Origin: an uncultured Bacteroidia bacterium
GTDB lineage: Bacteria; Bacteroidota; Bacteroidia; Bacteroidales; Prolixibacteraceae
DNA length: 35,523 nt
Assembly: GCA_903854235.1 (NCBI GenBank)
Contig: CAINVV010000035.1
Coordinates: forward strand, 1-35,523
Reading direction: 5' to 3'
In this document: positions 1-35,523 of the stretch, piece by piece
Layout: every line of letters begins with the position of its first letter
How positions within the stretch are numbered: position 1 is the stretch's first letter
Notes under the pieces: generated by a model
Told to the model about the DNA's origin: nothing
Database searches by the model: none
Seen by the model: only the letters and a program-made list of their open reading frames with translations
Program-made: the position numbers and the translations under genes

Positions 1-119
1 ATCGGAATTCGCCGCACCAATTAATCCCAAACGACAATTTTCATCCTTCGTGTTGAGAGGTTGAACAATTTTTCCTACTTTCCCCTCCAACTATTGATGT
101 TTCAACGACAAAAATAAAC

Positions 120-884
120 ATGCTGATCCTGCTATCTCCCTCCAAGACCCACGACCTCCACGCCGGCGGTTCAACTACGGACTATTCGATGCCGCTCTTT
201 CCCAAGGAGGCAGCCACGCTGATGAAGTATCTCAAGAAAATGAAGGTGGGTCAGCTGGAGGAGGTGATGAAGATCAGCCCCAAACTGGCCTGGCAGGTAC
301 AGGAGAGGATCGCACTCTGGCAACCTGAATTTACTTTTGCTAACACCAACCAGGCCCTCTACCTCTTCAAGGGAGAGGTCTACCACGGATTGGATGCAGC
401 AACCCTGCCGGTGGAAGTGGTAGAATATGCCCAGCGGCATCTGCGCATCCTATCTGGATTGTATGGCGTGATTCGACCGTTGGACCGGATACAGCCCCAT
501 CGGTTGGAGATGGAAACCGCCCTTCGGTTCGGAAAATACGAAAGTCTCTACCACTTCTGGAGGGAGAAAATTACCAGGCAGATTCTGGTGGATTTGAAGG
601 AGAGCGGTTCCAAACTGCTGATCAACCTCGCTTCGCAGGAGTATTCTTCTGCGCTGGAGATGAAAAAGCTGAAGGCAAAAATCGTCGCACCCCAATTTTT
701 GGAAAGCAGGAACGATTCCTTTCAAATGATTACCGTTTATGCCAAGAAGGCCAGGGGGATGATGGCCCGCTTTATTCTTGAGTACCAAATTAGCTGCGAA
801 GAGGATCTAATGGGATTCGACAGCGGAGGATATTGCTTCAATGCGAATCTGTCGAAGCCAGGAGTGCCGGTGTTCACGAGGTAA
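120..884 (+). CDS. yaaA: Peroxide stress protein YaaA (DUF328/UPF0246)
   Basis: This 254-residue cytoplasmic protein matches the YaaA family over its whole length. Visible family signatures are SPSKT near residue 6, FKGEVYHGL at 83-91, LSGLYGVIRPLD at 111-122, NLASQEY in the middle and an ARGMMARF block toward the C terminus. In E. coli, YaaA limits intracellular iron during hydrogen peroxide stress and so protects DNA from Fenton damage; it is also known to bind DNA. The same role is inferred here. The ATG is preceded by an A-rich stretch, typical of Bacteroidota, and the first residues already belong to the family core, so the start is secure. It stands alone on the plus strand, convergent with the uracil glycosylase gene. 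Its stop codon TAA runs directly into an AGTGAAA repeat array. Confidence 0.93.
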   Translation: MLILLSPSKTHDLHAGGSTTDYSMPLFPKEAATLMKYLKKMKVGQLEEVMKISPKLAWQVQERIALWQPEFTFANTNQALYLFKGEVYHGLDAATLPVEVVEYAQRHLRILSGLYGVIRPLDRIQPHRLEMETALRFGKYESLYHFWREKITRQILVDLKESGSKLLINLASQEYSSALEMKKLKAKIVAPQFLESRNDSFQMITVYAKKARGMMARFILEYQISCEEDLMGFDSGGYCFNANLSKPGVPVFTR

Positions 885-947
885 GTGAAAAGTGAAAAGT
901 GAAAAATAATGAAAATGATGGATTTGTTGTGTAGATAGGAGATCTGG
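884..947 (+). repeat. Composite intergenic repeat, copy R1 (AGTGAAA array plus tail)
   Basis: Three perfect 7-bp units AGTGAAA start at the last base of the yaaA stop codon (884-904). They are followed by an ATG/TGA-rich stretch and a tail with TTGTTG and GGAGATCTGG. The same order of parts recurs after the SRAP gene (R3), and related copies lie at R2, R4, R5 and R6. Function unknown. Confidence 0.75.
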
Positions 948-1034
948 CGTTTGCAATCAAATAAAAGTGTTGTTGAAGATGCGATTTGGAAATCCCTTCA
1001 CCCTGAACGATATCGTGCCGCAATTTTCATCGCG

Positions 1035-1091
1035 GAAATGCTGGTGTTTTCATTAACTGCTGTGCGATTAAAAATCGCACCACCAGATTTC
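1035..1091. other. Nested inverted repeat (possible structured RNA or repeat element)
   Basis: An inner perfect hairpin GTGCGATT-AAA-AATCGCAC (1062-1080) sits inside an outer pairing of GAAAT(G)CTGGTG (1035-1046) with CACCAGATTTC (1081-1091), which has a single bulged G. The 15-base stretch 1047-1061 on the 5' side is unpaired. No T-tract follows, so it does not look like a simple terminator. It lies in the 510-bp space between the convergent yaaA and glycosylase genes, which otherwise holds repeats and no convincing gene. Confidence 0.5.
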
Positions 1092-1149
1092 ACTTCTTTA
1101 TAAATCCGGACTAAAAGAATTTCTTAATTGGTGTGGAATTCGTGGTTGG

Positions 1150-1189
1150 AATTTTCATTATCCATCATTTTTCACTTTTCACTTTTTCC
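1150..1189 (-). repeat. Composite repeat, short copy R6
   Basis: Read on the minus strand this is a short GTGAAAAG array followed by ATGATGGATAATGAAAA. It has the same word content as R1 and R3 but lacks the tail. It lies directly beside the hairpin element at 1193. Confidence 0.6.
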
Positions 1190-1192
1190 ATC

Positions 1193-1283
1193 GGTTGAAC
1201 CCGCTTCGGGGTTCCGGATCTCCGCCAGGCGCCCTCCCCCCCGGTTTCACCGGGGGTTATTCACATTCAAGTCCTTTGGACTT
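1193..1283 (+). repeat. Three-hairpin intergenic element, copy 1
   Basis: Three small perfect hairpins follow one another: GAACCC-GCTTCG-GGGTTC (1197-1214), CCCCCGGT-TTC-ACCGGGGG (1238-1256) and AAGTCC-TTT-GGACTT (1269-1283). The first 28 bases (1193-1220) recur in inverted orientation at 6624-6651 with a single mismatch, so this is a dispersed element and not chance structure. ORF 1128-1451 runs through it and through the repeats and is not credible as a gene. Confidence 0.65.
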
Positions 1284-1297
1284 ATTGACCAGCGAAT

Positions 1298-1397
1298 CTT
1301 GATCCTTCCTCCAACATCCATCATTCATCATTTTTCACACATCCCTCATTTATCACTTTTCATTCATCCTTCATCCTTCATCATTCTTCACTTCTCA
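1298..1397 (-). repeat. Composite repeat, copy R2, at the glycosylase stop codon
   Basis: On the minus strand the glycosylase stop TGA (1397-1395) is itself part of the array (ATGTGAGAAGTGAAG). About 80 bases of degenerate GTGAAAA and ATGAAGG words follow, then a tail with ATGTTGGAGGAAGGATC. Orientation relative to the gene is the same as for R1 and R3. Confidence 0.65.
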
Positions 1398-2087
1398 CAT
1401 CCTCTTAAACGCCCCTACATATTTATCCAGATACACCTGCTTGGATTTTGATTTGTACTGCATCACAAACCGGGGATGCTCCAGGGCGATGATCTCCCCG
1501 AAGAAATGGAACTTGTCGTTGAGCGACCGCAGGTATTTTTCGTTCTGACCAGTGCCGAAACAGTAGCAAATATCTGTCTGCATCCCGAGGGCAATCAGCT
1601 TCCGGATGTTTTCGATGCTGTACTCGTAAATGGCTGCCGACAGCTCTTTGCTGTCGTAATAGTTGTAATTCTTCTCCTTCCCTCCTTCGTCGGTGATAGT
1701 GAATCCGAGCGGAACGACCGAATTGATGAAGAAATCCCTGTAAAAAGCGTGCGTTCCGCCGTAGACGTCAATCACTTCGTAGACAAACACGGAGGAGGGT
1801 TCGTGCGTCGATTTGCCTGTGTAGGCGATCTCACACTCCTTGTTCAGGCGCTTGGTGTCTGTGAAGGGAATCCCTGTCACGCCGGCACCAAAGCGACCCG
1901 GATTGATTCCCAGAATCAGATGTCGGGGATGGTTATCGTCGTAGAATTTACGGTAGAATGCACTTGAAAGTGGCAGAATCTGTTCGTTTTCGACGAAAGG
2001 GTTCATGATCCGAATGCCTTCGGGTAAGCTGCCGTCGAAACGGAGCGAACGGTTGAATTCAATAATTCTGTCTGCTAAAGTCTGCAT
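1395..2087 (-). CDS. SMUG2-type uracil-DNA glycosylase family protein (DUF4918)
   Basis: This 230-residue protein carries the two catalytic motifs of the uracil-DNA glycosylase superfamily in their SMUG2 form: LGINPGRFGAGVTGIPFTD at about 59-77 (with Asn62 in the position that activates water) and EHPRFVMQY at about 203-211. SMUG2 enzymes remove deaminated bases such as uracil, and some also remove hypoxanthine or xanthine, starting base excision repair. The first residues (MQTLADRIIEF) fit the family N terminus, so the start is good. The gene begins only 4 bp after the stop of the upstream YncE/phosphatase gene, so the two are probably co-transcribed. Its stop codon is embedded in repeat R2. 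Substrate range cannot be read from sequence alone. Confidence 0.88.
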   Translation of the reverse strand: MQTLADRIIEFNRSLRFDGSLPEGIRIMNPFVENEQILPLSSAFYRKFYDDNHPRHLILGINPGRFGAGVTGIPFTDTKRLNKECEIAYTGKSTHEPSSVFVYEVIDVYGGTHAFYRDFFINSVVPLGFTITDEGGKEKNYNYYDSKELSAAIYEYSIENIRKLIALGMQTDICYCFGTGQNEKYLRSLNDKFHFFGEIIALEHPRFVMQYKSKSKQVYLDKYVGAFKRM

Positions 2088-2091
2088 GATC

Positions 2092-4803
2092 CTATTTCGT
2101 GTACATCTTCTTTCGTTCGATCTCTTCGTCGTCCATGTCGGGTCCTTTCTCTATCTGCTTCCAGTCGATGGTTTTGTTGTATTTCTTCATCGCTTTTTCG
2201 GCATCAAAGATCCTGGAGTCGTGCAATTCCATCGTATAGGGAGTATAATCCGGTTTCGGTGTGAAAAAATCCTGCAGCAGGGAAGCCGTGGCATCGAACT
2301 GGTTGACATAAGGCACCCCGAGAAGGTTGTAGATGGTCTTCAGGATGGAACCGAAGTTGGCGTGCGTGTGGGATACATATCCCCTTTTCACATAGGGACC
2401 TGCCATCATCAGCACCGAGCGGTGGGCATCCACATGGTCAGCGCCTCCCTGCGGATCATCTTCCGTGATGATAACCAGCATGTTTTTCCAGTATTTTGTC
2501 CGGGAGAGAAAATGCAAAATCCGCCCGACCGCCAGATCGTTGTCGACCATGAAGGAGCTCTTGTACAGGTAGCCATCCTGTGGTCTAATGTCGGCGCCGT
2601 GATCGTTGGGAACCTGCATCGTCAGAAAGGAGGGCAGCTTTTCTTTTCCCTTGATCCATCTGGCGGTAAACTCCCGCTCAAACTGGTCCATTCGGTACTG
2701 GTCAGGGATGTTGGTATTGAATCCGGCATAATCGTGGCTGGTGCGGTTAAACAGTGCCTTTTGCATCGGAACCATCACTCCATGCGCGGCTCCTGTATTG
2801 GTATCGAACCACTCCTCGCGAACATGTCCGGTTTCATTGGCCTCCCCGAAATTATAGAAGGAGACGTTGGTTCTGTCGAGGGCTTCCCATAGTCCGCCAA
2901 TCTCTGCATAATCTTCTGGATCGATGCTACCTGTGGTGCAGGGGAAACGTCTGCCTGGCGCCTTTGAAAATATTTTTGAGCTCTTGGAGGCGCTTGAATT
3001 GGCTTCGACCCATTCGTTGGGAATGACCCCCACCATCCAGTGGTGGCCATGAATAGAGGCATCGCCGTCGCAATAGAAATTGTCGGAAAAGGCAAATTGT
3101 TTGGCCGCCTTGAGGTGGTTGGGACTGATACGAAGATCGGGAAACTTCTTTCGCATGGAATCGGGCAGGGTGTATTCGTTGTGTACCCCAAATCGTGCCA
3201 TGGTACTGTCTCCTGTCGCATTCTTCAGCTGACCGAAGATTTCATCGTAAGTCCTGTTTTCCTTGGTGATGTAGACCACGTATTTAATGGGGGATTTCCT
3301 GAGTCCCGGCAGGGCTGGCAGGGGATTCTTCACATCGTCGGTGATGGTGAGGGTCTGGAAGGTATCGTCTATCACCTGCTTCGTATAGGATGCCAGTTGA
3401 GCAGCATCGGGCATTTTCACCTTTTGGAAGGTTCCCAGCTGGATGTCGCCAATGTAACTGCCTTGCGGCGGAGCCACGAACCCCTTGCCTCCGTTCGGTC
3501 CGGCACCCAATCCCCGGCAGGTGATGATGTAAATTTCCTTTTCATCCTCCGACAAACGGACGCGTGTCGGTCCCCAGCAGGAGGGGATCAGTCCTTTTGT
3601 CGTTCTCGAATCAATGTCAATGACTGCTACAGAATTGAAGCCCAACAGGGCCACGTAAAGGGTCTTCTCATCCTTGCTCAGCGTGATGCCAAAGGGTAGC
3701 AAACCACGGTATTTGTTGATGCGCGGATCCACCAGAATCGGAATTTCTCCCAAAAGCTGGTGATTTTTGTAATCGATGATGGAGATGTTGTCGTTGGTGG
3801 CATTGGTCACGTAGGCAAATTGCTTGCCCACGGCGATCGAATTGGGACTGGCACCACCTACTACTTCGGCCCCTTCCACCATCTGTCCGATCTGGTGGCC
3901 GGTCTTGAATTTGTCCATCACCCGGTTGGTTTCCAAATTGATGGTGAACACGCTCATGGCATCCGGGTTCAACGGACTACCCACTCCGGGAACCTGATGA
4001 CCTTCCACAATCGTGCCATTGATTGACTCTTTGGTATTGTCGCCGTAGGGATGATGGGAGATCAGCAGGGAGTCGTAGTTCTTGGGCGTAGCCCCCGTGA
4101 TCAGTGGATAGGAATACATGCCCACATTGGCCACGAGGGCCGTCTTTTTATCGGGGCTCAGTGTGAGGCCAAAAGGGAGTCGGCCTACCGGGATAGAAGC
4201 GGTGATCTTGCGGGTGGTCAGATTGATACGGACCATTCTGAAATTGGCCCGGTCGAGTGCGAGCAGTTCGTTGTTCGTTTCATTCAGCACCAGGTCTGAG
4301 GTAAAACTATCCCCATAATCGGTGCCATTTACCTTGCCATTCAGGGAGATGGAGTCGGTCCGGTTCAGGGTTTCGGTGTTGTAGACGATGACGGCCCCAT
4401 TGTCGCCGCCGCTCAGGTAGACCGTTTTCGAATCCTTGGAAAAGGCGACACCCAGAAATGATCCTTTCGACAGAGGAGACTTGATTTTTTTGTCGTAACT
4501 GGGAACCCTGGTGACATGCAGGTCCTGGATGTCAATGATCGAGATGACCCCATTGTGCAGGGTCACCGATTTTTTTCCATCCGGCGAGATCGCCAGGCCG
4601 AAAGGGTCGTTGGTGATCCGGATCATCTCCCCGGCAGGATGGAGAAACCGGCCGCTTGGCAGGACGGTTGTTCCGTTGGGTTTGATTTCGGTGAATTTAT
4701 TCCCGGCTGGAACGGAGAGTATTTCGACCTTTTTTTGCGCCATCAGGGTTGGGCAGGATGAGGCAAAAAAGGCCACGATCAGGATACGAAAAAGGAATCT
4801 CAT
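2092..4803 (-). CDS. Exported YncE-like beta-propeller / alkaline phosphatase-superfamily phosphoesterase fusion
   Basis: This 903-residue protein starts with a signal peptide (MRFLFRILIVAFFASS, likely cut after LMA). Residues about 50-450 are YncE/NHL-like seven-bladed propeller repeats with phrases such as PFGLAISPDGK, PFGLTLSPDKK and AYVTNATNDNISIID. Residues about 500-880 form a phosphoesterase domain of the phospholipase C/acid phosphatase AcpA type: ITKENRTYDEIFG (metal-binding Glu-Asn plus the likely Thr nucleophile), SDNFYCDGDASIHGHHW, PNDHGAD and ITEDDPQGGADHVD. The fold belongs to the alkaline phosphatase superfamily and should hydrolyse phosphate esters in the periplasm or at the cell surface. 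The substrate is not known. The gene is divergent from the SRAP gene across 137 bp and is followed after 4 bp by the glycosylase gene; no functional link between those two products is obvious. Confidence 0.88.
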   Translation of the reverse strand: MRFLFRILIVAFFASSCPTLMAQKKVEILSVPAGNKFTEIKPNGTTVLPSGRFLHPAGEMIRITNDPFGLAISPDGKKSVTLHNGVISIIDIQDLHVTRVPSYDKKIKSPLSKGSFLGVAFSKDSKTVYLSGGDNGAVIVYNTETLNRTDSISLNGKVNGTDYGDSFTSDLVLNETNNELLALDRANFRMVRINLTTRKITASIPVGRLPFGLTLSPDKKTALVANVGMYSYPLITGATPKNYDSLLISHHPYGDNTKESINGTIVEGHQVPGVGSPLNPDAMSVFTINLETNRVMDKFKTGHQIGQMVEGAEVVGGASPNSIAVGKQFAYVTNATNDNISIIDYKNHQLLGEIPILVDPRINKYRGLLPFGITLSKDEKTLYVALLGFNSVAVIDIDSRTTKGLIPSCWGPTRVRLSEDEKEIYIITCRGLGAGPNGGKGFVAPPQGSYIGDIQLGTFQKVKMPDAAQLASYTKQVIDDTFQTLTITDDVKNPLPALPGLRKSPIKYVVYITKENRTYDEIFGQLKNATGDSTMARFGVHNEYTLPDSMRKKFPDLRISPNHLKAAKQFAFSDNFYCDGDASIHGHHWMVGVIPNEWVEANSSASKSSKIFSKAPGRRFPCTTGSIDPEDYAEIGGLWEALDRTNVSFYNFGEANETGHVREEWFDTNTGAAHGVMVPMQKALFNRTSHDYAGFNTNIPDQYRMDQFEREFTARWIKGKEKLPSFLTMQVPNDHGADIRPQDGYLYKSSFMVDNDLAVGRILHFLSRTKYWKNMLVIITEDDPQGGADHVDAHRSVLMMAGPYVKRGYVSHTHANFGSILKTIYNLLGVPYVNQFDATASLLQDFFTPKPDYTPYTMELHDSRIFDAEKAMKKYNKTIDWKQIEKGPDMDDEEIERKKMYTK

Positions 4804-4940
4804 GCGTTTGATATTTTGTTTTTTAGTTGTAGAAGGAACCGGGAACCGGTACCGTTAATAGTCGGGTTAAAATTATTCATTCCATTTGGTTATTTCACAT
4901 GGTCTTCTGCCATTTGCCCCATTTTTAGTATAATTGTATG

Positions 4941-5762
4941 ATGTGCGGACGATTTGTACAGGTCATAGACCTTGAGCTTTTTGTGAAACGGTTTGGTGTC
5001 AGCAGTGCACCGGAGATCAACCTTGCCTCCAGCTACAATGTGGCGGTGGGGGATCTGGCTTATGTCATCACCAACGACAAGCCAGGGGATCTTCAGGCAT
5101 TCCAGTTTGGCCTCACCCCCTCCTGGGCTCCAAAGAAGATGTATCTGATCAATGCCCGGTCGGAGGGGGATCTGAACCCTGAGAATGATGTCAATTACTC
5201 CGGGCAACTGGGAATCCAGAATAAACCCTCCTTCCGGACCTCCTTCCGCTCGAGGAGGTGTCTGGTGATTGCCAACGGCTACATCGAAGGTCCTGAGAAG
5301 GAGCGGCTGAACAAGCCCTTTCTGATCCAAAAGAAGGACGAGGAGCTGTTTTGCTTTGCCGGCATCTGGGATACCTGGGTCAACAATACTACCGGCGAGC
5401 TGACCAACTCCTTCACCATCATCACCACTGTGGCCAATTCTGTGACGCAGGAGATCGGGCATCACCGTTCTCCGGTCGTGCTCGATCAAAAGGATGAGCA
5501 GAAATGGCTCGACGATTCGCTGCCGCTGGAGGAGGTGCTGGGGTTGCTCAAACCCTATCAGGGGGAGCATTTCAAGGCAGAGGCGATCTCCATCAAGATC
5601 AAGGATCCGCACAACAAAAGCAAGGATTATATCATTCCCATCGATACCAATGGTCCGACCGAGTACGGATCAATCGTAACGAAAGATGTGAGGCTACAGG
5701 GGATGGGGGGTGGAAAAAGGAAGCAGTATCCGCCGCCGGATACGCAAGGGAAGCTGTTTTAG
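4941..5762 (+). CDS. SOS response-associated peptidase family protein (SRAP; YedK/HMCES type)
   Basis: The ORF opens with two consecutive Met codons. The second (4941) is chosen because SRAP enzymes need Cys directly after the initiator Met, giving MCGRF and 273 residues. Other catalytic residues are present: Asn71 and Arg73 in LINARSEG, Glu116 in ANGYIEG and His174 in GHHRSPVVL. The family crosslinks its N-terminal Cys to abasic sites in single-stranded DNA as a thiazolidine, shielding them from breakage and error-prone bypass. Small departures from E. coli YedK are Gly for Trp after the Glu and Ser for Met in the HxRxP motif. The gene is monocistronic, divergent from the YncE/phosphatase gene, and its stop abuts repeat R3. 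A TATAATTG (4929-4936) resembles a -7 box but lies so close that the message would be leaderless. Confidence 0.92.
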   Translation: MCGRFVQVIDLELFVKRFGVSSAPEINLASSYNVAVGDLAYVITNDKPGDLQAFQFGLTPSWAPKKMYLINARSEGDLNPENDVNYSGQLGIQNKPSFRTSFRSRRCLVIANGYIEGPEKERLNKPFLIQKKDEELFCFAGIWDTWVNNTTGELTNSFTIITTVANSVTQEIGHHRSPVVLDQKDEQKWLDDSLPLEEVLGLLKPYQGEHFKAEAISIKIKDPHNKSKDYIIPIDTNGPTEYGSIVTKDVRLQGMGGGKRKQYPPPDTQGKLF

Positions 5763-5840
5763 GGAGTGAAAAATGAAAAGTGAAAAGTGAAAAATGAGGG
5801 ATGATGTATGATGGTTGTTGGATTGGGGGAAGATCTGCCC
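5762..5840 (+). repeat. Composite repeat, copy R3, abutting the SRAP stop codon
   Basis: The array begins at the last base of the SRAP stop codon, runs through GTGAAAA/ATGAAAA units, then GAGGGATGATG words, then a tail with TTGTTGG and GGGGGAAGATCTG. Bases 5762-5791 are identical, 30 of 30, to 9680-9709 in R5. Confidence 0.75.
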
Positions 5841-5858
5841 AGATAGGCCCATTGTTAA

Positions 5859-5880
5859 CAGCCAATAGCCAACGACCAAT
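5859..5880. repeat. Short low-complexity CCAATAGC-type repeat
   Basis: CAGCCAATAGCCAACGACCAAT is a run of near-identical 7-8 base words between the convergent SRAP and higA ends. It resembles the other word arrays of this window in style but not in sequence. Confidence 0.35.
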
Positions 5881-5892
5881 CGCTTTCTTAAA

Positions 5893-6183
5893 CTATCCGA
5901 TTGAGATATTTAAATGCTTTTCGAGACCTACCTCGATGAGTTTGTAGTAGGTTGATATTTGAATATCACTTTGACCTTTCTCAATTCTTGAGATGTAGCT
6001 CTTTTTGGTACCGGTTCTTTCCGCCAGTTGTTCCTGGGTAATCTTTGCCTCCTGGCGTGCTTCCTTTAGCATAACACCCAGTCTGAATGCAAGAGAATCC
6101 GCATCAAATTTATCCCTTTGCGGGGAACCCTTTTCCCCGTACTTATCCTTTAAAAGATCTTCAAAATCAGTTAAATTCTTCAT
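5893..6183 (-). CDS. higA: HigA-type antitoxin, HTH XRE family
   Basis: This small protein has a Cro/C1-type helix-turn-helix in its C-terminal half (about LGVMLKEARQEAKITQEQLAERTGTKKSYISRIEKG). Short HTH proteins directly downstream of a HigB-like toxin act as antitoxin and autorepressor. The ORF track starts at 6204, but the internal ATG at 6183 (MKNLTDFEDLL, 96 residues) is preferred: AAGGAGG lies just before it (6187-6193), unusual in this AT-rich Bacteroidota context, although the 3-base spacing is short. With this start it overlaps the toxin gene by 17 bp, indicating translational coupling. The alternative start adds MKNTRRS. The locus is visibly more AT-rich than neighbouring dnaE, which suggests lateral gain. 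Confidence 0.88.
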   Translation of the reverse strand: MKNLTDFEDLLKDKYGEKGSPQRDKFDADSLAFRLGVMLKEARQEAKITQEQLAERTGTKKSYISRIEKGQSDIQISTYYKLIEVGLEKHLNISIG

Positions 6184-6526
6184 GCTCCTCCTTGTATTTT
6201 TCAATTAGGTATTCCCTTTTCAATTTCTCTGCAAGTTTGATCTCTTTTGCTGGAGTCTTTTGCGATTTCTTTAAAAAACAATTTGTCAGCACAACCAAAT
6301 CCCCTTTGTCGAAAAAGCATAGAATCCGGATATTTTTAAAAGTCGACATCACCCGAATTTCATAGATCTGTTCGGTATTTTCAAGATACTTTAGGAATTT
6401 TACCGGTACTTGCTTTTCGAATCGGACCAAATCGAGTACATATTCAATTTTATTCTGGATTTTAGGATCCTGCGATTTATAAAAATTCACGAAGTAATCT
6501 TTATAGACAACTATCCTTCTGATCAT
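6167..6526 (-). CDS. higB: HigB-type toxin (phage-derived Gp49-like, RelE superfamily)
   Basis: This 119-residue protein fits the Gp49/HigB family: an N-terminal MIRRIVVYKDYFVNFY strand-helix, IYEIRVMSTFKNIRILCFFDKGDLVVLTNCFLKKSQKTP in the centre, and a basic helical C terminus (AKEIKLAEKLKREYLIEKYKEEH). HigB toxins are mostly ribosome-dependent mRNA interferases, and the toxin-first order with an overlapping HTH antitoxin gene is the classic HigBA arrangement. Activity is inferred from family and context. A near-perfect 18-bp palindrome and a TAACTTTG -7 box lie just upstream of the start, consistent with repression by the HigBA complex. It is convergent with the SRAP gene. Confidence 0.88.
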   Translation of the reverse strand: MIRRIVVYKDYFVNFYKSQDPKIQNKIEYVLDLVRFEKQVPVKFLKYLENTEQIYEIRVMSTFKNIRILCFFDKGDLVVLTNCFLKKSQKTPAKEIKLAEKLKREYLIEKYKEEHEEFN

Positions 6527-6530
6527 TTGG

Positions 6531-6552
6531 CAAAGTTAACTAATTAGTTTAC
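6531..6552 (-). promoter_or_regulatory. higBA promoter -7 box overlapping a palindromic operator
   Basis: On the minus strand 6538-6531 reads TAACTTTG, a perfect match to the Bacteroidota -7 consensus TAnnTTTG. It overlaps GTTAACTAATTAGTTTAC (6535-6552), which is palindromic except for one symmetric mismatch pair. No -33 TTTG is seen at the right distance. The box ends 4 bp before the higB ATG, so transcription from it would give a leaderless toxin message. Confidence 0.6.
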
Positions 6553-6596
6553 TATTTTGACTCTTATGTGAAAAATTTAATTGCGGGTTTGAGATG

Positions 6597-6651
6597 AAAC
6601 CGGTGGGGGAAAAGACTATCCCTGATCCGGAACCCCGAAGCGCGTTCAACC
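6597..6651 (-). repeat. Three-hairpin intergenic element, diverged copy 2
   Basis: Bases 6624-6651 are the reverse complement of 1193-1220 with one mismatch; a diverged counterpart of the C-rich hairpin (GAAACCGGTGGGGG) follows at 6597-6610. The third hairpin is not recognisable. It lies between higBA and repeat R4. Confidence 0.6.
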
Positions 6652-6658
6652 TGGCTGA

Positions 6659-6734
6659 GGCCAATCTCCCCCTAATTCATCATCCAACATTCATCATCCC
6701 TCATCCCTCACTTTTCACTTTTCACTTTTCATTT
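6659..6734 (-). repeat. Composite repeat, copy R4, abutting the dnaE stop codon
   Basis: On the minus strand this begins 4 bp after the dnaE stop: three ATGAAAAG/GTGAAAAG units, then GAGGGATGA words, TGTTGGATGATG and a tail AGGGGGAGATTGG. It has the same order of parts as R1 and R3, in sense orientation to the gene it follows. Confidence 0.7.
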
Positions 6735-6738
6735 CCCT

Positions 6739-9678
6739 TCACCCTTTCGGATTGGGCTTGTACGGCAATTTTGCCATCTTCTCGACCTCTAACGAGGGAA
6801 AGCCGAACTCCTCCACCACCTTTCCCAGGATCAGGTAGACGCCCGGCCCCTTGAACGGATAATTTTTCAGGGAGTCGGGGAAATGCACCGTATCGAAGAA
6901 GTTGCCGGTCTGGTCGATGAAGGTGCCGAAGTGCATGATCTCCCTCTTGGAAGTGCGGACATATTTGATGGTGACCATCCTACCCACCATCCGGATTTTC
7001 CTGCCGAGATGCCGCAAAAGATCCCGCGCCATCACCTCTCCCCGGAAGCTGGTCTGGAGCAGGTCGAACATGCTCATCGTAACCGGAAAGCCCAGCAGCT
7101 CGATCTCGTCGTAGGCGTCTTCGATGGGAGAATAGTCAAGCACCGGCATCTCGAAACTCTTGTGCTCGGTCGGGAACATGCTGGCCGAATGGGTTCTGAC
7201 GGGCACCTTCCGCAGGTAGAGCTGCGACTCCCACAGGAGGGAACATTTGTTGGCTTCCAGCGTCCGGAAGGCCCCCAGGCGGACCAGGATCACCAGCTGC
7301 TCCTTGCCCACCGGCACCCGGTCGATGAATTCGTGGATGGAGCGGTACTCCCCGTGGCATTTGCGTTCGCTCAGGATCAGCTCGATGGTGGTGCTCTCCA
7401 GGTTCTGGACGTGGACGAATCCCATGAAGATGGTGGTACCGATGATCCGCGTGTGGAGCAGGCTCCTGTTGATGCAAGGCAGTTCGATGGTGGCACCCTG
7501 CCGCTGCGCCTCGTTGAAATAGACCCAGGTGTGGTAAAACCCGCCGAAATTATTGATCACGGCTACCATGAATTCGAGTGGATGGTGGGCCTTGAGGTAG
7601 AGGCTCTGGAAGCTCTCGACGGCATAGGAGGCCGAATGGGCCTTCGAGAAGGAGTAGCCCGCGAAGGATTCGATCTGCCGCCATACCTCCGCCGCCACCT
7701 CGTCGGAGCGGCCCAGCTCCCTGCAGTTGGCGAAATACTTCTCCTCGATCAGCCGGAACTCCCGGAGCGATCGGAATTTCCCCGACATCGCCCGGCGGAG
7801 CACATCGGCTTCGGCCAGATCCAGTCCGGCAAAATGGTGGGCCACCTTGATCACATCCTCCTGGAACACCATCACCCCGTAGGTCTCGCTCAGCTGCTCC
7901 TTCAGAACCGGATGGAGGTAGGTGAAGTCGTTGGGATGGTGGAACCGCCGGATGTACTCGCGCATCATCCCCGACTTGGCCACCCCGGGGCGGATGATCG
8001 AACTGGCCGCCACCAGGCTGATGTAGTTGTCGCACCGGAGCTTCTTCAGCAGTCCGCGCATCGCTGGGCTCTCGATGTAGAAACAGCCGATGGTCTCGCC
8101 ATCCTTCAGCTGCTGCCGGACCTTTGGATCCGCAAAGAACCTGTCGACCTGGTGAATGTCGATCTCCTTGCCACCGTTGTCGACGATGATTTCCACGGCC
8201 TCCCTGATGTGGCCAATCCCCCGCTGACTGAGGATATCCAGCTTCTCGAAACCCATCTCTTCTGCGATGTACATGTCCCACTGGGTGGTGAGAAAGCCCT
8301 TGGGGGGCATATCCAAAGCGGCATAGTAGGTGATGGGCTCTTCGGTCACGAGCATTCCTCCCGCGTGGATCGTCCGCATGTTGGGAAAATCGAGCACCTC
8401 CTGCCCCAGGGTCCGGATCATGTTGGCCGTGTCGTAGTTGTTGTAGCTGTTCCCTGGATCGTTCACCAGCAGGTCTATCTCCTCCTTGGGCAGGCCGAAC
8501 ACCTTGCCAAGTTCCCGGATGATCGACTTGTCGCGGAAGGTGGAGGTGGCACCAAGCAGGGCCGCATGGTTCTTTCCGTACCGTTTGAAGATGTAGTCCT
8601 GCACCTGGTCGCGGTCTTTCCACGAGAAATCGATGTCGAAATCGGGAGGACTGGTCCGCTTGGGATTGAGGAAACGTTCGAAATAGAGGTCCAGCTTGAT
8701 GGGATCCACGTCCGTGATCCGCAGGCAGTAGGCCACGATGCTGTTGGCGCCGCTCCCCCTTCCCACGTGGTAGAATCCCCGCGACATGCTGTAGTGGACG
8801 ATGTCCCAGGCGATCAGAAAATAGGAGGAGAAGCCGAGGTTGTCGATGATCTCCAGCTCGTGCCGGATCCGCTCCTTCGCGGTCTGGTTGTTTTTGCCGT
8901 AGCGGTAGAGCATCCCATCGTTGGCCAGCTTCTGCAGGAGCAGCCTGTCGTCCTCCTTGGTCTTGCTGTAGGTGCGCTTGTTCTTGCTGACTCTGAATTC
9001 GATGTCGATCGAACACTGCTCCATCAGCCACTCCGTATTCTCGATGATTTCGGGATAATGCTGAAAGATTTCGCGTAGTTTCCAGGGGGCGACCATCACC
9101 TGTTCGGGATCGGCAAACTGGTGGGGTTGCAGTTTGCTCAGCAGGGTGTTGTGGTCGATGGCCCGCAGGCATTTGTGGATCAGCAGCGACTTGTCGTCGA
9201 GGAAGGTGACGGGTTGCCAGACGACCAGTCTCTCGGGGTAGTCGCGGTATTCGGAGGTGACGAGCTTGTTGAGCTGGTGGGGACGGATACCCGTAAATTC
9301 GTTGTCGCCCAGAGCCGAGCCTGGCATCTTCCCGAAGGGATAGATCACGAATACCTGGCTGAAAGCGGGGGCCTCCTCCTCAAACTTTTCTCCGCTCAGG
9401 TTGTGTTGGGTGAGGTATTCGTTCAGCTCTTTCAGCCCCTCCCTGTTTTTGGCGATCCCGATAAAAAGCAGTTCGTCCCCATTTTTGAACTCCACCCCCG
9501 CAATGGGTTTGAGGTTCCGTTCCTTCGCCTTTTTGATCAGCTCCGGAATGCCCATGGAGGTGTTGATATCTGTCAGCGCCAGGGTGGTGATCCCCTGGAT
9601 GACGGCCTGGTCCAGCAGCTGGTCGAGGCTCATGGTCCCGTAGCGGAGGCTGTAGTAGGAGTGGGTGTTGAGGTACAT
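6739..9678 (-). CDS. dnaE: DnaE-family DNA polymerase III alpha subunit, short accessory (error-prone type) form
   Basis: At 979 residues this is clearly shorter than a replicative DnaE (about 1160). The N-terminal PHP domain is degenerate: MYLNTHS has Asn4 where the HxH metal motif has His, and TDI (37-38) replaces TDH, so PHP metal chemistry is probably lost. The polymerase core is intact: PPDFDIDF supplies the catalytic Asp pair (348, 350), and the third Asp is likely D481 in KLDILSQRG. The GRGSGANS and HAGGM motifs are present. An OB-fold region lies at about 865-960, and the C terminus is short, without a tau-binding extension. The Y-family polymerase gene is 162 bp upstream on the same strand, and an S24 regulator gene is divergent from that. 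By analogy with ImuB-DnaE2 cassettes, I infer translesion or damage-induced synthesis and not bulk replication. Both gene ends touch AGTGAAA arrays. Confidence 0.88.
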   Translation of the reverse strand: MYLNTHSYYSLRYGTMSLDQLLDQAVIQGITTLALTDINTSMGIPELIKKAKERNLKPIAGVEFKNGDELLFIGIAKNREGLKELNEYLTQHNLSGEKFEEEAPAFSQVFVIYPFGKMPGSALGDNEFTGIRPHQLNKLVTSEYRDYPERLVVWQPVTFLDDKSLLIHKCLRAIDHNTLLSKLQPHQFADPEQVMVAPWKLREIFQHYPEIIENTEWLMEQCSIDIEFRVSKNKRTYSKTKEDDRLLLQKLANDGMLYRYGKNNQTAKERIRHELEIIDNLGFSSYFLIAWDIVHYSMSRGFYHVGRGSGANSIVAYCLRITDVDPIKLDLYFERFLNPKRTSPPDFDIDFSWKDRDQVQDYIFKRYGKNHAALLGATSTFRDKSIIRELGKVFGLPKEEIDLLVNDPGNSYNNYDTANMIRTLGQEVLDFPNMRTIHAGGMLVTEEPITYYAALDMPPKGFLTTQWDMYIAEEMGFEKLDILSQRGIGHIREAVEIIVDNGGKEIDIHQVDRFFADPKVRQQLKDGETIGCFYIESPAMRGLLKKLRCDNYISLVAASSIIRPGVAKSGMMREYIRRFHHPNDFTYLHPVLKEQLSETYGVMVFQEDVIKVAHHFAGLDLAEADVLRRAMSGKFRSLREFRLIEEKYFANCRELGRSDEVAAEVWRQIESFAGYSFSKAHSASYAVESFQSLYLKAHHPLEFMVAVINNFGGFYHTWVYFNEAQRQGATIELPCINRSLLHTRIIGTTIFMGFVHVQNLESTTIELILSERKCHGEYRSIHEFIDRVPVGKEQLVILVRLGAFRTLEANKCSLLWESQLYLRKVPVRTHSASMFPTEHKSFEMPVLDYSPIEDAYDEIELLGFPVTMSMFDLLQTSFRGEVMARDLLRHLGRKIRMVGRMVTIKYVRTSKREIMHFGTFIDQTGNFFDTVHFPDSLKNYPFKGPGVYLILGKVVEEFGFPSLEVEKMAKLPYKPNPKG

Positions 9679-9679
9679 G

Positions 9680-9746
9680 GGGAGTGAAAAATGAAAAGTG
9701 AAAAGTGAAGAGTGAAGAGTTGAGAGGGGATGACGGGGAAGATAGG
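9680..9746 (+). repeat. Composite repeat, copy R5, at the dnaE start codon
   Basis: GTGAAAA units begin 2 bp outside the dnaE ATG, running away from the gene, followed by GAAGAGTGAAGAG words and a tail GGGGAAGAT. The first 30 bases equal those of R3. This is the one copy that sits at a start codon, so dnaE lacks a normal A-rich leader. Confidence 0.7.
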
Positions 9747-9778
9747 AAGACTTTAGGACTGTAAGACTAGGGGACTGG
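9747..9778. repeat. Low-complexity GACTTTAGG-type word array
   Basis: GAAGACTTTAGGACTGTAAG and following bases form about four degenerate 8-9 base words of the GACTNTAGG type, directly after R5 in the space between polIV and dnaE. No coding potential. Confidence 0.45.
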
Positions 9779-9792
9779 CGGACAAAGAAACC

Positions 9793-9838
9793 GGTCCCTG
9801 AGCGAGGTGGTCCCTGAGCGAAGCCGAAGGGTCGAAGG
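9793..9838. repeat. GGTCCCTGAGCGA repeat element
   Basis: GGTCCCTGAGCGA occurs twice (9793-9805 and 9809-9821), followed by AGCCGAAGGGTCGAAGG, and ends 2 bp before the polIV stop. Similar CCCTGAGCGAAGCCGAAGGG words occur as dispersed intergenic repeats in many bacteria; here it could also act as a 3' end structure. Confidence 0.5.
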
Positions 9839-9840
9839 TG

Positions 9841-10998
9841 CTATTTCGCCATCATGCCCGAGGCCCGCCGGATCGCTCCCGGCCCGAATCGAAGCCGGAT
9901 CTTGTCCATGGCGAGATAGAGTTTGATCCGCTCCTCGTTGTCTTCGAACAGGTCGAGCTGCTGCACCCCGTGGATCAATCCGCCCAGCTTCACCCCTACC
10001 AGCCGGATCAGCATCCTTCGCTCGTACAACCGCTTGAACAGCTCCCTGACGACACCGATCAGGACGTGGTCGAAGGAGGTGTAGGGGATCTTTTTCTGCA
10101 GCGTGTGCGTGTCGTAGTTGGCGTAACGGATCTTCACCGTCACCACGGAGGTGAGCTTCTCATTTTTTCGAAGCTTGAAGCAGAGCTTCTCCGTCATCGA
10201 GATCATCAGCTGGTCGAGCATCGCCACGTCGATGGTATCGGTCTCGAAGGTCCGCTCCTTACTGATCGACTTCTCCTCGCTGTAGGGCACCACCGGAGTG
10301 AAATCGATGCCGTGGGCCCTTCGCCAGATCTCGATGCCGTTTTGGCCCAGCACACTCTGCACCATCTCAAGAGGAACGGCGCTCAGGGTCTGGATCGTCG
10401 AGACGCCCATCGACCGAAGCAGCTGGTAGGTCTTGCTCCCCACTCCGGGAATCTTTTTAATCGACAGAGGATTCAGGAAGGGTTGCACCCACTCTTTGTC
10501 GACGTGCTTCTCCCCGTTGGGTTTTGCCTCGCCTGTGGCAATCTTGCTCACCGTTTTGTTGACGGAGAGGCCGAAGGAGATGGGCAGCCCCGTTTCACTG
10601 ATGATCGACTGGCGCAACTCGTGCGACCATTTGAGGGCTCCCCAGTAGCGGTCGATCCCGGTAATGTCGAGGTAGTGCTCGTCGATGGAGGCCTTCTCGT
10701 ACATCGGGGCCTTGTCGGCGATCACCTCCGTCACCAGTTTGGAATATTTGCTGTAGGAGTCCATGTCGCCACGGATCACGACGGCATCGCGGCAGAGGTT
10801 CAGCGCCATCTTCATCGGCATGGCCGAATGAACCCCGAACTTCCGTGCCTCGTAGCTGCAACTGGCCACCACCCCGCGGTCGGAGACTCCCCCGATGACC
10901 ACGGGTTTGCCGATGAGATCCGAATTGAGCAACCGCTCCACGGATACGAAAAACGTATCCAGATCCATGTGCAAGATTGTCCTGTCCTGAAGTTGCAT
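9841..10998 (-). CDS. dinB: Y-family DNA polymerase (Pol IV/DinB-like)
   Basis: This 385-residue translesion polymerase has the palm motif HMDLDTFFVSVE (catalytic Asp near residue 12 and Phe steric gate) and SIDEHYLDIT, which supplies the second acidic pair; His replaces the usual Ala/Gly of SIDEAYLD. A helix-hairpin-helix (IKKIPGVGSKTYQLLRSMG) and little-finger domain follow. QLDLF at 347-351 is a canonical beta-clamp-binding motif. It is not at the very end: 34 residues follow (AMDKIRLRFGPGAIRRASG), resembling the UmuC/ImuB-type tail more than E. coli DinB. The gene is divergent from the S24 regulator and upstream of dnaE on the same strand, so a shared damage-tolerance operon is likely. 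The start agrees with the family N terminus. Confidence 0.92.
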   Translation of the reverse strand: MQLQDRTILHMDLDTFFVSVERLLNSDLIGKPVVIGGVSDRGVVASCSYEARKFGVHSAMPMKMALNLCRDAVVIRGDMDSYSKYSKLVTEVIADKAPMYEKASIDEHYLDITGIDRYWGALKWSHELRQSIISETGLPISFGLSVNKTVSKIATGEAKPNGEKHVDKEWVQPFLNPLSIKKIPGVGSKTYQLLRSMGVSTIQTLSAVPLEMVQSVLGQNGIEIWRRAHGIDFTPVVPYSEEKSISKERTFETDTIDVAMLDQLMISMTEKLCFKLRKNEKLTSVVTVKIRYANYDTHTLQKKIPYTSFDHVLIGVVRELFKRLYERRMLIRLVGVKLGGLIHGVQQLDLFEDNEERIKLYLAMDKIRLRFGPGAIRRASGMMAK

Positions 10999-11071
10999 GT
11001 TCGACGAAGGTTGCCTGTTAAGATAAAATTCTACCCGGATTCTTGTTTCATTCGGAATAAATAGCTACATT

Positions 11072-11103
11072 TGACTATATTTTTGTCATTTGTACGACTA
11101 CAA
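11072..11103 (+). promoter_or_regulatory. S24 regulator promoter with candidate operator
   Basis: TATTTTTG at 11078-11085 matches the -7 consensus TAnnTTTG and is framed by TGAC-N9-GTCA (11072-11088). Just downstream, over the expected transcription start, lies the perfect dyad TTGTA-CGAC-TACAA (11090-11103). No good -33 box is seen. The position suits autorepression by the divergent regulator and could also control polIV-dnaE on the other strand. Confidence 0.5.
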
Positions 11104-11130
11104 TATAATCTACTTTAAACAATTCTGTAC

Positions 11131-11934
11131 ATGTTTCTCTCGGAAAATTTAAAATTTTTGCGAAAAAGGCGGAGGCTGACGCAGCAGGACCTTGCGGAGA
11201 TGCTGAATACCAAGCGATCGAGCATCAACAATTACGAGAACGGCACCACCTTTCCTCCTGTGAACATCCTGATCGGCCTCTCCGACCTGTTTCACCTCTC
11301 CATCGACACGTTGGTGCGCATCAACCTGCCGGGGTTACGGGAGAGCCAGATGTATGTCATCGAGCACGGCTCCGATGTGTTTGTGAAGGGGAACGAGGTG
11401 CGGGTACTGGCCACTACCGTGGATGCGCGGAACAAGGAGAACATCGAGATTGTCTCCATCAAGGCGAAGGCCGGTTACACCACCGGCTATTTCGATCCGG
11501 AGTTCATCTCCGCACTGCCCAACTTCCAGCTTCCGATGCTGACCAGGGAGAAAAAATACCGTGCCTTTCAGATTTCAGGCGATTCGATGCTGCCGGTCCG
11601 CGACAAAAGCTGGGTGGTTGGGGAGTATGTGCAGGATCTGCACACCATCAAGGACGATCACCCCTACATCGTGCTGACGCTGAACGAAGGGGTGGTCTTC
11701 AAAAATGTCAGGAACGAACTGGCCGAAAAAGGCAGTCTGCGGATGATCTCCCTCAACACCGAGTATGATCCCTACGATCTCCCCATCGGTGAAATCAGGG
11801 AGGTGTGGAAATTTGTGCTTTATATCACCGACGAGATTCCGGAATCGGCCGACAACCAGCAGATCTACAAAAAACTGGAGCAAATTCAGCAGGAGATCGG
11901 GAAAATGAGGAACCAGGCAGCGAATCAGACCTAA
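11131..11934 (+). CDS. LexA/UmuD-like regulator: HTH XRE plus S24 self-cleaving peptidase
   Basis: This 267-residue protein joins an XRE helix-turn-helix (about 5-57, RRLTQQDLAEMLNTKRSSINNYENG) to an S24 peptidase domain. The catalytic Ser152 is in FQISGDSMLP and the Lys191 in GVVFKNV; A114-G115 in IKAKAGYTTG is a plausible self-cleavage site, as in LexA Ala-Gly. A short coiled-coil tail (about 240-262) follows, unusual for LexA itself. The architecture is that of phage CI/LexA-like repressors that lose function upon RecA-stimulated cleavage. Because it is divergent from polIV and dnaE with a palindrome between, I infer that it represses this mutagenesis cassette and its own gene. It is convergent with the PAS kinase gene, 27 bp apart. 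DNA-binding specificity is not known. Confidence 0.88.
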   Translation: MFLSENLKFLRKRRRLTQQDLAEMLNTKRSSINNYENGTTFPPVNILIGLSDLFHLSIDTLVRINLPGLRESQMYVIEHGSDVFVKGNEVRVLATTVDARNKENIEIVSIKAKAGYTTGYFDPEFISALPNFQLPMLTREKKYRAFQISGDSMLPVRDKSWVVGEYVQDLHTIKDDHPYIVLTLNEGVVFKNVRNELAEKGSLRMISLNTEYDPYDLPIGEIREVWKFVLYITDEIPESADNQQIYKKLEQIQQEIGKMRNQAANQT

Positions 11935-11961
11935 AAATTGTCAGCTGGGGAAAGGTTCATT

Positions 11962-14577
11962 TCAGATTGGATTTTTTTCAATAAAAACCGGGACCGTAAA
12001 ACGGAAGGTTGAACCTTCGTTTACGACACTCTCGACAACGATCTCCCCGCCCATTTTTTCCACGAAATCCCTGCAAAGCAACAGCCCCAACCCGGCGCTC
12101 AACTCGCCTGCCGTACCGGGTCGTTTGGTATTGACATCGAGGCGAAACAGGTTGTTCCGCATGGTTTCACTCATTCCGATTCCGGTATCTTTGACAGTTA
12201 TTTGGATCAGGTTATCGATGCGGAGGGCAGATATTTCGACGTTCCCGCCACTTACTGTAAACTTGATGGCATTGGAGGTCAGGTTCCGGATGATCGTCTG
12301 GAACATATGAAGATCCGCTACGATAAAAGTCGCTGCATCGAGATTCAATTCCAATTCTATGGACTTTTGATGTGCGGGCTCCTCCAGGACCAAAACGCTT
12401 TCCCGGATGACCTTGCTCAGGGAAAGGGGTCGGGGATTGCATACGACCAGCCCGCGTTTCATTTGAGACCAGTCCAGCAAGCTCTCCAGCAAATTATAGG
12501 TATGATGTGCCGATTTATTCAGCTCTGCGGAGAATCGCTTCATTTCGTCCAGCGACAGATCCAGGGTCTCATCCGTCATCAGGTCCGTTAATCCCATCAA
12601 ACCATTGAAAGGACTGCGGAGCTCGTGTGCGAGGATGGAAAAAAATTTATCCTTTTCGGCATTGATTTGCTGAAGTTCTTCGTTCTTCGCCTTGATCTCC
12701 GATTCGATCTGCTTGCGCGCAGTAATATCCCTCGAGGAGGCGCACTGAAAGTCCTGTCCTTCAAGAACCACCTTCGAGGTTTTGATTTCCACATCGATGA
12801 CTGAACCATCCTTCCGTCGATGACTGGTCTCAAAAACAGACGAAGCTTGGGTTGCCTCCCTTACTTTTTCCATTAATTCTTCGCCTTCCCATTTTGCATC
12901 CCAATCACTTACCTTCAGTAGAGTAGATTCCTCCCTTGAATGACCAAGCATGAAGTAAAAAGCATCATTGGCTTCTACCAATCTTCCTTCCATATCCAGG
13001 ATATGAATGCCATCATTGGTCACACTGAGAATCGTCTGGTACCGGAATGCAAGGTTTGCAATTTGAGCCTCTGTTTTTATTCGTTCTGAAATATCCTGTT
13101 TGATGGCAAGATAGTTTCTGGTTTGACCATCGGAGTCGGTGATGGGTGCAATTTCGCAATCTTCCCAATAGAGTTCTCCACTCTTTTTTCGGTTGCGTAA
13201 AGTTCCTTTCCAACTCTTTCCCTTGGTGATGCTTTTCCACAAGGACCGATAATCGTCCACAGGTGTCTCTCCCGACTTCATTAACCTGATATTCTTGCCA
13301 AGCAATTCCGTTCGATCAAAACCCGTGATTTCGCAGGTTTTGGGATTGGCATATTCAATATCCCCTTCCAGGTTGGTGATTAAAATGCTTACCGGACTTT
13401 GCTCTACCGCCTTCGTCAGATTTCGCATGGTTTCTTCTACCGTCTTCAACTCCGTGATGTCGACACAGGAACCTATGTACCCCATGAATGCTCCCTCTTC
13501 CGTGAAGCGCGGCACGCCATTGTCCAGCAACCAGTGATACCTTCCATCAGCGTGCATCAGCCTGTATTCCATTCTGAACTCTTTCCTGTCGCGGAAGGAT
13601 TTCAGATAAATTTCCAGACATCTTTTGAAATCTTCCGGATGGACACCCTCTGACCAACCATTGCCCAACTCCTGTTCCAGGGTTCGGCCGGTAAAGGTTA
13701 GCCACGATTTGTTGAAGTAATCACACAGGGTATCCGTACCGGAGGTCCATATCAATACCGGGGCCGAATCTGCCATCCGCTTGAACCTGGCTTCACTCTC
13801 GCGCAGTGCGGACTCCTTCTCCTTTCTTTCTGTGATGTCGGTGATGATGGCCCATAATCCTGTTGCCACGCCGTTGTCATCCCTGATCAGCCAGGCCCGG
13901 ACGGAAATCGGAAAGATGGATCCGTCTTTCCGGATGTATTCCTTTTCATACTCCTCCGAATAACCAAGCGGTATGATCTGAGTCCGAAGGATGTTTTCTT
14001 CAAAGGTGTGCCATCTGGCGGGTGTCAGCTCCTGGTAAGTCACCCTTTTCATTTCATCCTTGGTGTATCCCAGAAGATCGATGCACCTGCCGTTGCATTC
14101 CTGAAAAGTACCTTCCATATCCGTAAAAACGACCAGGTTTCGCATCGACTCATACAATCCGTGGTATTTTTCTTCACTCTCCTTCAACTGATCCTCAGCC
14201 TGTTTCCGGTGCGTAATGTCCCTGAGAATGCACATCAGCTGCCAGTTTTCATCGTTCCTGATCCCTGACACAGACAATTCAAGGTGGATGCTATTTTCAT
14301 CCCTGTGTCGGGCCACCACTTCCACGGTTGTGTTTAATACCCTTTCGGTCCCTGAGTTGAGAAAATCTCTCAAGCGGGAATTGTTTGAATCCTCATTGTG
14401 CTGAGGGAGAATTATTTCCTGAATATTTTTACCAATTATTTCCTCCTTGCGATAACCCATAATTTGCTCCGCAGCTTGGTTCCAAAAGGTGATGGAACCC
14501 TTTTTGTTCATCATAAGGATGGCATCTGTCGATGTCTCTGATATGATTCCAAAATAATCAATTTGGTTGTGGGTCAT
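11962..14577 (-). CDS. Soluble multi-PAS sensor histidine kinase
   Basis: This 871-residue protein has no transmembrane segment. Five PAS/PAC units can be read, at about 5-125, 133-255, 260-380, 385-505 and 510-635; the third is of the PAS_3 type (GNGWSEGVHPED). The kinase core follows: H-box FFSILAHELRSPFNGL with phospho-acceptor His651, N-box NLTSNAIKF (Asn769), G1 DTGIGM (Asp797) and G2 AGLGLLL. There is no receiver domain and no response regulator gene nearby, so it is an orphan cytoplasmic kinase whose partner is elsewhere. PAS ligands or cofactors cannot be told from the sequence. It is convergent with the S24 regulator gene. Two overlapping palindromes lie about 105 bp upstream of the start codon. 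Confidence 0.9.
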   Translation of the reverse strand: MTHNQIDYFGIISETSTDAILMMNKKGSITFWNQAAEQIMGYRKEEIIGKNIQEIILPQHNEDSNNSRLRDFLNSGTERVLNTTVEVVARHRDENSIHLELSVSGIRNDENWQLMCILRDITHRKQAEDQLKESEEKYHGLYESMRNLVVFTDMEGTFQECNGRCIDLLGYTKDEMKRVTYQELTPARWHTFEENILRTQIIPLGYSEEYEKEYIRKDGSIFPISVRAWLIRDDNGVATGLWAIITDITERKEKESALRESEARFKRMADSAPVLIWTSGTDTLCDYFNKSWLTFTGRTLEQELGNGWSEGVHPEDFKRCLEIYLKSFRDRKEFRMEYRLMHADGRYHWLLDNGVPRFTEEGAFMGYIGSCVDITELKTVEETMRNLTKAVEQSPVSILITNLEGDIEYANPKTCEITGFDRTELLGKNIRLMKSGETPVDDYRSLWKSITKGKSWKGTLRNRKKSGELYWEDCEIAPITDSDGQTRNYLAIKQDISERIKTEAQIANLAFRYQTILSVTNDGIHILDMEGRLVEANDAFYFMLGHSREESTLLKVSDWDAKWEGEELMEKVREATQASSVFETSHRRKDGSVIDVEIKTSKVVLEGQDFQCASSRDITARKQIESEIKAKNEELQQINAEKDKFFSILAHELRSPFNGLMGLTDLMTDETLDLSLDEMKRFSAELNKSAHHTYNLLESLLDWSQMKRGLVVCNPRPLSLSKVIRESVLVLEEPAHQKSIELELNLDAATFIVADLHMFQTIIRNLTSNAIKFTVSGGNVEISALRIDNLIQITVKDTGIGMSETMRNNLFRLDVNTKRPGTAGELSAGLGLLLCRDFVEKMGGEIVVESVVNEGSTFRFTVPVFIEKNPI

Positions 14578-14682
14578 TCGAAAATAATTTAATTTAGATG
14601 TACAGATCTGATCCAGCTCTTTGCCAGAATTTTATTGACAGGGATCAGGTATTCTGACAATTGAAATGCTTTTTGAAATATT

Positions 14683-14710
14683 TTTGTAATCATTACAAAT
14701 TACTAATTTG
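14683..14710. promoter_or_regulatory. Two overlapping perfect palindromes upstream of the PAS kinase
   Basis: TTTGTAAT-C-ATTACAAA (14683-14699) and CAAATTA-C-TAATTTG (14696-14710) overlap and share ATTAC half-sites. They sit in the 327-bp space between the kinase start (14577) and the S9 peptidase terminator (14905), which shows no other feature. An operator is the likeliest reading; an RNA switch between two hairpins is possible. Confidence 0.5.
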
Positions 14711-14904
14711 AATCGCTAAGGAACAAAAATTCTGAAACCTATCTGTCTAGATATCGTGGTCACAACATGGACAGAAATTCATTTTTCAGCCATCCTAAAT
14801 CGGAAAGTAGTCAGTAAATTCCTATTTCCCGCTGGATCTCTTACCAATTGCCAAATATCCCAATCAGCCAGAATAGCAGAAAAAGTTCGCTGGGATGAAA
14901 AAAA

Positions 14905-14939
14905 CAGGGCGGCTCTTTCTGCCTGAAAGAACCGCCCTG
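14905..14939 (-). terminator. Rho-independent terminator of the S9 peptidase gene
   Basis: Stem CAGGGCGG(c)TCTTTC pairs with GAAAGA(a)CCGCCCTG around a TGCCT loop, one mismatch. On the minus strand it is followed by TTTTTTTCATC, 21 bp after the stop codon. Confidence 0.88.
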
Positions 14940-14960
14940 AAATAAAAACGAAAGGAAAAT

Positions 14961-17090
14961 TTACTTTGCAATCCCCTCCAGCGTAAAGAGGAAGGCCCAG
15001 TTGAGTGCCACGTCCTTCAGGTAGTCGAACCGCCCGCTTGCGCCTCCGTGACCAAATTCCATGTTGGTATGGAGCAGCAAAATATTTTTGTCAGTTTTCA
15101 TCTCCCTGAGCTTGGCCACCCATTTCGAGGGTTCGAAATATTGCACCTGACTGTCGTGCAGACCGGTTGTGACCAACATATTGGGATAATTTTTCTTTTC
15201 CACATTCTCGTAGGGAGAGTAGCTTTTCATGTAGAAATAGGCCTCCTTCTCCTTCGGATTTCCCCATTCATCAAATTCGTTGGTGGTAAGCGGAATGCTC
15301 TCGTCGAGCATGGTATTTACCACATCCACGAAAGGAACCTGTGCAATCACGCCATGCCAGAGTTCGGGCGCCATATTGACCACCGCGCCCATCAGCAGGC
15401 CTCCGGCGCTTCCTCCATGGGCATAGAGATGCTCCTTGCTGGTATATTTTTCCCTTACCAGGAATTCGCCACAATCGATAAAGTCCGAAAAAGTATGGAT
15501 CTTCTTCATCAGTTTTCCATCCTCATACCAAAGTCTGCCCATCTCCTGTCCGCCGCGGATGTGTGCGATGGCAAAGGCAAAGCCGCGGTTCAACAGGCTC
15601 AAACGGGTACTGCCGAAGCTGGCATCGATGCTGTTGCCGTAGCTTCCGTATCCGTACAACAACAATGGAGCCTTGCCATCCCGCTTGAATCCCTTTTTGT
15701 ATACAATAGAGATCGGCACCTTTGTCCCATCCTTGGCAGTAGCATTCAATCGTTCGGTGACATAATCCTTTGGATCATAACCACCCAACACCTCCTGTTG
15801 TTTTTTCAGGGTCTTTACCCTGGTTCCCAAGTCGTAATCGAAGGTGGAGGATGGGGTTGTCAGAGAGGTATAACTGTAACGGAAGTTGGTGCTGTTGTAT
15901 TCCGGATTGGCTCCAAAGTTGGCGGTGTAGGCCGGTTCTCCGAAATCAATGAAATGTTCGGTATGGTCTTTCAGGTTTCGGATCCTCAATTTTACCAGAC
16001 CGTCCTTTCGTTCGTTGATCACGATAAAATCCCGGAACTCCTCCACTCCCTGCAGCAAAACATCCTTGCGCACAGGGATGACCTCTTTCCAGGAATCAGC
16101 AGAAGTCTTGTCAAGCGGACACTCCATCAGCTTGAAATTCTTTGCATCGTCCTTGTTGGTGAGTACCAGAAATTTATCGGCAAGGGTAATCACGTTGTAC
16201 AAGACATCCTTCATTCGGGGAGCAAAAACGGAGAAGGTTCCGTTCGGTTTGGAGGCATCCAGCATCCTGTATTCTGACGACATGGTGGCTGCAGAAACGA
16301 TGAAGATGAACTTGTTGTTTTTACTTTTCTCTACCCCAATGTAGTTACTTTTGTCTTTCTCCTCATAAACCAGCACATCTTTTTTCGCTTCCGTGCCCAT
16401 GGTATGCCGCATGATTTTTTCAGAAAGGAGGGTGACAGGATTTTTGGCTGTGTAGAATATTGTTCTGTTGTCGTTGGCCCAGCAGGGAGCGCCTTCCGTG
16501 TTTTCGACGGCATCCGGTAAGATCAGACCTGTCTGCAGGTCCTTGATGTGAATGGTATACTGCCGCCGGCTCACCAGGTCGACTCCAAAAGCCAGGTATC
16601 TGTTGTCTTCGCTGATGTCGAAGCCGGAGGCAGCATAATAGGCGTGTCCTTCTGCCATCTTGTCGACATCCAGCAAGACCTCTTCCGGGGCCGTCAGACT
16701 CCCCTTCTTTCGGCAATACTTGTAGTACTGTTTCCCATCCTCTGTCCGTGAATAGTAGAAGTATCCGTTCTTGAAAACCGGAACACTTTCGTCCTTTTCC
16801 TTGATCCTGTTTTTCATCTCCGTAAACAGATCTGCCTGAAACTGTTTGGTTCCCTGCATCACCTGATCGAGGTACTTGTTTTCGGCTTTCAGGTAATCGA
16901 CTACTTTGGTACTGTCGGGCCCTTTACCAAAGAAATCATACATCCAGTAATAATTATCCAGAACTTTGTCGCCGTGGATGGTGCGCCAGTGCTCTTTTTT
17001 GGAGGCTATCGGAGCGGTTGCTTTCATAAATTGTGCATTAACGGATAAAACAAAAACGAAAAGTGTAAATAGAACGATCGACTTCTTCAT
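14961..17090 (-). CDS. ptrB: Exported S9 peptidase, oligopeptidase B-like
   Basis: The track ORF starts at 17129, but the ATG at 17090 gives a clean signal peptide (MKKSIVLFTLFVFVLSVNAQ) and 709 residues, so that start is used. An N-terminal seven-bladed propeller region (about 60-420) precedes the alpha/beta-hydrolase domain. The catalytic triad is visible: Ser561 in HGGSAGG, Asp646 in GLHDSQV and His681 in FGHGG. The domain order and motifs such as RGGQEMGRLWYEDGKL match oligopeptidase B (protease II), which cuts short peptides after basic residues. Unlike E. coli PtrB this one is exported, so it probably trims peptides in the periplasm. It is monocistronic with its own terminator; a -7 box lies at 17149-17156. 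Confidence 0.9.
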   Translation of the reverse strand: MKKSIVLFTLFVFVLSVNAQFMKATAPIASKKEHWRTIHGDKVLDNYYWMYDFFGKGPDSTKVVDYLKAENKYLDQVMQGTKQFQADLFTEMKNRIKEKDESVPVFKNGYFYYSRTEDGKQYYKYCRKKGSLTAPEEVLLDVDKMAEGHAYYAASGFDISEDNRYLAFGVDLVSRRQYTIHIKDLQTGLILPDAVENTEGAPCWANDNRTIFYTAKNPVTLLSEKIMRHTMGTEAKKDVLVYEEKDKSNYIGVEKSKNNKFIFIVSAATMSSEYRMLDASKPNGTFSVFAPRMKDVLYNVITLADKFLVLTNKDDAKNFKLMECPLDKTSADSWKEVIPVRKDVLLQGVEEFRDFIVINERKDGLVKLRIRNLKDHTEHFIDFGEPAYTANFGANPEYNSTNFRYSYTSLTTPSSTFDYDLGTRVKTLKKQQEVLGGYDPKDYVTERLNATAKDGTKVPISIVYKKGFKRDGKAPLLLYGYGSYGNSIDASFGSTRLSLLNRGFAFAIAHIRGGQEMGRLWYEDGKLMKKIHTFSDFIDCGEFLVREKYTSKEHLYAHGGSAGGLLMGAVVNMAPELWHGVIAQVPFVDVVNTMLDESIPLTTNEFDEWGNPKEKEAYFYMKSYSPYENVEKKNYPNMLVTTGLHDSQVQYFEPSKWVAKLREMKTDKNILLLHTNMEFGHGGASGRFDYLKDVALNWAFLFTLEGIAK

Positions 17091-17148
17091 GGCAAATAGT
17101 TTAAGTGAATTTCGCAGGTGAAGGATCAAATGCTGATGCTTATACGCA

Positions 17149-17156
17149 CAAAGCTA
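17149..17156 (-). promoter_or_regulatory. Candidate -7 box for the S9 peptidase gene
   Basis: On the minus strand this reads TAGCTTTG, a full match to TAnnTTTG, about 58 bp before the ATG at 17090. A CAAA (minus TTTG) is present upstream, but only 14 bp away, so the -33 element is unconvincing. Confidence 0.4.
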
Positions 17157-17264
17157 AAAATTATTACAGCCAAAATGGTTTGGATGAAGTTGGCTCAGAT
17201 TTTTCATGCAGCACGTTTAATTTTGCAGTCCACAACCGCTCTATCTCTTGGGCTGAAATAAAAT

Positions 17265-18005
17265 CTACTTTTTGGATGTGAGCTCCTTCGTATGCCTGAT
17301 CAGTTCCATTCCGCCGAATGGCCCGTGGCCGGGGACAACAATTTTTGCCTCAGGGAACTTAATGGTCAGCTTTTCGATGGTTTTGTGATAGGCGGTCAGA
17401 TCGCCGTCTGCGGTATTTCCCAGGTCCCTCGCGTCCATACTTTTCACCATGCATCCCGGAAAGAGAATCTTTTCGGAAGGGATCCAAACGACGATGTTGT
17501 CCATGCTGTGCGCTGCCCCCAGGTAATAGCAGCAGATGAGTTTATCTCCCAGCTTCAGTTGCAGCGAATCCTTGAATCCGTGATCCGGTACCGGCAGTTT
17601 TTTGGATTTGGCAAGGTCGATGGTCATCGAATTGGCATAACTCTTTATTTTTTGACTCTGGATGAATTTCAATCCTCCCATGCAATCCGAATGCCAGTGG
17701 TTGGGAACAAAACCTGTAATTTTCAACTTCATCGAATCTGTGATCCAGGAAAACAAATCTTTGGTCAGTGCATCGTTCCATGGGGAATCAAAAACCATCG
17801 CCTCTTTGCCTTGGACAAAGATTAGTCCGTTGGCGGGTGTACGTCCGTAACCGGACACCTCCGACCAGGAGATGTGTACCCAGGCATTTTCAGATATTTT
17901 GATTAGCTGGATATCGGGTGATATCTTGACGATTCTATATACCGGCTGTGCAAGGGCCGAAAATTGCAAAAATCCCATTAAAAAAAGTACGACAAGCTTC
18001 TTCAT
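17265..18005 (-). CDS. Subclass B1 metallo-beta-lactamase, CcrA-like
   Basis: The ATG at 18005 is preferred over 18023 because it gives a compact signal peptide (MKKLVVLFLMGFLQFSALAQ) and 246 residues. All B1 zinc ligands are present: His103, His105 and Asp107 in NHWHSDCMGG, His166 in LGAAHSMDN, Cys185 in FPGCM and His227 in VPGHG. Long stretches resemble what I recall of Bacteroides CcrA/CfiA (SYANSMTIDLAK, LPVPDHGF, CYYLG..H..DNIVVW), closer than to BlaB or IND. The enzyme should hydrolyse beta-lactams, including carbapenems, in the periplasm. The Asn of the GNTADGD segment, which helps substrate binding in CcrA, is also kept. It is monocistronic and neighbours are unrelated, so this looks like a resident chromosomal gene. 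No insertion sequence promoter is seen. Confidence 0.9.
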   Translation of the reverse strand: MKKLVVLFLMGFLQFSALAQPVYRIVKISPDIQLIKISENAWVHISWSEVSGYGRTPANGLIFVQGKEAMVFDSPWNDALTKDLFSWITDSMKLKITGFVPNHWHSDCMGGLKFIQSQKIKSYANSMTIDLAKSKKLPVPDHGFKDSLQLKLGDKLICCYYLGAAHSMDNIVVWIPSEKILFPGCMVKSMDARDLGNTADGDLTAYHKTIEKLTIKFPEAKIVVPGHGPFGGMELIRHTKELTSKK

Positions 18006-18348
18006 GTTTGATTTAATATCCAAAATAAATAAATAACCCGAACGTTTCGGATGGGAAACGAGTCATCCTCACCCTAAATAAAAAAGATTCCATTGTGGTA
18101 CAACAGAAGGATTTGACGCAGTTAAATTACGTAATACCAAACATTCGACTTCCATGGAATATGATATTTTTTATGCCCTTGATTTTTTCTTTCATTTTTT
18201 ATGTTAATCAGAGAGAAAACAATCTCTATACCAATCATTTGAAAATTGATTATGTTTTATATAACTTTGGATAAATCCTGATAAATAAATTCCTTGCGCT
18301 AGTTTTAAAATAAAATCATTCCGTTTATAAACCTTAAACTGTAAAACC
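18006..18348. other. AT-rich intergenic region between divergent genes
   Basis: These 343 bases separate the beta-lactamase gene from the unrecognised gene at 18349. The right half holds the consensus promoter at 18238-18269. A small imperfect dyad CCGAA-CGT-TTCGG lies near 18042. No -7 box for the beta-lactamase gene was found and no gene is visible. Confidence 0.5.
18238..18269 (+). promoter_or_regulatory. Consensus Bacteroidota promoter for the gene at 18349
   Basis: TTTG (18238-18241), a 20-bp spacer and TAACTTTG (18262-18269) match the -33/-7 consensus exactly in both boxes and spacing. Transcription should begin near 18275, leaving a leader of about 74 nt. Confidence 0.75.
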
Positions 18349-18936
18349 ATGGATTCGGAAAAGAAAATTCAGGAATATGAAAACTGCCTGAGAGCAAAAG
18401 TAAAAAAAGTAGAGGATGAGCTTAAAAAACTTGATGAATGGATGTACACGGAGGCCCAAATTATCGATTCTCTCGGTGATCCTACAGCAGGAGGTCTGGG
18501 TGCGTTACTTGGAAAGGCCAAACTAGCCGATGACCTTATGGGGACCTACATTCCCGATGTGACCAATGAAATTGACAACTGCACCTTGAACTCTGTGAAC
18601 TGTTACAAGATTACAGGGAATATTCTGAATCCACTTGCCCGGGAGTTGGAGGAAAGCTGTAAGAATTGGAACAAACAGGCTGCAGAAACTGGCAAGAAGC
18701 CTGAAATCATCCGGGCACGCAGGGTTCATGCCTACTTTGCAGCTGTCAACAGAAATATCATCAAGGAAATTTTCATTCCTACCAATCGCACCAAATACGA
18801 AAATCGGACTGACCATGTTCAGAAGATTGAATGTGGAGCCAGGTGTGTGGATGGCCATCCCTGCAAACGTCTCTTCTGGGAAGGTTGGCGATGTTGGCAG
18901 CACGGGGGAGGAAGAAAGAAAGGCAGTGCAGGGTGA
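18349..18936 (+). CDS. Unrecognised protein with C-terminal Cys/His HGG motif
   Basis: I do not recognise this 195-residue soluble protein as a whole. Residues 1-35 are strongly helical and charged (KKVEDELKKLDEW), suggesting a coiled coil. The middle is a mixed helical region with no family signature. The C terminus reads CGARCVDGHPCKRLFW then RCWQHGGG, giving Cys162, Cys166, Cys172, Cys182 and His185. It matches the pattern CGAxxxxGxPCx(9)CxxHGG, known to me from small, often phage- or transposon-associated proteins and thought to bind zinc or nucleic acid. The basic end (GRKKGSAG) fits nucleic acid contact. It has a perfect promoter and an A-rich leader, so it is very probably expressed. 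It is a single-gene unit between a beta-lactamase gene and a convergent membrane-protein operon. Function unknown. Confidence 0.8.
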   Translation: MDSEKKIQEYENCLRAKVKKVEDELKKLDEWMYTEAQIIDSLGDPTAGGLGALLGKAKLADDLMGTYIPDVTNEIDNCTLNSVNCYKITGNILNPLARELEESCKNWNKQAAETGKKPEIIRARRVHAYFAAVNRNIIKEIFIPTNRTKYENRTDHVQKIECGARCVDGHPCKRLFWEGWRCWQHGGGRKKGSAG

Positions 18937-19091
18937 TCTGTAGACTGGACCCTGGAAATGGCCAGTAGATAGGGTGTTCCGGAAAGGAAACCCACTGCGA
19001 TGCCCACGAATCGTCTCTTTTGATCCGTTGAAAAATCAAACCGTGAACCTGCCTGATTTGGCTTTATTCAGATGATGGATAGAATTAAAAT

Positions 19092-19109
19092 TTGGGAAAT
19101 GGTTCCCAA
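19092..19109 (-). terminator. Probable terminator of the DUF2157-GDYXXLXY operon
   Basis: TTGGGAA-ATGG-TTCCCAA forms a 7-bp stem. On the minus strand it is followed by ATTTTAATT, 20 bp after the GDYXXLXY gene stop. The U-tract is modest. Confidence 0.55.
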
Positions 19110-19129
19110 CCCTCTTTTATGCGATCGAG

Positions 19130-19702
19130 CTATTTCTTGCTGAGTCCCTTCACGAAATCCTTGAAACTGACATTGTCAACCATCAGGTCATTGACCATAA
19201 ACTGGTTCTCCCGGATATTGACTTTCAGACTGATGACCCTGGTCGAATCGTTCAGCTTCTGGGAAGCCATTTCTTCGATCTCTTTCAGGTTGGCATTCTC
19301 CACATAATAATTGTTGAAGGGGTAGATCAACTGCAGGGAAGTTGAATCCTTGTAATTCAGGAAGGCTCTTGCCTTTACCCAATCGAAGCTGTCGGCAGGC
19401 TTAAATTTCGACACCGATTGAATTTTGGCAAAACCAAGCGTATCCTTGTTAAAACGGACAAAGACCGTTTGACTCCGCTCCCACTCTTTTTTGTCAGTGA
19501 CTTTGTATTTGTCATCCATAAACCTGAACCAGAGGTAATTCCCATTAATGGAGGTCCCTGCATGGTTGTTCACAACCTTGAAACGAAACTCTTTCCCTGT
19601 CAGGGCGATGTCGGCTTTGCTGCTGATCATCAGGCAGGGGACAAAAAGCTGGGCAAGGACAACCAGCGCAAAAATTGGGTATATCAGTTTTTTAGCGTTC
19701 AT
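19130..19702 (-). CDS. GDYXXLXY domain-containing protein
   Basis: This 190-residue protein has an N-terminal signal anchor (KKLIYPIFALVVLAQLFVPCLMI) followed by a periplasmic domain. TGKEFRFKVV and a diverged NGNYLWFRF in place of GDYxxLxY mark the family. The typical partner is a DUF2157 protein, and here that gene is directly upstream with an 11-bp overlap, indicating translational coupling and a likely complex or joint role. No biochemical function is established for the pair. The family motif is altered at Asp (Asn here) and at the final aromatic positions, so motif-based searches may miss it. Confidence 0.8.
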   Translation of the reverse strand: MNAKKLIYPIFALVVLAQLFVPCLMISSKADIALTGKEFRFKVVNNHAGTSINGNYLWFRFMDDKYKVTDKKEWERSQTVFVRFNKDTLGFAKIQSVSKFKPADSFDWVKARAFLNYKDSTSLQLIYPFNNYYVENANLKEIEEMASQKLNDSTRVISLKVNIRENQFMVNDLMVDNVSFKDFVKGLSKK

Positions 19703-20984
19703 TTTGATTCCTTTTTTTGAGGGTTAACCAATTGGTGACAAAAAATCCGACACCGACCAGCACAAACAAACTACCTTTTACGACAAAGGTTAAATCGGTA
19801 TCAAACGACCGGCAGGCGACCAGCAACGCAACGACGACCATCCCTGAATTTAATACGCCCAGATGGCTCAGCCGGGTGCCTTCCCGGATCATCAGGATTG
19901 CGGCGGCAAAGACGAACAGGTTTACCAGCAGGACTGCGAGGGAGGAAAAAAGGCCCAGGACGAAAATCGCCAGAAACAGAAGCCAGACAACCTCCATCAT
20001 CTTCACATCTGACAGCGTTCTTCCACGCATGGCCCTGACCAAAAGGAGGGATGCCAAGATCCCTAAAATGAGTAGTGCAATGAATTCGGAGGAGTTGACC
20101 AGGAAACTCAGGGTGTAGTGATGGTCCTGCAGTTCTTTCCAATTGGATTTGAATGACATGACCAGCAGGGCAATCACGGTGCCGCAGAAGCCGAAAACCT
20201 TGTATCCGTTTTTGATCAAGGCTCTGTTGGAAAAAAAAGATTTATTTCCTATCAGATTGAAAATGCCAAATAGTAGAATAAAGATCGGAGGCAACCATTC
20301 TCTGGAGTTGTGTGAAACCATGCCAATGGTCAACGTCAGTACAAAGGGAATCACCCAATGATGAAGGATAAAGAGTGGACTGTCCGGCGATTTTTTGAAC
20401 AACTGGAAATAGTGCGGAAGTGGCAATGCAAGTAAAGGCCAGTAGATCCACTCACTCCAAAGCTCAGTGGCGTCAGTCCGGACGGCAAAACTATAGAACG
20501 TCAACCCAAAGAAATAGGCCAGAGAAACCGCAGTGCTGCGCATAATGAAGACCAGTGGCACCGTCAGCAACATCCAGGTTAGCAGGAAGGTGCTGGCATC
20601 GCCATTGATGTGATAGATCTGACTTACCAGCGAGATGTTGGCACCAACCGCAAAAAACAGCAGCAGAGCCGTACTCTCCCTCCAGACCATTTTATCGGGT
20701 TTTTTGATGAGTGCAAAAAGGCACAATAACTGCGGTACGATCAGCAACAGGAATGCACAAGCTGTTTTCACATTTCGGGACAAGGAATCCCATTGATTGG
20801 CAATGATGAACATCAGTCCGATGCCAACCAGCAATGCACCCAGGACACCAAAAACAAACAATTGCTTGTTGGCAGTCGGAGATGCACCCTCCTTTTTTTT
20901 GTAATAATCGGCAATCTGATTGGCATTTTCTCTGGTAATCACACCGGCATTTTCCAGTTCAGTCAGGTCTTGAATTAGGCTCAT
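19692..20984 (-). CDS. DUF2157 polytopic membrane protein
   Basis: The ATG at 20984 (MSLIQDLTELENAGVI, 430 residues) is preferred to 21014: it begins at the family's N-terminal helical domain, and a start at 21014 would lie almost on the predicted transcription start. After a soluble region of about 45 residues (with DYYKKKEGAS) come some ten to twelve hydrophobic segments, starting with FVFGVLGALLVGIGLMFIIANQW, the hallmark of DUF2157. It is an inner-membrane protein of unknown function. The last 11 bp overlap the GDYXXLXY gene. The pair has its own consensus promoter and terminator. Confidence 0.85.
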   Translation of the reverse strand: MSLIQDLTELENAGVITRENANQIADYYKKKEGASPTANKQLFVFGVLGALLVGIGLMFIIANQWDSLSRNVKTACAFLLLIVPQLLCLFALIKKPDKMVWRESTALLLFFAVGANISLVSQIYHINGDASTFLLTWMLLTVPLVFIMRSTAVSLAYFFGLTFYSFAVRTDATELWSEWIYWPLLALPLPHYFQLFKKSPDSPLFILHHWVIPFVLTLTIGMVSHNSREWLPPIFILLFGIFNLIGNKSFFSNRALIKNGYKVFGFCGTVIALLVMSFKSNWKELQDHHYTLSFLVNSSEFIALLILGILASLLLVRAMRGRTLSDVKMMEVVWLLFLAIFVLGLFSSLAVLLVNLFVFAAAILMIREGTRLSHLGVLNSGMVVVALLVACRSFDTDLTFVVKGSLFVLVGVGFFVTNWLTLKKRNQNER

Positions 20985-21022
20985 GATGGCAGGGTTGTAG
21001 GTAAAACAAAACAAACTTCACC

Positions 21023-21054
21023 CAAATGTAGCAATTAGAATCACAAGATTGCAA
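21023..21054 (-). promoter_or_regulatory. Consensus promoter for the DUF2157-GDYXXLXY operon
   Basis: On the minus strand TTG (21054-21052), a 21-bp spacer and TACATTTG (21030-21023) match the -33/-7 consensus. Transcription should begin near 21017, giving about 33 nt of leader to the ATG at 20984. Confidence 0.65.
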
Positions 21055-21221
21055 GGGCATTTTAGATTTTTTCCACTCTTATAGCCTTGAAGTGTAAATA
21101 TTTATGATTTTTTTAGTCTACCATTTAACAATAATATTCGACATTTCTAAAATCTTAACTTGTTAATATTTTTTCCCTGTCGGGAAAATTAATAGATCTG
21201 GCCAGTGCAATTTGCGCCAAT

Positions 21222-23969
21222 TTAGTGCCCCGGGAAAATAAAATGGTAGCTACCGCTGCCCACTTCAATCTTCACTTTGCCACCGATTTCTGAGCTTCGG
21301 ATGGATCGATCTGATGGAAAGGAGCTATTTCCTTCCAGGACAGGATGAATGGGAGCCTGATCCCAAAGTATCGTTGCGGAACTGTTTGCTGGAACAGTGC
21401 AGGAAAAAGTCATGCTATCCCCTTCCATCTTCCATGCCGACCGGATGGTTCCGAACATCGTCTCCAATTCTGCCGAGGCGTTCGTCAATCCTCCGCCAGG
21501 ATGAGGCTGCAAGAAAAAATGTTTGTATCCGGGGTTCTTGGGATCGCTTGAAATACCGGCTACATACCGGTAGAGCCAATCTCCGATGGCCCCATAGGCG
21601 TAGTGGTTGAAACTGTTCATTTTGACATCCTGAAAGGAACCGTCGGGTTTTTGCCCGTCCCATCTCTCCCAGATGGTGGTGGCACCCTTCGTTACCGGAT
21701 AAAGCCAGGAGGGATATTCCTTGTTCATCAAAAGATTGAAAGCTTGTCCCGCATAACCATGGTCGGCTAGCGCCTGACAAATCAGCGGCGTTCCCACGAA
21801 ACCTGTTGTCAGGTGCTTCATTTTATCCACATCTGCGGCCAGAAAGGCAGCAGCCTTTGCGTTCATTGAATCTGGCAGCAGTCTAAAAGCCAAGGCCAGT
21901 GCATAGGCTGTTTGGGTGTTGGAGACCAGGCGTCCCGATGGGGTCAGGTATTCGTGGCAGAAAGCTTCCCTGCACTTTTGGGCCAACTCCCGGTAGGAAG
22001 ATGCATCCTCTTTTTTGCCAAGGATTTCGGCAATTCGGGCCAGCCTACCTGTCGAAAAGGTATAATAGGCATTGGCTATCAGATCCTTTTCCGTGGTGGC
22101 TCCGGGATAGTCCGATTGCGTACTGGCATAGGCCAGCCAATCGCCATAATGGGCATCACCAGTCCAGAGATGGTCTGCTCCCGCACGTTTGCGCATGTAT
22201 TCGACCCACGCCTTCATACTGGGATAAAGAGCCGTCAAAACAGAGGTGTCTCCATAAGCCTGGTAGACGGTCCACGGAACAACGATGGCCGCGTCGCCCC
22301 AGGCAGCTGAGCTTCCCCTGCCCGACCGTACATCTGGAACAACATCCGTTACCTTCCCGTCAGGAAGCTGGTCGGCAGCAAGATCAGCCATCCACTTTGT
22401 AAAAAAGGGTGCCACGTTAAAGTTGAATACGGCGGTCGGGGCAAACACCTGCGCATCACCGGTCCAGCCGAGGCGTTCATCGCGTTGCGGACAATCGGTA
22501 GGGACATCCAGAAAATTGCCTCTTTGTCCCCATTGGATATTCCGCTGTAACTGGTTGATTAATGAATCAGAACAGGAAAAATTTCCGGTTTGTGGCATAT
22601 CCGAATGAATGACAATCCCCGTCAGGCATCTTAAATCAGGGATTCCAGGAAACTGCTCCAGTTTCACATACCTGAAGCCATGAAAGGTGAAATGTGGTTC
22701 AAAAACTTCGGGGCCTCCTCCCTTTAGGATGAAGGTATCCGTGGCTTTGGCACTACGCAGATTCTCGGTGTAAAAATTTCCATCCTTGTCTAGTACTTCC
22801 GCAAATTTTAAAACGACCTTGTCACCTTTTTGCCCGTTGACCTTTACCCTGACCCAACCTACCATGTTCTGACCCATGTCGAATACCGTCTCTCCCCTTG
22901 GAGTTTTGACTATTTTTCGAGGAATAGTCTCCTGTATAGCCCTTACGGGGGAACTGATCCCCGCAACAAGGATATTTGTAGGGCGATCGAGCACCGTGGC
23001 AGGAGAAAAAGCGGAAGAAGTAAATCCGGACTGTTTCCATCCCGGCCATTCTTGCGATGCATCGATGGTCTCTCCATTGTAAATATCAGACTCCTGGATG
23101 GAGCCATGACCTGCTTGCCAGGAGTCGTCGGTAACGAGCTTTTGGGTGGACCCATCGGAAAAGGTTACCTCCAGTTGAGCCAGAAAGCCAAGTTTATTCC
23201 CATAATAATTTGTATGGACCCGCCCTCCGATGTTTCCACGATACCAGCCATCGCCTACTACTGCACTGAGGACATTACCGGATTTCAACATCCCGGTTAC
23301 GTCGTAGGTCTGGTATTGAATCCGTTTGTTGTAACTGGTCCAACCCGGGGTAAACAGATCGGACCCCACCTTTTCTCCATTCAGGAAAACCTGATAAAGG
23401 CCGAGGGAGGTAATGTACAACCTTGCTGACTTGACTGTTCCGATGCAGTTAAACTCCTTTCTGAAACAGACCGGACGGTGATCTTCGGGCGACTGTTCTC
23501 CGGAGCCAATCCATTTGGCTTTCCACAAAGCCTTGTCAAGCAGCGCGGTTTCCCACCAGGATGGATTGCTCCAATTGGATATCCTATGCTTGTTGTCCCA
23601 GATGCGAACCTGCCAGTAATAACGTTGGGAGGATTGCAGCGGTCCACCTTTGTATACGATGTGGACGGATTGGTCAGACTTTACGATTCCTGAATTCCAA
23701 AGTAGTTTCTTCTTAGCTGACAGATTTTCAGACGAAGCAGCAACCCTTATTTCGTAAGCGACTTGTTTGACATTTGATTCGTCCGACTGAATTTGCCAAC
23801 TCAACCTGGGGGATTTCGTCTCTATCCCGAGTGGATTTTGAAGGTACTCACATTTTAGGTTGGCAACGCGGCCATTCCCACCCAAAAGCCAGATCGGAAG
23901 AAAGAGGAGCAGCTGCACCAACCACATCCCGGGGAAAAATTTGGCAGGCAAGGACTTGTTGTTACACAT
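21222..23969 (-). CDS. Exported alpha-L-rhamnosidase, GH78
   Basis: This 915-residue enzyme has an N-terminal hydrophobic export signal (MWLVQLLLFLPIWLLGGNG; the ATG at 23927 is an alternative start). It shows the usual GH78 order: fibronectin-like domain (LKCEYLQNPLGIETKSPRLSW, about 37-140), a lectin-like beta domain (LNGEKVGSDLFTPGWTSYNKRIQYQTYDVT), another beta domain, an (alpha/alpha)6 catalytic barrel and a C-terminal beta domain. Likely general acid Glu498 is in DCPQRDERLGWTGD, and likely base Glu768 in TTIWERWDG. It should release terminal alpha-L-rhamnose from pectic or other plant glycans in the periplasm. It is the last gene of an operon, 24 bp after the GH51 gene. No clear terminator follows. 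Confidence 0.92.
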   Translation of the reverse strand: MCNNKSLPAKFFPGMWLVQLLLFLPIWLLGGNGRVANLKCEYLQNPLGIETKSPRLSWQIQSDESNVKQVAYEIRVAASSENLSAKKKLLWNSGIVKSDQSVHIVYKGGPLQSSQRYYWQVRIWDNKHRISNWSNPSWWETALLDKALWKAKWIGSGEQSPEDHRPVCFRKEFNCIGTVKSARLYITSLGLYQVFLNGEKVGSDLFTPGWTSYNKRIQYQTYDVTGMLKSGNVLSAVVGDGWYRGNIGGRVHTNYYGNKLGFLAQLEVTFSDGSTQKLVTDDSWQAGHGSIQESDIYNGETIDASQEWPGWKQSGFTSSAFSPATVLDRPTNILVAGISSPVRAIQETIPRKIVKTPRGETVFDMGQNMVGWVRVKVNGQKGDKVVLKFAEVLDKDGNFYTENLRSAKATDTFILKGGGPEVFEPHFTFHGFRYVKLEQFPGIPDLRCLTGIVIHSDMPQTGNFSCSDSLINQLQRNIQWGQRGNFLDVPTDCPQRDERLGWTGDAQVFAPTAVFNFNVAPFFTKWMADLAADQLPDGKVTDVVPDVRSGRGSSAAWGDAAIVVPWTVYQAYGDTSVLTALYPSMKAWVEYMRKRAGADHLWTGDAHYGDWLAYASTQSDYPGATTEKDLIANAYYTFSTGRLARIAEILGKKEDASSYRELAQKCREAFCHEYLTPSGRLVSNTQTAYALALAFRLLPDSMNAKAAAFLAADVDKMKHLTTGFVGTPLICQALADHGYAGQAFNLLMNKEYPSWLYPVTKGATTIWERWDGQKPDGSFQDVKMNSFNHYAYGAIGDWLYRYVAGISSDPKNPGYKHFFLQPHPGGGLTNASAELETMFGTIRSAWKMEGDSMTFSCTVPANSSATILWDQAPIHPVLEGNSSFPSDRSIRSSEIGGKVKIEVGSGSYHFIFPGH

Positions 23970-23993
23970 GGAATGGCATTCAGAAAAATGGGA

Positions 23994-25976
23994 TCATTTT
24001 TTAACTTTTATCCGGTATACCGAAAAGGAATTGGGAGCCAAAACGGCCTTTATCATCTTCCCCTGAACCGTAAAAACCTGTTCGACAGGAGCAACCAATT
24101 TGGGTTGTTCCAGTGAGTTGACATCTTCCGTGGAATTACTTTTAAGGACGCTCAGGGTGGCCTTTGGACTCACCTGCTTTCTGACATCCAGCCGGATGGA
24201 TTGTTTTACCTCTTTGTTCGAGGCATTGATCAGTTTAAGAATGATCTCATCCGTTCTCTGATCCATAGCGGCAGACCCATATAAACCATCCTGCCCGGTT
24301 AAAGGTTCTCTGTTCCACAACATGGGCAAGACCTGCGACCCTTTGTTGTTTGAATAGAGCTTTTGAACATAATAATTAGCTGTCCCGAACGACTTCAGGT
24401 TATCGAACCAAATCAGATCAGGGGTCCATTGCCAGGCATCGACGTGGGCGAACAAGGGAGCATAGGAGCAAAGGCTTACTACATCGGCATTTCGCTCAAG
24501 CCCAGTCATAAATGCCGCCTCAGCCAGCGCGCATTTCCAGGTGTTTTTATTTTCAGGATTGACAGTCGATTTGCTTTGTGCCGCATATTCTCCTGCAAAT
24601 ATCTTGTATCCGTTCCTATCGTAGTGATCGTAGCGGGTCGCATTTTTCAAAAACCATTCCGAAGGTGCATAATAATGTTCGTCTACAATTTCGGCGTGAA
24701 GTCTTTTCAATTCACCCGCAGCAAAATCAAAGAATTTTCCATCCGGGGAGGGGCCTGTACCCGTAACAAGAGTCATTTGAGGATATTTCTCCTTGATTTT
24801 CCGGACAAAAGCTTGATACCGTTCGATGTACTGGGCTCCCCATTGTTCATTGCCTACCCCCAGCATCTTCAGGTTGAAGGGGGCAGGATGGCCCATGTTT
24901 GCCCGTACTTTTCCCCATTGGGATTCAACGGGTCCATTGGCAAATTCGATCAAATCGAGGGCATCCTGGATATAAGGTTCGAGCTGGTCCATCGGCACTA
25001 CTTCCGCCGAATTAAACTGGCAGGCCATTCCGCAACTCAGGATTGGAAGCGGTTCCGCCCCCAAATCTTCTGCCAGTTGAAAATATTCGAAGAACCCCAT
25101 CCCGAATGACTGGTAATAATCCGGTGTTGGCCGATGCTTGAATTCTGTGTTCCATCTGTTGATCATCGTTTTCCGCTCTTCCAATTTGCCAACTGTCTTT
25201 TTCCATTGGTAACGAGTTGCCAATTCGTAACCTTCGACAATGCATCCTCCCGGGAAACGAAGAAACCCAGGTTTGAGATCTGCAAGCAGCTGCACCAGAT
25301 CAGACCGCAAGCCGCCCTGTCTGTTTTTCCAGGTATCATCCGGGAAAAGAGAGATCATATCGAGATCCAGGGCTCCAACGCCCTCGAACCAGAGCACCAT
25401 TTTGGCTTTGGGATCACCTTCCACCGAAGTAAAATCAACCTGGTATCTCTTCCAGTCGCCAGGCCCGGGAACCACTTCAGCGCTTCCAATTACTGCACCT
25501 TCCCCTCCAATCAGTTCCAACCGAATCTTCATCGAAGGGCCGGTCTGGATTCGGGCAAGCAAAGAAAAGTGGTACTTCATCCCTTTTTTGATGCCCATCC
25601 CGCGAAAGCCTTCATTTTCCAAACCAAATTTCTCTTCGGCATTCGTCCGGCTGATCCTAACATACCTCGGATTGTTTGTTTCCGATTCCCCGCGGTTCAA
25701 AACCAACAGGCCTTCTGTGGCATCTGCTTTCACGATTTTCCAGCCCAAAAGTGGTTTCGCAAATTCGAAGGAGCGGTTTTTGACCAGTTCGGCATACAAA
25801 CCACCGTCGGCGGCAAAATTGATGTCCTCAAAAAATATTCCCCACATCGTGGATTGAATCGGGGCGATGGGCTTTTCCACAGAAACCACAATGGGTTCAA
25901 CTTTTTGTGCTGACAGTTGTACAGAAAAAACCAATTCAACGATCAGAATCAGGAGAAAACCAATTTTCCTTGCCAT
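23994..25976 (-). CDS. Exported alpha-L-arabinofuranosidase, GH51
   Basis: This 660-residue protein begins with a signal peptide (MARKIGFLLILIVELVFSVQLSAQ). The family opening QSTMWGIFFEDINFAADGGLYAELVKNRSFE is followed by an inserted carbohydrate-binding-like beta domain (about 75-210) typical of Bacteroidota GH51 enzymes. The catalytic barrel has the acid/base Glu377 in GVGNEQWG and the nucleophile Glu433 in VDEHYY; a C-terminal beta domain closes the protein. It removes terminal arabinofuranose from arabinan, arabinoxylan or rhamnogalacturonan I side chains by a retaining mechanism. It is the middle gene of the three-gene operon, between the isomerase-like gene (51 bp upstream) and GH78, which points to arabinose/rhamnose-rich pectin as a substrate. 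Confidence 0.93.
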   Translation of the reverse strand: MARKIGFLLILIVELVFSVQLSAQKVEPIVVSVEKPIAPIQSTMWGIFFEDINFAADGGLYAELVKNRSFEFAKPLLGWKIVKADATEGLLVLNRGESETNNPRYVRISRTNAEEKFGLENEGFRGMGIKKGMKYHFSLLARIQTGPSMKIRLELIGGEGAVIGSAEVVPGPGDWKRYQVDFTSVEGDPKAKMVLWFEGVGALDLDMISLFPDDTWKNRQGGLRSDLVQLLADLKPGFLRFPGGCIVEGYELATRYQWKKTVGKLEERKTMINRWNTEFKHRPTPDYYQSFGMGFFEYFQLAEDLGAEPLPILSCGMACQFNSAEVVPMDQLEPYIQDALDLIEFANGPVESQWGKVRANMGHPAPFNLKMLGVGNEQWGAQYIERYQAFVRKIKEKYPQMTLVTGTGPSPDGKFFDFAAGELKRLHAEIVDEHYYAPSEWFLKNATRYDHYDRNGYKIFAGEYAAQSKSTVNPENKNTWKCALAEAAFMTGLERNADVVSLCSYAPLFAHVDAWQWTPDLIWFDNLKSFGTANYYVQKLYSNNKGSQVLPMLWNREPLTGQDGLYGSAAMDQRTDEIILKLINASNKEVKQSIRLDVRKQVSPKATLSVLKSNSTEDVNSLEQPKLVAPVEQVFTVQGKMIKAVLAPNSFSVYRIKVKK

Positions 25977-26027
25977 ACTTTTGAAATTAATGTTAAAATG
26001 GGCCGGTAAAATACTTCAAACGGTTTA

Positions 26028-26924
26028 TTATTTTGGAAGCAGGGCCGCTTTGCAATAGGCCACGCATTTCGTTACCTCCTTCACGGCATCGGATCCTTCC
26101 GGGACGGGATATTCCAGTTCGATATCGCAGGTAATGGGCCATCCTTTCTTTTGGATCAATTGCAATATTTCTACTACCGGGGTCTCACCTTTTCCAAAAG
26201 GCTGGTTTTTATTTGGATCCGCTGCCTTGGGTCCTGTTTTGTCTTTGATGTGAATGCTCACGATGCGGTCATGAAGCCGATCCATCAAGATGGTTGGATT
26301 AAGACCTGTGGCACCGAAATAGTGACCGGCATCGAGGTTAAGCATCAGTTTGGGGCCATAGGCGAGCGCCTTGTCGAAGCTGAAATTGGGATCTCCCGGT
26401 TGACCGTGGTTGTGAAAGATGACAAAGAGGTGGTGTTTCTCGGCAAATGGTTCCATCCGTTTGGCGGCCTCTTCCGATATTTCCATCGTAATTCCTACTG
26501 CTCCAACAGCTTTACAGGCATTAAAAGCATAATCAATCTCCTCATCCGACCAGCTTTTGTCGCCCAATTTCAGGATGTTGATTTTTATACCCCTGGCATG
26601 GAATAATTTCTTTATCGCCTTGAATTTGTCCATCGAAACCGATGTTCGCCACTGACGAATGGCTGCTGCGTCCTTGGTCTGAGGGATGCCTGCATACCTT
26701 TCGGCTACATCGCCCATTAGTTCCACAGAACTAAGCCCGGACTGGGCTGCATAATTCAATACCGCCGGCAGCGACTGATCCGGCATGCTTCGGTAGCTAT
26801 AGGTAATAGTTCCAATCTGAACTCCGCCAAATTTAGAACCCTTACGATGGGATGCAGCTGTGGATCCGCTGCCGGAAAGGCAGAAAAAAACCACCAGCGT
26901 CAATAATTTTAATGTCAGCTTCAT
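26028..26924 (-). CDS. Exported sugar phosphate isomerase/epimerase-like TIM barrel (AP endonuclease 2 fold)
   Basis: The 298-residue protein has a signal peptide (MKLTLKLLTLVVFFCLSGSGSTAA) and a xylose isomerase-like TIM barrel. Probable metal ligands sit at strand ends: Glu148 in TMEIS, His173 in FHNHGQ, Asp198 in NLDAGH, His225 in SIHIKD and Glu269 or Glu271 in DIELEYP. Such exported barrels are common in Bacteroidota glycan loci, but few have a known reaction; some work with keto-sugars or 3-keto-glycosides. It is the first gene of the operon with GH51 and GH78. The name reflects fold only. Despite the fold it is not expected to be a DNA repair endonuclease, because it is exported. Confidence 0.85.
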   Translation of the reverse strand: MKLTLKLLTLVVFFCLSGSGSTAASHRKGSKFGGVQIGTITYSYRSMPDQSLPAVLNYAAQSGLSSVELMGDVAERYAGIPQTKDAAAIRQWRTSVSMDKFKAIKKLFHARGIKINILKLGDKSWSDEEIDYAFNACKAVGAVGITMEISEEAAKRMEPFAEKHHLFVIFHNHGQPGDPNFSFDKALAYGPKLMLNLDAGHYFGATGLNPTILMDRLHDRIVSIHIKDKTGPKAADPNKNQPFGKGETPVVEILQLIQKKGWPITCDIELEYPVPEGSDAVKEVTKCVAYCKAALLPK

Positions 26925-27324
26925 AATACCTGGAATTAATAGTTAATGTTATGATTATTTGGAATTTAAGTAGCTCTGAAAAGGAATGTACAATATCCCT
27001 TTTCACTCTTGCAAGATAGCAATAGATCGCTAATTTTCTGGAGCAGTCAAACATATTTGTCTCCAGCTAATCTAGGTATCAGCAGACATCCCGGACAAAC
27101 CAAAAACTGGACGGACCGGTTCATTTCATCACCGAAAGGCAATTACCAAAAAATAATTCCACTTCCTCTTCCCTGAACCTTACCGGCAGAATTGAAAAAG
27201 GAAGGAGAGCAAATATGAAAAATTACATCCCACTTCCTGCTAAATCTTCTCTCCTTGCAAATGGCTTTTTCGTTTAATTCATTTACCTTCGCAAATTCAT
27301 AATAAACTGTGAATTCGCCCGATC
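26925..27324. other. 400-bp divergent intergenic region with a candidate -7 box
   Basis: This separates the glycan operon (minus) from the MMPL exporter gene (plus). On the minus strand 27055-27048 reads TATGTTTG, a full -7 match, but without a -33 TTTG; it would give a leader of about 120 nt. On the plus strand TACCTTCG (27284-27291) matches the -7 consensus with one change and would serve the exporter gene. No gene or RNA is seen; ORF 26842-27054 is a shadow. Confidence 0.45.
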
Positions 27325-29682
27325 ATGTGGAAATATCTGACCCGTATTCTTCTTCGCAACAGACCCGTCATCCTGATTCTTATTTTTCTTCTGACCTTAT
27401 TTATGGGATGGAAAGGACTGGGAGTGAAGCTCTCCTACGACAATGCCAGCATCCTTCCTGCCGATGATAGTTTCATCATGGATTACAACCAATTCAAAAA
27501 GAGGTTTGGAGAGGATGGCAGTGTAATTGTGATTGGAGTGGAGAACCCAAACATGTTTCAACTGAAGGATTTCAACCACTGGTACGACCTGACCGCTGAT
27601 ATGGCCAAGGTTGCAGGGGTTGAAGGGGTCATGTCCATCACGAAAACTTCCACGATCGTAAAGAACGATTCCCTCCATCAATTCGATTTCAAACCGCTGG
27701 TTCCCATAAAACCCACCACCCAGGCCGAAGTTGACAGCCTGAAAAAGAAAATCCTCTCCCTTAAGTTTTACGATGGCTTGCTTTTCAACTCGAAAACAGA
27801 AGCCTATATTCTGGCTATCACGTTGAAAAAATCGGTACTGAACGACAAGATCCGGATGACTATTACTGACAACATCGTGGAAAGGGCAGAGCAATATGCT
27901 ACGCAGACCGGACATGAACTGCATTATTCGGGACTGCCCTACATCCGGACCGTCATGGCAAGAACCGTCCAGCACGAGCTTTTTCTCTTCGTGCTGCTTT
28001 CGATCCTGATTGCAGCCTTCATCCTATTCCTCTTTTTCCGGTCGATAAAAGTGGTGGCCAGTTCATTGGTCGTGGTCGGTATCAGCATCATTTTTACATT
28101 GGGACTTGTGGGACTTTTCGGATTCAAAATCAGCATCCTGACAGGAGTGATCCCGTCGCTGATTGTGGTGATCGCGATTGAGAATTGCATTTATATTCTC
28201 AATAAATACCATTGGGAGTACCGCAATCATGGGAACAAAATTTTGGCTCTTTCGAGGGTTGTCAGGAGGATCGGATTTGCCTCCCTGATGGTCAATACAG
28301 CCACAGCCGCCGGTTTTGCCGCTTTCATATTGGTATCCAATCAATTGTTGCGGGAATTTGGGATCATCGCCGCCATCAGCATCCTGATGGAGTATGCGCT
28401 CTGCATCACCCTGCTGCCCATCCTGTTCAGTTACATGGATCCACCCTCCGACAAACATGTTAAACACCTTGACAATACATTTTTCAATTCTGTTTTGGAG
28501 AAAATTCTTTATGTCATTCAATACAAGCGAAAATGGGTTTTCTCCCTCGCGGGGATGTTGCTGCTGACAGGAATTATCGGAATGCTCAACATGAAGACCT
28601 CCGGAAAAGTGACGGACGACATACACCAGAGCAACGCTCTTTACAAGGACCTGAAGTTCTTCGAAAAACAGTTGGGTGGCGTGATGCCCTTCGAAATATC
28701 GGTAGATACCAAAAAGAAAAAAGGGGTGATGCTCTATTCTACCATTCAGCGCATCGACCAGTTGCAGAATGTTATTTCCAGAAACAAGGAGTTCTCCAAG
28801 CCACTTTCGGTCGCAGAATTTGCCAAATTTGCCAAACAGGCCTATTTCAATGGCAATCCCGACATGTACAGTTTGCCCAATTCCATGGAAAAGACCTTTG
28901 TACTCTCCTATTTTCCCAAAAAGGCATCCGGGAACCAGCAATTACTCAATTCCTTCATCGACAGCACCCAACAGGTCACCAGGATCAGTTTCCAAATGGC
29001 AGATACCGGCACCAAGGAGATGAACAGGTTGCTCGACAGCATCCGCCCCAGGGTGGACTCCATTTTTGCCAGGGCAGATTACAATGTCCAGATCACCGGC
29101 AGCAGCGTCATTTATGCCCGGGGAACAGAATTTCTGATTAAGCATCTGTTAATCAGCGTACTGATTGCCATTGGATTTATTTCGCTGCTGATGGCACTGA
29201 TGTTCACAAGCATCCGGATGATAGCCGTCTCCATGATCCCAAACATCATTCCGCTGATCATTACTGCCGCCATTATGGGCTTTACCGGTGTGCCTATCAA
29301 GCCTTCAACCATCATCGTTTTCAGCATTGCACTGGGTATTTCTGTCGACAACACGATCCAATATCTCTCGAGGTACCGACACGAACTGAAGATGACAGGA
29401 AACAACATCAAGCTGTCGACCCTGAATGCCCTGCGTGAAGCCGGTTTCAGCATGATCTACACCTCCATTGTGCTGGTATTGGGGTTCAGTGTCTTTATGG
29501 TATCAAGCTTTGGAGGGACCCAGGCCTTGGGATTGTTGGTTTCGACCACCCTCTTCATTGCCATGTTCTTCAACATGATCGTACTGCCCTCCCTGTTACT
29601 GGTACTGGATAAATATTTGGTCACAAAGGCCTTCAAGAGTGAGCCGGTGATTGATATTGATGGGGAGGAAGAAGAGAATTAA
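27325..29682 (+). CDS. MMPL/RND-family transporter
   Basis: This 785-residue inner-membrane protein has the two-fold RND layout: a TM helix (about 15-33), a large periplasmic loop, five TM helices (about 215-370), a further TM near 400, a second loop and a final TM bundle (about 605-765). Acidic residues expected in the proton relay occur at equivalent places of both halves: IAIENCIYILNKYH in the first and GISVDNTIQYLSRYRHE in the second, the first using Glu for Asp. Size and motifs place it with MMPL/SSD-type lipid or hydrophobe exporters rather than three-component HAE1 pumps; no membrane-fusion protein or outer-membrane channel gene is adjacent. The cargo is unknown. It is monocistronic and ends at a strong bidirectional terminator. 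Confidence 0.88.
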   Translation: MWKYLTRILLRNRPVILILIFLLTLFMGWKGLGVKLSYDNASILPADDSFIMDYNQFKKRFGEDGSVIVIGVENPNMFQLKDFNHWYDLTADMAKVAGVEGVMSITKTSTIVKNDSLHQFDFKPLVPIKPTTQAEVDSLKKKILSLKFYDGLLFNSKTEAYILAITLKKSVLNDKIRMTITDNIVERAEQYATQTGHELHYSGLPYIRTVMARTVQHELFLFVLLSILIAAFILFLFFRSIKVVASSLVVVGISIIFTLGLVGLFGFKISILTGVIPSLIVVIAIENCIYILNKYHWEYRNHGNKILALSRVVRRIGFASLMVNTATAAGFAAFILVSNQLLREFGIIAAISILMEYALCITLLPILFSYMDPPSDKHVKHLDNTFFNSVLEKILYVIQYKRKWVFSLAGMLLLTGIIGMLNMKTSGKVTDDIHQSNALYKDLKFFEKQLGGVMPFEISVDTKKKKGVMLYSTIQRIDQLQNVISRNKEFSKPLSVAEFAKFAKQAYFNGNPDMYSLPNSMEKTFVLSYFPKKASGNQQLLNSFIDSTQQVTRISFQMADTGTKEMNRLLDSIRPRVDSIFARADYNVQITGSSVIYARGTEFLIKHLLISVLIAIGFISLLMALMFTSIRMIAVSMIPNIIPLIITAAIMGFTGVPIKPSTIIVFSIALGISVDNTIQYLSRYRHELKMTGNNIKLSTLNALREAGFSMIYTSIVLVLGFSVFMVSSFGGTQALGLLVSTTLFIAMFFNMIVLPSLLLVLDKYLVTKAFKSEPVIDIDGEEEEN

Positions 29683-29713
29683 AGGCAAAAGTGGTATTCG
29701 CATAGATCAAGGA

Positions 29714-29771
29714 TGGTGTCAAAAAAAGGAACGCACGAGTTTGAAATCGTACGTTCCTTTTTTTGACACCA
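29714..29771. terminator. Strong bidirectional terminator between mmpL-type gene and exbBD
   Basis: A 25-bp stem with a single C/A mismatch surrounds the loop GTTTGAAA. The inner GC-rich hairpin (GGAACG.ACGA with TCGT.CGTTCC, 29728-29757) is bordered by A7 and T7, so it can terminate from either side. It serves the convergent exporter and exbD genes. Confidence 0.85.
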
Positions 29772-29817
29772 CCTCTTCGGAGTCCCCTACTTTTGCCAAT
29801 CTCCTTTTGCCTTGTTT

Positions 29818-30219
29818 TCAGCTTCCTCTCTTTTCTGTTGCGAGGATCATCTTGATCTGAAGCTTGTTCCCTATGGCCAGCACATCTATCAGATCCTGAA
29901 TGGTCAGGGAGTTATCCGTTCTCAATACGATGGTTACGTCGCTGATTCTGGTTTTGATGACTTTCAAGGCACCCTCCAACTTGTTGAAGGGAACCTGTTC
30001 CTTGTCAATAAAATAATTTTTTTCCTTGGTAATGGAGAGGGTGATCTGTTTCTTGTCGAGAGTCTGATTGGAAGCTGATTTAGGCAACAACAGTTTAATC
30101 ACGTTGGGATTGGCAAACGTGGCCACCAACAGGAAAAAAAGCAACAGAAAGAACATGATGTCGTTCAGGGATCCTGTGGCTACTTCTGGTTTAAACTCGA
30201 GCCTTTTTCGAAGCTTCAT
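29818..30219 (-). CDS. exbD: ExbD/TolR-family biopolymer transport protein
   Basis: The ATG at 30219 (MKLRKRLEFKPEVATGSLND, 133 residues) lies one base after the exbB stop and is chosen over 30252, which would overlap exbB by 32 bp. A single TM helix (IMFFLLLFFLLVATF) is preceded by the conserved proton-pathway Asp20 (LNDIMFF). The periplasmic domain follows, ending with TIQDLIDVLAIGNKLQIKMILATEKR, typical of the family. With ExbB it forms a proton-driven motor that energises TonB-dependent transport or a Tol-like system. No TonB gene is adjacent. The gene runs to the bidirectional terminator. Confidence 0.9.
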   Translation of the reverse strand: MKLRKRLEFKPEVATGSLNDIMFFLLLFFLLVATFANPNVIKLLLPKSASNQTLDKKQITLSITKEKNYFIDKEQVPFNKLEGALKVIKTRISDVTIVLRTDNSLTIQDLIDVLAIGNKLQIKMILATEKRGS

Positions 30220-30220
30220 C

Positions 30221-30889
30221 TCAGTTTTGTTCGATGATGTTGATAAACTCAAAAGCGTCTTCCTCGACCCGGTTCATGTATTTGTCGATCATGATGCTAA
30301 GCATATGATAACCTGAATAGGCGATGACCCCTACGATCAGACCCAATCCGCTGGAGATCATTTTTTGATAGAGTCCTCCTGAAATAATGCCGATGCTGAT
30401 GTTGTCGGAGAGTGAAATATCGTAAAAAATCTTGATGACCCCGGCAATGGTACCGATGAAACCAAGCATCGGAGCAATGCCAGCAAAAAGACCCAGATAA
30501 TGGAGATCCTTGCTCATCTTGTTCATCTCAATCTGTGCAGCAGTTTCAATGGAACTCTCCACCTCCTTGATAGGCTTACCGATGCTGCGTGTGGCGTGAT
30601 AAAATATGCGGCTATAGGAACTGTTTCCTGCCTTCAAAGTAGCGACGGCCTGACCAACATCCCCCTGCTTCAGGTAACCGTGGAAGGCCACAACCAGGTT
30701 GGGTTCCGGTTTGGTGTAGCGCCTGATTTCGATAAATTTAACTATGATCAGGTAACAGGTAAGTAAAGAGATTATTGCAATGGGAACAAGGATCCATCCA
30801 CCTTTAAGCAACAGGTCAATTCCATCGGGGCTTGCTGCATTGTGTATGCCTTGAATCGCTTGTTGCTGAACGCCGAGCTGTAGAATCAT
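30221..30889 (-). CDS. exbB: MotA/TolQ/ExbB proton channel family protein
   Basis: This 222-residue inner-membrane protein has three TM segments, at about 28-52, 128-152 and 172-198. The family core is in the second and third: LGLFAGIAPMLGFIGTIAGVIKIF and IISSGLGLIVGVIAYSGY (the order of Gly and small residues is typical of ExbB/TolQ). It forms the pentameric stator around ExbD. Stop and exbD start are separated by one base, so the two are translationally coupled. No TonB, TolA or Pal gene is in view, so I cannot say whether it serves TonB or Tol functions. Confidence 0.9.
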   Translation of the reverse strand: MILQLGVQQQAIQGIHNAASPDGIDLLLKGGWILVPIAIISLLTCYLIIVKFIEIRRYTKPEPNLVVAFHGYLKQGDVGQAVATLKAGNSSYSRIFYHATRSIGKPIKEVESSIETAAQIEMNKMSKDLHYLGLFAGIAPMLGFIGTIAGVIKIFYDISLSDNISIGIISGGLYQKMISSGLGLIVGVIAYSGYHMLSIMIDKYMNRVEEDAFEFINIIEQN

Positions 30890-30997
30890 ATGTTTTTATT
30901 ATAGTATTGTATGAATCAACTGAATAACCAAGCAAATGAACAGAGGATAAATTCGATGTGTTTTCCCAAACCAAAACCAATTTCCTTTTACCAGCAC

Positions 30998-31021
30998 ATT
31001 AGCAAATTAGCATATTAGCAA
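30998..31021. repeat. Tandem 8-bp repeat ATTAGCAW x3
   Basis: ATTAGCAA, ATTAGCAT and ATTAGCAA follow without gaps, then ATTGCC, ending 6 bp before the deacetylase stop codon. As with the AGTGAAA arrays, it is an intergenic word array close to a stop codon. Confidence 0.65.
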
Positions 31022-31027
31022 ATTGCC

Positions 31028-31738
31028 TTATGCCCACTTGCGAAGGTGCTTGAAATTGATGCGTAGCTTTTTGATTCGTTGAATATAGGTGGTAACAAAC
31101 AATCTGCGCACTTTGGGAAATTCGATTTTTTTGAACTCGTATCCCTCGGCCTTCAGTGTTTCAATGGCTCTTGGAAGAGCCCACCTCAGATGAGCCTCTG
31201 CCTTGTAGGAATCGTGAAAAGTGATGATGCTGCCCGATCTGACGAACTTCAAAACATTTTCCAAAACCTCTTCTCTGGTAATGTTGGTGTTGTAATCGCA
31301 GGAGATTACATCCCACATCACGATTTTGTATTTTTGAGACAGAAATAGATACTGTCCCCTGGTCAGCCAACCGTGTGGCGGACGAAAAAGGTTGGAACCG
31401 ATCAGCCTGTTGGCCAGTTCAATGTCTTTAAAATACTCCAGATTACTCGTTTTCAATCCTTGCAGATGGTGATAGGTATGGTTGCCAACGGCGTGACCAT
31501 CTTCCAGTATCTGTTCAAAGATTTCGGGATAGCGAAAAACATTCTCGCCCACGGCAAAGAAGGTTGCCTTCACCTGATGTTCATTCAGCAGATCAAGTAC
31601 CCAGGGAGTTACCGTAGGAACCGGACCATCATCAAAGGTCAGGTAAACTGACTTTTCTTCTGCAGGCATACGCCACACAGCGGCTGGAAACCACTTGGTG
31701 AAAAAACCCGGCAGATGGACCTGTAACTTAAACTTCAT
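31028..31738 (-). CDS. Polysaccharide deacetylase, NodB domain (CE4)
   Basis: This 236-residue protein is a near-minimal NodB domain. All five CE4 motifs are visible: TFDDGP (Asp36 base, Asp37 metal), the metal pair His87 and His91 in GNHTYHH, FRPPHGW (119-123), MWDVISCDY and TFHDS. It should remove acetyl groups from N-acetylated glycans, such as peptidoglycan or surface polysaccharide. There is no classical signal peptide, only an amphipathic start (MKFKLQVHLPGFFTKWFPAAVW), so membrane association or a cytoplasmic lipid-linked substrate are both possible. It lies between DUF2723 and exbB on the same strand with gaps of 71 and 138 bp, so co-transcription is uncertain. Confidence 0.88.
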   Translation of the reverse strand: MKFKLQVHLPGFFTKWFPAAVWRMPAEEKSVYLTFDDGPVPTVTPWVLDLLNEHQVKATFFAVGENVFRYPEIFEQILEDGHAVGNHTYHHLQGLKTSNLEYFKDIELANRLIGSNLFRPPHGWLTRGQYLFLSQKYKIVMWDVISCDYNTNITREEVLENVLKFVRSGSIITFHDSYKAEAHLRWALPRAIETLKAEGYEFKKIEFPKVRRLFVTTYIQRIKKLRINFKHLRKWA

Positions 31739-31763
31739 ATTTTACTATTTGTCTGCAAAGGCA

Positions 31764-31771
31764 CAAAAGTA
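31764..31771 (-). promoter_or_regulatory. Candidate -7 box for the deacetylase gene
   Basis: On the minus strand this reads TACTTTTG, a full match to TAnnTTTG, giving a leader of about 20 nt. No -33 TTTG occurs at 19-21 bp; one lies at 12 bp. Confidence 0.4.
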
Positions 31772-31809
31772 ACGATTATCTTCCAAATGTGTAAATTTCG
31801 CAGAAACTA

Positions 31810-34800
31810 TCATTTTGGGGGGATCATTCCCTTCTCCGGTTGGGCAATGGAGAACATCTTGTTCAGTTTGCCGTTGATCTCCTTTGAAAGGTCTTTCTCT
31901 CCGTATTGGTCGGTAATAACACCCAATTCCTGAAGCAGATAGAATGCACGCTGCAAATCTTCTGATACGGACTCCCTGAATTTTGGTTCCAAAGAGAGGT
32001 AGTAAAGAATTTCGCGTTCATTGTTATCCACCATTTGGCGGACCACCTCGTTGCCCTTTTTCATGGATGCCGGCATCATGTTAACTTCCATCGAAGTCAT
32101 CTCCTTACCCATTTTGTGCATATCGAAATGAGCCGCTTTGTAATAGGCCTCCGCCATCAACAAATTGAAGTAGTTGTAAGGGACTTTCTTATTGGGAACC
32201 AATTCGTTGCAACGATCCAATACCGCAACGGCTGAATCGGTTCTACCCTCCACGATCAATTGATCTGCCAATCTTACGAAATTATTTCGGATGTTCATCG
32301 ACATTCTCATGTTATTTTCATCGAGGTAGACCTTCGGATTGTTCATGTTACCCCATTTGAACTTGTTGATGATGTTATCGTACATAATGCCGGAATTGAC
32401 TCTGCCGATCTGGCCCTCTTTAACTTTGGTCTTGATCGGAACCAGGCGGTAGGCGAATCCCTCTGCCTGAAAATATTCCTGCAGATTCAGGTATTTTTCC
32501 CTGCCAACTGTCACGGCAAAATAGATGGGCCGTTTCCATTTGTTGTTGTTGATGATGTCGAGGATGATCATCTCATCCTTTGAAATATAATTACCGGTGA
32601 GATTGATATCCAATTTGTCGACGATCATGGAGTCGTCTTTCGCTGCAACGGTTCCTGATTCCAGAACTGCCTTTTTATCCACCGGATAATACAATTGCTT
32701 GGAAGGAAGGAAGGAGGCATTGTCGGCCTGCTGCAATTTAGTTGCCGCTTCATCCGAACGGATAAACTCCAGTGCGTCGTTCAGGTTGACGGGCCGCTTG
32801 AGCTGATCCAACACATAAACGATGTCTCTGTTGCCCTGCACGACCTGATCTTCCGTAAATTTGATTGGAAGCGGATCAGAATCGTAGTATTTTTTACGCA
32901 TCTGATCGATGTACCAATCCGTTTGCAGGTAACTCAGGTTGCAAACACGCACATCTGTGCGGATTCCTTCCACCTCCTGGGCATACCAGAGCGGGAAGGT
33001 ATCGTTGTCCCCATTGGTAAAAATGATGGCATTGGGAGCACAGGTCTTGAGGTAATTTCCACCGAAATCCCTTGCGGTATAACGTCCGGAGCGATCGTGG
33101 TCATCCCAGTTTTGGGAAGCCATCAATACCGGTACTGCAAAAAGCGAGATCGCCGTAGCCGCAATGGCACTGATGGTCGCTGCCGAGAATCTTTTAAAAA
33201 TATCGTAAACTGCCAAAACACCCAACCCAATCCAGATGGTGAAGGCGTAGAAGGAGCCTGCATAGGCATAATCCCGCTCACGTGGTTGAAGCGGATCTTG
33301 GTTCAGATAGACCACTATGGCCAATCCCGTCATGATGAAGAGCAACATCACCACGGTGAAATCCTGTTTGCCTTTCTTTCCCGATTGATACTGGAAAAAC
33401 ATTCCGAGTAATCCCAGAATAAACGGAAGCATGTAATAGGCATTCTTGGCCCTGTTCTCACCCAGGGTTGGTGGCAGATGACTCTGGTCGCCCAAACGTA
33501 TGGAATCCAGAAAATTGAAACCGGTGATCCAGTTTCCGTTGAGAATCCCTCCCTGGCTCTGAACATCATTTTGACGACCGGAGAAGTTCCACATAAAATA
33601 TCTCAGGTACATGAATCCAACCTGATAGGTAAAGAAAAACTGGAGATTTTCACCGAAGGTCGGTTTCATCAGCGTTTCAGGTTCTCCCTGCCTGTTGGTA
33701 GTCTGTACGGGTGTTCCCTTGATACCGGCCCAGTTTTTGTATTCCTGAACGTGATCTGCACTGGAACTGTACATACGTGGAAAGATCGTACAGAAACGTG
33801 AGTCGTAATTTGGAATTTGTTTGTATTCGGCTATTTCATAATGGCCATTTTTCTTAATATAGGTAGGACTACCCTGCAAATAAGGATCCTTGCTGTCGAG
33901 CGGGGCATTGTAATACTGGCCATATCCAAGCGGCCTGCTGCCATACTGATCCCTGTTCAGGTAGGAAAGCAGGGAAAAGACATTGTCCGGATTGTTCTGA
34001 TCCATGGGAGGATTGGCGGTTGAGCGAATCACCGTCATCGCATAGGAAGAGTAACCGATGACAATCACGGACAAACATACCAGAATCGTATTGGCTACCA
34101 CCTTTTTGTGCCGGTAGGTATAGATAATGCCGTAGCTTACTGCTCCTGTTAATACAAGTGCGTAGATAATGACACCGCTTTCATAAGGCATACCGATGCC
34201 GTTGACAAACAGCAATTCAAACCAGGAGGCAGCAACCACCAGTCCTGGAATAACCACCCATACCATCATGGCAAGAATGAAAAGGGAAAGACCGGAAGCG
34301 ACCAGGATACCGTTCCGGGTTGTTTCGTATTTTCTGAAATAATAGACAAAGACGATGGCAGGTATGGCCAGCAGGTTCAAAAGGTGCACCCCAATGGAGA
34401 GTCCTACCAGGTAGCTGATCAGCACCAGCCATCTGTTTGCCTGAGGCTCATCCGCCTCATTTTCCCACTTGAGGATGGCCCAGAAGACGAGTGCGGTAAA
34501 CAGGGAAGAGGTACCATACACCTCCCCTTCGACAGCAGAAAACCAAAATGTATCTGAAAAAGTATACGCCAAAGCGCCTACGGCACCGGCACCAAGAATC
34601 ACAATCAATTCGGAGAGGGTCTCATTTTCACCTGTTCCAATGATTTTTCTTGCCAGGTGGGTGATGCTCCAGAACAGGAAAAGAATGGTAAAGGCGCTCG
34701 CCAAAGCCGACATGATGTTTACCATCACCGGAATGGTGGAGACCGAAGGAGCCAGCATGGTAAAAAGACGTCCAAGAATCATAAACAAAGGAGCACCCGG

Positions 34801-34953
34801 GGGATGACCAACTTCGAGGCGGTAGGCCGTTGTGATAAATTCACTGCAATCCCAAAAGCTTGCAGTTGGTTCGATCGTCAACAAATAGACGATGGCCGCA
34901 ACCACAAATATTCCCCACCCGACAACCGTGTTGTAAAACTTGAATGTTCTCAT
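31810..34953 (-). CDS. DUF2723 multi-pass membrane protein (probable GT-C type glycosyltransferase)
   Basis: This 1047-residue protein begins with the DUF2723 signature: YLLTIEPTASFWDCSEFITTAYRLEVGHPPGAPLFMILGRL, where a TM helix is followed by acidic residues (WDCSEF) in the first loop, as in GT-C enzymes such as protein O-mannosyltransferases. About ten to twelve TM segments spread over residues 10-640. A soluble part follows, with a conserved-looking NGDNDTFPLWYAQEVEG stretch, and then a helical, TPR-like end (about 890-1040). The family is widespread and often essential-looking in Bacteroidota but poorly characterised; transfer of a sugar from a lipid carrier to protein or glycan in the periplasm is inferred from the N-terminal resemblance only. 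The start is supported by an A-rich leader. Confidence 0.85.
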   Translation of the reverse strand: MRTFKFYNTVVGWGIFVVAAIVYLLTIEPTASFWDCSEFITTAYRLEVGHPPGAPLFMILGRLFTMLAPSVSTIPVMVNIMSALASAFTILFLFWSITHLARKIIGTGENETLSELIVILGAGAVGALAYTFSDTFWFSAVEGEVYGTSSLFTALVFWAILKWENEADEPQANRWLVLISYLVGLSIGVHLLNLLAIPAIVFVYYFRKYETTRNGILVASGLSLFILAMMVWVVIPGLVVAASWFELLFVNGIGMPYESGVIIYALVLTGAVSYGIIYTYRHKKVVANTILVCLSVIVIGYSSYAMTVIRSTANPPMDQNNPDNVFSLLSYLNRDQYGSRPLGYGQYYNAPLDSKDPYLQGSPTYIKKNGHYEIAEYKQIPNYDSRFCTIFPRMYSSSADHVQEYKNWAGIKGTPVQTTNRQGEPETLMKPTFGENLQFFFTYQVGFMYLRYFMWNFSGRQNDVQSQGGILNGNWITGFNFLDSIRLGDQSHLPPTLGENRAKNAYYMLPFILGLLGMFFQYQSGKKGKQDFTVVMLLFIMTGLAIVVYLNQDPLQPRERDYAYAGSFYAFTIWIGLGVLAVYDIFKRFSAATISAIAATAISLFAVPVLMASQNWDDHDRSGRYTARDFGGNYLKTCAPNAIIFTNGDNDTFPLWYAQEVEGIRTDVRVCNLSYLQTDWYIDQMRKKYYDSDPLPIKFTEDQVVQGNRDIVYVLDQLKRPVNLNDALEFIRSDEAATKLQQADNASFLPSKQLYYPVDKKAVLESGTVAAKDDSMIVDKLDINLTGNYISKDEMIILDIINNNKWKRPIYFAVTVGREKYLNLQEYFQAEGFAYRLVPIKTKVKEGQIGRVNSGIMYDNIINKFKWGNMNNPKVYLDENNMRMSMNIRNNFVRLADQLIVEGRTDSAVAVLDRCNELVPNKKVPYNYFNLLMAEAYYKAAHFDMHKMGKEMTSMEVNMMPASMKKGNEVVRQMVDNNEREILYYLSLEPKFRESVSEDLQRAFYLLQELGVITDQYGEKDLSKEINGKLNKMFSIAQPEKGMIPPK

Positions 34954-35263
34954 CTTATTTTTTTTATCAGTCGCAATTGGTTTGAAAAGTCATCCTCCGT
35001 TCGGGTCAGGACCTCATTTTCGTGAAGTTCCCCTTTCAAACAACCAAAAATCTTTGCGAAGATATAAAATCTTTGTCCACAGCAGAAAAGGATTTATTTT
35101 GATCTGGTCAATTGTACAGAAAACCGGCTATGCGGTTTCGGAAAAATCTATTTATACTCTTGTTAATCTGACACTTAAAAAACAAGGTCAAAAACATCTT
35201 TAACATTCTTTGACGCTTTCAGGAAAAAAATCGAAGATAAAATGCTCTTTTTCAGTTTTCATA
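34954..35263. other. Intergenic region between DUF2723 and tRNA-Gln
   Basis: About 310 bases with no convincing gene; ORF 34940-35203 begins inside DUF2723 on the opposite strand and has no family look. A small hairpin AAACCG-GCTATG-CGGTTT lies near 35123. No -7 box for DUF2723 was found. Confidence 0.5.
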
Positions 35264-35293
35264 TTGGTTCAAAAAAAAATCTTCGTACTTTTG
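35264..35293 (+). promoter_or_regulatory. Promoter of tRNA-Gln
   Basis: TTG (35264-35266), a 19-bp spacer and TACTTTTG (35286-35293) match the Bacteroidota consensus. The tRNA begins 31 bp beyond the -7 box, so a short 5' leader would be removed by RNase P. Confidence 0.7.
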
Positions 35294-35323
35294 CGCGGTC
35301 CTAATAGATAGGATAAGTTTGAT

Positions 35324-35399
35324 TGACCCGTGGTGTAATTGGCAACACGTCTGATTTTGGTTCAGAAGAGTCCTAGTTCGAGCCTAGGCGGGTCAACCA
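35324..35399 (+). tRNA. tRNA-Gln (anticodon UUG)
   Basis: A complete 76-nt cloverleaf can be drawn: acceptor TGACCCG with CGGGTCA, including the U1-A72 pair typical of glutamine tRNAs; D arm GTGTAATTGGCAACAC; anticodon stem TCTGA/TCAGA with loop TTTTGGT, giving UUG; T arm CCTAG-TTCGAGC-CTAGG. CCA is encoded. The discriminator base is A where E. coli tRNA-Gln has G. Confidence 0.95.
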
Positions 35400-35408
35400 G
35401 TAAATCAA

Positions 35409-35442
35409 TCACTTACACTTTTTTGTGTAGGTGATTTTTTTT
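35409..35442 (+). terminator. Rho-independent terminator of tRNA-Gln
   Basis: TCACTTACAC pairs with GTGTAGGTGA (one T-G pair) around a T6 loop and is followed by eight T. It begins 10 bp after the tRNA CCA. Confidence 0.9.
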
Positions 35443-35523
35443 GTTGCGAGGTTTGCTGCGAGGTTGAGACTTAAAATTACAATCTAAGAACCTTTTTCGA
35501 AGTCATCAATTCCCTTTTGACAA

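Follow-up and report, generated by a model that had tools for sequence, protein, structure and literature searches.

Tandem heptanucleotide repeats reportedly occur in three kinds within the single genome of Calothrix PCC 7601 (Mazel et al., as cited in PMC4692102), and the arrays considered here have a tandem heptanucleotide organization too. A comparable kind of repeat is represented by the GGGAATC and GGGGA(C/T)T heptamers of two Xanthomonas species and of Nostoc, which are intergenic, occur genome-wide and lie either at most 50 bp from stop codons on the coding strand, with some overlapping the stop codon, or, on the non-coding strand, no more than 50 bp ahead of an ORF; convergent pairs are frequent, repeat length and sequence vary between related species, and no function was found (Rehm et al. 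2015, PMC4692102). Moreover, TAACTGA direct repeats are patchily distributed across phyla, in Beggiatoaceae, Cyanobacteria and five Bacteroidetes, and in the best-studied genome they are located mostly just upstream of start codons, where a translational role has been proposed for them (MacGregor 2015, PMC4679880).

The arrays of the Bacteroidota genome analysed here fit the description of Rehm et al. on the stop side, save for the unit and its quadruplex potential. Specifically, they consist of 7-bp tandem units, mainly intergenic, on the sense strand and at stops (19 contacts versus 0.69 expected; G over C on the gene's strand 50:5, see below). The Rehm repeats, found in a different phylum, employ one G-quadruplex-capable unit, whereas here many units are present, mostly without G-runs, together with octamers, and congeners differ in the unit that fills a given slot. 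The arrays are unlike the GGGNATC unit, whose four G-tracts can form a G-quadruplex, in that GTGAAAA, ATATGAG, GGATAAA and most others have no G3 runs. The TAACTGA repeats are likewise intergenic heptamer arrays, found in Bacteroidetes and mixed with other heptamers; in contrast to that single studied unit placed before starts, other units are placed here at stops. The arrays probably correspond, within Bacteroidota, to the heptameric intergenic repeats of Xanthomonas and cyanobacteria. The earlier sequence-only reading knew of no named family but allowed for one under another name; a comparable named kind that follows the same placement rule does exist.

The window, that is, the whole stretch of DNA analysed, is a 35,523-bp contig (C35) of the 3.8-Mb draft genome, in 298 contigs, of a lake bacterium; for its dnaE, the relatives that bear a name come from metagenome-assembled Prolixibacteraceae, such as a Tangfeifania MAG at 93% identity. 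It contains the following arrays:

882..915, plus strand: R1, the yaaA stop TAA (882-884) with (GTGAAAA)n directly after it from 885, degenerate to about 947.
1156..1192, minus strand: R6, a short GTGAAAA array away from any stop.
1303..1397, minus strand: R2, a degenerate heptamer array that begins inside the TGA (1397-1395) of a uracil-DNA-glycosylase-like gene.
5760..5831, plus strand: R3, the SRAP stop TAG (5760-5762), a heptamer array and the tail GGGGGAAGAT.
5854..5882, minus strand: a second heptamer array, of RTTGGCT type and unrelated to R3, about 11 nt past the stop of a convergent HTH gene.
6665..6741, minus strand: R4, the dnaE stop TGA (6741-6739), then a heptamer array and the tail GGGGGAGAT.
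9681..9747, plus strand: R5, a GTGAAAA array that abuts the dnaE start (ATG, minus strand, 9678).
30989..31027, minus strand: an octamer array of ATTTGCTA type that begins at the stop of the gene at 31028-31738 (minus).

The six copies R1 to R6 are present where the sequence-only reading had placed them, and four of them (R1, R2, R3 and R4) start 0-9 bases behind a stop, or inside it, in sense orientation. At these ends, the YaaA orthologues of congeners have the same terminal residue without the R1 array, the L162 homologue of the glycosylase-like gene behind R2 ends 2 residues later, and DnaE ends at the identical residue in the congeners L094, L101 and L159 without GTGAAAA. R5 is located 2 bp from the start of the dnaE ORF (6739-9678, minus) and not at its stop; it is followed by GGGGAAGAT and by a stretch of ACTNNRRG octamers that reaches about 9785, and its place is taken in congeners by different arrays or by none. 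The convergent SRAP and HTH (5893-6204, minus) genes carry one array per stop, with unrelated units, the RTTGGCT-type array pointing towards R3. Rfam gave no match at the arrays, the only match in the window being a tRNA at 35324-35396.

The copies had been described as composites of different parts; instead, each reads as one degenerate heptamer array in a 7-base register. R3, for instance, keeps the register while grading from AGTGAAA to GATGATG (TAG GG AGTGAAA AATGAAA AGTGAAA AGTGAAA AATGAGG GATGATG TATGATG GTTGTTG GATTGGG GGAAGAT). The 30 identical bases of R3 and R5 (from 5762 and 9680) are real, but the common descent that was deemed certain for them is too strong a claim, because 7 of the 1485 pairs of arrays compared within the sampled genome have at least 30 bases in common, which makes the identity unexceptional, and because its GGGAG/GGGG part is pre-existing flank, present in congeners without an array. 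Similarly, the tail held to mark the family follows R3, R4 and R5 only (GGGGAAGAT, 0-1 mismatch) and no further array among those tested, a local sharing within 4 kb (window 5830, 6665 and 9735), and a selfish element with a common tail is thus unsupported. The confinement of the copies to the first 10 kb is true of the GTGAAAA-type unit; the octamer array at 30989-31027 starts at a stop as well and, with a different unit, obeys the same stop rule as the GTGAAAA copies.

Genome-wide, three RTGAAAA units with at most 2 mismatches occur at 112 places, a count for which the backward pattern is an uninformative control, since GTGAAAA is identical when read backwards, up to rotation. Placement was assessed in the 479 kb around them with simple home-made gene calls. 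The 5' end lies at most 12 bp from a sense-strand stop in 19 of 54 intergenic GTGAAAA arrays, whereas random intergenic placement yields 0.69 ± 0.85 such contacts and reached 19 in none of 400 simulations; no antisense array is located at a stop among the same 54. The comparison with random placement, which had been proposed as a check of distance and strand, therefore places sense-stop contact far above chance, and the stop-anchored sense placement is strongly supported, both genome-wide and among relatives. When the unit is ignored, period-7 arrays contact stops 20 times versus 2.1 expected in the own genome and 15 times versus 1.7 in the congener G007, while contacts with starts, all small numbers, stay close to the expected number in the own genome (3 versus 2.4) and exceed it modestly in G007 (5 versus 1.8) and in G001 (3 versus 0.27). 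GTGAAAA arrays also occur at divergent starts (9 versus 2.1 expected), with a skew near background. The tandem periodicity of the own intergenic DNA peaks at 7; arrays of period 8 or 9 are fewer, those of period 4-6 or 10-13 are absent, and shuffled intergenic DNA has no such signal. The intergenic peak is at 7 in congeners too, with one array of period 10 in G007, and the exception is G004, with 7 arrays of period 8 versus 2 of period 7. In this congener, very long octamer arrays (ACTGGGAG; about 100-180 bp) lie between convergent genes (L244, 5292-6070). GTGAAAA arrays are present in 31 of the 297 Bacteroidota genomes sampled, and the same tendency of stop placement recurs in other families of the phylum, as 7 of 16 loci in six further genomes of two such families have a sense stop no more than about 20 bp upstream; the contigs sampled were partly picked for GTGAAAA, and the genomes are drafts whose assemblies can break at repeats. 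Polar growth, with fresh units at the 5' end and decayed ones at the 3' end as R1 and R3-R5 suggest, was considered and rejected, 101 free-flank arrays having no gradient.

The strand on which the arrays lie follows base composition. Of 56 heptamer arrays next to stops, drawn from several genomes, 50 have more G than C on the gene's strand and 5 the reverse, versus 118:90 at array-free flanks of the own genome. G over C persists when both strands offer equal stop frames (22:3) and when the antisense strand offers more (6:0), and arrays whose units contain few stops or none (TTTTCGA, GCATGGGG, GGTTCAA) are also located at stops. The strand rule is thus one of composition, with G over C on the coding strand, and not of stop codons, and the arrays form a wider class with many units, including GTGAAAA, ATATGAG, GGATAAA, GTTATGA, TTTTCGA and octamers. 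YC dimers, in turn, number 1.7 per 45 nt after stops on the sense strand and 7.4 on the antisense strand, versus 4.3 and 5.4 at array-free flanks, and the arrangement of neighbouring genes is no different from controls at stop-side arrays. Start-side arrays have the mirror skew; because start flanks are C-rich in general (158:78), the strand rule is firm only for the stop side. The strand-and-stop rule has been known for ten years for one quadruplex-forming unit and was left without a function. Its recurrence with many unrelated units in another phylum makes G-quadruplexes and stop codons unlikely as its general cause and directs attention to composition and to the ends of transcripts.

Within the genus, the slots persist from species to species, but the unit in them is often swapped. 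For 24 array-bearing stops, orthologues were sought in the remaining 7 of the 8 genomes that the genus comprises, and a slot was counted as filled when a 7-9-bp periodic array lay at most 75 nt from the orthologous stop. Unfiltered, an array is present at 52 of 86 orthologous ends versus 5 of 46 for control genes, a small set picked for having no array in the own genome (p about 1e-5 or less, orthologues being counted as independent); limited to ends followed by noncoding DNA, the figures are 33/55 versus 1/20 (Fisher p = 1.3e-5, on the same assumption). Retention is therefore 60% at array-bearing stops and 5-11% in controls. The units are unrelated in 49% of same-slot array pairs and similar in 32%, versus 7% similar between different slots. 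The permease-like gene before L039:15440, for example, is followed by GTGAAAA here, by GGCAAAA/GGATAAA in G007, by GTTATGA in G003 and by ATATGAG in G006, and the SRAP stop carries GTGAAAA here versus (GCTGTTA)n in L101 and L173, behind an identical TTTTAGGGAG. The unit repertoire is species-specific: GGATAAA has 1 match in the own genome and 156 in G001, ATATGAG 55 and 0, respectively. Among the open-licence papers searched, none was found to describe a turnover of units at conserved slots, or one rule across unrelated units. Such persistent slots with changing units are natural replicates with which to test selection versus slippage, and they make testable a pattern that is puzzling in two other bacterial groups.

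The preferred reading, with a probability of roughly one half, is that the arrays are slippage-driven 7- and 8-bp repeats that survive where they are least harmful, with the mRNA carrying the C-poor strand, any function being putative. Units would arise and spread through replication slippage and array-to-array recombination, and selection would filter which arrays survive: those in coding sequence would break genes, while directly behind a stop an array would be tolerated as long as the mRNA-like strand has little C. RNA past a stop codon loses its ribosomes, and a C-rich, YC-dense stretch there would load Rho. A C-rich 3' stretch behind the stop would thus attract Rho on ribosome-free RNA and be disfavoured, which would explain why the C-poor strand is the tolerated one, an argument from base composition, which the G-over-C orientation entails. 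Stop codons within the unit would add tolerance when slippage reaches the gene's own stop. A second cause may be at work on the start side, where the arrays are skewed the opposite way, near background, and a slot retention of 60% with changed units is high for merely tolerated DNA.

It is conceivable, though clearly less probable than the slippage reading, that selection keeps inherited gene-end slots behind the stop codon occupied by a C-poor periodic array while the unit is repeatedly swapped, position and strand being conserved and sequence not, for many 7- and 8-bp units and in several phyla. A functional 3'-end element is rather unlikely; in this reading, certain stops would need an unstructured, C-poor periodic stretch behind them, as a binding platform or to protect the 3' end of the mRNA, and the choice of unit would not matter. 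Such an element would account for the filling of 60% of orthologous stops, about half with unrelated units, and for a strand rule that is valid across units; however, arrays are present at only part of the gene ends and share no sequence beyond composition, inheritance plus array conversion would give the same picture, and the 32% of same-slot pairs with similar units are what descent predicts.

A mobile element, or a dedicated enzyme that places G-rich heptamers at gene ends, or lengthens them there, through telomerase-like or REP-transposase-like targeting, is decidedly improbable. The 5' boundary is indeed sharp, with a gene touching the G-rich strand on its 5' side in 77 arrays and on its 3' side in 11, and several units coexist per genome and differ between species, but the arrays have no common terminal sequence or tail, neither palindromes nor target duplications are seen, the unit diversity is too great for one template, and no candidate enzyme was identified.

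Still less probable is the back-up function proposed by the sequence-only reading, by which a 7-bp unit with TGA is retained to supply stops in all frames. Stop frames are richer on the sense than on the antisense strand in 39 versus 7 stop-adjacent arrays (-25..+2), and the idea holds locally, as several genes now terminate on an array stop. Specifically, the C-terminal end differs from that of the orthologue in 38 of 87 comparisons for array genes and in 9 of 46 for controls, mostly by 1-3 residues and often since the gene now stops on an array TGA (...EIHE* to ...EIHEK*). Because many shifted genes end in this way, the arrays do reach into stop codons, and the stops within the unit render such overlap harmless, which is the true part of the idea. 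As a general rule it does not stand, because the orientation follows G over C where stop content cannot explain it (22:3 and 6:0, above) and units with few or no stops occupy the same place. The suggestion that arrays inserted near a gene's 3' end create the stop at which they seem to begin, to which the 38 shifted ends would lend themselves, is very improbable and largely refuted, as array genes end at the exact orthologous residue in 49 of 87 comparisons (controls, 37 of 46), the ancestral end is retained in yaaA, SRAP and dnaE with the array 0-9 nt behind, and no antisense GTGAAAA array lies behind an intact stop.

Other features of these loci concern the neighbouring genes and palindromic repeats. 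At 4938-11934, the window encodes an SOS-type cluster of SRAP, DnaE with a PHP domain, a Y-family polymerase (IMS) and an S24/HTH LexA-like regulator; it lies close to yaaA and the UDG-like gene and resembles an error-prone repair cassette. At 5893-6526 (minus), a Gp49-like (DUF891) gene stands beside the HTH gene, arranged like a HigBA-type toxin-antitoxin pair. In L094 and L101, a palindromic AAACCTGTCAGGTTT / AACCTGACAGGTT repeat is located between the Y-family polymerase and dnaE, and the upstream ORF ends inside it. Lastly, a GTAGAGACGTTGCATGCAACGTCTCTAC-type palindrome, whole or partial, lies beside several heptamer arrays (L045:100-150, L041:380-414 and L032:7090-7130).
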